This document shows positions 1 to 64,000 of a DNA stretch of 64,000 nucleotides, one piece after another. Below the pieces are notes generated by a model that worked only from the letters and a program-made list of their open reading frames with translations, searched no databases and had not been told where the DNA came from. The translations under genes were made by a program, and so were the position numbers. The stretch's first letter is position 1; each line of letters opens with the position of its first letter. The DNA comes from Polytrichum commune (Eukaryota > Streptophyta > Polytrichopsida > Polytrichales > Polytrichaceae): assembly GCA_950295325.1 (NCBI GenBank), contig OX485803.1, positions 3,782,001-3,846,000 of the forward strand, read 5' to 3'.

Positions 1-340
1 CACCACACGACATCGAACGGATCATGCTCATGGTCACTTGGACTATTTTCAAAAACCACCTCTTGAAGATAGGACTAACACAAAATCAGGAGACCACGGC
101 ACTCCAAACGCTCACAACCGTGGATTTACCCTATTCATTCATATGTGAGGACCCGCACGCACCGACATCCATTGAAACAACAATCGGGTTGGAGGGCGCG
201 GTCACATACGGCTTCACACCACACTTGAGGGTCCGTGACCACACCACATGACTTCGGAGGTGTGTCGGGACGGCCTTGGGACACTTTCTTTCGGGCTCTC
301 ACAATTTCGTGGTCACGGCTCTTGGCTCATGTGTGAATCG
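1..340. repeat. Dispersed repeat, inverted partner of 52760-53110
   Basis: This segment is a diverged reverse complement of 52760-53110. Shared stretches include the block around CATCGAACGGATCATG, the block reading as tgtgaggacccgcac on one copy and gtgcgggtcctcaca-like on the other, and the block around agccaagagccgtgacca. The window edge cuts the left end, so the full length is unknown. No ORF in it resembles a known protein. It is probably a fragment of a transposable element whose type I cannot assign. Confidence 0.7.
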
Positions 341-955
341 TTTGCTTTTAGCCCTAGAGGCGAGGTAAAGAAAGCAAGGTGATGAATCGATGGATCAATG
401 AATGTGTACATGCCTCCCTCCCTATACAACTGTGGCCCTTGGTAGCTAAAGTGCACCTTTATTAACATACATCCGCCCTGACAGCAGCAGCAGCAGCAGC
501 ACAGCGGCTCCCTTGCCTTGCCTAGCCCAGCCTAGCCTAGCCTCGCCTCCGCCCTGTGTTAAAACGTTAATAATTGACCCAGGGTTTTAGCGTCACCACT
601 TTTTATCGGGTAGCTGACTCATGTGCCAGATATTGCACGAATGGGGCGCTGGCATTAGATATTATGGGCCTGGTGCACCACGTGGCAATGTCTGCCCTCC
701 TATTCATACATCCGGGCCCACCCTCATCACTGCGCTGTACCAGCTCCCCTGCCATGGTGGGGCCCACCTCTCGCCCTGCAGGGCTGGGTATATTATTATA
801 ATATCTTATACAATGATAGTTCTATTTGTATTATTATTATATAATGAGCGCTTTATGCTGTGTGCCTTGCGAGTACCGACCGGAAGGGTGGGGTCTAGCT
901 AGCTAGCAAGCAGCTGAGGAAGAAGCAGCCTTGGGGGTTTTGTGAATTTGGAGGA
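341..955. other. Non-coding stretch with simple repeats
   Basis: No gene is recognisable here. It contains a short CAG run at about 485-500 and a run of CCTAG/CCTAGC units at about 515-548, followed by a TATA-rich stretch near 788-815. Nothing downstream resembles a coding start, so I do not call a promoter. Confidence 0.5.
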
Positions 956-959
956 CTCC

Positions 960-1185
960 ACTAACTAGGGTATTTGGTGTCACTTACTATTTGGATGTCG
1001 CTTACAGTGTTGTATGTTCTTTTGACTGGTGATGTAAGTTGTTTTTATCAAGTAAAGTTGTTAATGTTCTAAGACGTCCGAACCACCAATTCAATTTGTG
1101 TTTGGTGAAAGGAGAGAGATATATACATTAAGTAGATATGATATTGTAATTCTAAATAGTAAGTGACATTAAACATCATATTTAG
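960..1185. mobile_element. MITE, palindromic-end family (copy 1)
   Basis: This is a short inverted-repeat element. Its left end carries GTATTTGGTGTCACTTACTA and its right end carries the reverse complement form TAGTAAGTGACATTAAACAT. Related copies lie at about 5335-5560 and 6823-7018, and a partial one near 52070. The termini of the family are themselves palindromic (ACTAAATAT.ATATTTAGT). It has no coding capacity. Confidence 0.7.
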
Positions 1186-1543
1186 CGTGTTTATGAGCTT
1201 TACTATTATTCTATTCTATTCTATTGGTCATTTGATTGATTTTTTATTTGTTTAGTTGCCTTGTTTAGTAGCTCCTTGTTTCATTGATGCGGCTTGGGGT
1301 AGCCAACTCTGCAGACCGTTGCTCTACAAATGTATCGCATTAGCAAATGGAAGGGGATCCCAATTGTGCCAAGTTATGTCTTGTTTGAGTCCCATATGAA
1401 AATGTTGTGAGGGTTTGCCAAAGTTTATTCATGGATGATCCCAAAACCACGCATGAGATGGTAAGTGTTAAGGTAAAAGCTTGGCAGCCATGAATGGCAA
1501 GGATAGGCATACATGTAGATCAATGTATGAAGGCAAGCAACAT

Positions 1544-1789
1544 GGCTGGGGATTCGTGGCACTCAAGTAAAATCATCCATCCAAGATATCGTGGATGAAG
1601 TGGCTCCAATAAAAAAAGCCCCCCTATGGGGTTGAGGGCCGATTCATTCGAATGTGATGTCACTAGATTAATTCGGGGCCTTTGACTCTATTTCCGGAAT
1701 CAGATTGCCCAAAATTAGCCATTTAGATGATTCCTGCATTTTTTTCATCCGCACGGATGATTTTACTTGAGTGCCACGAATCCCCGGCC
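1544..1789. mobile_element. MULE-type MITE with 9-bp target duplication
   Basis: This is a 246-bp element with near-perfect 34-bp terminal inverted repeats beginning GGCTGGGGATTCGTGGCACT and ending with the complement. It is flanked by the exact 9-bp direct repeat AAGCAACAT (1535-1543 and 1790-1798). A 9-bp duplication is the hallmark of Mutator-like elements. It has no ORF, so it is a non-autonomous derivative. Two older relatives lie at 9669-9913 and 10104-10353. Confidence 0.88.
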
Positions 1790-1799
1790 AAGCAACATA

Positions 1800-3503
1800 A
1801 CAACCAAGGTGGTGTGACCAACAAGGCAATTCATTCTAGGGTTAAACGGTTGAGAATTAAGGCTAGTAGCTATTGATCTTGATATAAGAAGCTAGCCATA
1901 AGAGAATAAGTAGTAGTAGTAGATGTAGGACAAAAAAAAAATACCAACTTGAGAGTTCTGTAATTAGAAGGCCAACTACAATCTGCCATGGCAATTTTGT
2001 ATCTTGAAGGCCATGGAAAGGAGTGAAGAAAGTTGTTAACTACATTTTATGATGCTCAATGTATGTCTAAATGGATGATAAGGTAGCCACACATACTTCC
2101 AAGAGAATAGTAGAGCAATGTAGATGGACAATAGGTCATAATAGTAGTCTACATGGACTCCCTAGTAGCAACCCTCGATGCACCAAAGTAAGTTGAGAGA
2201 CTGAGGAGGTAGGAAGCAAGGAGTCAGGACATATGTGGAGTCAACCAAGTTTTGGGTCTGGTTCAGTTCCAAAATTCCCAACCAGGAGAGACGGGCACGG
2301 AACTGTGCTTGGACCCCGTGTGGTCCAAACCAGGAACCTAACGTCACCTTAGCTGAAGGCAACCAATAAATCCTCTAGAATCACCACCACCCTAGCCAAG
2401 GTGTCCCTATCTCATGAGTCACCACCACTCCAACCAGGCGGCTAGTTGTACTGACTTATCTAGGACAAATACATGGAATAGGGAAGGGTAGATTCAAGAT
2501 AGGAGAAGGAAGATCAACAAGAGGTCGGAGGGACCGGTTAACAATAAGATGTTGGTGACCATTCTTTGAATCAATATGTGCTTATTGTGCAAGATTTTAG
2601 GGTGTTGCTTGTGGGTGGTTGTTGGTTATAGCATCATGTACCATATGATAACTACATCTATACTTGTCCTTATGATTAGCCTATGAACACAATTTTGATT
2701 GTCAAACAACCGTGGTTGTTTCTACCAAATTTTGTTGATAATTGAAAAAAGGGTATTAACACATCTTAAGATGTAGTTTTGGGTTGTCAAATGAATAAAC
2801 TACGATTTACATGTGTGCCCGAAACTTGACACTAGACATTCGTGTTCAAATCATATCTAGGCAATGTATTGGAGTGGGTTCTAGATGGGGGTCATAATTA
2901 GGTGTGATTACTATAGGGTGAATAGGAGGTGAGTGCACTTATTATGGATTATGTTAAGCAATACATGATAACATGTAGGGCTTTGATAGTAAAGCATAAG
3001 TTGAATGAGAAAATTACCAATTGCTACACAAGGAACATGAAATTTGGTATTTCTATATATGAAGTCCATGTGAATCCCCTATGTCTTTCATTTCAAGTAT
3101 GGATATGTACCTATATGCTAGAATTCATTCCTAGGTTGCTCAAATTTGGTACATGTCCATGCTTATTCGGGACCTGAACTTTGTCCTTGAAAGAAAGTGT
3201 CCATATGAGTGGATGAATTATATATACATGATGAACAACATGACTTAGTTCGACTTCAAGTCCATAATCCAAAATCAAAGGAGCATCAAATTGCCTTGTC
3301 AATATTCCAGGTGCAAGGACGTGGCTGCTCCACCTGTGAATATGCAATTTCCACTTGTCAACACATGTGCATTGTGGTATCCCACTTTATGTGCTGCCAA
3401 ATTTGATCATATCTGGTTGTTAGAGGAGCCGAGGTCTACTTAATCATGCTTTTGAATAAATACACACACTTGAGCCAAACATTAGAATGATGGCTTTTCT
3501 TCC
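1800..3503. other. No recognisable feature
   Basis: This is AT-rich sequence with only short chance ORFs and small trinucleotide runs (TAG near 1907-1921). I see no gene, RNA or clear transposon ends. Confidence 0.5.
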
Positions 3504-3508
3504 TAGTA

Positions 3509-5149
3509 TGTGAGCCCAAAAATAGTGCCCACATGTGCCTTAACCCTTGGGAATGGTTAGGATTGGGTTTTGATTTTTAGTTATCTATTGAAAATATAAA
3601 AAGAGTGAAGATGTGTGTTTAGTTTAGTGTTAGGATAGTTATAACCTAGGCTGTGAGTTAGTGGTGTGGCTAGTCCTGGATTAATTTAAGTCCAAGGTTG
3701 ATTGAATTGTAGTTAGGAGTCAAGGCTTATGCAAGAAACTAGTTAGTAAGGGTGGAATTAGTGGTTCAAGCGGGCAATACTGCTCGTGTTAGGCTCGGGT
3801 GGTGCCCGTTTAAGGAAAGGGGTGGCGTGAAGGATAGACAAACTGCTGGATTTCTGGGCATGAGGAAGGGAGTCCCCTGTTCGGCCAGGGAGCTCTCGGG
3901 AACAGTCTCTTGGCAGTTAGGGGTACAGAATGCGGAGCTTGGCAGCCGAGGGCTGGCTGGACTCCTCCGAGGTTACTCTCGACTTGATGAATGAGGTCGT
4001 GGGTTGAGTGGGAATGAGGGGGAGCTGGCGAGGAGGACCAGATCGAGTACCCTGGCGGCTGGGATACGACAATGCGGCCAAGCTGAAGAGGCATTCGCTC
4101 AAAGGGAAGGGATTTAGCTGAGGAAAACAAAGGCAAGGAGCTGGGTACAGATCCACGTGACATCCGACTGGGCTAGGGAGAAGGGGGCTGGTGTGAGGAC
4201 TGAAGGCAGATCTTGATCAAGGATGAAGCTCAGCTGAAGAAAAATTGGGGAGAGCCGAGCGCTCTCGGTTGAGGAGTTGCTGCCCTCGAACCAAGAGGCA
4301 AGAGGCAAGAGGCATAGATGGCGGGGTAAAATTTCGGTGATCAGTAAGCTGCTTCACCCAATCGGAGAGGCTGGGAGCTGCTCGGCAATCTCGGAAGTAA
4401 CAAAGCGGGTTGAATTCGCAGCCCTTACGAGGGCGAGAGGTCATCAGGTGATAGATCAACTACCCAACTTGGCATTAACTTCAAGAGGTGTAGTGTCTGG
4501 ACGAGCAGAGAGTCTTCCGAATGCAGGATGGCCTCAAGAATGCCGAATTCCACCCTGATCAGCTGGCATTGTGTTAGGAGATCTCAGGGCAATGAGGATT
4601 CATTGGGAAAAAGCTGGATTTATTGAAGCTAGAGGGGAGGGAGCTCTCAGGGGCTCGTAGAATGTGCTGGATTGAAGCGAACACAATTGGGAGCGCCGAA
4701 CTGGGCCTCTGAAGTACCGGCCATGCCTGGGATGAGTAATGACGGGCGATGACGGGCCTTGGCCGTCACCGGACAGCGCAAAATTAAGAGCTGGCTTTTA
4801 CTACTGAGATCGGTGGATGGGGGTTTAGTTAATAGGTGGAAAGGGGATGAGGATAGTAAGTTGGGGACGGGATTAGGGGATTTAGCCACCCTTGGGGGGT
4901 TACCACTTAGTAGTTGAGGTTTTAATGAAAGTAAGAGGCATTAAGGAGTAAGGTTGTGGCATGAGGGAGAAGGATGTGAGAGGGGGTGTCACATACATGT
5001 AACTCTGACTATGAAATAAAACCTATGCGGGTGAGTTTGTATTGAGTCCTGGGGCAGTCTCAAAGCATCACAAGGCCTTAGGGAAAGAGTGTTAGTTGCA
5101 CACCTCCACCTGGACTACGACGCATACGGGTGGGGGTTTGTGGCTGACA
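3509..5149 (+). mobile_element. Solo LTR (family shared with 23022-24787)
   Basis: This 1,641-bp segment starts TGTGAGCCCAAAA and ends GTTTGTGGCTGACA. It is flanked by an exact 5-bp duplication TAGTA (3504-3508 and 5150-5154). TG...CA termini with a 5-bp duplication are the signature of an LTR retrotransposon. Both ends match the solo LTR at 23022-24787 read on its minus strand: the shared start includes gtgcccacatgtg, the shared interior includes ataaaaagagtgaag, and the shared end is GACGC..A.GGGTGG. There is no internal gag-pol, so it is a solo LTR left by recombination. It is richer in G than its surroundings. Confidence 0.85.
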
Positions 5150-5154
5150 TAGTA

Positions 5155-5334
5155 CACTCTAACCTCCCTAATATCATGCATGTGACAAATAAAATGCACG
5201 TGACATTAAAGAGGTCTCAACGTTAACATGGATGCATGATAATAGAGATTTAGTGTAGCATGTGACATTATGAAATAACACAAAGTCAACATTGCAACAA
5301 TGAAGATAGTGTCATTTATTATTTATAGTTGCAC
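5155..5334. other. Short non-coding stretch
   Basis: This is AT-rich sequence between the solo LTR and a MITE. Nothing is recognisable. Confidence 0.4.
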
Positions 5335-5560
5335 TAAGCTGAGTATTATATTTAGTGACACTTACTATTTTCAATGACATCTATTGGAGTCGATGAAATT
5401 CATTACCAAGTAAAGTTTTTAATCTTCTATAATGTCAAAACGACTATTTTGACATTTGTTGGTAAAATATGAGATATACAGTAAATGGATATCACATTGT
5501 GTAATTCCAAGTAGTCAGTGATACTAAATAAAGCATTTAGCTTAGTGCTGGTGATGTTAG
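5335..5560. mobile_element. MITE, palindromic-end family (copy 2)
   Basis: The left end reads TATTTAGTGACACTTACTA and the right end TAGTCAGTGATACTAAATA. The interior, including accaagtaaagtttttaat and gagatatacagtaaatggat, matches the copy at 960-1185 and runs opposite to the copy at 6823-7018. The element is non-coding and diverged. Confidence 0.65.
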
Positions 5561-5689
5561 CGAACAACTAGGCTACCTTCGTTGGCAGGACAGAGAATTT
5601 ACTGTACTTGATTGAGCCGGTTAACATTTTCTGCTAAGAGTACATAGTTAAAGTCAATTTACCACTTACATTGCTTCCACTCTGGTTTT

Positions 5690-5850
5690 GGCCAATGGAT
5701 GAACTCATCAATCATCCATGGCAATATTTGTTCACATCTTCATAAGAAGTGTCATCCGGAAAGTTACCATAGTGACATAAAATACCATATGACACTGAAT
5801 ATCGTATTTCATGTACTTAGGGTGAAGTCTAATGGATGATCCCTTAACTT
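5690..5850. repeat. Dispersed repeat, partner of 52275-52460
   Basis: About 130 bp including atatttgttcaca, gtcatccg.aaagttacca and taccatatgacac is shared, in the same orientation, with 52275-52460. No function is evident. Confidence 0.6.
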
Positions 5851-6822
5851 TGGGGTTGTTTACATCATGGACCATGAAGTTGTCCCAAGGACCTGTAAAA
5901 GTTTTGATTGGTTGTTGAACTCGTTCTGGGATCACTTTGAGTAAAAATTAAAAATTTCTACATGATTTACTTCATTTATGATTAGAGTATATGTTTTTAG
6001 CTATTCTTCTTTTCACTTCAGTAAGTTCAACTCTTTCTACTGTAATTCACTGCCCTCTTGTATTATTTCCTTAGGAACTCTTCTAGCTAATTGATTTTCT
6101 ACTACAAGAAGTCAATTATATTCAATCCCTTCGTTATTTACAATCCCAAATCGTGTAATACTATGCAAGTTGCTATAATGTTAGGCATGTTCCTCAAAGG
6201 TGTTTCAAATCGCTTAATTATTAGCCTTCATCTACCCTTCAAAATCACAAATGCTCATTCTACACACATCCTAGTTGAAGATTGAGTAAAAATTTCAATT
6301 TGCCTCATTCCTGGATAATACAGACTTTCTACCCTTAAATGGAGAATACATCCAATGCTCCATTGGATATGTAGCGTAACTTATAAATTTATATGGCTAA
6401 AATTTACCTTCTATACATCCACGTCCAATTCTTGTAACATGAAAAACAACCCAATCATGAAGATTTAATGCCCAACCATATTTATAAATTTAGAAAATAC
6501 ATTGTGGTCCAATAACTCCCTATAGAATTGATTATTAAAAAATAAAAAATAAAAAATCGCTCTAGCAATCATCTCCACCAATTAGAAAAGCTAAAACATC
6601 GATATGTAACCTATATATTGCCCCTATGATGTAATGTATGCCATATATCTCCTCAAACCTTGAAGATAAAATCTTATTATGCAATTTATGTGGAGTTTGC
6701 ATGATAACTAGTTGATTATGCTACTTAATAGCTCTACAAAACTCCCTTATTATTTTTGATAATGTATTCTTGTGGACTTCATACATGTCTCATATATTTT
6801 GCAATCTATCACCACTACACTA

Positions 6823-7018
6823 AATATGATATTTAGTGTGACTTACTATTTGGAATTACACAATGCTACATCTTTTTATTATATATCTCATATTTTACCA
6901 ACAAATGTTAAATTGGTAGTTTGGACACTATAGAACATTGACAACTTTTCTTGGTAAAAAATTATAGCACCATGTAAATCCAAATAATAAGTCGCACTAA
7001 ATATCATATTTGGTGTAC
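6823..7018. mobile_element. MITE, palindromic-end family (copy 3), nested
   Basis: The left end ACACTAAATATGATATTTAG and the right end AAATATCATATTTGGTGT form an approximately 38-bp inverted repeat extending into GTGACTTACTATTTGGA. TA dinucleotides flank both ends, which suggests a 2-bp duplication. The TIR begins CACTA, so a CACTA-type origin is an alternative. It sits inside the decayed Harbinger transposase and is therefore younger. Confidence 0.78.
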
Positions 7019-7232
7019 CCAACATATCCAACGACATTGCTATCCTCTCTTGCACTGGTACAATAACCCTAAAACGTATATCTATTTCTTCAAATAGGAG
7101 CGCAACCTTTCACACAAAATCCAAATGTAATATATTTTACTCGAGTTTGCTTCCTAAATCTTTATTTAGTTCACGAACCCAACAACAAGCGGTCTACAAA
7201 TCCCTACATCCGTGTTTGACTTCATATGCTCT

Positions 7233-8545
7233 CTCGGGGGCACTCCCTTGTATATTTTGCATGCACCTGCGATAATGACCTATTAAAATGGGGGCTATTT
7301 ACCTATGAGAAAGGATTATAAGGGATGCTAATTTTTGAAATAATGGTAAATTGTTGTGATTATTTGCACCTTATTGGTAATTATAAACTCTTGGATGGTT
7401 GATTTTATGGTACCCTATATTACTTATATGTATTTTTTTCCCCTGATTGCCCCCATTCCTTAAAGTGTATGATACAGTAGAATTCTTGTTAGAAGCACAT
7501 GTACAGAGTAAGAGAAACAAACATTTACTAGGGTTTAGGGTTCAGGGTCACACTGAAGTCCGGGCAAAGCAAAACACTAAACAATAACAATAAAAGATTG
7601 CAATTACATGTCATAAAGCAACACGAGCCAACGAATAAAAGTTGTGTTGGATAACACAGTTAGAAACCTTGAGGTCTTAGGGAACAGGCCAGCCACATGT
7701 GTCTCAAAGTCACATTTACAAGGTTTGCAAAATCCCTACAATTGATGCCTTGATATTCCAATCCTACACATTGGAGGAAAATCCCACGCCATGCAAGCAA
7801 AATCCACCTAAACTAGCTAGGCTACCATTTACACATGTGGGAGATATGAGGGTACTCGAACTGAAATGACTACTATAGATTTCAAGGTATACTAATGATC
7901 ATTCAGCCTTTTTCCAAATTATATCTCCACATGTGTGAGATAGTACAAATTTAGCAGGTTTTATTTTTTATTTGAAATGAACTCACTCAATGAGTTTGCA
8001 TCTACCTCATCTAAGGTGTAGATTTTGCTAGTTGATTCATACAGTATAGACACAGTTGAGATAATAGCATCCATATCAACCCCACACACAGCCACTCTCA
8101 ACATACTTATATTTGTTGAGACCCGGCTGTTTTTTGAACCAATGGAGGTAAGCCATAGCAGTTGGGAAGAGCGTTTCTCTATTTCCGTTATGGACTACAC
8201 GTTTCATCAAGTCAATGGGTTGCCAACAATTGCCCCACTTAGTACCAACCTTCACCCTTATCTTTTGAACCCTTCCTATATAGAACATGCCATATTTTGG
8301 TAGCAAAGTATTTAATTTTTGAAACTATCGCTTTCTCTCCATGCTATTTTATATGTACCACTTAGGTAATTTAATCATGTTTTGTCAAATGCTATATTAC
8401 ATATAATAATGTTTCACAATCCCAAAGCACCCTATACTACATCTAATAATTTACAAATTTTACGCCAAATTTTTATACAAGACCCTATATTTTATCGCAC
8501 GTAGTTCCTACGTTTTTCGCCAGTGCCCCCCCCCCCCCCCCCGAG
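7233..8545. mobile_element. hAT-type non-autonomous transposon with 8-bp duplication
   Basis: This 1,313-bp element has inverted ends CTCGGGGGCACT and AGTGCC...CCCGAG and is flanked by an exact 8-bp duplication TATGCTCT (7225-7232 and 8546-8553). A 311-bp relative with the same ends lies at 37271-37581, also with an 8-bp duplication. Eight-base duplications point to the hAT superfamily, though the terminal bases are not the usual CA-G type. The right end carries a run of about 17 C. Its internal ORFs (about 8025-8306) are short and not recognisable. It interrupts Harbinger element A. Confidence 0.85.
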
Positions 8546-9166
8546 TATGCTCTTCTCTTTATGCCCCATGCTCTCATAAAGAAAGCTCAAAATTATAACC
8601 TTCTCCCATTGTCCTTGCAAAAATCAATGCTTGAATGTCCACAACATGCTTCACACGCATGTACAAAAACATGCATAATCCTAAGAGAAAAATAAGTCTC
8701 CTCCTCCTTTCCTTCATTGCAACCACGCTTGCTAAAATTCAAGGCGAAAACAAACAAAAACAAGAAGATAACAAAAGTGAAAAGGAATGAAGACAAGACA
8801 AGACAAGAGAATGGTCAAACTTGAATTTTTTTCGAAACTTGAATTTTTGGGCATACATCAAAGAAATCAACACATTCATTTTTTGGTGCATGGTCATTCC
8901 TCTTGGTCCACAGCTGGCTTACACCTAGTGAGGGGCCCAGAGGCTTTGTAAATTGATTTTTTAAGAAATCAGACCATGGAAGTTGGACCATCAAGTCACA
9001 CCATGGAAAAAGGCCACCTTCCATGGTCCATGGTGTAATCGTAGCTTCAACAAGAATGTGAATGTTGGCCATGGGTAATAGGCAAATTTAATATTTTATG
9101 TATTTTTAGAACATATGTGGGGCTCGCAAATAAACCCGCTTGTACACATAGACTATGATACAATTA

Positions 9167-9540
9167 GGGGGAGTTTCCATGTAGGCCACTCGCCCAACAA
9201 ATTATAGCACGAGTAACGACAAACGCGGCCAAATGTAGAGGGAATTCGGTGAGATAGGGTTTGTATGTGCCAATTAGTTACTCCCATATTTGGCCCACCT
9301 ACTAACCTCCTCAACCTCCTCCTAAAACTGGTCTTCAATCCTCCGGTGACCAACACTTGTAGGTTGAAGATTCTTTAGTGGGTGCATGAAAGTCTAGTGG
9401 CATGTGTCCACGCCCCTCCACATTCTAGCGGACCCCCAAAATGTGGTTGGATAATGGCTTGTGCTCAACTACATGTGAACACCTCTGAGCCATTATTATC
9501 TAGAATCTAGTGGGTGAGTGGCCTACATGGAAACTCACCA
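9167..9540. mobile_element. Tourist-like MITE (PIF/Harbinger type)
   Basis: The ends GGGGGAGTTTCCATGTAGGC and GCCTACATGGAAACTCACCA are inverted repeats extending into CCACTCGCCC / GGGTGAGTGG. TTA occurs immediately on both sides (9164-9166 and 9541-9543), the 3-bp duplication typical of PIF/Harbinger. It has no coding capacity. Confidence 0.8.
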
Positions 9541-9668
9541 TTACATGAAGATGGTAACGCTTCAATTAGATTGGTTGAATTGGTGAATAAGTAGAGGTCA
9601 TGGATTGTCTAATGATTTCGTGCATGAGGAAGTGGCATTAAGTTTTTCATATTTACCATCCATGGATA

Positions 9669-9913
9669 GCTAGGGATTTGTGGTGTATGTATAAACTCAT
9701 CCATTGCATAGGTGAAAACCTAGTGACTCATACTACAGCATGTAAATGACCATTTTAAGGTGATTTGACTCCCGAAATAGCATCAAAGACCCCAATTAAC
9801 GTTGTGTAGTTTAGTTGAGTGAAATTGGCCCTCAACCTTATAGGGGACTTGTTTTACTAGAGCCCCTTCATATACAATGGATGAGTTTATACATACGCCA
9901 CAAATCTCAAGCC
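9669..9913. mobile_element. MITE related to 1544-1789
   Basis: The ends GCTAGGGATTTGTGGTGTAT and the inverted ATACGCCACAAATCTCAAGC continue through an arm around ataaactcatccattg. The interior block with CTCAACCTTATAGGGG matches the family. No intact target duplication is visible, so this is an older copy. Confidence 0.75.
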
Positions 9914-10103
9914 TATGTGGACAATGACAATATTTTTCTATTTGCAATGTTGTGTGGGCGGCATGTTATTGTATAACACAAAGACATGTGTTGTTTAATC
10001 AAGATCCCTCAATTAAAGATATCACATTTAGTAGAAGGCGTGTCTTGTCTAATAGGGGTGCACACAATGTAAGAATTGAGTATACAAAATGGTGTTTCAT
10101 TTG

Positions 10104-10353
10104 GGCTTGGGATTCATGGTGTCCTTGTAAACCCATCCGTCGTTGATGAAGGGGTTCCAATACAAAAATTACCCCTATAAGATTGAGGGCCGATTCATTC
10201 CATTTCGACTCCACTAGACCAGTTTGGGATCTCATATTCTATTTCCAGAATAAAAGAATTTTAAAATATTCATTTTAAAAGTTATAATATAATTAAGTGC
10301 ATTTTTCACCTTTACAATGCACGAGTTTCCATAGACACCACAAATCCCTAGCC
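10104..10353. mobile_element. MITE related to 1544-1789
   Basis: The ends GGCTTGGGATTCATGGTGTC and GACACCACAAATCCCTAGCC are inverted repeats. The interior shares the blocks cccctat.agattgagggccgattcatt and tctatttcc.gaat with the copy at 1544-1789. No intact duplication is visible. Confidence 0.75.
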
Positions 10354-10699
10354 TTTTATATATATTTTTTGGAACATAGAAGGCGTGTAGCCACCTGGCT
10401 AGTTTTTTCCGTCAAGTAGAGAGAATATTTTATAGTTGGGGATCGAACCACCAACCACTCCATTCAGTTGGGGTGTAAACTCGTTGTCAATCGAGGAAAT
10501 TTGACCTCATTAAAGTAACACCTTGTTGTTTCTTCACCTTGTTATGTTTTCTCCTCAGTGACGCAAACAGTACACCCCTAGATTTTTACCATTATGTGTA
10601 TTAAATTTTTACCCCTTTGTGGAATATCCGTGGGGGTCTTTACAACACTAAATATGATATTTAAGTCCTTTGACTCCATATGATATTTACACATTAAGT
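10354..10699. other. No recognisable gene
   Basis: AT-rich sequence. Near 10645 there is half of the CACTAAATATGATATTTA palindrome of the MITE family at 6823-7018, with no second end. Confidence 0.4.
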
Positions 10700-10707
10700 C
10701 CTTTGAA

Positions 10708-12065
10708 TCAAGGGTCTAGTAGAAGGGCAAGCATGTTGTGGGTTTTGTTTGCTTTGAAGGCACATGCAAATAATATCAATGGATAGAGTACACGTGTAAC
10801 CTCACCCACCATGCAATCACAATGTGCCTCTAGCTCTACATCATTATTGTTGACCTTCATCCACGTACCTTGCCTACAATTGAGTTCTAAGCGGCACCTC
10901 GTGTAAATTGTAAGTGCAGCAAAGAATGCATTGTCAAGCAACCAATACCCTCTAGTTTGGTTGAGGACACTTTGCTTGACAACATGCTTCAATGCCTCTG
11001 TCACGGCACACGCCATTGCCCATGTAATTCCAAAGGGCATATGAGCTTGCAAAGCAATAGACTGTCTTTGATAGCATAAGTTGAATTTTGTTGCGTACTC
11101 TTAATTTTATTATACATGCACTCAACCACATGAAGGTCAAACCAGACAAGAAAGACACCATTGCTCACAAAATAAGGCAACGTTGATGGATTATGGGACT
11201 TGAGAATCCACCATTTTATGGGTCCAACATTGTTGATCATGTGCATATAAGTGACCATGATTCATAATGAGCCCAAAAACTCATAAAAATCGAAAAGACT
11301 TGTACCTGGAATACAACCACCTTTGACATAAACTTTGTCTTCATCGGTGTCTTTAATTCCTTGAAGGGAGACCGACATCAATACACACCCTATCCCACTA
11401 TTGTCTCTCCTTCCCGCTCTTCTTTGTCCAAGTTATGGTTTTTTTGCAGTGTTGCTTGAGCCTTCAATATGCTCACCTCCAACATGCCTCCACATACCTT
11501 CTCATCCATTTGGGCATATTGGCATGCCTTGCTCATGGCGTGCCCACACCAAATGCTGACATATGGCATTGCCATCCCAAGTGGTCCGCAAGTCACCATG
11601 GAGCTTAAAGTTGCTTCCAATGTTGGCAAATTGGCACCCTCATCTTTCACATAAACAACCACCTTGTCAGTTAGTTGGAATGTTTGGAGTATTCACTTAA
11701 CAATGTCTACAAGGACATCTCCTAATGTGTCGGACATTTCAAACAATCCACTGTCACATGTCACAACTACCACTCATTATCGACAAAGTTCATCATCATT
11801 GTGATAGTATCGTACCTGGTGTGGCTCGTCCACAAGTCAAAAGCAATAGAAACAATTGCACACGGCTGAAGGCAAGCAACACAAGGCACTGCATGGTTTT
11901 AGCTAACATCCATAGTATCAACTCTTGGCTCAATTGTTTGCGAGAAGGAAACTGAACGTTCAGATCCCTCTGCATCATAAGTAACCTCAACCAACTACTC
12001 ACGACAATGGATAGTGTCACATTCCCCATCACAACAAACAAAACAAGATCCTCCAAGAACTTCAC
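10708..12065 (-). pseudogene. hAT transposase pseudogene 1 (BED-hAT type)
   Basis: Consecutive minus-strand fragments follow the order of a plant-type hAT transposase. At 12065-11800 there is an upstream-of-core region with VQFPSRKQL and a following LAKTM. At 11662-11390 there is the core with YVKDEGANL, then HAMSKACQYAQMDEKVC and a SILKAQATLQK-like stretch. At 11052-10708 there is a C-terminal region ending in THNMLALLLDP, typical just before the dimerisation region. Frames change between fragments and stops intervene, so it is inactive. The N-terminal zinc finger may lie upstream near 12400-12870 but I cannot show it. Identification rests on recalled family motifs. Confidence 0.7.
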
Positions 12066-14090
12066 TTGCGGTAAGTTTGAGTTTTGATACGTAGTCTAAA
12101 ATCCAAAGAACTCCGTGATTAAGGTCAGTGCAACACTTTATCACTTCTCAGACTTTTGCCTCTTGTTGTCCTCCCCTATCTCTTTCAAGGCAATTTTTTA
12201 GCGCTCCAAATTTACCTCGTGCTTCAACATGCTAGTGCTCCCATGGCTTAAATTGTATTGTAATGTTCATGCAGTGAAGAACATATGCTGAAAGTTCCTA
12301 CAATTGGTGCACCATGTCCACCACCAAGCATCTCAAAGGGTAGGCAATAAAATGGAAATCAAATCAAACACATGAGCAACAAATGCAAGCACCATACAAG
12401 GTGACTAGAAATTTAAAATGGCAAAAAAAGGTCTGACCGACAGTAGCCATTGTCATAATCCACCAACCTAGGGGTGGCAAATCCAAGCATAAGGGCCACA
12501 TGAGGCGATTGCAATTGAAAAATGGCAAGAATAAGATTAAAATTAACATCTAATGGACCCCAACCATAGGTAGAATCTACTAGACCTTCACATCCAACCT
12601 AGGAGCAACAAATGCAAGCACAAGGACCACTTGAGGTGATTGGGCATGACATTTGCTTTTCTTCTTCTAGTGTTTCTTGTTGGGGAGAGGATGTTGAAGC
12701 AAATGAAGACATCGGGTGACATATGACGCACTACATCACTCGGGTTTCTTGAATGTGCACATCCATGTTTCCTTCCATGAGCCGGAAGAATGCCCAAACA
12801 TGCGCATTTATGTGGTAAGGAATCCAAAACCTTGAGTTCTCTTCCAACCCCTTCACCTTGCCTCTCCAAACTGCAACCTCCTCAACTGCTTGGACATCCT
12901 CTCCTAATGGGGTTGCCTATAACCTTTTGAATGCATCCCCTCAAGTGCTCTCAACTATAAACCTTGTCACATCTATCTCATCCCTAACCATTTCCTCATC
13001 ACTCTCCCATGCATGGGGTTCCATACTTATTGGCCTAGTGCCGAACCACCCCAACCCAACACCAAAATCACTTTCCTAAGGCGCAATCAACAAACCAACC
13101 TCATATTTGAAACTCCGAAGTGCAACACCAATACAAAACACAACATTCAACTAGAAGTGCACAACTTATGTACCTCAACTAGTAACGGCCACCAGAAAAT
13201 CGCATACCCGCAAGTAGAACGTGCATCCGAACCTTTAGGTGCACCGCGGTACTAATCTCGGGGAGAAGCACGACAACACCAACTAATGTAGTAATGCCCC
13301 CTTCCCACTTGGCTTTAGCTAAGCCTAAAAGTTGGCAAATGATGTGGCATGGTTTAAAAATGGAGGTTTTAAGCCTCAACTACCCACCTTCCCATTGGTA
13401 CCTAGACAGGAGACAAGAATGTAGGACCTTTAAAAGTGTCGCCTCCCGCCCTTGCGATTGGTTGCTTTTACTCTTAGCTACGAGGGCACGAGGGGCTTCA
13501 TTAACAAAAACCGATGGTAAGATAGATGAGTAGTAGGGCATTTGGGGATGGAACAAAAACTATCCAACATTCAGTGCTTGGTAGATAAAAACAATGAACA
13601 TGTGTGAAAACTACTTAACTGAAACCTACTCGAAAATCTCCGGAGCAAGTTCTTGTAGGTGCATTGAGATAGCTGGATGCCTCCGCTATAACCGAGAGAG
13701 CTTTACCCAGTTTTTAGAAAAAAACTTTGGTTATTTGGTAAAGTCAGGTGGGAAGGGGGCATAAGGTTCACAGTCAAGGGTCCCCCTTCACCCACCCGGC
13801 ACAATAGGGTTTTTGCTGGGTATGTCCAACATACATACCCTGGGGTCTGATGTTGGATACCCTTCCATATAACCGTCTCCATACCCGCTGCTCACCCGTG
13901 TACCAAACCAACACCGGACTCTAGAAACCAATATTGACACACAGTAAATGTGTGGTCACGCTGTCAAATAAAATTATCGAGAATCAAATGACTCCGATGC
14001 AGCCTGCCTGTTAGATAAAGCAATCGAATATGGATTCCAAGGGGGCTGACAAGGTCCTACTAGCTTAGAGGGCTAAGAATAGGAGAGGCG
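12066..14090. other. No recognisable gene
   Basis: Probably the remainder of the hAT element on its left side, then anonymous sequence. ORFs of 60-90 codons occur on both strands but resemble nothing I know. I see no transposon ends. Confidence 0.45.
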
Positions 14091-14102
14091 TCCAGGATGA
14101 CA
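14091..14102. repeat. Target-site duplication of the giant LINE (3' side)
   Basis: TCCAGGATGACA occurs here and again at 29381-29392, exactly at the two edges of the strongly G/T-rich (plus strand) block. A 12-bp identity at these two places fits target-primed retrotransposition. Confidence 0.75.
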
Positions 14103-14269
14103 AAGAAAAAAGAAAAAAGAAAATAAAAAATAACGCCAGTATTATATACCGGCATGAATGCGAGCCCGTTAACCCTGTATTAATCACGGTGTCCCGTGAT
14201 GTAATATAGGGCGTTATGCCTCCTTTGGGAGGTGGGCTCTTGTTTCCATATTATATTAGTTAGTTTTAG
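14103..14269 (-). other. Structured 3' UTR of the LINE
   Basis: On the coding strand an outer 8-bp stem ATAACGCC/GGCGTTAT (plus-strand 14130-14137 and 14210-14217) encloses a perfect hairpin ATCACGG-GACA-CCGTGAT (14183-14200) and a smaller CCGGTAT/ATACTGG pairing. Non-LTR reverse transcriptases often recognise a 3' RNA fold to prime on their own transcript; that role here is inference. Confidence 0.6.
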
Positions 14270-14956
14270 TTAGGGTGGGGGGACCGGGGTTTGTTTGTTA
14301 TCAAGTTTTCTTTTGTTTAGAACTAGGTATGTGAGGTATTTAATGGCGTTTTCGTGTATTTTCTTCATGAGGGATTTAATGTTGTGCTTTGGGATTTTAA
14401 GTTTGGTTAGTTTTTCTATGGAATGTTCGTGTATAGCTCCTCTTACTCCGGCTGTGATGGTAATTAGGGGGTTGACTTTCCAGCCGATGTTTTGTATGTT
14501 GTTGATTAGTGGATCGTATTTGGTGTGTTTGTGGGTGAGGGCTCCGTCCGGGAATCTGTCATGGCAGTATGTGAACTCAATAAATTGGATTGTGTGGTTG
14601 GGAGAGGGTAGGATGGGGGTGGGTGATTGGTTTTGGGCTCCTATAATGCACAATATGTCGGGTTTTAGCTGGGCTGGGCATTGGCATTTCGTTTGTGAGC
14701 ATGTGCATGCTAAGAGCCAGTCTGGTACTGTGTGATCTTGTGGTTGATTGTTGTGGTTACCCGCATTGACCAATGTAAAAAACCTTGTGTTGTTGTTGGC
14801 TTGGAGTGTTTGGGTGATCAGGTGGACTGCCTTGTTGTGTCTTGCAATTCTTAGTCCTTTTAAGTACGGGTGTTCGCATGTGGATAGTAGGTGGGGCCAT
14901 GTGTCTCTGTCATTTCTTTGGCATAGTGTGCAGTTAGGGTTCTGGAATTGGAGGGG
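14270..14956 (-). pseudogene. ORF2 C-terminal CCHC knuckle and restriction-like endonuclease domain
   Basis: Directly after the TAG at 14957 the frame encodes CTLC..H..C (CX2CX9HX4C, 14876-14932), then RHNKAV and a VNAG stretch. Counting from codon 14773, a cysteine cluster (C23, C25, C30, C32) precedes KPDI (37-40), QFIEFT with E66, and HKHTKYDPL with K82 and K85, then GWKVNPLITITAGVRGA. The series PD, then D/E followed by T, then K..KY.PL and G..V, with the CCHC knuckle just before it, is the layout of the restriction-like endonuclease of R2/R4/Hero/Dualen-type retrotransposons. It would nick target DNA. The loop between PD and E is longer than usual. Confidence 0.72.
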
Positions 14957-15730
14957 CTAGAATATATGTTTTCTATGGTTGCTCATATATTGTGCATATC
15001 TAAATTTTAGAGTTTGGGCAATTTGTGTGTCGGGGACCTGTTTGCTTTTCCAAAAGTGGTTGGAAAGTTTTTGGTTGATTTGTTTGTTTGATATCCATTT
15101 GTCGACGTAAGGGTATTTTTGGATGGCTAATGCGCATTCACGGTTTTCGTGCTCTTTAGTTATAAATGTGCGAAGGTTTCGGATTGCTCCGTCGTGTGTG
15201 CCAGTTGGGCAACTTGCTAACCAATATGGGGTTGTGCGGGCTATGTGTATCCGTGGTGTGGTGTCGGGTTTGTCTTTAAGTGTTCCCATATTTGCTAGTG
15301 TATCTGCCATTTCATTGCCACTAATGCCTGTGTGCGCTCGTACCTTATGTATGTGGACCATGTGTTGGGTCCAATATATTTGGTTGATAATGGCTGCGAT
15401 AAGAAGTTTGTCCGGGTGGTGGTGTTGGGATGTTGGGTGTTGTATATGGTTATTAATTAAGTATATGCTATTGAGGCTGTCTGTAAATATATGGGTGTCT
15501 CTTTGGGTGATTTGTATGGTTTTGATGGCTATGAGAATTGCATTTAGTTCGGCTCTTAAGATGTTTTGGTATCCGGGTAATCTTTCGGATATTTGGGTGT
15601 TGTTGTTGGAGCTATATACTCCCGAGCCTGCGGTATTGCCCACTATTTGTCCCTCGGAGTTTTTGGATGGTGGGATGAATGATCCATTTGTGTATATGCA
15701 CGCTTGCGGGTCGTATTTAAGGGGGTGGAT
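14957..15730 (-). pseudogene. ORF2 RNase H domain
   Basis: In the 499-codon block starting at 16456, residues about 250-392 form a type-I RNase H. IYTNGS (254-259) holds the first active-site position, RAELNAI gives E303, IFTDSLNS gives D326, and VRAHTGISGNEMAD gives H375 and D385. The first catalytic Asp is replaced by Asn257 (codon AAT at 15686-15688; the usual motif is YTDGS), which should abolish metal binding. The change is one G-to-A step from GAT. The domain would remove RNA from the RNA-DNA hybrid. It lies after the RT and before the CCHC knuckle. The block ends in a premature TAG. Confidence 0.85.
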
Positions 15731-15946
15731 GTGGTGATATGTGAGGGGTAGGGGTGTGGTGGTGGTGTTGGGGGAGGGGGGGATTATTACGTGGGGGGTG
15801 TTTTGCCATTTGTTGGAGAATTTAACGTTATAGTGTGCATGGGTGGGTTGTATGTGGTGTGTTTCTATATGTGTGGTGGTTAATCTTTTTAGTATGTTTT
15901 GTAATTCTTGTGCGGACTTTGGGTTTGGTGTTATTGTTGTTTGGTT

Positions 15947-16351
15947 ATGTATGCAGATGATGGACGTAAGTGATGGTTCAATGTATTGATAATATTTGGG
16001 CCATTCTGGTGTGGGGTTATATTGGATGCTATGTGGTGGGATGGTTACTATTGTGTGTATGTATGGGTGGTTGTTGAGTGGTATTTTTTGTGGTGTCCAA
16101 TCGGTGTGATTGATTATTAGTATGGTAATGGAGTTTGTGTCTTCTTTGGCTGCCATTCTAGCCCAATGTATGGCCTCGACGGTTGTGTTATGGTCAGTGG
16201 GGAATGCTAGGCCTATGCCATTCCATTTAGAGGAGTGGGCATGTCCTAGTGAGCCAAATATTATGTCTCGGGTGTGTGGTGAGTTGTATTGTGTGAGTTG
16301 GGTAGGACATGTGAGTGGGGATGAGTAGTAGGAGTGTGTAATGTTAAATGT
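15947..16351 (-). pseudogene. ORF2 PCIF1-like methyltransferase-like segment
   Basis: Residues about 36-170 of the block starting at 16456 contain YSSPLTC (44-50), then a D followed by IIFGSLG (64-71), W and G, AFPT (84-87), IHWARMAA, and a hydrophobic strand ITILIINHTDW. This spacing recalls the PCIF1-like N6-adenine methyltransferase family (FSSPLNC, D..FGS.G, NPPF, then a strand ending in P.W). The catalytic NPPF is AFPT here, so if the relation is right the domain is non-catalytic or decayed. The resemblance is from memory and weak; a retroelement-specific linker domain is the alternative. Confidence 0.4.
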
Positions 16352-17308
16352 TTCTATGAGGAGTTTAGTTATATCCGGGTGTAGTGTATGGTGTTGGTTT
16401 TGGGGTAGGATGGTTTTTGGCTTTTTCTTAGGTAGTATGGATATGTATCTTTGCATGAGCCATATTATCTCAATCTCAAAGTCTTGTGGGGGCGGTTGTA
16501 GGAAGTTGGTTATGTGCGGTTGGTTGTTATGGTTAAATTGGTTCCATAGCCAATGTAATCGTTCCGTGGTGATTGTGGCTATGTATTTACCATTTTGGTC
16601 ATATATGTTGGATTCAAGGTTGTGTATTTGTATGGTGGGTTTATTACTAAGGATGTCTTTGTCCGGGTTGCATTCTTGTATGTTGGTGTGTAGATTGGTG
16701 ATATTGAGGGGGGGGGGGGGCGTATGTATTTTTTGTCTTTTGTTTGTGTGTGAGTGGTGTGGGTGGCGTATTTTTGAATGGCTAGTTGTTCCGTTGTTTT
16801 GTTATGAAATTGTGTGATGCGTAGTAAGTTATGGTCTAGTAGGATGTTGTCGGGGTGTAGGAGGTCCGTCTCCTTTCGCCATTGTAGTGTGGGTCCTTGT
16901 GGGTTTTGCCATTGACATAGGTATTGTTTTGTGATGGCTTGTGCTCCCCATTTGTCTTTTCTTGTGGAGGTTTTGTCTTTGATTATGGCGTGGATTGCCC
17001 GTCCGAGGGTGTGTTGGGGGAGGGGGGGGGGGGGGTGTTATGTTTGTGGGTGTTTGTTGTGGTAGGTGGGTGTGGTTTAAGTGTTGTGTGGATGTTGGTG
17101 TCGGTGGGAATATTGTGGAAGCGTGTTGGAGTGCCTCTTTGATGGTTTTGGTGATGTGGTTATAGGTGGCCCGAAATTCTTCGGGGGTTAGAATGGCCGT
17201 GTTTTCTTTGTTTTGAATTTGCATTATTGTTGTTATTCCGTGTGTGTAGAGTTTGTCGAGGTATTTATGTGATTTTATTTTGGAGGTGTCGGCGAGGTTG
17301 GTGTATGT
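16352..17308 (-). pseudogene. ORF2 linker region with two compensating homopolymer frameshifts
   Basis: From 17308 the frame reads protein-like sequence to a poly-proline codon run at about 17023-17036. Beyond it the protein-like reading (for example LGRAIHAIIKDK, then QWQNPQGP and LQWRKETDLL) is in a different frame until a second C run at about 16707-16719. After that the original frame resumes with NLHTNIQ and ERLHWLWNQF and runs into the methyltransferase-like segment. Slippage in two poly-C tracts, biological or from sequencing, explains this. I recognise no catalytic motif in the linker. Confidence 0.7.
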
Positions 17309-19537
17309 TTATTGGGATATCCACATTTGTTCTAGTGGGGTTTTTATGAGGGGGAATGCGCGATTTGTTGTGGTGACGTGGATCTCATATTCTCTTTTCA
17401 AGAGGAAGAGAGTTCTTGCTATGGGGGATCTAATGCATGCTTGTTGTTTTAGTTTGGGGAGGTGCAATGATCCTCCGTATTTGGCTACTATATATTTAGT
17501 TAGACCTTGGTAGATGAGGCCTAGTTGTCCGGGGTCGTTTAAGGCTTGGATGAGTTGTTGACCGATGCAATGTATGTAGTCCGGTAGGAGGGAGGTTACG
17601 TCTATGCCGAAGTTTTCGTGTGGGAGGTGTGTTAGTATGTTGGCCGTGCTTTTAGGTATTTTACATATTTCTTTGGTTAGTCTTCCTATGACTTTGTCTA
17701 GCTTTATTATGTCGGGTTTGGAGAAGGGGACTGCGTAGTATGCATAGGCTATGCGAGGTTTTATGACCGTGTTAAGGATGTTGATTTTTTGTTTAAGACT
17801 AGCTGGGGAGAGGGTTAGCAATTTGCATTGTTGTTTGGCCCTTTGGAGTGTAGTTTCTTTTTGAATGTTCCATTTTAGAGATGGTATTAGTTGGATACCT
17901 AGGTATGCGTATGGTTCATTTTGTGTGAGGGTGGGAAAGGTTTTTGTTTTGTAGGTAATATTTTGGGATTGTATGTAGGCTTTGAATGTGTTGGGTTTAA
18001 GTTTCGATTGGTTGGGGCACCCAGTAATGGCGCATTTGGAGAGGTTTAGGTCCATGTGGGACCATTCGGCAAATTTTTGTAACTTGAGTATTTGTGGTTG
18101 TATGTGATTTATGTTGTCGGATATGATTGCGAGGTCATCCGCGTAGGCTGTAGTGGTGCACGTGGAGGTGGATGTACTGAAGTGGTATCCCATGTCATCT
18201 TTTTCTAGCCATCTTAGTAGTGGTTCCAGGAAAATGATGAAGAGGTAAGGGCTAAGTGTATCCCCTTGGATGGTGCCTCGACTAATTGTTACTGAGGGTG
18301 TGGTACCAAATTGATTGCCTGTGAATGAGGTTGTTGAGTGTGTGTATATGTTTCCGACTAATTCAGCTGCGTCTGAGGGATAACCCATGTCTTCCATTAG
18401 GGCTAGTAATCTTGCGTGGTCAATGTACCCAAAAGCGTTTCGAAAGTCAATGTAGGTGAGGTAAATATCTTTGTTGGTGAGTTTGGCGTCTTCCAGGGCT
18501 GCAATTATCATTTGTAATTGTCTTGAGGTGTTTCGTTGTGGCCGGAAGCCCTCTTGACTGAAGTGTATTATTTTATGTTTTTCCCCGTATCTTGTGAGTA
18601 GGGCCGTTAGGGTACTAGTATATAGTTTATATATGATATTAGCTAGTGCTATCGGTCGATAATTGGCGAGGTGAATAGGGTCGTCTTTCTTGTGGAGTAG
18701 GATGGTTTTGCTATGTTTCCATTGGGTTGGGATTTCCCTCTGTTTGTAACAATGTTGGAAAAATAGAAAAATTAAGTTTTGGCATTTTGGTGGTAGTGCT
18801 TTAAAGATATCATTGGGTATGTTATCGGGGCCGGGAGCTTTACCTTTTGTTAATCTCTTGACGTAAGAGTCGTATATTGCTCGGGAAAATTGGGTGCTTA
18901 TGGATGTAGTATGGTGGCCTCTTTTGTCAAGTATTATTCCATTGTGTGTGTGCCAAGGGTATTTGCGGATTGCGCATTGACATGTGTTTGGGTGGTCTAT
19001 AGGGTCGTTACATAGTGGTGCTTGTCTTTGGAAGGATGCTTGTTGTGTGTAGTATATTTCATTTGCTATATCTTGGGGTTTGGTTAGGATGTCTCCTTGG
19101 GCATTTTGTATGCAGTCTAGGGAACTTTCGATGATTGGGTAGAATATATTTTTGTGTATTGTTTTGGGTTTGATGTTGAGCAGTGCTCGGTATTTTGTGA
19201 TGGCATTTTTGCAGTTGGTTGTGGTTTGCTTGACTATGATTTTGTGTGCTTCGATTTTTGCTTTTCGTCCTATGTTGGCTATTTCTTCTATCCATAGTGC
19301 TTGCTCTGGGGGGTTCATAGGGAGTGGGGGGACAGTTAGATTGTTAATTAGTGTTAGGGATTGTGTGTCGGGGTGGTTTTGGAGGTTGGTATGTGGAAGT
19401 TGGCATGCGGCCCGAATGGCCTTGCGAGTTCCGTGGTATATTTTGAGATGATGTTTCCATAATTTTTGTTGTTTTCTACGTATGAATCCTCTTTGGATTT
19501 TGGCTCTAGTGGTAAGTGGCGGTGTGGGTGTTGTCAT
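17309..19537 (-). pseudogene. ORF2 reverse transcriptase domain
   Basis: Counting from the ATG at 19537, the non-LTR RT motifs appear in order: KGKAPGPDNIP (231-241), ILLHKKDDP and NYRPIALAN (279-300), GFRPQRNTS (330-338), YIDFRNAFGYIDH with the first catalytic Asp at 364 (362-374), GTIQGDTLSPYLF (421-433), and YADDLAIIS (465-473, 18119-18145). SKC follows further on. All catalytic aspartates are present. The upstream in-frame region (to 19624) and the downstream region are open except for TAA at 19625-19627 and at 17309-17311. The RT copies the element RNA at the nicked target. This part of the copy is the best preserved. Confidence 0.92.
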
Positions 19538-19627
19538 GCAAGTTTTTTCTATGCATTGACTTAGGGAGTTTATGATGTTTTGGAAGTCATTTTGGGCGTC
19601 TTGCCATTGTGTTTGTATGAGTCTTTA

Positions 19628-20530
19628 TTGTTGTAGAGTTTTAGTGAGGTTTGTTATCTCTAGGTTTTGTTCTTCTAAGAATGTGGTTTGGAGGTTTGTG
19701 GGAGGTATGGGATATATGATGCGGGGGTTGGTGGGGGTCGTTTTGGTCTCTTTAAGAACTATGCTATTAGTGGGTAGTTGGAGTTGTACCGGGTAGTGAT
19801 CGGAATTTTGGTTGAGGTTTGTTATTGTGTAACTTTGTAATGTGTTTTTGTTTGAGTAAAAACCGTCTATGTGGCTAGTTGATGTGTAGTTGTGACCTCC
19901 TTGTCTTGTGAATTTTTCTAGGTTGTTTATCGGGTGAAGTCCCAGGGTACTTGTAAAGTGGGCCCATTCGTAGTCATCTTGGTTAGGAGGGGAGTTTATA
20001 CCGTTGGAGGATCTTCTTTTGAGTAATATGTCCCGGTTGAAGTCTCCCGCTAGGATGATGTAGTGATTTTGGTAATTGTGGGTGATTCTTAGGAATTCAT
20101 TTTGTATGTCTTGTATGAGGTGTACGTCGTAAGGGTGTGATGGCATATACATATTAATGAGGAGTATTGGTGTGATAGGTTTGTTGTTGATAATGATGGC
20201 TTGTAAGTAGTGTGATATTGGGCTAGGGGTGGGTATTTTGGTGATGTTTTCATTTGTATATATGGTTTTAGGTATCATTGCGAGTATGCCTCCTCGTGTC
20301 ATAGTGGGTCCGGCGAACCGATTTTGGTTGGTGGTTAGGTTGTTAGAGTTGTTATATATGATTTTATAATTTTGTAGTTTTCTGTCTATGTATGTTGTGG
20401 ATTTTAGTTTTTGTAGTTTAGTTTCTTGTATGAGTATGATGTGGGGGGTTGTGGGTAGGGTTTGTGTAAGTTCTTGGATGCCTGGTAGACTAGAGCTTAT
20501 ACATCCTGTGTTCCATGTGATTATTTTCAA
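19628..20530 (-). pseudogene. ORF2 APE-type endonuclease domain
   Basis: Residues from 20530: IITWNTG (N7), ILIQETK (E36), RGGILAMIP, LINMYMPS, LAGDFNRDI (D163), SHIDGFY (D222) and SDHYPVQLQL (D244, H245). These are the full set of apurinic-endonuclease-like catalytic residues found in LINEs, so the fold is intact. The block opens at TTG, not ATG, and is in frame with the 2A segment upstream and the RT downstream, from which it is separated only by TAA codons and one TGA. It would nick target DNA to prime reverse transcription. Confidence 0.9.
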
Positions 20531-20626
20531 GGTCGTTGTTTGGTGGTTGTATGTGTTCGTGGTTGCGGGCGGCGCGGGGTTGGTGTTTGTGTCTTGTGTG
20601 TGTGGGTAGTATCATTTTATTGTTTA

Positions 20627-21328
20627 GGTACACTTAGTGAGTTCTTCAAGGATTTTCCGGGGTATGTGAGGTAGTTCCATTTTCAAGTCTTGTAGGTTTG
20701 TTGGTTTACCTTTAGCAATGTTGTCATTAATACGGGAGTATGCTTGTGTTATTGTGGGTATTTGTGTGTTTGGGGTCGGGATGGTGATGTGGCGTGCGTT
20801 TAAGTTTGTGTTAGTCGGTGTGTTGTGTAGTCTTTGGAGAATTGTTAGGCATCTTGGGTCTAGGTCATTGGTCATTAGTTGGTTGCAGATGTCTGGGTTG
20901 GGACTATAGACTATTATGAATGTGTATAGTTGGTGATGGGTTGGGTATTCTGAGAGGGATGAACTATGTCGGCGTAGGTGGGGTAGGTCTTGGTTATGTG
21001 GGTGGGTATGAGTTTGAATAATGTAAGGGTCGAATAGTCCCTCAAGGTGGGCATATTGGTTTTTGAGTGTGATTGTGTTATGTATGAAGTATTGTTTTTG
21101 TCTTTGGGTGAATTCTATGGGGAGGTTGTACAAAATGGGTGGGGAGGGGCCCGGGTTGGTTTCAATGTCTCCACTAAGGGTTATGAGTGTGGTATTATTC
21201 CATATGTAATATTTTATGACTTTAGCTTTAGGGGTTTTTAGATGTGTGTGTGTGAGGTAGAGGATGTTGCTTATGTGTAAGGTAGGTTGGATGGGTGGGA
21301 TGGGGGGTGGTGGGTTTGTTTGGGGCAT
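20627..21328 (-). CDS. ORF2 N-terminal segment with 2A ribosome-skipping motif
   Basis: The open segment starts at ATG 21328 and runs 234 codons to TAA at 20624. Residues 1-60 are a proline-rich then hydrophobic leader. Residues 52-61 are SGDIETNPGP, which matches the D-I/V-E-x-N-P-G-P consensus of 2A peptides; skipping would separate G60 from P61. About 170 residues follow with no recognised fold. 2A motifs at the N-terminus of ORF2 are known in APE-type LINEs of trypanosomes and animals. The segment continues in frame into the endonuclease across TAA and TGA, so it is probably the N-terminus of one polyprotein rather than a separate gene. Confidence 0.8.
21146..21172 (-). other. 2A peptide coding site
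   Basis: The codons encode GDIETNPGP with every consensus residue present. The upstream residues TTLITLS are hydrophobic, as expected for the helix of a working 2A. The expected effect is release of a 60-residue leader and restart of translation at proline. Confidence 0.85.
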
Positions 21329-21350
21329 GTGGTGGGTGGTGTGTTGTGTG

Positions 21351-21794
21351 TTATGTGTTATGTAAGTTGTTGTGGAGTGGGGAGGTGATTGAGGATTTTT
21401 GGTTAAGTTGGTATAGGAGGTGTGATTGTTGTGTGTGATGTTGTTGTTGGTTTTGATATGGTCGGGTTAGTTTAATTTGGTGTGTTAGTGGGGGGTTGTC
21501 ATAGGCTATGATTGTGGTGAGGGTGATAGTAAGAAGGATGATTATGGTTATGGTGTGGTGAGTGTTGTGTGTTGGGGGGGGATTAGGTGTGTGTTCGTAT
21601 TTGTGTTGGGGGTGGTTGTTTGTTGTCTTTGTTATTTTTGAGATGTGATTGTTGTAATTTCGTTTTGGGACACATGTATTTTGTAGAGAAGATGAGTTGT
21701 ATGGGAGAGTGGCATTTTTATTTATGAGTAAATAGAGGCTACATAGGTTGTGTATGATATGCGTCCATGCATATGCTAGTGCCTTGCTATTCAT
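21351..21794 (-). CDS. Possible small ORF between ORF1 and ORF2, one membrane segment
   Basis: The 147-codon frame starts at an ATG that overlaps the ORF1 stop in ATGAATAG (start at 21794, TAG at 21787-21789). This arrangement would allow termination-reinitiation. The product is rich in T, H, N and Q, with one strongly hydrophobic stretch (about residues 81-97, ITIIILLTITLTTIIAY). No family is recognised. The A/C-rich strand gives long open frames by chance, so it may not be a gene. It ends 22 bp before the ORF2 ATG. Confidence 0.3.
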   Translation of the reverse strand: MNSKALAYAWTHIIHNLCSLYLLINKNATLPYNSSSLQNTCVPKRNYNNHISKITKTTNNHPQHKYEHTPNPPPTHNTHHTITIIILLTITLTTIIAYDNPPLTHQIKLTRPYQNQQQHHTQQSHLLYQLNQKSSITSPLHNNLHNT

Positions 21795-23016
21795 GAAGAT
21801 GTTGGTGGTCTTTGTGGAGGCTTGGTGAGGGGCTCCGGTAGTACGCGCCTGAGAATCCCGGTGGTACTAGGTGTGTGTTGGGCTCTCCCACATGAGCGTT
21901 AACCATGGATGAGCTTGGTGCGTGGGGGGGCTCCGGTGTGGTGGCGGCGAGCGTTTGCATGATGTTGTGTATGCGATTGTTGGATTGTTGAAATTCCATC
22001 GCCATGGCACTCATGATGTTGTGGATGTTTGTGGCGTGGGTCTTGAGCGTGTCCGTGGAGGCTTCGATTCTCTTGTCCGTGTTGAGGTTGATATTGTTGG
22101 TGAGCGATGTGAGTTTGTCGTCAACCGTTTCGACCAACTCCTTAATGGTTTTGGTGAAGAATTTCTCCGATACAAGGGGCGAGGAGGCGGCGGTGTTGTT
22201 CATGGCTTGAATTTTTTGTGCAATGACTTCACGGACGGGGGTGTGTGCTTGTCGTATGGCCATTTGGTTAGGCTCGGTCCCGTCGATGCTCCTTTTGTGG
22301 GGGATGAAGTCCACGCGCCTCCCTAGGATGTAGGTGGACTTGCGTAGCCACTCCGTGTAGACCGCCGCATTGAGACATTGAATGTGGCACCACCCGGCTT
22401 GGCGGTCGTCTTCTTGATTAGATTTGTGCCCGTAGGTGATGTCGGTAATGTTCTCCTCTCTAAAGAGCCGCTTCAATGCCTTGGTGATGGTGGATTGTGA
22501 CTCACGTTGGGGTAAATTGTTAGCTACAAGAGTGGTGCTAATTCTAAGCTCCGATAGATTGCCTATATCCTTGTCCTTAGTGATGCTCACCTTTAGTTTT
22601 TCGGAGTGGTAGGTTAGGCCATTGGTGATGATGTCCTCCCGAGCCTCTTCGGTAGTGAGGGTGAGGAAGGCGAAGTCTTTCTCCACATCCGCTTTAGTGA
22701 GCGATAAAATTTCTACCTCACGGCCTTCGTAGTAGGATTCGCTCATGAGGGTGCGGAGGATATCTATGGCCGTGCTTCCTCGGAGGGTTGCACCTTTGAG
22801 GTGGAGCCGCATGTTCTTGGCCTTTGTGATGAGTTCGAAGCCCTTCTCCACCTTGCCAATGACTCGTTCACCGTCTCCCATTGTCATGACGAAGGCGCGT
22901 TCTCCTCGGAGAAGAGCTAGTCCGTCTAGCTTTGGGTTTTGTAGGTGGAGTTTGATGAACCCCGCCCAATTCCGAGTGACCGTATTTATGCCTATATCAA
23001 TTGGGTTAGAGTATGT
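21787..23016 (-). pseudogene. LINE ORF1, 3' part: RRM-like modules and helical tail
   Basis: The frame is open from 23016 to the TAG at 21787, with an internal ATG at 22887. Upstream of that ATG it reads WAGFIKLHLQ and RGERAFV, so the ATG is not the true start. Counting from 22887, residues 25-105 form an RRM-like module (MRLHLKG, VEILSLTK, DFAFLTL, LKVSI) and residues 115-195 a second (TLVANNLP, WCHIQC, RRVDFI). Residues about 210-315 look helical, possibly coiled coil. RRMs in ORF1 proteins bind element RNA. The segment was cut from its 5' part by the solo LTR at 23022-24787; removing the LTR and one GTTAC copy rejoins the frame. Confidence 0.8.
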
Positions 23017-23021
23017 GTTAC
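23017..23021. repeat. 5-bp target duplication, solo LTR 2 (left)
   Basis: GTTAC here and at 24788-24792 flanks the LTR exactly. Confidence 0.85.
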
Positions 23022-24787
23022 TGTGAGGCCAAATCCACCACCCTTAAGCGTCCTAGTCCGGGTGATGGCTTTGCGAGTCACATGTATCTCTTACAACTTG
23101 AACCATGTGCAAAGTAATTTTTATGTCCAAAAGAACACATATTGTTTCCACTCATTGTACTTTATTAATGTTAGCCTCTTGGCTTGTGGTAGAGTTGGCT
23201 TTCTCAAGCGTCCAACCCGTGGCTTTAGCCACACATGCCCTTAAGGACATTCCCCTCGCTCGTTTAATCTTCACTTCCTTTTTGTTGCCATTGCAAGAAT
23301 CTTCCACATTCTCCATTAATAATGCAAGTGAGTTATTTTGACCAAGAGGTGCAAGTGTTGAAAAACACTTTTCTCAATGGTTAAACACACTCATACAAAC
23401 CCACACGTGGCACCAACTAGCCTAAATGAATATAACTTCTTAGCTACCACTAAAGATGGCCTAATGTGATCTAGTTTTTTATGTGCTAATACTTACTACT
23501 TGAGCTAGCCTTGCTAACCCCTAGATAGTCTAAATGAATTGTTGCTAGGCAACCCAGCTGCCTTCTGATTCCAGTCCCGGGTGTGGTCTAACCTCCAAGC
23601 CCAACTGCCTTTGATTCCAGTCCCGGGTGGTCTAACCTCCAAGCCCAGCTGCCTTCTGATTACGGTCGCGGTGTGGCCTAACTTACCAAGCCCAGCTGCC
23701 TTCTGATTACAGTCGCGGTGTGGCCTAACTTACCAAGCCCAGCTGCCTTCTGATTACAGTCGCGGTGTGGCCTAACTTACCAAGCCCAGCTGCCTTCTGA
23801 TTACAGTCGCGGTGTGGCCTAACTTACCGAGCCCAACTGCCTTCTGATTACAGTCGCGGTGTGGCCTAACTTACCGAGCCCAGCTGCCTTCTGTTCCAGT
23901 CCCGGGTGGTCTAACTTACCAAGCCCAGCTGCCTTTGATTCCAGTCGCGGTGTGGCCTAACTTACCGAGCCCAGCTGCCTTCTGTTCCAGTCCCGGGTGG
24001 TCTAACCTCCAAGCCTAGTTGCCTTCTGATTTCAGTATATGAAGTTATAATACCCGAATGGGTATCCCAACCACTAGTTGCACCCTAATCCAAACTCTCT
24101 CCTTCCCTAATCACATGTTTTCTAAGTTTTTCTTCTTCTTTCTTTTTCCTTGCTCCTAAATAATAAACTAATCTAACACACTAATTCCACTAACTACTAA
24201 CTAATCAACACGTGCAACTTTAAACTCTAAGAGCTCCCTCAATTGGGTGGCATTGAGAGAGAGAGCTTAACTAATTAACTTCACTAAGAACTAATGTCTC
24301 ACACACGTGGCTCAAGCTCTTTAAGAGCTTGCTCTCTTGAGAGCGCTTGATGGAGAGAGAGGAAAATGAGAGAGAAACCACCTTAAGTAGCAAAGAGGGA
24401 GAGAGGGAGAGAGGGAGAGAGAGGTGAGGATAGGGTGAGAGGATTAGCACCTCCAATCACAATCCCTTAACCTTCACCTTCAAAGTAGGGACTAATCCCC
24501 TTCCACCAAGCTTCCTTCTTCCTAAACTACCAAGGTGGATCCAAAAGTGGGCATTTAACCCGCGGAGCTCACCTTGCTTCACCTTACCCCCTACTCACAA
24601 TATCAAGGCATACTCTTATTGAATTCAACCTTGAAATAATCACACAACACATTCTAAAGCCTAAACTTAAATCCAAACCACACTTCACTCTTTTTATGTT
24701 TTGTGAATAATCATAACACATCAAAGTCAAACTAAAATTGGTTTCGAAGAGTTAATCACCACATGTGGGCACCATTTTGGGCTCACA
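23022..24787 (-). mobile_element. Solo LTR 2, inserted in LINE ORF1
   Basis: This 1,766-bp insertion has minus-strand ends TGTGAGCCCAAAATGG and GATTTGGCCTCACA (inverted TGTGAG/CTCACA) and an exact 5-bp duplication GTTAC. Both ends match the solo LTR at 3509-5149. It contains a minisatellite (23549-24034), a GA-rich tract (about 24350-24425), and a short minus-strand frame of about 53 codons near 23310-23150 of no known type. It interrupts ORF1 and is younger than the LINE. Confidence 0.88.
23549..24034. repeat. 43-47 bp minisatellite, about 11 units
   Basis: Head-to-tail units begin AAGCCCAGCTGCCTTCTGAT and end GTGTGGCCTAACTTACC. Units vary between a 'ttccagtcccgggtgg' form and a 'ttacagtcgcggtgtgg' form. 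The central four or five units are almost identical, which suggests recent expansion. Each unit carries a CAGCTG core. It lies wholly inside the solo LTR. Confidence 0.9.
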
Positions 24788-26757
24788 GTTACCTAGGAGT
24801 ATGTTCATGAGGCGTAGCCTCTCCAAGCATGCGGTTTTGACTTCCCTTCGGTTGAGCGATTTGAAGTTCCTGTCAAATCTTATAGTAACATGGAATCCTT
24901 CGGTGAGGCCCGTGTCTTGAGAGGTTCTCTCGTACTTTGGAATTTGCGTAAAATGAAGATGTTGTCCGGGTACCGCATCCGGGCGTTCAGATGGGTAAAG
25001 GACTTGCTTGGTTCGCGGGAAGGCACGCCGAATTGTTTTGAATTCGTGAATTTCGGAGGCGGGTGTACCAATGGCTTGGAATTCCTCATTCGTTCGCTTC
25101 TCCGATAGCTCTTTCTTGCCTCGTTGTATTGAGAGGGCTTCGTGCATGTGGAATCCTAGCCACATTTGTCCGATCATGTCAATGCCTAGTGTGGCTCCTC
25201 GTTTTGATCTTGTGCTCGATGTTGGTGGTGTGGCCTTACTTGGGAGTGGAGGTGTAGATGTCGCCGTATAGTCGTCGGCCTTTCTCCTTTTGGTGTTTTG
25301 GCTCTCCGAGGCATCGACAATCCGTGGGTTACGGTATTGTAGTGTTGGTGGTGTGCTATCGGCAATGCGGATAGACCTTTGTGGTGTTTCGTGTGTGGCT
25401 TGGATGGAGTGTCTCTCCGATGAAATTTGTAGAGAGCTCCCTCCTCTCTCCGGTGACACGTCCTCGAGTTGGGCGTCCATGTCCAAATCCTCCGCGGCGT
25501 CTATGTCATGTGAATGGGGCGGCTGAGAGGACTTGAGTTGTGGGGGCGGCTGGGCTTGGATTTGATGTCGGAAGGTCATGTAGTGGCCTTCCATCTCATC
25601 CGACGGCTGCATGCTGTGAAATGAAGCGGTATCGTGGGAGCCGGCCTTCAAAGCCTGAGCGATTCCCTGCAATTCGCAGTTAATTGTTTCGGTGAATTGG
25701 CGGGTCCAGGGGCTTCGGTGTTGGAATTTCGTGTGCTGTGCAGTTCGGGGTCTGTGCTGGGGGTGTGTGTTTGCTGGTTGTTGCTGAATTGTCTTGGGGT
25801 GGGTCGGGGGGGGGGGGCTTCTGTGCTCGTTGGTGTTGGTTTTTCCTTGCTGTGTGCTGCTGTTGAGTCTGTATGGGATCCACCAGTGAGTATGTATGCA
25901 AGAATTTGTGGGCCTGTTGTGGGATGAGGGTGTAGGAATGAGTTTGGGACTTACCTTGTTTTTGCGGCTGGGGCTGTTGGCTGCGATGGCAGCGAGTGTT
26001 GGGTAATGTTGCTTGCGATGGTGTGCTGCAGTGTGGTGTCTGATTCGGCAATTGCTGGTGCGGCTAACCAGGGTGTTTGTATGCGCAGTGTGGTGGCGGT
26101 GGGTGAGCGTCTGGCTGGGCAGTTCTTGGGTGGGCGCTCCCGGTTGGTGTGGTGGATGACGGCTGCGATTGGTTGGTGGGCAATTCGGTGGAGGGTTGGT
26201 GGTGGTGAGAGTGATCAGCTGGCAGCTTGGAGGAGGGCTTGTGCTGGTGCGGATGTGAACAGTCGGCTGGTATTTTGGAGGCGGGTTTGTGCTGATGTGG
26301 GTGCGAGCGGTCGGCTGGTGGTTCGGAGGAGGACTTGTGCTGGTGCAGTGGTCGGTGCGGGGCTGCTCCAATCGCTGTAGTGCGTCTGATGTTGGAGCGT
26401 GAAATGTGAGATGGTCTTGTGCTAGAAGTTGAGAGCTGGTGGTGTGGGGTGAGAGTGCTGGAATCGTCTCTGTGGTGGAGTGCTGAGGGGAGTAGATAGA
26501 GAGTGTGGTGAGAGATGGGAGTATGGAGTGGCAGTCAGGTGCTGCTATGGTGGTGTGACTTGGAAGGTGGTGGGGGGAGGAGGGGGCTGCGAGTGGGAGT
26601 ATAAGGAAAGTGTCCTGCTGTGTGCTAAGTGTGTGTAGTGAGGAGATGGTGTTTTGGGAGGTGTGATTGAGTGTCTTAAGTAGGGCGTTGTGGGTGTAAT
26701 TTTGGTTGTGTGGGTGTGTGCATGCAGCGACTTCTGTCAGTTGTCCTCGGTGTATCC
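24788..26757 (-). pseudogene. LINE ORF1, middle part: disordered region and start of first RNA-binding module
   Basis: The frame is open on the minus strand from the edge of solo LTR 3 (26757) to the edge of solo LTR 2 (24788). Most of it is low-complexity, rich in P, T, S, H and Q. A conserved-looking C-terminal part from about 25100 includes GFHVTIRFDRNFKSLNRREV (about 24840-24901). The frame enters in phase from the 5' part at 27720 and leaves in phase to the 3' part at 23016. Open reading continues into both LTRs by chance: codons from 26911 to 26763 and after 24787 are LTR sequence, not ORF1. Confidence 0.75.
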
Positions 26758-26762
26758 ATGTG

Positions 26763-27719
26763 TGTCGCGCACCTCTCCATGAGGAGTGCCCAAACCACCA
26801 TGGGCACAAGGGGGACCCCGGAGTGACACCCGGGACTTGTGGCGCCATTGGTGAGAGGGCCCAAGTGATCCTAGTGTGGATGAGGGCCCGGGCGTTGGGA
26901 ACGCCTCCCACCCACGGAGACTAGGAGGCACAAGGGTAAGGCCATGAGCTATGCGTAGCTCATGGCGTGATGTTTCTAGAATGCTCAAGAACACCTCAAT
27001 CGGAGTTATGGCCATTTGAGTGGGGCGCTGTCCCGGGACAGCGCCCTGGTACAGCAGTGCCTGGGAGGGATTCCCGGGACTGCCAAGGTTCAAACAGGCA
27101 TAACTTCCTCAAGACTTGCTTGAATGGAGCAAGTGAGGAGTCCATCGGCATCTACGTGAAGCGTAGATGAGGATGGAGTGGTTGGTTGTTATGATCAGAC
27201 ATCATACAAGGAAGTTATGATGGTCTGAAGCTGCTGGGGGGTTCTAGGCCCAGCAGCTAAAGGAAAATGTCCACTTGGCCCCAACTCTTGGTAGAGAGAC
27301 AAGAGGTTGGTTGACGGTGGGGTAGGGGCCCCGCGTGAAGTCCTAGAGGCTTATATGGGTGAGGTGGTGTGGCCTCACCCACCCGAGGCCGAACGGCAAG
27401 GCCTCCATGGGCTTTGGCCTATTGTGAGGCCATAGTTGCCTAGTATGCTTCGGGTTGTTGTAGTGTTGCTCCGGCAACGCGATGATCAACATAGGATTGG
27501 ACTTCCATGGATGGAAGTCCACATTGGGGAAATGGGTTACCGATTAAGGGGTGAGTCCCGAAAGCAAAGTAGGAGGGTTGGTTCCCTCCTATGAACTATT
27601 GGTCCGGGGTAAGAGGAGCTATCCATTAGCATGGCGGAATGCGAAGGGTTAGCGCTCGTAACCTTTGATAGAAACGAAAATTGGCAAGATTGTTAAGGGA
27701 CCTAGCAAGGGTTGCGACA
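26763..27719. mobile_element. Solo LTR 3, inserted in LINE ORF1
   Basis: This 957-bp insertion starts TGTCGCGCACC and ends GGTTGCGACA (inverted TGTCGC/GCGACA). It is flanked by an exact 5-bp duplication ATGTG (26758-26762 and 27720-27724). Its base composition is balanced and GC-rich, unlike the A/C-skewed LINE around it. A TATA-like gcttatatggg lies near 27350 on the plus strand. Its family differs from the other two solo LTRs. Deleting it with one ATGTG restores the ORF1 frame. Confidence 0.87.
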
Positions 27720-29289
27720 ATGTGGGCGGTTGGGTTTTTTGGGGGTGTTTTGGGAGGAGTGTGTGCTTAGTATGGGTGTGTGTGAGCTGGGGGGTTGGTT
27801 TTTGGGTAGGTTCAGGTTGGCTTTTGATGGTTGGGTGTGATCGGGTGTTTTTGTGGGAGGGTAGCCAAGTGGGGATCGGCGTTCCTTGTTTTGCTTTTGG
27901 CGTTCTCATCTTGGCTGGTGTGGGGTGTCTGTATGTTTTCTTGGTGTGTCTTGTTATTTTTGTGTTGTGGTTGTCAGTGTAGGGTGCAGGTGTCTGTTGG
28001 AGTTTCGAGGGTGTGTGGGTGTGGTGAAGGTTAGGTGAAATTGTGAGTGGCCTGTGGTGTTGTTTGGGAGGGGCTTTAGTCGCCGTGTTGGGGTTCGCCG
28101 CAGGCTTCTGGCATTCATTTCGATCCAGCGCGTGGAGCAAGTAAGGTGTTGGGGGTGATTTGTGTGTTTGTGTGCGTTTGTGTCGGGGGTTTGGTTGTGT
28201 TGGTGGGTGATGTGTGTCTGTGGAGGGTTGGGGGAATTGTATGGGGGCGTATCTGTGGTCGGGTGCACCGTATGTAATTGCTGTGTGAGAGGGGATTTTT
28301 TGTGAGGTGTTTGTTATGTGGAGCTTGCTCTGGACGGGTGGAGGCGTGTTTACCTCGACGGGAGGCTTGGGAGCGGCCTTTGGTGTGGCTATGGCGCCGG
28401 TTGTGTGGAGGTATGTATGCAGGTATGGGTGCTGGGTGGTTGAAAGTTGCTGGGTTATCATTTCGCTTTGTGTGTATCTTGGTTTTGCGGCATTGTGTGG
28501 AGTTCAGCGTTTGTGTGGAGTTCGGCGTTTGCGTGGAGTTCGGCGTTCGTGTGGGTGTGTATTATCTGTCTGTATGGTATTTGTGTGGGTGTAATGCAAT
28601 GCGGCGTTGGTGGGAGAACAGAAGTCTGCTGAGTTAGGGTTTAGAGGTGTATGGTACCTCGTATTATGCTGGGGGGCGACAACTAACGTGGTGCCGGTTG
28701 AGGTGTGATGATCGGTGTTGGCTGGGCCTGTGATGGAGCGTTGGGATCTGGGTGTCGCCGTGGTGCTGGAGCGGGGGTTGCGTCGGTTGCGGTGGCTTCG
28801 AGTCCTCCTGTGGCGGCTTTCTTCTGTCATGCGGTGTTGTGGGCGGTCCTCGTGGTGTCGCCATCGGGAGTTGTGGGCGTTCGCTTGGAGCTTCCTCGGG
28901 TGTGCAGAAAGTAGATCTAGATCTGAGGGGAGTGAGGGTGAGCTAGTTAGGTTATGTCGGAGGTGATGGGTGGGTTTATTGGGTGGACAGACTTGTACAT
29001 TTGTTGTGTTGAGGATGCCGAAGCCAAGTGTGTATAACACTACTGTGATTAAGAATGGAAGCCGGCAATTTTGAGTATTCCGCTGTCTGTGTCTCCTTCT
29101 GTTGTGTGTGCTTGGTGTTGCGTTGGCTGCACTTGATGTTCGGCTACTCCCGATCTTAGGTGTGTTTGGAGATCTGCTTCTCCCGCTTCCTGCCTTTGAT
29201 TTCTTGATGTGTGCGCCTGAGAGGTGAGCGATGTAGTGAGTTGCTGTCGGCGTTGTGGTTCCGGTCCGAGGTTGCCTGGTTGCGGCCAT
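27720..29289 (-). pseudogene. LINE ORF1, 5' part: disordered S/T/P/H/R-rich region
   Basis: The frame runs from ATG 29289-29287 to the solo LTR 3 edge. It has one stop, TGA at 28504-28506. That TGA sits in a set of 18-bp repeats (about 28500-28555) whose other units have CGA at the same place, so it is a clear CGA-to-TGA change. The start is uncertain: the frame is open upstream to a TAG at 29338-29340, which itself follows an in-frame ATG at 29347-29349, and a C-to-T origin of that TAG is possible. No folded domain is seen. Confidence 0.65.
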
Positions 29290-29380
29290 CGCCACGATCC
29301 TCTCCTCCTTGTCCGCATATGTTTCATCATAGGTTTGCTAATGCAACATGAGTAGTTTTGTTGTGTAGACTTAACTGATC

Positions 29381-29392
29381 TCCAGGATGACA
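29381..29392. repeat. Target-site duplication of the giant LINE (5' side)
   Basis: TCCAGGATGACA is identical to 14091-14102. It sits about 90 bp upstream of the first secure ORF1 ATG, leaving a short 5' UTR. Confidence 0.75.
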
Positions 29393-29507
29393 CACTCTTG
29401 ACTTCCCTTATTGTTATGACACATGTTTAAAGCATAATTTGCAATCATTTGACACTGTCTTTGGTGTCAAAGTCCACCAGGTTTCCTACTTAGTGCGACC
29501 TAATTTA

Positions 29508-29894
29508 GGGCTTGTTTACACGAAAGTCGTTAGGCCATGGTTCTGGAGAATTTTTGATTTCTCATTTGGTTGAGAGTGTCACGGGCCCCTGCTTTAGGTT
29601 TACATGAGCGTAGTTTTGGATCACAACCCAAAAGATCTTCAGTGGATGGAAAATCTACGTGGACACCTGTATGGCAAGTACGGGTAATGTTGACCGGAAT
29701 TGTAGTAACTTTTTCTGGAACGGCTCGTGGAGATAAGTCTGACGTGATTTATGGCAGGCATTTCAGTTTTGCATTGAGGGCTTGTGACCTCCAAAAGACT
29801 TTGGGCTAGAGTCCATGAACTTCTCTAGGATCTCATCCAGAAAGTGACGTATCCTGATCATTTTAAAACTAGTGTCTTTGGTGTAAACATGCCC
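29508..29894. mobile_element. Tourist-like MITE (PIF/Harbinger type)
   Basis: The ends GGGCTTGTTTACACGAAAG and CTTTGGTGTAAACATGCCC are inverted repeats (one or two mismatches), flanked by TTA on both sides (29505-29507 and 29895-29897). The GTTTACAC core is shared with the Harbinger elements at 5852 and 38.7 kb. The ORF in it is not recognisable. Confidence 0.8.
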
Positions 29895-29899
29895 TTAGT

Positions 29900-30620
29900 T
29901 ATTGTGATGGGTTCATTTCAACTACTAATGTAGGGATTGGTGTATCCTCCTCGAACAATAAAGGTCTCTATGATATATGAATTTGCAATTAGCTATGCTG
30001 CACTTAAGCTTTCCTCCTTTTTCAGCCACAAATAGGAAGATTGTGGGGGAAAGGGGAGGAGTATCTGGGCTACTAGTATGTAAAGTCCAATAAAGAGAAT
30101 AAGGTTCAGGCAGGATTGCCAAATTTGAGCCTTCTGAAATTGGAAAGGCCCATGTGTGGAAGGATCTGTGCAATAAGTGGGAGAGCCTTGGCAAATCACA
30201 CTTCCCTTCTTGCCCTGGCCTTGATGCAACGCGAGTTTGAATGATGATGCGTGGTTGTCGATCTGCAAACAAATGAATCCAATTGGAGATTTGAACCCCT
30301 GTCTATTCCTCTCATTTGTCTACTAGATCTAACACAGTGATTTGAAATGAATGTCAATGCCCTCCGAGGATCGTCCATCTTTAATACTGCTACCAGTGTG
30401 TATGTTTGACAATTTTCGTTTGACGCCCAACTTCAAATCCAAAGTGTCACGTGACGTTTTCAAAAACAAAAATGAATGTCAATTGACATCTACATTTCAT
30501 TCTAAAATGTCACCTCAATTTCGGGTTACACGATATTTTAAAATTTTGGATATTTTGGATATTCAAAATACATTCCTGATTTATAACCAAAAAGAAAACT
30601 AGCAATCAAGCGTAAGCTTC
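29900..30620. other. No recognisable gene
   Basis: Short ORFs on the minus strand at 29925-30272 show no family resemblance. This stretch may be the 3' margin of the hAT element that follows. Confidence 0.4.
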
Positions 30621-30641
30621 CTTCGGTCTTGCATGTTTCCT

Positions 30642-31985
30642 TCAAATGTTGAAGATGGTAGCCCAATCTTCAACTTCAAGCCCATAAAGAGAGACCCGCA
30701 TAAGAGCATCAAGGGTCTTCAAGTTCAACCTATTGCGCAAGTGGCTTTTCATTGCGTTTTGTTTGGAATATCCTCTCTCAAAACTAGCTCTACTTGATGG
30801 AATGAGTATAACTTTCTGCCAAAGTTTCATAAGTTTAGGCCAATTTGTGTGTCATTCCAAATAGCTACCACATATGCACCAAGCCTCAAATATCCTTTTG
30901 TTCTCACACTCATGTCGAAGTGTTACCGTAAATTTTAGGATTTCTCCCTTACACATGTCATTTTCTTCTTCATTGTATTAAAACTTCAGCAATGTCCTTT
31001 CGAGCCACAATTCAGTATTTGTGATTCGGTCACTATCGTCGCTTGAATTATTACGAGGGCTGAAATTTTGGTTGCATTGAATATTAGGAGGTTTCGACAA
31101 TGATTATTCAAAGCATGATCAATTCTTTGCACATAAGATGCACCCAATAATATGCATTGTTATAGTTCATTGGGCCCATTAGTTGTCAATGTATGAATAG
31201 TCCAATCTCTTGTATTGTTTTCATAACTCAACGGAAGATTTCTTGCAAATTCCCTCAAGAAAATTCTCAGATTCTTACTTGTACAATCAAACATAGGTCC
31301 ATTTTTGGATTAAAAATGACGTGATAAAATTAAAATAGTGACATTGATGGTTGCACTAATAGTTTTGATATCAACCATATCATATTCAAATTTGATATTC
31401 AATTTATTCAAATTTTGTAAAACATCTACATGCAAGTTCAAGTAGAAATGAAATTAAAAAGAGCACATGATCTCATACCAATGCGGCTCTTCATCTCTGA
31501 ATAATTCCAATAACGCCGGCATGCATTGTCGTAAGTGGGTTATGACATTACCTTGAGAAAGCCACCATACTGCATGAATTTATAAAACCACTATATAATC
31601 TTCTTCAAATACATCCTTCAACAATTGTTTTAGCTCGTTGCATCGATTTGTACTACGGCCCACCCACTCATAAATTCTTTTGGCAAAACGAACCAACATT
31701 TGAAACTTTGGAAAAACTCTAGTTGTATCTCATGTAGCTAAAGTTTCATGATGCACAATGCAATGCACACTTATGAAAGTTGGAACCTCTGCACGCATTC
31801 TATCCAGTAGTCTTGTACGGTGTCCTGTCATACTAGAAGCCCGAGCAGTAGCTAAAGCTACTTGTTTGAGAGGCATCCAATGCATTTTCTCCAATAGTCC
31901 AACTACAATCTCATACATAGATTCTATTGTACCATCTCAAAGAGCCAAAAGCTCAATTTGTTTTATAACATGAGGTCCTATACAC
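30642..31985 (-). pseudogene. hAT transposase pseudogene 2 (ZNF862/HAT-dimerisation type)
   Basis: On the minus strand, 31985-31730 contains a stretch with ATARASSMTGHRTRLL and VPTFISVHCIVHHETLA. This matches the family pattern of D/A-SVMTG followed by IHC.AH...LA in hAT transposases. At 30830-30642 lies SSRASFERGYSKQNAMKSHL then RLNLKTLDALMRVSL, the hAT C-terminal dimerisation motif (SCERGFS..N.IK..LR..L....L..LM...). The middle is broken by stops and frame changes. It belongs to a different hAT lineage from the copy at 10708-12065. Transposon ends were not found. Confidence 0.75.
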
Positions 31986-34604
31986 ACTACCCAAAAAACT
32001 AGGGATTCCTTCAACATGATCCATTTGACACATTGTCATCTAAGACCTTCCAAATCCATCAAATATTTTAGGGTTAAAATGGTCAATTTGACACACATGT
32101 CACATAAATTGAGGTTTTAGCTTGCTAATGTACATGTCAACAACGTAATATTGAAATTATTTTTATAGTCTACTAAAATATGTGGGTATTTCTTTGTTCA
32201 CTTCTTAGTGAAGCACAGTGGTACTTGCCAAGGCTTGTAGTTATGAACGAACACCAAAAAGACATGTGTATGAGGCATGTATGATGAGATTGGACTACAT
32301 GCTTGAAATGACTAAAGATTTGAATGACTATTAGATGTAAAATATGCAAACTTGATTTGATTTCCTTTGTTAATCAAACACCGATAATTGAGCATTTTGT
32401 GGTAAGAATGGATCTAAAATGAACATTGACTAAAAAAACCACATTTGTGAATTGTTTTTGACCATGTGCTTACAGTTTATTATCTACTCTACACTCAAAA
32501 GTCAACGCAAGGGGGGGACCTAGATATTCATTTAAAGAACTATTGGGGAACCATCACTCATGCACTAAATTTGAGAATCATAACAACATCAAGGAAGGTC
32601 CAATTTTGAATATGATTTGTGTTGAAGCTTTATCATAGATTTGCCAGTGCAATAGAGCCTATCAATGCTTCATTATGGTTTGTACAAGATGGAGAACATG
32701 AATAACTAACCGAACCTACAATTGTCAACACCCGCACACCTTAGAGCTCCACCGTAAGCCCTACACGGGTTGGAGGCTTCAAATGCTTCAGATCCCTCAT
32801 ATTCCAACCTTCGCAGTATTTGAGGACAACTTGATAAAATGTGTACCTATGTAAATGACAGATTGTGGGCATCCTAGTTAGCATCAACTCATAACTAGTC
32901 CACACATATTGATATGGGTTACCAATGAACGGTTTCTACCAACATTGATTATATCCAATGGTTCTCACTGACCAAATTGGAGCTAAATGTGACCCATGCT
33001 TGTAGGAGCCGTTCATTGGTGGCCCACACCAGTAAGTGTAAGTGGGCTATCACCTTGTGAATTGTGGTGATCTACTGGAGAGTGATCATTAAATTATGGA
33101 TTCATATGTCTGTAATTGCCAGATTGCACCTCTCATTTATTAAGGCCCAACAAATTGAAACCTAAATTAGACACTATTTTGTACAAGGCTCCAAACTTCA
33201 ATCTAATTAAGTGACTGCTCATGCAGACACATGCCATGGCCCATGCATGTGTTTCATGTCCTTGAAAGGAAATCTCGGTGTCTATGCCAACTTTTGTGAG
33301 AAGAACATACTCCTCTGGTAAGATGAATTCACGGAAGTGCAAACTCAATTTCATGATTTTAGAAACCAATTTAGCAATAGGTTCTACCAATTTCATTGGA
33401 ATCATGAATGAAGTTCACTATACAGATAATCAATCTAACATGAACTTTCAACCAATTTCACTACATGTTGTGAACGGTTTCATGATTTGGTACCCTTCTC
33501 ACAACTGCACTTCATCAATTCCATGAACTGCATAACTTCATTTCACAATGAATGTGTATACCATGTATAAGATTCTCCTAATCGCTCCCCATGACTAGCT
33601 CTACCAAAAGTTTGATTTATGGGGATTGACTTCTCTTATCCAACATTAGGCCATGTCTGCAATGATAACTTGTACATCATCATGAATGTGACCTATTAAT
33701 CTCAAATTAGTATTCTGACACTCTCAAATCCACGAGATTGCGCACTCCAACTATATTGGGTTTGTGTTGTGCTTCGATGTAGAATTATCGAAGACCATAG
33801 AAGAACCAACATTGTTTGCTTCCGGCTTTGAGATATTGTAATGAAAGACCAAAGAGAATTTGATGTCAAGGCTAGAGGCTTCCAAGTAAACACAAAACAA
33901 AGAGGAACCAATGAACAACGTGAAGGCAAAGAATGCGAATCGAGGAGGCGGGAAGTTGAGAACATGAAAACTATAGAGTGCGAAAATATTTATGAAATTG
34001 GTTTGCAAGATTCATGAAGTTGCTAGAGGTAAAGGTCCACTATCATGAACTTGACGTGTGCTACATGTCAAGTCGGTTTAGAAGACTCATGAACTAATTT
34101 AGAAGGTTCATGAAATTGGTAAAATACTCCACTAACATTGGTTGGAATGTTCGTGAACTACCTTGGAACCTTCATTTGTGAAGTCATCTTACCAAATGAG
34201 TAATTAAAGAGGTTCCTGATTGGAATCTCGTGTCTAAGCTTATAACCTATTAAAATTTGCCACTCCCCCAAGCTAGAGCTCTGGCACTTGCAACAAAACC
34301 AACACACTTTAGCATAGGTATAATATGGTTGGGGCGAACCAACCCCTACACCGGTTCCTTGGAGACAAGGGTTTTGGCATCCAACAAGGAACGAATGTGT
34401 GGGTTGGTTTGCTCAAATTGGTATAATATGAGTGACCCTTTCAAGTGACTTGTGAGTGCACATATTCGAAGTATGTTGTACCCTTGAATCCAATGATTAT
34501 CGATTTCTACAAATAAGAAACCTAGCAAAAAGAGATGTTAATTTGATGACTTGAGCGTGGATTATACAACAACAAACTAGCAATCCCCCAAGCACATAAC
34601 ATTA
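31986..34604. other. No recognisable gene
   Basis: AT-rich sequence. A weak inverted repeat pairs ccaatgaacggtttctacca (32931-32950) with tgtaggagccgttcattgg (33001-33019). Repeated ttcatgaa-like words occur around 33350-34180. No coding or transposon ends can be supported. Confidence 0.4.
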
Positions 34605-34750
34605 TTGAGCAGTGTGCATTCGTTCATGTGGACCCTAAGAATATAACTATGGGATGCCGTAGCTAGTGCACATTTAGACTGGATTTGCACTAGTTGCGGC
34701 ATCCATGGTTATATTCTTGGGACCCATATGAACAAACACACACTACTTGA
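34605..34750. repeat. Foldback hairpin (two 65-bp arms, 15-bp loop)
   Basis: The arm 34605-34670 and the arm 34686-34750 are reverse complements at roughly 80 percent over about 65 bp, including TGCACTAG..GCGGCATCC-like and TTATATTCTT blocks. The spacer is about 15 bp. It could be a foldback MITE or a young miRNA-like precursor. Confidence 0.75.
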
Positions 34751-35908
34751 TGATGTCACGCAAGAGCATGCAAGAAAGTTTGTGGATTAGGGAGTTAGTA
34801 TCACAATTAGGGTAGAGGGTGCTAAATCCTTTCCCCTTCTGAAAATTGCATCTATAAACTATGCACGCCTCCTAGACCTATAACTGAGCAAACTTTAGCC
34901 GCCTTTTTGCGTTTTGGGAGAAAATTGGAGTGTTTGTTTGGGGCAAAAGCGGAGGCAATTTGGGAGGAGTGTCGGGACATTATTGGACAAAAGCTAGGAT
35001 GGACTACTTATGTGTTTTATTGGCAATTTAAGTAGGATTAATATAAGGTTTCTGAAATTGAATGAAGCGGGGTTGATTTTGGGCCCAAAAATGGATGCGG
35101 TTGGGAGTCTTGTCCGGTGGGAAAAGTGATGGTTAGGGGGGGATTCAGGTAGCTAGGGGTAAGTCACTTAGAATATGACTAGTATACTCCTATCTTGTGG
35201 GTTTTTTTTTTTTTTTTAAAAAATCCCCTACCATCTTTAAGCCAAGTGGTAAGCCAACCATGAAACCCACTAATCCACGGGGGCTCCAGAAATAAGCTAA
35301 AATTGATCAACTTGATCAAAGTCGATTGCAAAAAATAATTGTAACATGGATGGATGAGAGGAATCACTAGTATGCAACAATCCCCTCTCGTTAAAAAAAA
35401 AACCATGACAACTTGGGGGTTTTGTCACGTCTAGGTAAACCCCAAACATTGTGAATTAAAGGGCCCTTATAAACAAAGACTTCCCCTATAGATTAAAGGC
35501 CAACTCAACTCATTCCAATGAAATCTCCCTATAGTCTTTCAATTTACAGAGTCATGGCATCATCTAGATTCACTTATTTAAAAGCTACGATAATTCGCTA
35601 CGAGGTGATGTAGAGACTGCAAATCTATGTAACAATATGTAAGGCACCGCATGTTTAGACAGACCGAGTTCATTACTAAGTTAGACTGTTGTGTGCTTGA
35701 ACCCTAGTAGGTGAGCCTTGCGCCAGCTGATTTCATGGCTCGAGAAGAGGAGTTGGCAATCATAGTGGTTGCAGGTCTGTGCAGGTCCAGCCTTCCTTAT
35801 CAAGCATCCTGTGACCACTGACAGAAGTAAGTATTGAAGTGTACTCTGGAAAATCATGGGATGCCTTCTGGTCCATGAGTTTCGGCCGCCAACCAGTAGG
35901 ATTGTGGG
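34751..35908. other. No recognisable gene
   Basis: Contains a poly-T run near 35202-35217 and a block around 35483 (cccctatagattaaaggcc) related to interiors of the MITEs at 1544 and 10104. No gene. Confidence 0.4.
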
Positions 35909-35910
35909 GC

Positions 35911-36520
35911 CTAGAACACACACTTGTCATTTGACACATACACTGGCCACACCAAGATGTCCAGTCAGCTCGACCGGTGTGGACCCTCCCCCCCCTGGAT
36001 CATGGGCTGGCCATCCATGCGCCCATTCATGGCACTGGGGACACCGTCCCAAAGGCTCTTGACCAGATGGATGCAGAGGGGGAGCCCGCCATCCAACCAT
36101 CTATGGGTCTTTGGGACGGTGTCCCTAATGCCCTAGATGGGCACCTAGATGATTGGCCCATGATCCTGGGTGTTCCGTACCGGCAAGGCTAGCTGGGCCT
36201 CGGCTGGACCCCCCGGTGTGACCAGTGTAGCATGACCCCATTTATATGTGTCGAATCCAATTTAGGATGGTCCAAGACGACCCTAGATGGTCGAAGATGG
36301 TCCTAAACTACCGGAGGATAGTGGAGTGGTTGGCGGTTCGATTGCCGGCCATGAAATCGTCTCTCTACTTGACGGAAGATTAGCCAGGAGGTCAAGTGCC
36401 TCTTGTGTTCAAAACATAAATAAAATAATAATGAATAAGTAAAGTTTATGAAATTGTAGATTGGACTTGACATTCGTAAATCGGGTCATGTCAAATGGCA
36501 AGTGTGTTCTAGGACCGTAT
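35911..36520. mobile_element. Non-autonomous element with about 28-bp TIRs
   Basis: The left end GGCCTAGAACACACACTTGT continues CATTTGACA. The right end is its complement (TGTCAAATGGCAAGTGTGTT then CTAGGACC). Length is about 610 bp with a GC-rich interior. The plus-strand ORFs inside are not recognised. I see no clear target duplication, so the superfamily is open. Confidence 0.6.
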
Positions 36521-36639
36521 TTTTTGCCAGTGCTAGTAGGATCTTTGGGCCTCAAAGAACGTACTATTTGAGCTACACTTGACATGTTTTGGTCATTCCC
36601 ACAACTGTTGGATGGATTGGCACCACTAACACAATCGGT

Positions 36640-36843
36640 GAAAATTTTGTGGTCGGAAGTCGTGTCGCAATTTTGTGGTAAAAATCTTCAGTATAAATAC
36701 ACGACTCCATTTTCTAGGATGTTGTTAGTACATCTACATAATTTTTTTTCTTCTCTCTATAAATTTCTTGCATAAAGGGAGTTTCATTTCATAGTGACCC
36801 ATGCATGTCATTTAGGTTTCCAATGAAGAGTCCACCCCCAAAG
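36640..36843. mobile_element. Partial MULE-type element (one end), family of 54020-54746
   Basis: The segment ending CAATGAAGAGTCCACCCCC matches, in reverse, the left part of the elements at 54020 and 61684, including ctctataaatttcttg and catttaggtttccaatg. The other end is not present. Confidence 0.55.
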
Positions 36844-37270
36844 ATTTGCCTTGCCTAAATGGCTCATTTCTTGAAACAACCATGGGAATTTATGTAGGTT
36901 GCATATGAATATGTTATTGTTGAAAAAAACTTATGTAAAATTGTTATAGTTTTTCATGTCCATGAATATTTTTTTAAAGTTTCCAAGATATTTAACATGC
37001 CTTGAAGTATATATTAGGCTTTTACTTTTTGTTATTACCTTAGGCTTTGCAAACCTAAAAGAGTTGCGGGAACACATGACTAGGAGCTTACAAAGTGATC
37101 ATATATGTGTATGCAATTCAAAACGACCACATGTTTTGACACAAATTTGTGAAAAATACCATGTTCTTGAGCCATATCACTAGGGTGTAAAAGTGAATGC
37201 CCAAATGGTCCTTTCAAATGACATGAAGTTGGTTTGTGTAAAAGCCAAGAATTAATATTTATGTTTATTC

Positions 37271-37581
37271 CTCGGGGGGTTCACTCCCTCTTATATTTTG
37301 CATACACGTGCGTTCGGGACCTATTTATTGGGGGGCTATTTACCTTGCAGAAAATATTGTAAGGTATGGTATTTTTCAAAATAAAGGTGTGATGGTATTT
37401 TACATGTAATCCTTTTTCACTATTTATATGTGATGGTATTTTACATGAAATCCTTTTTCATTATTTTAAAACCCCCTATATTATATGTAATTTTTTTACA
37501 AAATTTATCTACAATGAATATATTAGACCCTATTTTTTATCGCACGTTGTTCTACGATTTTTCGCCAGTGAACCCCCCGAG
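37271..37581. mobile_element. hAT-type MITE with 8-bp duplication
   Basis: This 311-bp element has perfect 15-bp inverted ends CTCGGGGGGTTCACT / AGTGAACCCCCCGAG and an exact 8-bp duplication GTTTATTC (37263-37270 and 37582-37589). Its ends and subterminal blocks (tatattttgcat, tatcgcacgt) match the larger element at 7233-8545. Confidence 0.9.
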
Positions 37582-37589
37582 GTTTATTC

Positions 37590-38690
37590 AGACAAACCAC
37601 TAGTCCAAAAGTAATAAGGGATGCACTTGTGGGGACAAAAAAATCAAATGACAATAGTAAAAGCAATAACAATAACAACCACAACTTTGAATGTTTGTAT
37701 TCCATGTTTCCCAACCACCATATTTGTGTGGTTTTGCAATCTAGTGCACATCATCTTGGCTAATGAAAATTTCCAAAATCATGCATAAATCTAAATATAT
37801 TTAAATCCTAGTTCAAGCATGTTTTAGACACCATAATCCTTCTAGTGAATTTATAGGACATAAAAATATGAAGCTTCTTACATCTCTTGGAGCCAAACCA
37901 CGAGTCACTCAAACCTCACTTTGATCAAATAGTCCCAAACCATGAATTTATGAGAATTAACACAAAGTCATCCAAGTTTTCTTGATGCTCAAATTATCAT
38001 ACACAAAGAGTGGTGTCAGGCTTTCAAAAACAATCTTTCTAGCTTGTCCTACTAGGATGGGCCAGCGACGAAGGTTGAACAATTGCAGCAAGTGGACTGT
38101 ATACAGTGTGCCTGTGGCCCTCACTAATACTCCTCCACAAAATATTAATGGCCGCATGCCAAAGGCTCTTTGTAGGGCCAAAGGGCTTTAGCAAGCGCTC
38201 TTTGTAGGCAAGGCTTTAGCTCTCTCTCTTTGTTGGGCTTTGACCATGTCCTATACGGACGGTCGGGCGCAACTTGGTGATAATCAATAGAAGGCCGCCT
38301 ATTAATTAAAATTAATTAAGACAATGGCATAGAGTAATTCTTGTCGGAACTTTTAAATAATGGGAATCCGCTTTTGGATTGGGGATTAACGTGGACTCCT
38401 GATGAACCGAAGAGGGCCAAGCTAGCCTTGCATAAGCCGATCCAGGATTTAGGATAGCGGCTTTCATACAAATATCCTATTCTAGATCCTATGATTCTCT
38501 CAAAATTTGAGAAGTGGGAAATGGAGGTCCCAAAATTCTTCACCAACTTTCAAAATAGGCTCCGATCCATGATGAGCTAACGAGCTCTTAATCAAAAGTT
38601 TTCTAAAAGGAAGGACAAAATCCATGGTTTCGTCCCTCTTTTGGGGACTTCATAGAGAATTCTACTCTATATCACAATGGCTTGAACTTA
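37590..38690. other. No recognisable gene
   Basis: Anonymous AT-rich sequence. The short ORFs resemble nothing known. Confidence 0.4.
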
Positions 38691-40079
38691 GGGGTTGTTT
38701 ACACCATGGACCATGAAGTAGTCTCAAGGCCCTGCAAGATATGTAATTGGTTGTTGAAGTCGTCTTGGGACCACTTCGATTTAGGGCCGGTATACACTAT
38801 GGACCATGAAGTTGTCCCAGGGCAATGTAAGATCGTTGATTGGTTGCTGAACTCGTCCCGGGACAACTTCGGTTTACACTAGAGAAAAAATGCTAGAGGG
38901 ACCATGGAGGTTGAGGTCTCCAAAATATAAAATTTTAAACCTAATAAATGCACTGACATGATCCAACGGGTTTTGCGTTGAGAGAGGCAAGAAAGGTGGT
39001 CTGGTAGGAAACGACAAGGGCCCATGACAAAGAAATGCCATTTTAATAAACTTTGAATGAATTTTTTTTGGGGATTGTGTGTGATATGGCAGCTGCACGG
39101 GTAGATCACTCCATTGTCAAGTTGAACACCACGTGCGGCCAAAAAAAATCTTCTTTTGGTAAGTTGCACCACCAAAATGGGTCAAAATTTTATCAAATGT
39201 TTTTCATGAGTAGATATACATAGTACCTATGATATAGTTAAAAGTGGTAACTAAATTTGATGATTTGTTTTTTTCATAAAACATACCATTTCTAACTATA
39301 ATGACACAGAATTGAACTAAAACAATTACTAAAAAAAATAAAGATGACTAATTTTTCAAAAAAGTATACAAAAGATACTATCAATGGTTATGTATATGTA
39401 GAAAAAATATCATAAATTTTAAAATTATATATGGCATGTAATATAGGGGTAGCAAACTTTGTCCGCACGTGGTGTCAACTTGACAATGAAGTGACCTCCC
39501 CGTGGGCAGCTGCCATTCATTACAGAAAAACGATATAGTTCCAAAAACAAATATAATGGTATAATTTGAAAAACCAGTATAACATCTAAATCCCAAAAAA
39601 TAGGAAGACGTTAAATCAACTAAAATCAGTAAAACATTAAATGGATAGTAAAATGGTAAAATAAGAAAATTAAATAAAATTGAAAAAGTAGAACGTTAAA
39701 TTAAATTAAATTAAATTAGTACAACATTAAAGAATAATAAATACCATGAAGACAATAAAAATACAAATCACAATAAAAAATAAAACGTGAAATGAACTAA
39801 AATTTGTATATAAGGTTGTTGCATACAACATGCTCTCATTTCTCTTGTCAAGCTATTGTGGCATTGTGTAGTAGTCTAAATTTTTTTTTTGCAAGAATAG
39901 AGGATATATCACAGATGAAGAGTCACGTATAGAGTCACAAGGAGAGTGATCACATAATTCGTAAGATAGAAGATATGAAAATTTAATTTTTAAGGAGTAA
40001 ACTTCATCAATTTTGGAAATGTCGCATGATCCTAATCTGCTCCCTTAACCTTCTAGTGTATTTGAACATCCACCAATGT

Positions 40080-41240
40080 TCAATTTTTTAAAAGGTCAAC
40101 AAATGAATGAGCAACCTGAAGTAGTACGAACAACAAGAGCAATAATAATAATAACAACAGGAGCAACAACAACAATGAAAGCAATGCCAACATCAACAAC
40201 AAAATTTGTTCCCGATAATAAGAGAAGAAAAATAACAAAAGAATGACCGAAGAAGATAAAGAAGACGAAGAATGACATTATTGAAGTTGGTGAATCCAAA
40301 GACGAGGATGAAGAAGATACGGCGAGAATAAAATTGAGAAATTTTGAGGTACATCATCTCATTGCTATCCGAGGTGAGAGGGACAAAGATTCTACAAAAA
40401 CTGCAATTAAACAAAGTTTTTTTTCTTCAAAATAAACTACCTTTCAAATTTTTACATAAAAGGTAAATTAAATGCGGAAGTATCAGAGCATATGTGGACC
40501 GTATAATGAGATTGTAGAAGGCATTGAATTCGGATTCTCCCATATTCAGGGTCACGTACATGTAAGATTTCGAACCTTCAACCTATCCAATCTAATCTAA
40601 AATTTCACCGGTCCGACCGTTTAACCATTAATACCTTACACCTATTTCATTCAATATGATTTAGAATATCTATATTATGTGATTATTCTTTAATTATTAT
40701 ATTCAAAATTTAACATTATTTTTACAGACCACTATTATTGTTATGTTTCATGTATGTTTTTAAAAGCTTTTGATGTCATGTGCAAGTGTAAACACTTAGA
40801 TTAAATTGCACATTCTCTTAGTAGCTACAATAAAAGGTTTCAATTGTTCCTAGTTGTCTTGTAAAAATAAATATAAAAATATTTTAAAAGAATACATATT
40901 TGATAAGAGGGCAAATGAAGTTTTTGAATCAGATTGAGTGCAAAAATATAAATGGTTTAAAAAAAATGGACGAATGGCATGGGAGTAGAGCAAGTATTCA
41001 AAATTAGAATCCAATAAGTATAATGGAATCATTTGAAGACGATGTTATTCCATCTCCACCTATTTCCTATCAAACAATATTAGTTCTTATACTAACAACA
41101 TGTGGATCAAAAGACAAAAAAAAATCAAGAAAAAATCAAAAATTTATTAGCACATGTTGTCGGCAATTATGGAGCTATTCTTGCATCATTTCAAAAATCT
41201 AGTAATGTCCTAAAAAACATGAATAGAAAGTTTGTTGCTC
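40080..41240 (+). pseudogene. Harbinger Myb/trihelix-like protein remnant
   Basis: The plus-strand sequence at 40290-40400 encodes an acidic stretch and then NFEVHHLIAIRGE. At 40925-40985 it encodes QIECKN..GLKKMDEWHG. These recall the first and last helices of the Myb/SANT-trihelix DNA-binding domain (EV..LI.IR.E and CK.KW..LKK) found in the second protein of PIF/Harbinger elements, which helps the transposase bind DNA. Stops and poor continuity show it is dead. The assignment leans on its position beside the transposase. Confidence 0.4.
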
Positions 41241-41389
41241 TCTTAGATAAATTTTAGTTACAACTTTATTGTATCACTACCACCATCGCTATCCATATGT
41301 AGTATACTAGATCTATACCATATTTTGCAATGTCATAGACTTTATACTAGTATATTATGCATAACTATAGCTTCTCTAAGAATGTCATT

Positions 41390-42700
41390 TGCTTTATCAT
41401 TTTTTTAATAAAAATAAATATATTTCTACATCATTTATTTCGTCTAGAATTGGAGCGTCAACCCTCGCCAAAATCATTCTTTTCACTTCAACAAGGTCCG
41501 CTTTTTCTCCTCGCAATTCGTTTTTTTCTCGTAATTCTTCCTCAATAAATCTTATAATTAGTTTTTTTTCTGCTTCTAAAATCCAATCCTCTTCGATACC
41601 TTCATTGTTCACAATACATAAATTATGCAACACTATACATATAGTTATAATATCTGGCATATTTCTCAATGGTATCTCTGATCACTTCATTATCAGTCTC
41701 CATCTACCGTTTATTATACCAAATGTCAAATCTACACACATTCTAGTTGAAGACTGTATGAAATTCCAGTTTGTCTCTTTCCCGGACAATGCAATATTCC
41801 CACCTTTAAACGGATAGTACATACACGGCCACACCGGATATACAAAGCCTCTGACAAATTTATATGGCTGATATTTTTCCTCTATGCATGCCTGTCCGAT
41901 TTTTGTCACATGGATTACGACCCAGCCGTGTAAACTCATGCTCATCCGAATTCATAATCCTATAATATACAATTTGGGCCAACAATCCATTATAAAATTG
42001 CTAAGTGAAATAATTTCTTACAGTAATAATCTTCTCCGCCGACTACTAGAGCTAAAGCAAAAATATGCAGACTATTTATTGCCCCTATAGCGAAAGGTAT
42101 ACCGTGCAATTGTTTGAACCTTCTAGCTAAAATCCTAAACTACGATTCATCCGGAGTTTGTATAAAAACTAGCTGCAAGTGCTTCCTAACAACCCTACAT
42201 AATTCCCTCACTATTTTTGATAATGTGCTCTTATGAACTCCATACAAGTCTCTCATATTTTGCAGTCCATCGCCGCTACCTAACCTATGCAGTGATATTG
42301 CTACCCTTTCTTGCACGGGTACTCTAAATTAAAAATCAAGTTTCCTCTTTCTTCAAATACGGTCTCAACCTCTCACACAAAAATTTGAAAGTATTATATG
42401 TCACTTGAATTCGCAACCTAAACTCTCTCTCCGTCCACAATCCCAACAACAAGCGTTTTACAAATCTGGACATTCGTTCTTGACTCCATATATTTCTCTC
42501 TCTATGCACCATACTCTCATAAACCAAGCTCAAAATTGCAACCTTCTCCCACTCTCCTTGCAAAAGCATTGCTTGAATGTCCACAACATGCTTCACAAGC
42601 ATGTACAAACACATGTATAATCCTAAAAGCAAAACAAAGCTCCTCCTCCTCTCCTCCATTGCAACCGTGCTTACTAAAATTCAAAGTGAATACAAGCAAA
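41390..42700 (-). pseudogene. Harbinger (PIF) transposase pseudogene B
   Basis: On the minus strand from 42659 the reading includes the N-terminal region with ERMSRFVKRLL. A helix-turn-helix region near 42330-42200 reads RVAISLHRLGSGDG and STLSKIVRE. At about 42090 IGAINS stands where IGA-D is expected, so the first catalytic Asp is Asn. At 41760-41690 SSTRMCVDLTFGIINGRWR matches the family's third catalytic region (.E..FG..K.RWR), and a C-terminal NMPDIITICIVLHNL follows. Frame changes and stops break it into pieces. It is non-functional. Confidence 0.8.
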
Positions 42701-43489
42701 AACAAGAAGTGAGGTCAAGACAAGACTATCGAAGCCAAGAGAATCGTCAAAGTTGACTTTTTTTAGATTTCCATTTTTTGTGCATATATTTAAAAAATCA
42801 ACACCTTCACTTTTTGCTCCATGGTCTTTCCTCTTGGTCCACATTCATTTTACACCTAGTAAGGGGCCCATGGCTCTCAAAACTAATTTTTTATGAAATT
42901 GAACCATAGAATTCAGATCATGAACTCGGACCATTAACAAACGCCATCTTCCATGGACCGAATTAATGCTCCATAGTGTAAACCCGCCTTTATACCCAAA
43001 AAAAAAATGTCAGAGAGACCATGGAGTTCGAGGTCCCCAAAAGACATATTTTAAGGCCTACATTATCCACTGACATTATTCATTGGCCAATGAGATTTGC
43101 AGTGGGAGAGGCAAAACAAGTGCTCCGGCAGAAAAAAAGAGAAAAGGGCCCATGGCAGAGAAATGTTGTTAAAATAGTTTTTTAATGATTTCTTTTGGGA
43201 AGAGAAGATGAAGATAAGACAAGACAAGAGAGTGGTCATACTTGATTGTTTTAATTTTTAATTTTTCAATACTGCCCTTTTTGGGCATATATTTAAAAAA
43301 AAAATCAACACATTCATTTACTGGTGCACGGTCATTCGTCTTGGTCCACATTCGGTTTACACCCAGTGAGGGCCCAAGCGCTTTTGTGAATTGATTGTTT
43401 GAGAAATCGGACCATGGAAATTGGACCATGGAAAAAGGCCATCTTTCATGATCCGACGTCATGGTTCATGGTGTAAACCGGCCCTTACT

Positions 43490-44580
43490 TAGTTGAAGCT
43501 ATATTAGGTTATGGGGAGCTGACTACACTGGCCAATACTAACACCATCCGTTGGCACCTCCGACTGTAACAATGTGAAAAGTGGTGGACCAACAAACATC
43601 TATTCCCCAACATAATCCCCAACAATTTCACGGGCTGGAACTGAACGGAAACGCTGGCGTGATCGGGGCATGAGAGCTCTATCCAACTTGGATAATGGTG
43701 CACTTTAGTACTGCAATGCCATATGCAGTTTGTTTTGCAGACACATTGGTAGGTGGGAGACCACTGGTGTCTGGAGCCTCTGAAACCCTGGACCCAAAAT
43801 GGGTACTAATCCCATCACGTGGAATCTTCACCGAACCAAGACTCCCAAGTTGGGTATGTTGCTGCAGCACAAGCCTCAAGACCACAGCAACAACGTATAT
43901 GATGCTATTATTTAGTAGAAATTGTGTGAATAATAGAGTTATCTGTCGAGCCCTTCAAAGAGGGACGTACCCGTAGCTTTCAATCCTTCCTTTGCAAAAA
44001 ACTTTCTATCAAGAGCTACACTAATTTTACATAACATTATTCAGATCCATAACAATGTTTTGTGGGGTTGTCAATGTTTCACAGAAGATTCTCATGTTTG
44101 GATTAAACTATTTGAAAATATTATGTGGAATATTGTCAGTCCCATAGAACATTGTTATGGATAGTTGAATGATGTTGCAGAGACACTATGTAGCCATCCG
44201 TGTAGCTTGTAATATTGTCCATTCATATACCTTGAGCGTTCAACATAATCATATCCGTGAGAATCAAGCTTTGGAGATGCATATTAAGCCTCGTGTGAGT
44301 GTAATTTTGGATTGAATACGAATGGCTGAGGTTGATAAGACCATGATTAGTAAGCAGACGAGGACATGTTGTTGAGGAATGGTATGTTATATGAGGGACA
44401 AGCATAAATAAATATATAAATATATAAATATATATATCTCATGATTTACTTTGAGTGATCTTAGAGTTATTTGTAAAGTCTTGTAATCAAACTCCTGTTG
44501 AGTTGGCTAAAACGTGGATTTGATTGCTTATGTACAAAATCACTTCAATTTTTGTATGTTTAAATTATCATATTTAAAGA
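43490..44580. other. No recognisable gene; short shared repeat
   Basis: The block 43950-44012 (tcaaagagggacgtac ... gcaaaaaactttctatcaag) resembles 47448-47508, so it is a dispersed repeat. An (AAATAT)n-like run lies at 44405-44438. No gene. Confidence 0.5.
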
Positions 44581-45163
44581 GTGGACACGGTTTACACCAT
44601 GAATTGTGAAATCGGACCATGGAAGATGGCCTTTTTTCATGGTATGACTTGATGGTCCAACATCCATGGTCTGATTTCTTTAAAAAAATCAATTTACAAA
44701 GCCTTTGGGCCCCTCACTAGGTGTAAACCGAATGTGGGCCAAGAGGAATGACCATGCACCAAAAGTGAATGTGTTGAATTTTTTTTAAATATGTCCAAAA
44801 AGGGAAATTTTGAAAAGAAAAAAATCAAGTTTGACCAATCTCTTGTCTTCTCTTATCTTCATCTTCTCTTCCCCAAAAAAAAATCATTAAAAATTTATTA
44901 TAACATCATTTCTTTGCCATGAGCCCTTGCCTTTTTCTATGAGAGTACCTCTTTTGCCTATTCCACCGCAAAACCCGTTGGACCATGTCAGTGGATAATG
45001 TAGGCCTTAGAATATGTGTTTTGGGGACCTCAGACCCCATGGTCATTTTGTCATTTTTTTCATCGGTGTCAACTGAAGTGGTCCTGGGATGAGTTCAACA
45101 ACCAATCATAGATTTTATAGGGCCTTGGAACGACTTCATGGCCCATGGTGTAAACAACCCCTC
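44581..45163. mobile_element. Harbinger-derived MITE
   Basis: The ends CGGTTTACACCATGAATTGT and CATGGTGTAAACAACCCC are inverted repeats of the element B type. The interior joins the right-end and left-end subterminal blocks of element B in inverted order, as in an internal-deletion derivative. It has no coding capacity. The target duplication is not clear. Confidence 0.72.
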
Positions 45164-46950
45164 GGTACACTATGGTAAATTTGGTTAGTATACCATGCCT
45201 TTCTTGGGGTTGATAGAATGATTCAACACATACATGATCAACATAGGCTTGTCGTGCGCTTGCAATAAAATCCAAGTTGTTGATATTCTTATTTGGTGGT
45301 TGGATCAAGTTGGGATTTATTGTCATCATGTTAGCAATTGCAATTCACAAAGATGGTCAATGTCTAAGTTCTAGATGCAACAATCATAAGTGATCATAAT
45401 GGAGTTTTTCTTATTTGTTGAGTGACCACGTAAGTCTTCCAAAATTTTAGTTTTGTTGACTATTTGACTTAGAATGGATAACATCTTCAAGCATGCAATC
45501 CAATGTCATTGTAACATGGATCCTATTGGTGTCTATGCATAAATACTAGATTGCCATATACTACTAGATTGCCATGTTGCACTGCGAACTTGTGGGATGC
45601 GCTCATTGTTAAAAGTATGAACCCACGCGAGTGCACAAAAGGGGTATTGATTATGCTAGGGGTTAAAAAACATACGTAAGGTATGGATACTATTTATCTT
45701 AGCTTCATAAATATACTAGGCATATTATTCATATAATCCTAGTTGTATTTCTACCTTTAGGCCCATAGTCAATCATAATGGAGTGGAAAATTTACAAAAG
45801 GTCCAAATGAATATTTTATCCAATATGTGAACCATACTCATCCATGAAATTTAAGGTTTAGGACAAGAGGGGGAAGACCGCTCTTTGGAAACCCTATAGG
45901 TTTCTCATTGTGGAGCTTGCAGGTGGAGTGAGGGTGGAGCTCATAGGTGGTTTTCTTTTCTTCTGTTTGTGGTTGCTTCTTGTTCCAGCAATGAGATCGT
46001 TGTTGCATACTGTGGTGTTTTGGGGCCTTTGTAGCATCAACGTTTGGATGTCGGTTTATGATGGCCATCTTCATCTTCAACGTCAACAGTTTTTGGCCAT
46101 TGTCTTACCTCTGCGTTTACATTATTTGTTACATTGCATTTTGGTTCAACCGAGTGGGTTGGTGTTTTTCAGTGATGGCCATCACCTATAGTTGTTCATA
46201 TTGAATACAAAAGCGGGATCAATATATGTCTTGTTGGGTCACCAACTCCTACAATCCCTAATCTTATTATTTAGGTATGACTCACGTTGTGCAAGGATAG
46301 GCTCACTAGAATTAAGTATGGTATTTGTATGTCAAACCCAAAGTTTGACTATCTAGAGTTGGGGATAATGATGATTAATGAAATTGGGATGTGATTGTGC
46401 GGTAATATTTGTTTCTCAAGGAATAGTTGAAGGAGTCAAGAAAAGAGGGGAAAACAATTAGCCAAAACATTAACCACCAAAACTTGGTATTTGGGAAGGG
46501 TCTACACAATTGGTAGTAGGTGAATTGACCATCAACAACCAATTGACCTCTTGGACTGGCCTTTTGATATGGAAATAGGGTTATGTTGGAATCAAAATAA
46601 GATTAGGTCAATGTGGACCTATGATTTGATGGACCAGTTAATGGTAGACTTAGAAACCATCGTTGCATTAACTACAATGACTTATATTATAGAAACAAAT
46701 TTGTATGAACTACATCCAATGGATAAATGAGTGTAAGTGATTTCATCAATGACAAGTGAATATGTCTTGCTAAGAGTATTTTAGCCATATTTTTGACATA
46801 ATATTTTTGGAGTATACATATGGGGTCTCAAACAATTTATTTATTTTAAACTTGTGTATGTATTTGAAGGGATTTTCTAGCTATATATTTGTATGTATAT
46901 CATTTTATGAGGGAGAAATCTTGTATATTAGGGGCATCAATCTCATGGTC
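45164..46950. other. No recognisable gene
   Basis: AT-rich. ORFs at 45838-46191 on both strands are shadows of each other with no family resemblance. Confidence 0.4.
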
Positions 46951-46979
46951 ATGCAAGCATGTGGATCCTGGGTCTAACG

Positions 46980-47290
46980 ATGAGTGCACCCCCTGAGATT
47001 GTGAACTATAGAGTTGCAATTGAAATTGGAGGGTGGTCGACTATTCCTATCTCTAGATATAATAGACTATGCCACTTTTGGTCTTACAGTGCAATTGAAA
47101 ACGAGGCACACTTTGTACTAGAGTGTCCCCTAATTAACCCCATTGGAGATAAATATCCCATCAATATTTGAGAATGTAGTATTAGGGACCCTCAAGTCTT
47201 TTTTTCAAGTGGATCATCAACTTGACATTGGTCTCTATCTCATGGAGGCTACCGCACTCCACAACTCTAGGAAATTAGCCGGTTTGACAC
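46980..47290 (+). pseudogene. LINE ORF2 3' remnant
   Basis: The plus-strand reading NYRVAIEIGGW, IPISRYNRLCHF and ENEAHFVLECPLI matches the zinc-knuckle-like region after the RT of many LINE ORF2 proteins (IE.GRW.NIP...R.C.FC, DE.HFLLECP). In another frame, LKSFFQVDHQLDIGLYLMEA and LHNSRKLAGLTPS follow from about 47196, so a frameshift separates them. The second Cys-x-Cys position is lost (HFWS). No upstream RT is visible, consistent with 5' truncation. Confidence 0.55.
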
Positions 47291-47531
47291 CATCATGATG
47301 TACTTTCAGTCCCATTAGTCTTTTGGCTTCCCATACTATAAAATCAATTTCATTTCATTCATTCTATTTCAAGTGAAAATGTCACCAACTCACCGAGGCT
47401 TGAAGCCTTGGAAGATGATTATAGGTATTAGACTTATCCGTAAAGTTCCTCAAAGAGGGACATAACTGTGGGTTTGATCCTTCTTTGAGAAAACTTTCTA
47501 TTAAGAGCTCATTAGCTCATTGGGTATTATA

Positions 47532-47566
47532 TTGAGGATATAATACATATTATATCCTCAATACAA
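47532..47566. repeat. Perfect palindrome
   Basis: TATTGAGGATATAAT and ATTATATCCTCAATA are perfect 15-bp arms around a short spacer. Similar words (gataatacgac, tattatcgagaatacgac) recur at 48875-48920, so this may be one end of a degraded element. Confidence 0.65.
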
Positions 47567-47599
47567 TACGACACCTTGATTATATGACGCATTTTCCGT

Positions 47600-48978
47600 T
47601 GACAAAAATCTAGTGTTAATTACTCCCATATTACAACTACAACGCTTGTAATACAACAATTTTTGGCCCAATTTGTCATATAATAGTGGTAAATCATGTG
47701 CATGTGTGGTGGGACTCACACCAAGGAGTTGCCTTGGGATTGAGGAGTTGCTCCAAGTACAAAATTAATTGGAAGAAGAACATGAAGCATGATCATTAGT
47801 GGGTGAGTTTAACTTAACTCAAGTTATTTGATTTAAACCTTGGTTTTAGAACATATGTTGCACTTTTGAATCTTTGGGATTGGATGGAGGTTAGAGAAAA
47901 ATTAAAGAAGATTCACATAACCTTAAGTAGTAGCTACAAGTTTCATATGAGTTTTGATTGAAGGTTTGGTGGATGTTGGGTGGAGGTGGCTTACTTAGAC
48001 TAATTTGGTAGGTGAGGGTTTGTGAAGGTGATTGAAGTGTAGAGGTTTTGTTGATTAGGAAGCGTGTTGGTGGGGTTTAGGGATTTCATTCATGTGTATT
48101 GGAAGAGTCTAGTGGGGGTGTTGGATTCTTGGTAACATATGAGGTGAGGACAATTTTAGGTTGGAGTTTTGGTGGTGAGGTGATGTTTGATATTTAAAGA
48201 AAATTGAGTTGGGTTAGGGGGTTCGGTATAAGGATTGGGCTTCTCTCCTCTCCACATTAGGTTTAGATTCAGACTTAGGATAGGGGAGTGTTAATTGTCG
48301 ATGGTTTAGATGATTGGGTAATAATCTCTTGAATCTTCCGATTGATTGATGGATTGCAATTGTTGATATCGTTTTTGCAGCGTAGGTTCAATCTCATATG
48401 ATGTGATAGGAGGGATGCATTGAAGGCATGGATGAGTTGGTGGATTTGGCATGGGGTAGAGAAGTTCATTTGGGTTTAGATTTGAATGAACAACCAATGG
48501 AGGAGAATAATATGGGTGGCTAGCCAACACCAATAGTCAAGCTTCCTCAAGCCTATGAATATTATTATCAAACTTTGTAGTGGAGCATTCTCCATAGTTT
48601 TGGGTTGAATATGCAACCTTTTAGGAATGAATTAAAGAAGATGTCAATTTCCAACATCAACAAACATCATTCGAAGACAATAGCTTCTTACTTTGTATTG
48701 CGGTACATGGTGAAGACATCATCATGGGACTATGTAGTTTTTAAACTCCATATTGTGTGGTGTTGTGAGCACATTTCTTCAATTTCAATTATTCTTTCAT
48801 ACCTTTGCATCTTCATTATGTATACATAATGACATTTCACATCAAAATAGAACAATTTTCTTGAATTATCTTGATAATACGACCTTTGAGGCCAAAATGT
48901 CATATTATCGAGAATACGACACTTTCTTGCACGACCAAACGTGTCACATTAGAGAAGAATCACTATAGCCTGACACCA
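47600..48978. other. No recognisable gene
   Basis: AT-rich sequence with scattered short ORFs. Nothing recognised. Confidence 0.4.
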
Positions 48979-48981
48979 CTC

Positions 48982-49240
48982 TAAGGGTTGGTTTACACCA
49001 TCGACCAAGAAGTTGTCCCAGGGCACTAATTGAATGCTGAACTCATCGTGGGACCACTTTGGTTTACACCAAGGAAAAAAATGGCAGAGTGACCATGAAG
49101 GTCGAGGTCCCCAAAAGACATATTTAAAGGCCTAATAAATACACTGCCATGGTCCAACGGATTTTGCGGTGAGAGAGACAAGAGAGGTAGTCTAGTAGGA
49201 AAAGGCCCTCATTGTGCATGACTATTTAAGCATAAAATAA
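48982..49240. mobile_element. Harbinger MITE fragment (left end only)
   Basis: GGGTTGGTTTACACCATCG followed by aagaagttgtcccaggg and the ggtccccaaaagacatattt block matches the left subterminal part of element B (38784-39010). The right end is missing. Confidence 0.65.
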
Positions 49241-52069
49241 CTTGAATGACTTTGTGTTTATTGGCTCTATCTGTAGGACAGAGACTATGCATCAACTTCT
49301 TCGTTTCAAGAGCAAATTTCCTAACCACTTTGTGTTCACACTTGGACGTTACTTGTTCTTGTTATTTTTGGTCCACTTTATGTAATGTGGATATTAACTA
49401 TAGATTTTATATATGTATATACAAGTGCTCCCTAAAATGCATTGAAAGAAATCTAGTTAACTATAGTTATTTTGGCAATTCTTGATTATTTATTTTAAAA
49501 TTTTCGGGTGATAAATGAGTAGCTTCAATCCTTATCCTGTATTTGAGAAGAAGGTGCACAAAATCCAAGAAAGGTTTGGTATAGTGAATAGCCATGGATT
49601 GGCATGAGCAAAGTAATCAGCTACAATTATAATCTTTCATAGCAAAGGACAGAGCCTCACGGTTCTACCGTTTTCTTGTTCTCATGAACTCAACGTTTGG
49701 GACTAAACCCATGGTTTCGTCTACTATACTTTACGAATACATGTGTTTTGATTCACGAAACGGAACAATCTGGCGGGGGTTTCCACTCAACCTCAAAGAG
49801 CTACCCCAGTGGGCTAGATTTCCATAATTGCAAGTCCAGAGTACTGCGGCACCGGGCCTCTTGGATACGATGATAAAGAGATTTAGAGATGCAAGTGGCC
49901 TCCTAGCATGGAAGTAAAGGAATAAAGAAGCCGGACACACGTGGCCCTCCTGCTGTACATGCTCGAAGAATCTAAGGACTACTGCCCGACCTTACCCTAT
50001 CCTGCCCGGCCCCATCCTGTTGGTGACTCATTATCCGAGTCTTCAAGAAATAATGAACATTTCAACAGCCATGCAGGCCTAGCATTTCAAATGACGTTGT
50101 AAACTACATGGAAAAATCGCATTTAGTGTGTGGTACTAATTTCCAAAACATGCATTACTATGTCAAATGTCAAAATTAGTGAGGGCTGAAATTTTTAATA
50201 GTGACACTAAAGCCATGACTACACGCTCGTTTACCATACATCAGGTTAGGAACATTAGTGTAAGCTCTAAGACGCTTTTGAAGTTTGAGGTCGCAACTTT
50301 GAGAAGCATTCTCAAATCTCGATGGTGCAGTAGCAACAACAACTTCATGCGTTGTAAAATGGTATGATAGTGTTGCGAAAGAACCAGTGAGTGAGAGAAC
50401 CAAATGCGCACCAAGCGATGAGACCCTAGATCTTTTAGTGGCATTAAATTCATATTATGAAGAAATTATATGACCTTCACTAATTTCACACACACACTAT
50501 TAGCTAACCCTCACTAAATGGGATAATCGGTGTGGTGAACAAGGTAAGTTAGACTAACATGATGCTTAAAAGCCTTCATAGCTCATTATGTCGGCCTATG
50601 CTTGATTTGAGATTTGTACTAGGACGTGTCTCTTTAGGTCCTTCCCAACCCTCATTTTTTGTTTTTTTGAGAAAGTAGTAGGTTGGCTACATGATGAGTT
50701 TAGAAGTAGCCAAGGTGGCGAGTTTCTTGCAAGCTTGAGATTTTTGTTGGAATTTAGGGTAGGGTGGCTACATTTAGATGAAGTAAAGGAAGGATTTGGC
50801 GATTGCACTAAACCTATGTGTCAATTTGGGTGGCGACTTCTAATTCTACATGGAAAATATTCAAGGCTACATTTATGCTTTGATAAGGTGAACAATGGCC
50901 CCACATTTAAATTAGTAAGCAAATAAGTGGCCCACACACACCACAAATTTTTATTTGAACTCTATAGGTGGCCGCACACACCACAAACTAAGGGGGAAGT
51001 TGGCTACGTATTGATATTGACATTGAATTTGGCTACATAAAAGAAATTGCACTTAAGCCCTTTCAACATCTAGAGGCTTCCAAGTTCAACTACTTTACAG
51101 ATGTATGAGAGCATCAACATGCACATATCATACATTTCAAGCACTTAGCAACATCTTAGGCCACCAACCCTTTAAAACATCAATGTGCACCTAGACTGAA
51201 CCAATTTGCACACATGAATCATACACTTGAAGTACCTAGTACAATTGTACACCCGATAAGATTGGACCTTTCCTCTTAAGTAAGAGAATACACCCGAAAT
51301 GAACATCATTGCTTAAAAGGACCACTCGTATAATCAAACATACAAGCATAAATAGGTAGGAGGGATGTTGGCTTTGTATTAACATAACTACATCAAAAGG
51401 TGATATTGTGGTTCCAAAATATTATACTACAAGTAGGTATGAAATTCTCCTACTATTCAAATTTAACTCTCAATTCCACATTGGAGGAATTCCACTCCTC
51501 TTTCCATGAATGAAAAACCTCATCATAAGGGGATCCAACAAGGTTGAGTTGTCTTTGGGAGTATATACCCACTACAAGCCCCAAATGAGAATCTCTGCAA
51601 TCCATCTTCAAGCATCACCAATGTGCTTCACTCTAAAACTTGAATTTCAATCCCGAAATTCTTAAACTCCACTACAATTAGAAGGCGACATCATTAATCG
51701 GCACTACATGACCAAAGAGGCTACAAGGTATAAGTTAAGAGAGTAAGAAGTTGGTGCCCAAAAGGGTGAAGAATGAAAGAGAAAGCGGTGACACCACTCA
51801 CCCCCACTCAACTAAACCCTATGCGAAGCAACCCTTGGATGGGAAGATGGGCTTCATTCACAATTCTTAATGAAGCTCATTGGCTACTCTCATTAATGGA
51901 GTTTAGTGGCAGGTCCCAATTTTTAAGCGACTCCACTCAACCCATAAGAAGCTAGTTGGCACCACCTCTTACCCACAAAGAGTGGAGGGTGGCACATTAC
52001 AAGCCAAAAATCCTTTTTTTTTAAAACATGTATGTGGAAGTCAATTCACTTCACCAAAACAAAGTAGCT
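49241..52069. other. No recognisable gene
   Basis: AT-rich. ORFs of 60-80 codons do not resemble known proteins. No transposon ends seen. Confidence 0.4.
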
Positions 52070-52260
52070 ACTACACTAAATACAATATTTAGTGTCACCA
52101 ATTCTAAATTGTCTCGCTCAATACTGATTGTTAACCAGGGTATAGTGTCACCAACACTAAATGTTAACCCAACATTATTTGTCATTCCTTTTATTTTAAA
52201 TTTTTTTTGGGGGGGATTATAGATTCACAGCGTTGCCATTATTGTCACTTACCAAGTGAT
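52070..52260. mobile_element. Partial palindromic-end MITE
   Basis: TACACTAAATACAATATTTA then GTGTCACC resembles the left end of the MITE at 6823-7018. The right end is not clear. Confidence 0.5.
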
Positions 52261-52274
52261 TTTCCATCCAAATT

Positions 52275-52460
52275 TCAATCATCCATGACAATATATTCAT
52301 CACAAGCTGCTGACAAGAGAAGGTAGGGTTGTGGATGATGGATGAACTCATCCATGAGAATATTTGTTCACTTATTCATAAGAGATGTCATCCGAAAAGT
52401 TACCATAGTGATATTAAATACCATATGACACGAAATATCACATTTATTATTATTAGTGTA
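52275..52460. repeat. Dispersed repeat, partner of 5690-5850
   Basis: Shares the blocks atatttgttcac, gtcatccgaaaagttaccat and accatatgacacgaaatatc with 5690-5850 in direct orientation. Confidence 0.6.
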
Positions 52461-52759
52461 GTATGTAGCCGGGGGAAAAAGGGCTGGTCCTTCCTATTCA
52501 CATTCTCATCCCAGTTTGAGAATGAGATGGATGTAAAGTCAACGAAACCTATGACTTGTCATTAAATGTACATCAATTACTGGGTTGGTCAGTAGCCTGA
52601 TATTGCAAATAGTATGAAGGCAGTGTGTAGCTACAATGACTGGTATGTTAGCATCATCAAGTGCCTATACATATTTTCAAAACCATGACAATGCCAGAGT
52701 TCTCCCAAAGATTCGGGTTCATGCAGGCTCCAGGCTATCAGTTTGGAAATTGAGTTAAG

Positions 52760-53110
52760 GGTCACTTCACACACGAGCCAAGAGCCGTGACCATGAGATT
52801 GTGAGAGCCCAAAAGAAAGTGTCCAAAGGCTGTCCCAAGACCCGTTCAAAATCATGTAAAGTGGTCACCGACCCTCGAGTGTAGTGTGAAGTCATATTTG
52901 ACTGGGCCCTCAACCAAATGCTATTTCAATGAGTTTCTATTCATGCGGGTCCTCACACATGATAAAATAAAATAAATCAACGGTTGTGAGCGTTCAGAGT
53001 GCCATGGTCTTCCGGTTTTGTGTTAGGCTTACCTCCAAGAGATGGCTTTTGAAAATAATCCAAGTGACTAGGAAACATGATCCGTTCGATGCCATGTAGG
53101 AATCCATGTA
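52760..53110. repeat. Dispersed repeat, inverted partner of 1-340
   Basis: Diverged reverse complement of 1-340 along its whole length. The following sequence to about 53290 repeats the gtgtagtgtgag/tggtcacgg words, so the full unit is longer. Confidence 0.7.
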
Positions 53111-53289
53111 GAGTTTACATCCATCTTGCATTCACATACTTTGTTGGTCCCTTAAGTGTAGTGTGAGGCGAACTTGGACCGGCTTTGCCTTCTCTCCCAG
53201 TGAGAGTGCTTGAAGTGTAATGGTCACGGGCTCTCAGTCTCATGCGTGAAGTGGCCCTAAGCTTGTATGCTGCCAAGTAGAGGGGTTAC

Positions 53290-54010
53290 AATTCAACCTG
53301 CGAGCTTCAGGCTACAGACCATGGTCACCAATTTGGAACGCTACCAACATATGTGACTTGGAACATTGGTCACTCATAGTGTAGCCACACATGGGAGTCC
53401 AGCTACTAGGCAGGTTGGATGGCCCCATCTCGGGGGGGCACCAACCAGGCCTCAGCTGGACGGGCCGGTGTGGCTAGCATATCAACCAAACGTGGTAAAT
53501 GGAACTGATTGAAGTGTGCCAAGTCTGGAAATACATTGGGACTGCACTTGCACAGCATGCAGTAGAATATTAACCCAAACAGTTGTTGCACAAGAAGCAA
53601 TGTTTCTGATTAAATCTTGATTGAATGTAGCCTACCCAGTAAGGGTCATTCCAAGGTATTGACCAGGTCTAAGAATGAACAAACTCATGGTTATAATCTT
53701 CGGCCACCGAGACATGCCCGGGAACCACAATTGTGTAAGTGGTCCACGCAACCTACAACCATCAACTACTGGGACTTGGCAATTGATAGGGGGAAGAAGA
53801 ATAGAACTAGACATAGTACGTGTGGTGCTCATAGTGTATGTTTGCTATCGTCCATCAATGAAATCGTGACTTAATGGAATCAATGAGGATCGACATGGGT
53901 TTACATCACCCTCTTTTCATTCCACACAAGTAAAATGTACCCAGGTGTGGTCACGTAGGTGACCCAAATGAACCCACTTCCATTCCCAACTACGAGTAGC
54001 GCATTCCACA
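53290..54010. other. No recognisable gene
   Basis: One plus-strand frame at 53617-53874 contains HGYNLRPPRHAR, faintly like the chromodomain-side linkers of some Gypsy polyproteins, but nothing else supports that. Confidence 0.3.
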
Positions 54011-54019
54011 CTATTTCCC

Positions 54020-54746
54020 CCAGGTGTGGACTCTTCATTGGAAATTTAAATGATGTGTGTGAGTCACTATGAAATTAAACCTCCTATATACAAGAAGCTT
54101 ATAGAGAAGAAATAAATGTATACGTACTAACGGCATCCTAGAACATGGACTTATGTGTTTATACTAAGTTAATAGCCTAATGTGATAAATGCCTCCACTA
54201 CATATATTAAATCTAAATCATGAATTGAGTAGACCTTTGTTACACATGAAAATCCACTTTCACTTTCCAATGAGAAAGCTATTGAACAATTTTTCATCCA
54301 TGGTATGTAAGTCAACAATCGCATCAAACAAGCAAAGACAAGAACATAATAATTTTTACCACAATTCAAAGATCAAAACTCAAAGGAGCCCATGAGCGCT
54401 TCAAGAGCCTCAATTTGGAAAGAAAACCTAGAACCCAAATGCAAATCTTAACAAGAATGGACATGGTAGTCATTGAGGACTACTATCATATGACAACAAT
54501 GGTGCTGGCGTGAAATGGATGAAACTAACACATATGTTATTAACTTTCTCTCTAAACCTTAGACCTCCCTATTGTACATTTACCTTTACTTCAATATTTT
54601 TAATAGCCTTCTCAAATGTACACACTAGAGAAAAATAATACATCTCCCTTCTGCTTACTATGTAAGTTAATGCCTCAAGTAATACCTCTTCTTACACTTA
54701 AATTTAAAATTTAATTTGTGTGTGCTATGAAGAGTCCACCCCCGGG
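54020..54746. mobile_element. MULE-type non-autonomous element with 9-bp duplication
   Basis: This 727-bp element has the ends CCAGGTGTGGACTCTTCATT and ATGAAGAGTCCACCCCCGGG as inverted repeats and an exact 9-bp duplication CTATTTCCC (54011-54019 and 54747-54755). Its interior matches 61684-62381. It has no coding capacity. Confidence 0.85.
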
Positions 54747-54759
54747 CTATTTCCCTACA

Positions 54760-56110
54760 ACTACATGCATTGTTCTTTGTGAACCACACCTACACCGTCC
54801 ATCGTGGTATCCTTTCATACACACAAATTTGAACAACCGAGCCATAGCTTAATATAGATTTTTCTTTGCCACATCTTTAAATTCATGATATGAGGCCATA
54901 TTGGATTCTTTGGCTGACTAGTCTTTGTCCCAAACCATTCTTGGCCGCATGGCTCGTGGCACTATGAGTGCATTTGCCATCCCAATTCCTAGCATGTACC
55001 ACTTCCCTAGTGTGGAATTGTCTAAGGTGACATTCACCCCTGCATACGCATGTTGAGTGTTCAAGATTGAAGCCCTCATATGCGTTTCATTTTGAAAGGC
55101 TTTCAAATTTCAGCCTTTCAGTTGAAGGGTTGGTTCAAATCCAAGACGTCAATCCAAGAATATAGAAATGAAATACTCGTATTAAACTTATGCATAAATT
55201 ATGTGGTACATGGTTCCAACATAATGTGAAGAATTAAGAATCAACCATCTAACTTCACTTCTTGTAGTGACAATGCCCTATGCTTGTTGGTTCTTGTGGT
55301 GGTTTTTCAAGATTCAAAAATGCCATTCCAATCCATGAATTCAACCCAAACCTAGTTTGACTAACCCTCATTTAAGCATCTAGTGTGTCAAGGTTGAGTC
55401 CGGTTCTCCTTTCGTACTTAACCTAATTTTGATTCAAAAAACCCACTCAAAGAACTAGATTCAAGAGCTCAATAAACATCTAGATATTGTGGGAAATGTA
55501 CTAGCTAATAATATCAACGTAACCAACCCTCAACCCATCATCAGAAAACAACCAAACTGGTACATCCCTATGATTTAGAAGTTCCATAGTGCACTTACCT
55601 TTTTGGAGGTAAGACCAATAGTGGTGAGCTCACTTACCTTACTTTTGAAGGCAATTAGAGACATTTACAAGTCAACAAGTAACACCAACGGCAATTGTTC
55701 AAGCTACAATCGTTGATTTGGAGAATTGAAGGAACACCTTAGGAGATGAATTGTTGAACAAGTACGCAAAGTGCTCAAATCAACTCTATCTGCCACTTTC
55801 TTGTATAGAATGTATACTAGCATTGTTAACACAATCGAAAGGATGGGTTGTTTGTAAACTCGTTTTTAATCTACAGTCGCAAAGCCATATCCACATTAAC
55901 ACTCTTAAAGACAAAATGAACTCAAGTGATAGATGTTGTGGTCGCTTAATATGCTTAATTGAAACATCGCTAAATCTATCGAAAGAAAATCTATACATCT
56001 ATAAATTCATTCATTCAATTTAGCTTCATTACGGAATCGAAGGGCATTGACGACTTCAATTTGGATCACTATGTAAAACGGTGGCTTTGAGCAACTATCA
56101 TGACCTACCA
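54760..56110. other. No recognisable gene
   Basis: AT-rich. No family resemblance in short ORFs on either strand. Confidence 0.4.
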
Positions 56111-56113
56111 TGT

Positions 56114-56185
56114 GTCATTATAGTATAGTGGTAAGTATTCTTGTCTGTCACACGGGTGACCCGGGTTTGATCCCCGGCAGCGGCA
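56114..56185 (+). tRNA. tRNA-Asp (GTC), probably degenerate
   Basis: The 72-nt sequence matches the plant tRNA-Asp pattern. The D-arm A-box-like tagtatagtggtaag, the anticodon loop CTGTCAC with anticodon GTC, a T-arm CCGGG-TTTGATC-CCCGG with a perfect stem, and the discriminator position are all present. The anticodon stem pairs with two wobble pairs. The acceptor stem has A4-C69 and A7-C66 mismatches plus wobbles, so it is likely a decayed copy or pseudogene. A 36-bp block (gaagggcat.ga.gacttcaat) is found on both sides at 56038 and 56376. Confidence 0.8.
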
Positions 56186-56189
56186 TCAT

Positions 56190-59100
56190 GCATTTTTGTC
56201 ATTTCAGAATACAATGTTAACGAGCAATTAACGTTGACTAATCAATTTTCGTATGAACAATGCTTGATGGGAAAATTATATTGAGGACTTCAAGTGACGT
56301 CTTCATTTTCAATTTGGGGTTGCGCTTTGAAAGGCTATTTTGAGAATGGTATATTTTGAAGGGCCAAATCGCATTTGAAGGGCATCGAAGACTTCAATCT
56401 TGAGCACTGCGCATGTTGTAGTGCATCGCTATTGATGTTTACGGGCTTTGCCAAGCATCCTGTCCTCATGGTCATTTATGATGCACACGCTTTGGGGCTG
56501 CTTTGTATATTATACTCTATCCTTGTTCCATTGGGTCATCATGAAGGAAAACTTGCCAAACAATTTGGAGAGAAAACATAAGGTTGATGGTGTTGCTGTT
56601 GGCTTCCTTCTAAAGTCCGCCATCCAAAGACCATAATCATAGCGCTTGATATTGTCACTCCTGTTTTCATTTGGAAGTACCACTCAATGCGGCACATCGA
56701 CCTACACGCAACGGGTCCCCATCACGGGTAGATCACTCTAAGGCATTTTTGTGCACCACGTGCGGCTGGGGTTTTTTTTTTGTTTTGAGGCTATTTACCT
56801 TCAAGGGCTGAATTAAAGCCTCCCTATAATTACTTGAATTTCAAAAATGGTCCATTTGTTTGCACCCTTCCATTACTTATATTGTCCAAGTCACTGTAAT
56901 TTTTTGTACTCTATATTCATTTTAAGTAATAAAAGCTAATCTACTTCCTAACGCAATTGACGAGTGTTGAGGGAAAGCATGGAAACAAAGAAGGGTGCAA
57001 ACAGTAATGCCATTGCAAACAGAGTTATGAAGAAAACACATATGAGACCATAGCAAACTAATATCATTGCAAACACTGTTATGATGAAAACACATAGGAG
57101 ATGCCAACACAAATACCATAGCGGTCATTGCAATGCAAGTGACCAAAAACACAAAGCATAGTAAAGCGGGTTTAGAATTTACAATTTAAGGTGGAGTCCA
57201 CAATGTTACAGCGCGTACAAAATAACCCCAAGTACACCACAAATAGGGTAAGGGTGGAAATAGAGGAAAAGTGTCCGTGTGTTCACAAACACAACATGCG
57301 GTTTACGAAATGTTGATCCATTTACATACCATACTCAACATACCTTCTAGGATCCTTATCTTCAGCCCCTATATTAATTTTACAAAAAAATAATGGCCCA
57401 CGTTTTATGTCCATCTAACTTACTTATAATGGGATTGTCTACATTTAATGGCCCCTTCATTATTTGGAATTCCTTTATAATTTTTATTTCAAATGATTTT
57501 AATCCTCTCTATATTATGTCGTTTTTAAAATGCACTAAGTGATCTACCCGTGTTCCCCATGCACATAACTCCTTCACCAATTGTATCACAAAGTGTGATA
57601 CGATTTCCCAAAAGGATGGGGGAACAAAGCCTCCAACATGCACATTGTGTTAGCAACATATGTGCAAAGTCATGACGTTTTAACATGGGTTACAACTTTG
57701 CAGGAGATTTTTTCAAAATATTATATTGTGTCTAACTATGGTAACCATTGGTGCAAGGTGCAATACGTGTCTAACATCCATGGAAAGGACGTGATGTGAC
57801 ATTTCATGAACGTCATGTAATTTTAGGCTTTTTAATTACCCTTCACCACATGGTTTCTTAAAGCAACAATGTAGTGCAATGACTCTTAAATGTGCAATTT
57901 GAAGATAGTACGTATGGGGCACGTGGTTTCAATCTTGTGTGCATGGGAATGTAAGGATTTTCTTGTAATCAAAGGAAGAACCCCATTTACATTTCCTTTA
58001 TGTCCTCTTGAACATCCAAGGTGCCATTATCTGGCATAGCAATCTGTAAGATGTTGTTTATCATGTTCCTCTTCACATGCATCACATCTAAGGTATGTTA
58101 TATTGACATATGTTGCAAGACAACTTAAAAACACATTGTTAGACTGCATACTCAACTAATTTACATCAACTAATTTAATTAATCCATTGACATTGCTCTC
58201 TATGTCACATTATTGGGCCTCACCAAGGATTCTACTACCCACCTGCATAATCAAGATTCACATCACTAAGATGATTAATTGTAGATAATAAGCTGGTGAG
58301 ACGCACCTCCTAATACATGAGATCCTAAAGAATGCTCCTTCGCTTGATGCCATGCCTTCAAGCTAGGTTGTCATGTGGAGGACAACCTCCATTTCCTCCC
58401 CTCCCCACACTCTTCACAGTTGTGCCTTAGAGAATCGTCTTTGGCTTTGTTGCCCATTGAAGGACATCTATGGGACTCACTAGTGGAGGAGCCATGCCCC
58501 ATTCTCAAAAAAATCAAACGCATTAGTCTCACTTTTGAAAAGATGAATAGTTTCCAAATTCATTATGATGATGGCATGCATATGTAGTCTTTCATAGATA
58601 CATATTGCCATCAATTCCATGTCTCATAATGTGGGCCAACAAACCTTTTGTCGCACACTACTAACAAGCCCTAGCCCTAGAAATTGGTCACAAGTAGACA
58701 ACCCTCAAAAGAAATCACTCTCGGTGGAGACAATCCATCTTCTAGGCACCATGCCACCACAAAGCCTTCAACTCCTCAATTAGTGGGACAAAATACACGT
58801 TGAATGTGCCAGAGGTTGGTGCATGTCGATCATGGAAAATTCAAGTTACCTTAAAAAACTTCTTTCAAATTGTAAGCAATCACATTGGGAGATTAAGGAG
58901 GAGGACCATCACTCATAGGAAACATGGGTCTGTAAGACATGAATTTTGACATTAGAGGGACATAAATGGCCAAGCTTGACATGTGTGGTCAATTGAGGTC
59001 ATTTGTATCATCTTGGACCTATCTTTCTTTTTTGGTTTTGTCACTCTCAATGTTTTATTCTCAAACATTGGTAGATTCTTCATTTTGACATGATAGTTTT

Positions 59101-59500
59101 CCAATTTATGGTCACTTTTGGGATGTAGTTTTTGTCAACGATGTCCAAGGGTAATTTTCAAATATATATCTATACATATGCCTACCTGACTCCTTGGGGA
59201 CCTTGGGTACATAGCCACCTACAAGGCTCGGCCAAGAGTGGCGGCCAATGTACTTGAAGCTTGGATCTCATGGCCCCTACTTGGATGTCCTAGCCAACAA
59301 CTCCTTGCACCACACTTATACAAGAGTGTGTTTTGAACCACTCTACATGGCAAGGCCACTTTGGGGCCGACATTGATAAACTCAAGGCCCATTATTTCTT
59401 TAACGGGTACATTATTAATGGGTAAATATTGTGAATACATTGTACTACATTCTCATATTAGTGAAATCATCTTAAAACAAATAAAATCATTTTTTTTAAA
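56190..59500. other. No recognisable gene
   Basis: AT-rich. Scattered ORFs show no resemblance to known families. Confidence 0.4.
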
Positions 59501-59705
59501 ACATAAAAACTTGCCCCTATAGATTTGTGGCCAATTCATCACAAATGACATGGACCAAATTAAATTGGTGTCTTTCAAACTAAATGTAACATCCAAACAA
59601 TTAAACATAATAACCTCTGGACCGCACACTATTCTAGTGCTCCTATGTTGGATGAATGATAGATTCACTTGTATGTGGTAATTCCCTCTCTCCCACATTA
59701 ATAAG
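59500..59705. repeat. Dispersed repeat shared with 62930-63070
   Basis: The block gcccctatagatttgtggcc..ttcatc.caaatgacatgg is direct with 63026-63070. The block tgttggatgaatga...ggtaattccctctctc is inverted relative to 62965-63020. It is probably a degraded transposon. Confidence 0.5.
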
Positions 59706-60360
59706 TTAGGAAGTTAACTTCACATCAATGAATGGGTAAATAGCAATTTGGAAGTGGGGAAATAGATTCAAAGAAGGTCTCTACACTAAACAAAAATAGA
59801 ACATGCTTTCATGAACATTCAATAATGAACATATAATCTAGCGAGTAAGTTTGAATGAATAGCCAGAAATCTAATAGGATCTTCATGGACTTTCACATAA
59901 CAAGGACATGACAAAACTCCCATCTTCTATGAAAGAAAAATAACTAAACACTATTTGTCCATATTTGCGTGGCTGCACCCATGTGGAAGCACTGACTTTA
60001 ATGACCACCACGTCATGAACCACAACAAATGTTCTGTTCCAAACATGCGCTGCAAATTGGGAGTTGATGGGAAAAGATGCAATACCTCGCAACCTCCCGA
60101 TAAAATCTGTGCTTCCCACATTTTGAGCATCGATCGATCCTCTTGTAGCTGCTTCTGAACAAGATGCATCGTGCCCTGTAAACATGCATGGATGATTTGG
60201 TAAGACAACCCAGAGGACTTCAGTAGTCTTGTTGCTGCTCACTTGGTAGTTGGCAGGGTGTTTGGTTTCGGGAGCAAAGGAGTGGCCACACTGTGTAGGA
60301 GCTCATGCTTATGTGCATTTGATGTTCCATGGGCCTTTAGCACGGTCAAAAGCACAATGA

Positions 60361-60597
60361 ATGTTTCAAGGCAGGAGAGGTGGTGGTTTGGAGGTAGCAG
60401 GATCTTATCAACCTCTCTTAGCAAGTCTCCTCAACAATTTGTCGTCCACGCTGGGTTCATCTTCAACATTGCGTGCTCGTGGGAAGTCCCAGAGTGCAAA
60501 TCCTGAGACTGGTCCACTGTGCCTAACAAATAAGATATTCATTTCACCTCCAGAAATTGTGAGGAAAATGGCTGAGCCTTTGATTTGGATTTGCTAA
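60361..60597 (+). other. Possible exon or gene relic
   Basis: This stretch is less AT-rich than its surroundings. The plus-strand frame includes GSYQPLLASLLNNLSSTLGS and RARGKSQSANPETGPLC, which looks like real protein sequence, but the minus strand is open too and I recognise no family. It may be a relic of a host gene. Confidence is low. Confidence 0.2.
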
Positions 60598-61033
60598 TCA
60601 TCTTGTCGAGTTGAATGTGATAAAGAGAAGTGCATGGACAAGAAATCTTTAGTGCATATGACCATATTATAATGGTCTCATTTAGTCGTCTCTGGAGTCT
60701 GGTGTACTCAACTGCTGCCAAAGAAGTTCCGAACCTGGAAAAGCTATAGGCCGAGCACTCTCCGTTTGGGATTTTTCGCCCCTGCTGGCATCAGAGTGAA
60801 TATCTTCCACACGCTTAGAGGCTCTCCAACTGAACTAGCAACTGCACACTGGTACTAACTACCTCTTCCTCGAATGAATCTCCTCAACCAGCGTCAAACC
60901 CAATTCCTTCTGATGAATGGGGAAGGAAGAACGAGTCACAAATTCTTGAAAGGCCTAACTGACTTAGAAGTACTGTACAGGTTATCCTTGTGAGAATAAA
61001 TAAATGATCTTGCAAATTTTGCTATCATTTCCC

Positions 61034-61145
61034 AGATATTCCTGCAACTCGGGCTCTAAGCCCAGAGTCCAGCTGCTTACCAACCTTCTGCCTGGAGAAT
61101 TGGAGGCATCATCAGTCCAGTCTATGGGTGGTCCAATAGTTGAAG
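61034..61145 (+). other. Possible exon
   Basis: A good acceptor (tttgctatcatttcccag) precedes an open stretch encoding a protein-like NLLPGELEASSVQSMGGPIV, followed by a donor-like gtaaat. No family was recognised and linkage to 60361-60597 is unproven. Confidence 0.22.
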
Positions 61146-61584
61146 GTAAATATGTGGGCACTTTCAACTTCACAAGCAATTTTGACTTTTGGATCGGATT
61201 GGGTAATGACTCATCTAGTTAGCAATCGCGGGTCACAAAGATTGTGGTCTCTCTCATAGTGGGATGTATGTCATGTGCTCTGCACTTAGGTTTATTGAGG
61301 AAGGTTGAACAAACTTGTGCATGACCCTGGTTGTTTAGAGGTAGTGGCCTTGTAAATTTATTGGGTCCCATTTGGCTATTGGTTTTGTTATATAATGGGG
61401 CCCCTTTGAACTACTATATGTGTGGAGGACATTTAAAAATGGCAAGTACTTGTATAGATAGAGTCCAATTACATCTTAAAGAGGAGGTGCAAACGAATAG
61501 AATTGCTTCCTTTATGAGGACACACGTGTCAACGAAGTGTCTCTTTGCATGTGGGGTAGTCTGCCTCCTTTCGATGTTGGACTC

Positions 61585-61587
<3 letters not shown>

Positions 61588-61630
<43 letters not shown>
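61588..61630. repeat. (GA)n microsatellite
   Basis: About 20 uninterrupted GA units. Confidence 0.95.
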
Positions 61631-61631
<1 letters not shown>

Positions 61632-61683
61632 TTCTAAATTGACACTATAATATTATCCCCAATTTTTTTAGTGTGCTTAACTT

Positions 61684-62381
61684 GAGGGGTAGACTCTTCA
61701 TTGAAAACCTAAATGATATGCGTGGGTGATTCTGAAACACACCCCCTATATACAAGAAAAATATAGAGAAAATTAAAATATATGGATAGTACTGGTAGCT
61801 TGAAGATGGACTTGTGTATTTATATTAAGCTTTTCAATTTACTTTGATGAATGACTCCACTACGTACTAGAGTATTTACCATGAAATTAATAGGCCTTTA
61901 TTACATATATTGTTAACTTTCAATTTCTAGTGAGAAAGTTACAGAAGAAATTTTCATCCATAGGATGTAACTCATAATAATCCATGTTTGCTGAAGCTAA
62001 CGTAATAATATCATCTAAATTTACCATCACATGATTAGTTGAATCATAAAACTATTTGGACTCAATTTGTACAAACCTAGAACTCAAATGCAAACCCTAA
62101 CCAAATTGGACTGGGTAGTCATTGCGGATGATTATTATATGACAACAATGGATGTAAAATGTAAAATGGATGAAATTAGCATATCTATTGTAAAAAAAAA
62201 TCTCTAAACCCTAGGAACCCTTTTGTACATCTAAATTTATTAATAGCCTTTTTGAATGTAGACGCTAAAGAAAAAATGATACCTCTCCCTTAGATATACT
62301 ATGTACGCTAATGCCTTTGATAATACCCCTTTTCACACTCACATTAGTTTGTACATGTTATAAAGAGTCCGCCTCTTGGGG
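61684..62381. mobile_element. MULE-type non-autonomous element, older copy
   Basis: The ends GAGGGGTAGACTCTTCATTG and ATAAAGAGTCCGCCTCTTGG are diverged inverted repeats of the 54020-54746 family. The interior aligns block for block (ctatatacaagaa, atggacttgtg.atttata, gagaaagtta). The flanking 9-mers GCTTAACTT and GCTTAATGT match at 7 of 9 positions. Confidence 0.75.
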
Positions 62382-64000
62382 GCTTAATGTGCTAAACAAT
62401 GTGGCCCACAATGTATTCCACTATCAATATAACAGTTATACCTAACTAAAAATATGTGGGCAGTGAACTTGGAGAGAGAGAGAGAGATTCTTAATTCACC
62501 ATACAACCCAGGTGGAAACTCTACCCTTAAGATCATGTTTTTAAATCACTTCTAATGCTTCTATCTAATTGATGACTTGTTATTTCAAAAAAGAAATTGT
62601 GACATGATGCTTGGGAAGAGGGCATTCAGAGTTGCAAATTACACTTTCGAATGTCATTTAAGAAATAATTGGAGACAAACTTACTGAAATATAGGTAACC
62701 ATCCAAACTCCATAGGTATTTAATTTCACGATTAAGAAAATTTGTAAATCGTTTAGCATTGATTTTCTTAAACGATGCTCATAACGTGAATGCAACTTCA
62801 ACATGATGCTTCTAAGAAATGGTTAAGTAGCTCCAACCAAATTCTAAAGAAAGTGAGCCATGTGAGTGCTTTAAATAGTTACTACCCCAAACCATAAGTT
62901 GATGGCACATCACAACAAAGCATAATTGGGGCACAATCCAACATGTCAAGTGAGCAACTGCCCTATGGCACAAAGAGAGGGAATTATTGTATATGAGCGT
63001 ACCTCTCATTCATCCAACATAAAAATGTGTCCCCTATAAGTTTGTGGTCGATTCATCTCAAATGACATGGGGGCACAAGCAAGGTCGAGTGATAGCTCTT
63101 GTACAAGGCCAAGTTATTTATGTTGACAATTTGTTTCAAGAAAAGTTTACATATTTTAGAAGGTGGTGCAAGTGGTATACAAATATGTGATATTGAACAA
63201 GTAATTGTTTAATTTTTAAAAATATGATAAAATACATTAAATTGATGTTTTTCTACAAATTTTTGTATGTTGCCCTAAATTTTATAATGAATTCAATGAA
63301 TATGAAAAAAAAATCCAACTTCAAAATATTTAAGGTCATGATATCTATGTCCAAAATTAGAATTAGCCACTACCTTTTGAGCATTGCTTTTAATAATAAC
63401 TTTTGAAGATCTCATCATGATATTCCTTGAGTATCTAACACAACAATAAAAGGTTGCCATGAAAAAAAATTCCAACTTAAACAACACTTTGCTACTACTT
63501 TTAGGTGTTTGACCAAAAAAATCATGGTTTTAGTATGCCAGAGCACTTTTTTCGTACACTTGACCATGCTTGCCCATAGACTACACTAATTCAAGGTCTT
63601 TAAAATCAATTTCAGTGTCAAATCAACTAAGCATAAGTAATCTCATGGATGCATATTAATTCATGACTTTTGTGTAGAGTTCATGCACCCAAAATTGATC
63701 ACTTAAGAGCATCTGCACCAAATTCGGAGAAGTATAAGGCGGTGCAAATTTTTATTCGTGTGGGAAGATAGAAATCAAGCAGGGTTGTCTATTGTGTCGT
63801 GACGGAGGCTAATCTCGGCACGACATTATGCCGGATGATGTCTTTATCCTGACGGACTTAAATTTTACCAAATTTTGTGTGTAATTACATTACCCCATTT
63901 CCGACACGTAGGATGTAAGATGTCCACGTGTGATGACATGCCAACAAAGTAGAGGTAAAGTGGGGAAAAAATTACTAGCGCCCATCCGCCCCCACGTCCG
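62382..64000. other. No recognisable gene
   Basis: AT-rich apart from the repeat shared with 59500-59705. Base composition rises in GC near 63760-64000, where a gene or element could begin beyond the edge, but nothing is identifiable. Confidence 0.4.

Follow-up and report, generated by a model that had tools for sequence, protein, structure and literature searches.

Does the element in this moss DNA carry two kinds of endonuclease, an APE-type domain and a restriction-like endonuclease (RLE), and, if so, to which lineage of LINEs might it belong? The window, i.e., the whole 64,000-nt stretch analysed here, had been examined in a sequence-only reading that proposed such an element. We consider it probable that the window holds a degraded copy, broken up by inserts, of a dual-endonuclease LINE of the Dualen/RandI type that is multi-copy and was recently active.

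The ends given in that reading proved exact, since a 12-bp target-site duplication abuts both of them; TCCAGGATGACA (the plus-strand form) is found at 14091 and 29381 and nowhere else in the window. Comparison of 11 copies, corresponding to the window and 10 other genomic copies, defined the element and its interruptions as follows.

14103..29380, minus strand: whole element including nested inserts, flanked by the identical 12-bp duplication and homologous to the 10 other copies
29381..29392, unstranded: 5' copy of the target-site duplication, reading TGTCATCCTGGA on the element strand, identical to the 3' copy
14091..14102, unstranded: 3' copy of the target-site duplication, identical to the 5' copy
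23022..24789, unstranded: nested insert of ~1.77 kb that interrupts ORF1, absent from four copies aligning on both sides
26763..27719, unstranded: 957-bp repeat, presumed nested insert, with no copy aligned across the site

The ~1.77-kb insert, which contains a 47-bp minisatellite (23566-24006), is missing from C2_44, C3_522, C4_290, and C4_101. We read the 957-bp repeat as a nested insert because it occurs again beyond the element, at copy C7_27 (92%) and close to C4_290 (95%). The net size of ~12.5 kb before nested insertions, as originally estimated, agrees with the copy comparison, one of the two inserts being presumed. TTTAGGG arrays, which lie at both ends of contig C1, and the presence of seven large contigs suggest a plant host. 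No relative was found in the viral contigs searched.

Target-site duplications of 9-14 bp were found in 16 of the 33 copies examined. These comprise 8/11 for the main copies (C1_447 is embedded in a tandem repeat, none was seen at C4_290, and a 10-mer at C2_360 was not counted), 2/6 for a second set (the other four are without a 5' end inside the stretch), 0/4 for a third (a 9-base candidate was not counted), and 6/12 for a fourth (one without a 5' end inside). All 16 duplications are different, which shows that insertions are dispersed rather than directed to one target sequence. T is present at +1 in 15 and a purine at -1 in all 16 (G in 12), a preference that is partly made by the method since the tail consists mostly of T and C. 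An AG motif, picked after looking, was present within 6 bases upstream in the first 10/10 duplications versus a control mean of 2.1/10, and was rejected as a target motif because only one of six held-out duplications, read by eye, had it.

The 5' part of the element encodes ORF1, which overlaps ORF2.

24790..25558, minus strand: conserved part of ORF1 upstream of the insert, within open frame 24752-26911
21787..23021, minus strand: part of ORF1 downstream of the insert, carrying open frame 21787-22887, with 133 homologous proteins at E<=0.001
21787..21794, minus strand: ATGAATAG, ORF2 start codon, which overlaps the stop codon of ORF1, with an ATGRATAG pattern across copies

The suggestion that ORF1 is unusually long was borne out by two copies, whose frames span 1302 and 1305 codons from stop to stop. 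A profile search with ORF1 gave no match in Pfam and no significant match in the PDB. The ORF overlap had previously been missed; in 8/11 copies, an open ORF1 frame is followed by ATGRATAG.

ORF2 displays an array of domains in the following order.

21146..21172, minus strand: GDIETNPGP, 2A/StopGo motif (pattern G[DN][VI]xxNPGP)
19787..20524, minus strand: APE-type endonuclease domain (Pfam PF03372, Exo_endo_phos, 1.5e-7; PF14529, 2e-7; dN/dS 0.10-0.17)
17309..19537, minus strand: reverse transcriptase (RT) (Pfam PF00078, RVT_1, 4.1e-32; best PDB match R2, 5.4e-34)
15923..16408, minus strand: PCIF1-like domain without the catalytic motif (PF12237, PCIF1_WW)
15284..15703, minus strand: RNase H domain (Pfam RNase_H, 4e-16)
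14876..14932, minus strand: CCHC zinc knuckle, CX2CX9HX4C, invariant in 9/9 sequences
14270..14875, minus strand: predicted RLE, PD / E / K..KY, invariant in 9/9 sequences, with a predicted fold matching R2

The motifs on which the dual-endonuclease proposal was built (APE, YADD, RNase H, CCHC, and PD/E/K) are all present on the minus strand. Those of the APE domain are IITWN (20510-20524), QETK (20417-20428), GDFN (20036-20047), and SDHYPV (19787-19804), and YADD is at 18134-18145; by sequence, the APE domain has no PDB match at E<=0.1. The motifs were said to lie in one ORF2, but in the window copy ORF2 is not a single open frame: seven in-frame stops interrupt frame 21328-14270 before it ends, and a different frame holds the ORF2 start at 21794. 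Long stretches of ORF2 are open in other copies; none of those compared can be read without a break between the ORF2 start and the end of the RLE, and ~50 RT residues are missing from C4_101. Programmed readthrough of the TAG that precedes the RLE (14957-14959) in the window and C1_447 was rejected because 9/11 copies carry TGG there. The dN/dS values, to be read with dS mostly near or above 1, indicate purifying selection on the APE, RT, PCIF1-like, RNase H, and CCHC-RLE regions.

The 2A motifs had also gone unnoticed. We detected 16 G[DN][VI]xxNPGP motifs on the sense strand in 10/11 copies and none on the antisense strand; the motif is doubled in 6/11 copies, C5_484 has none, and some motifs lie inside broken stretches. 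The window's GDIETNPGP conforms to the core (D/G/C/N)(V/I)ExNPGP. Over the 16 motifs, the E position is occupied by E in 5, H in 4, Q in 6, and K in 1 (11/16 not E), and StopGo activity has been reported as >95% with H and 26-56% with Q at this position (PMC12846837). The same source, a 2026 survey of StopGo sequences in viruses, reports no evidence of natural use by plant viruses (PMC12846837), which makes StopGo in a plant-type genome notable.

The expectation that the C-terminal block would match RLE profiles was only partly realized. Sequence-profile searches gave no significant match, the best PDB rows being unrelated transpeptidases (0.06-0.1), with R2Bm at 1.2 over the knuckle, but the best match of the predicted fold is the RLE of R2. 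Since a fold search with the whole C terminus was swamped by RNase H matches, the RLE was folded by itself. The putative active-site residues, all on the minus strand, are PD in KPDILCI (14645-14665), E in QFIEFTYC (14564-14587), and K in KHTKY (14516-14530). It is rather unlikely that this RLE is a structural remnant, with APE alone cutting and CCHC-RLE kept for DNA binding. While dispersed insertions, a loose preference for targets, and duplications of 9-14 bp are unlike site-specific RLE elements and would suit a remnant, PD, E, and K show no change across 9/9 aligned sequences and are intact in 19/21 RLE-bearing proteins, the window's own included (18/20 environmental), and dN/dS is 0.06-0.11 for knuckle and RLE together. 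As modelled, the element thus has an RLE of the PD-(D/E)xK type downstream of the RT, and the claim that one LINE carries both endonucleases is supported, for APE by Pfam and motifs and for RLE by motif invariance and predicted fold.

The 3' end of the element is as follows.

14133..14239, minus strand: structured 3' UTR with a branched stem and a terminal hairpin (z -6.45; covariation)
14103..14132, minus strand: T-rich 3' tail, not poly-A

In the 3' RNA fold, another feature missed earlier, 12 of the 37 pairs are changed on both sides, and 0/500 shuffles scored as high. The tails of the copies are T-rich, with one (ATT)n tail (L034), and a plant-L1-type poly-A tail is absent from the element. 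Poly-A tails are found in 224/233 flowering-plant L1 families, and (ATT)n and (CTATTT)n tails are listed for green-algal RandI (PMC3747384).

In an RT tree including 43 of 51 chosen environmental proteins (8 were too short and were dropped), 100% support places the family outside both R2 and L1. This separation, which does not refute the dual-endonuclease proposal, was obtained against human L1 as the sole L1 reference. It is by analogy, from architecture and tail, that we name the element as Dualen/RandI type, with no Dualen/RandI reference in the tree. There is a small chance that it arose independently of Dualen/RandI, either from an APE element that regained an RLE or from an R2-like element that gained an APE. 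StopGo, the PCIF1-like domain, and the very long ORF1 would speak for this as extras not known to us from Dualen. In contrast, the domain set and the kind of 3' repeat tail match RandI (PMC3747384), and an RT outside R2 and L1 is in line with Dualen forming a separate group among LINEs (PMC4640811). RT identity is 24.3% to L1 and 23.8% to R2Bm, and a trimmed RT query scored R2Bm (1e-20) and L1 (6.9e-20) alike, with only two other R2 proteins clearly higher. It is highly improbable that the element is an ordinary plant L1 with APE only and an unrelated conserved C-terminal block. In favour of this reading, plant L1 does have APE, RT, and RNase H as found here, the block is without a significant sequence match, and the RT shows no less identity to L1 than to R2Bm.

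The PCIF1-like domain is a further feature absent from the sequence-only reading. PF12237 matches in 7/7 chosen members, with 9.7e-11 as the best value; the window by itself scores 1.7e-5 (24.9 bits, under the curated cut-off of 31.1), and PCIF1_WW is precomputed in 17/40 proteins of a surveyed set. The match to PCIF1 in the PDB has an E of 0.0022 with a wider profile, and 0.038 and 0.35 with the domain profile. Judged by its sequence, the domain is a remnant of an enzyme that methylates RNA caps. Our search of the open-access literature turned up no LINE described as carrying a PCIF1-like domain.

How might a dual-endonuclease LINE of this type work? From a single mRNA, ORF1 (~1300 codons open) would be translated first, and the ribosome would halt at TAG and reinitiate at the overlapping ATG (ATGRATAG) to produce ORF2. 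One or two StopGo motifs would split the ORF2 polyprotein during translation, freeing a fairly hydrophobic N-terminal leader from APE-RT-(PCIF1-like)-RNase H-CCHC-RLE. The enzyme may recognize the folded 3' UTR, and one endonuclease would nick the bottom strand with a loose site preference (R|T on the element strand), allowing an A-ended primer to anneal to the U-rich tail of the RNA, which the RT would then copy. The other endonuclease would most likely cut the second strand at a distance of 9-14 bp, generating the target-site duplications. Tentatively, and with more doubt than conviction, we propose that this lineage of dual-endonuclease LINEs exists beyond green algae and has recently been active in a plant. 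In it, the endonucleases would cut one strand each, tandem StopGo peptides would split the ORF2 polyprotein, and a PCIF1-type domain, captured and no longer catalytic, would read the capped 5' end of the element's own RNA so that full-length RNA is preferred in cis. A family with both endonucleases under selection and near-identical copies would allow a test of which cuts which strand.

The element resembles several known systems. With the cap adenosine methyltransferase PCIF1/CAPAM it shares PF12237 and an SPLxC...FGSxG block, but while PCIF1 has the catalytic motif NPPF, [DNS]PP[FYW] is present at that place in 0/20 proteins, the window's own included. R2, an RLE-type LINE and the best-scoring solved RT, shares the CCHC-RLE fold (predicted here), but it occupies rDNA and is not known to carry APE or RNase H, whereas here both domains are present and insertions are dispersed. 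APE-type LINEs with 2A/StopGo motifs, reportedly described by Odon et al. in 2013, likewise have a 2A-like motif upstream of APE, but are said to be without the RLE present here. Like the element, Dualen/RandI, which is known from green algae and has also been reported in cryptophytes, carries APE, RT, and RNase H together with a C-terminal RLE in a single element (PMC4640811, PMC3636483, PMC3747384) and has non-A 3' repeat tails of the same kind (PMC3747384). Compared by description, StopGo, the PCIF1-like domain, and the ~1300-codon ORF1 go unmentioned for Dualen/RandI in the portions of these sources used here (PMC4640811, PMC3636483, PMC3747384), and we found no description of StopGo in Dualen in the open-access literature. 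The case of Dualen has been used to argue that APE-type LINEs arose when an APE took the place of an RLE (PMC4640811).

The APE, RT, CCHC knuckle and RLE motifs claimed by the sequence-only reading were all found on the minus strand where it had placed them, and Pfam detected APE, RT and RNase H domains in the element. The proposed ends, 14103 and 29380, proved exact: the TCCAGGATGACA duplication (plus-strand spelling) lies directly outside the element on both sides, at 14091 and 29381, its only two occurrences in the window. Two internal stretches were set apart.

23022-24789, nested insert of 1.77 kb; four copies of the family align across both sides without it
26763-27719, 957-bp repeat, presumed insert; no copy aligned across this site

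The 957-bp repeat also stands outside the element at copy C7_27, which is why it was taken as an insert; in all, two other copies have it beside them (92-95% identity), and its size would suit a solo LTR or similar. Without both inserts, of which the 957-bp one is itself presumed, ~12.55 kb remains, in line with the ~12.5 kb originally estimated, and in six further long copies the duplications lie 11.6 to 13.8 kb apart. The single ORF2 of that reading did not hold for the window copy, since the frame 21328-14270 contains seven stops and the start is in a different frame. The window copy is one dead full-length member of its family. A 47-bp minisatellite occupies 23566-24006 within the 1.77-kb insert, and a plus-strand tRNA gene (36.4 bits) lies at 56114-56185.

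The host assembly comprises 408 Mb in 64 contigs, almost the whole of it in seven contigs of 42-78 Mb, with TTTAGGG arrays at both ends of C1, the only contig whose ends were read. These features suit a plant, and chromosome numbers would point to a polytrichaceous moss. Searching it with the RT yielded at least 61 matches at no fewer than 60 places (60 scored of 2905 candidates), and at six of the scored places a frame of 2123-2422 codons is open. Ten copies with flanks were analyzed together with the window (11 copies in all), and in none of them does the frame run uninterrupted between the ORF2 start and the end of the RLE. For example, C1_447 has one stop ahead of the knuckle, the frame breaks near the 2A region in both C5_334 and C7_27, and ~50 RT residues are missing from C4_101. 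C5_334 and C1_447 hardly differ (dS 0 to 0.012 in 9 of 10 segments and 0.091 in the remaining, N-terminal segment), and the window's 3' end is matched at 98-99% identity by 11 of the 39 other 3' ends scored; from this sequence similarity we infer that the family has probably been active recently. At one Trp codon separating RNase H from CCHC (14957-14959), the window and C1_447 both have TAG, reflecting either independent changes or common ancestry.

Of 33 copies examined, 16 yielded a target-site duplication (9-14 bases), and since these differ in sequence, insertion is dispersed. At the first nick, most target sites show R|T (element strand); such a cut would give a primer ending in A, which could pair with the U-rich tail. 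A suspected AG target motif failed on held-out sites and was dropped.

The family has parts absent from the sequence-only reading: 2A/StopGo motifs, an ORF overlap, a PCIF1-like domain, and a 3' UTR fold. The 2A pattern (G[DN][VI]xxNPGP) occurs 16 times on the sense strand, in 10 of the 11 copies (twice in six of them), some within broken stretches, and never on the antisense strand of the 11. The first of the two x positions holds E in five motifs, Q in six, H in four, and K in one; a 2026 study describes H variants as >95% active and E-to-Q variants as 26-56% active (PMC12846837). Only 3 of 280 proteins compared contain NPGP: in P0014 and P0091 it is placed as in the element, and in P0032 it is a chance occurrence inside the RT. 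In 8 of 11 copies, the ORF2 start overlaps the ORF1 stop (ATGRATAG), and the stretch that follows is fairly hydrophobic (19-residue mean up to 1.42, computed for C1_447 only).

Between RT and RNase H, all seven chosen members match Pfam PCIF1_WW (best 9.7e-11), the window by itself scoring 1.7e-5, under the cut-off. At E ≤ 1 the domain profile hit no PDB entries other than PCIF1 structures (0.038 and 0.35), and a wider profile reached PCIF1 at 0.0022. The methyltransferase motif is missing from all 20 proteins having the PCIF1-like block.

The window 3' UTR folds far better than shuffled sequences (z −6.45). Across 10 copies (C1_447 was excluded as near-identical to C5_334), 12 of 37 pairs show both-sided changes and 97.3% of cells pair, in a structure derived from the same alignment. 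This covariation level was matched by none of 500 shuffles and by no slid version; for the number of further pair types, 13 of the 500 shuffles did as well.

Parts of the architecture recur in two proteins, P0091 with StopGo, APE, and the start of RT, and P0134 with the end of RT, the PCIF1-like domain, RNase H, and RLE. For each, the listing gives a single contig, 13,377 bases long. Both presumably come from the same contig, in which case the whole architecture exists outside the host genome. Four cysteines (CxC...CxC, 14678-14707) between the knuckle and the PD are kept in all nine RLE sequences, possibly as an extra metal site.

Against solved structures, the RT scored best with one R2 (5.4e-34), then R2Bm (2.5e-22) and L1 (2.9e-20); with a trimmed query, R2Bm (1e-20) and L1 (6.9e-20) scored alike. 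Identity of the window RT is 25.4, 25.9, and 23.8% to three R2 and 24.3% to L1. In a tree of 48 RTs (the window, 43 of 51 chosen environmental relatives, three R2, and one human L1), R2 and L1 fall outside a single group, supported at 100%, that unites the window with the environmental sequences. This separation does not refute the kinship to Dualen/RandI proposed earlier, but membership is not proven by a tree built without Dualen or plant L1 references.

Dualen is described as combining APE and RLE in one element (PMC4640811 and PMC3636483), together with RNase H (PMC4640811). Green algae were listed as hosts of Dualen/RandI in 2015 (PMC4438587), and cryptophytes are also reported to carry LINE/Dualen (PMC12747079). 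The tail is usually T-rich, but one copy (L034) ends in (ATT)n, which is among the repeats given for RandI of green algae (PMC3747384). By architecture and tail descriptions, the family is a dual-endonuclease LINE of Dualen/RandI type with several extra parts, its APE plus RLE, RNase H, and 3' tails agreeing with the published description (PMC4640811, PMC3636483, and PMC3747384).
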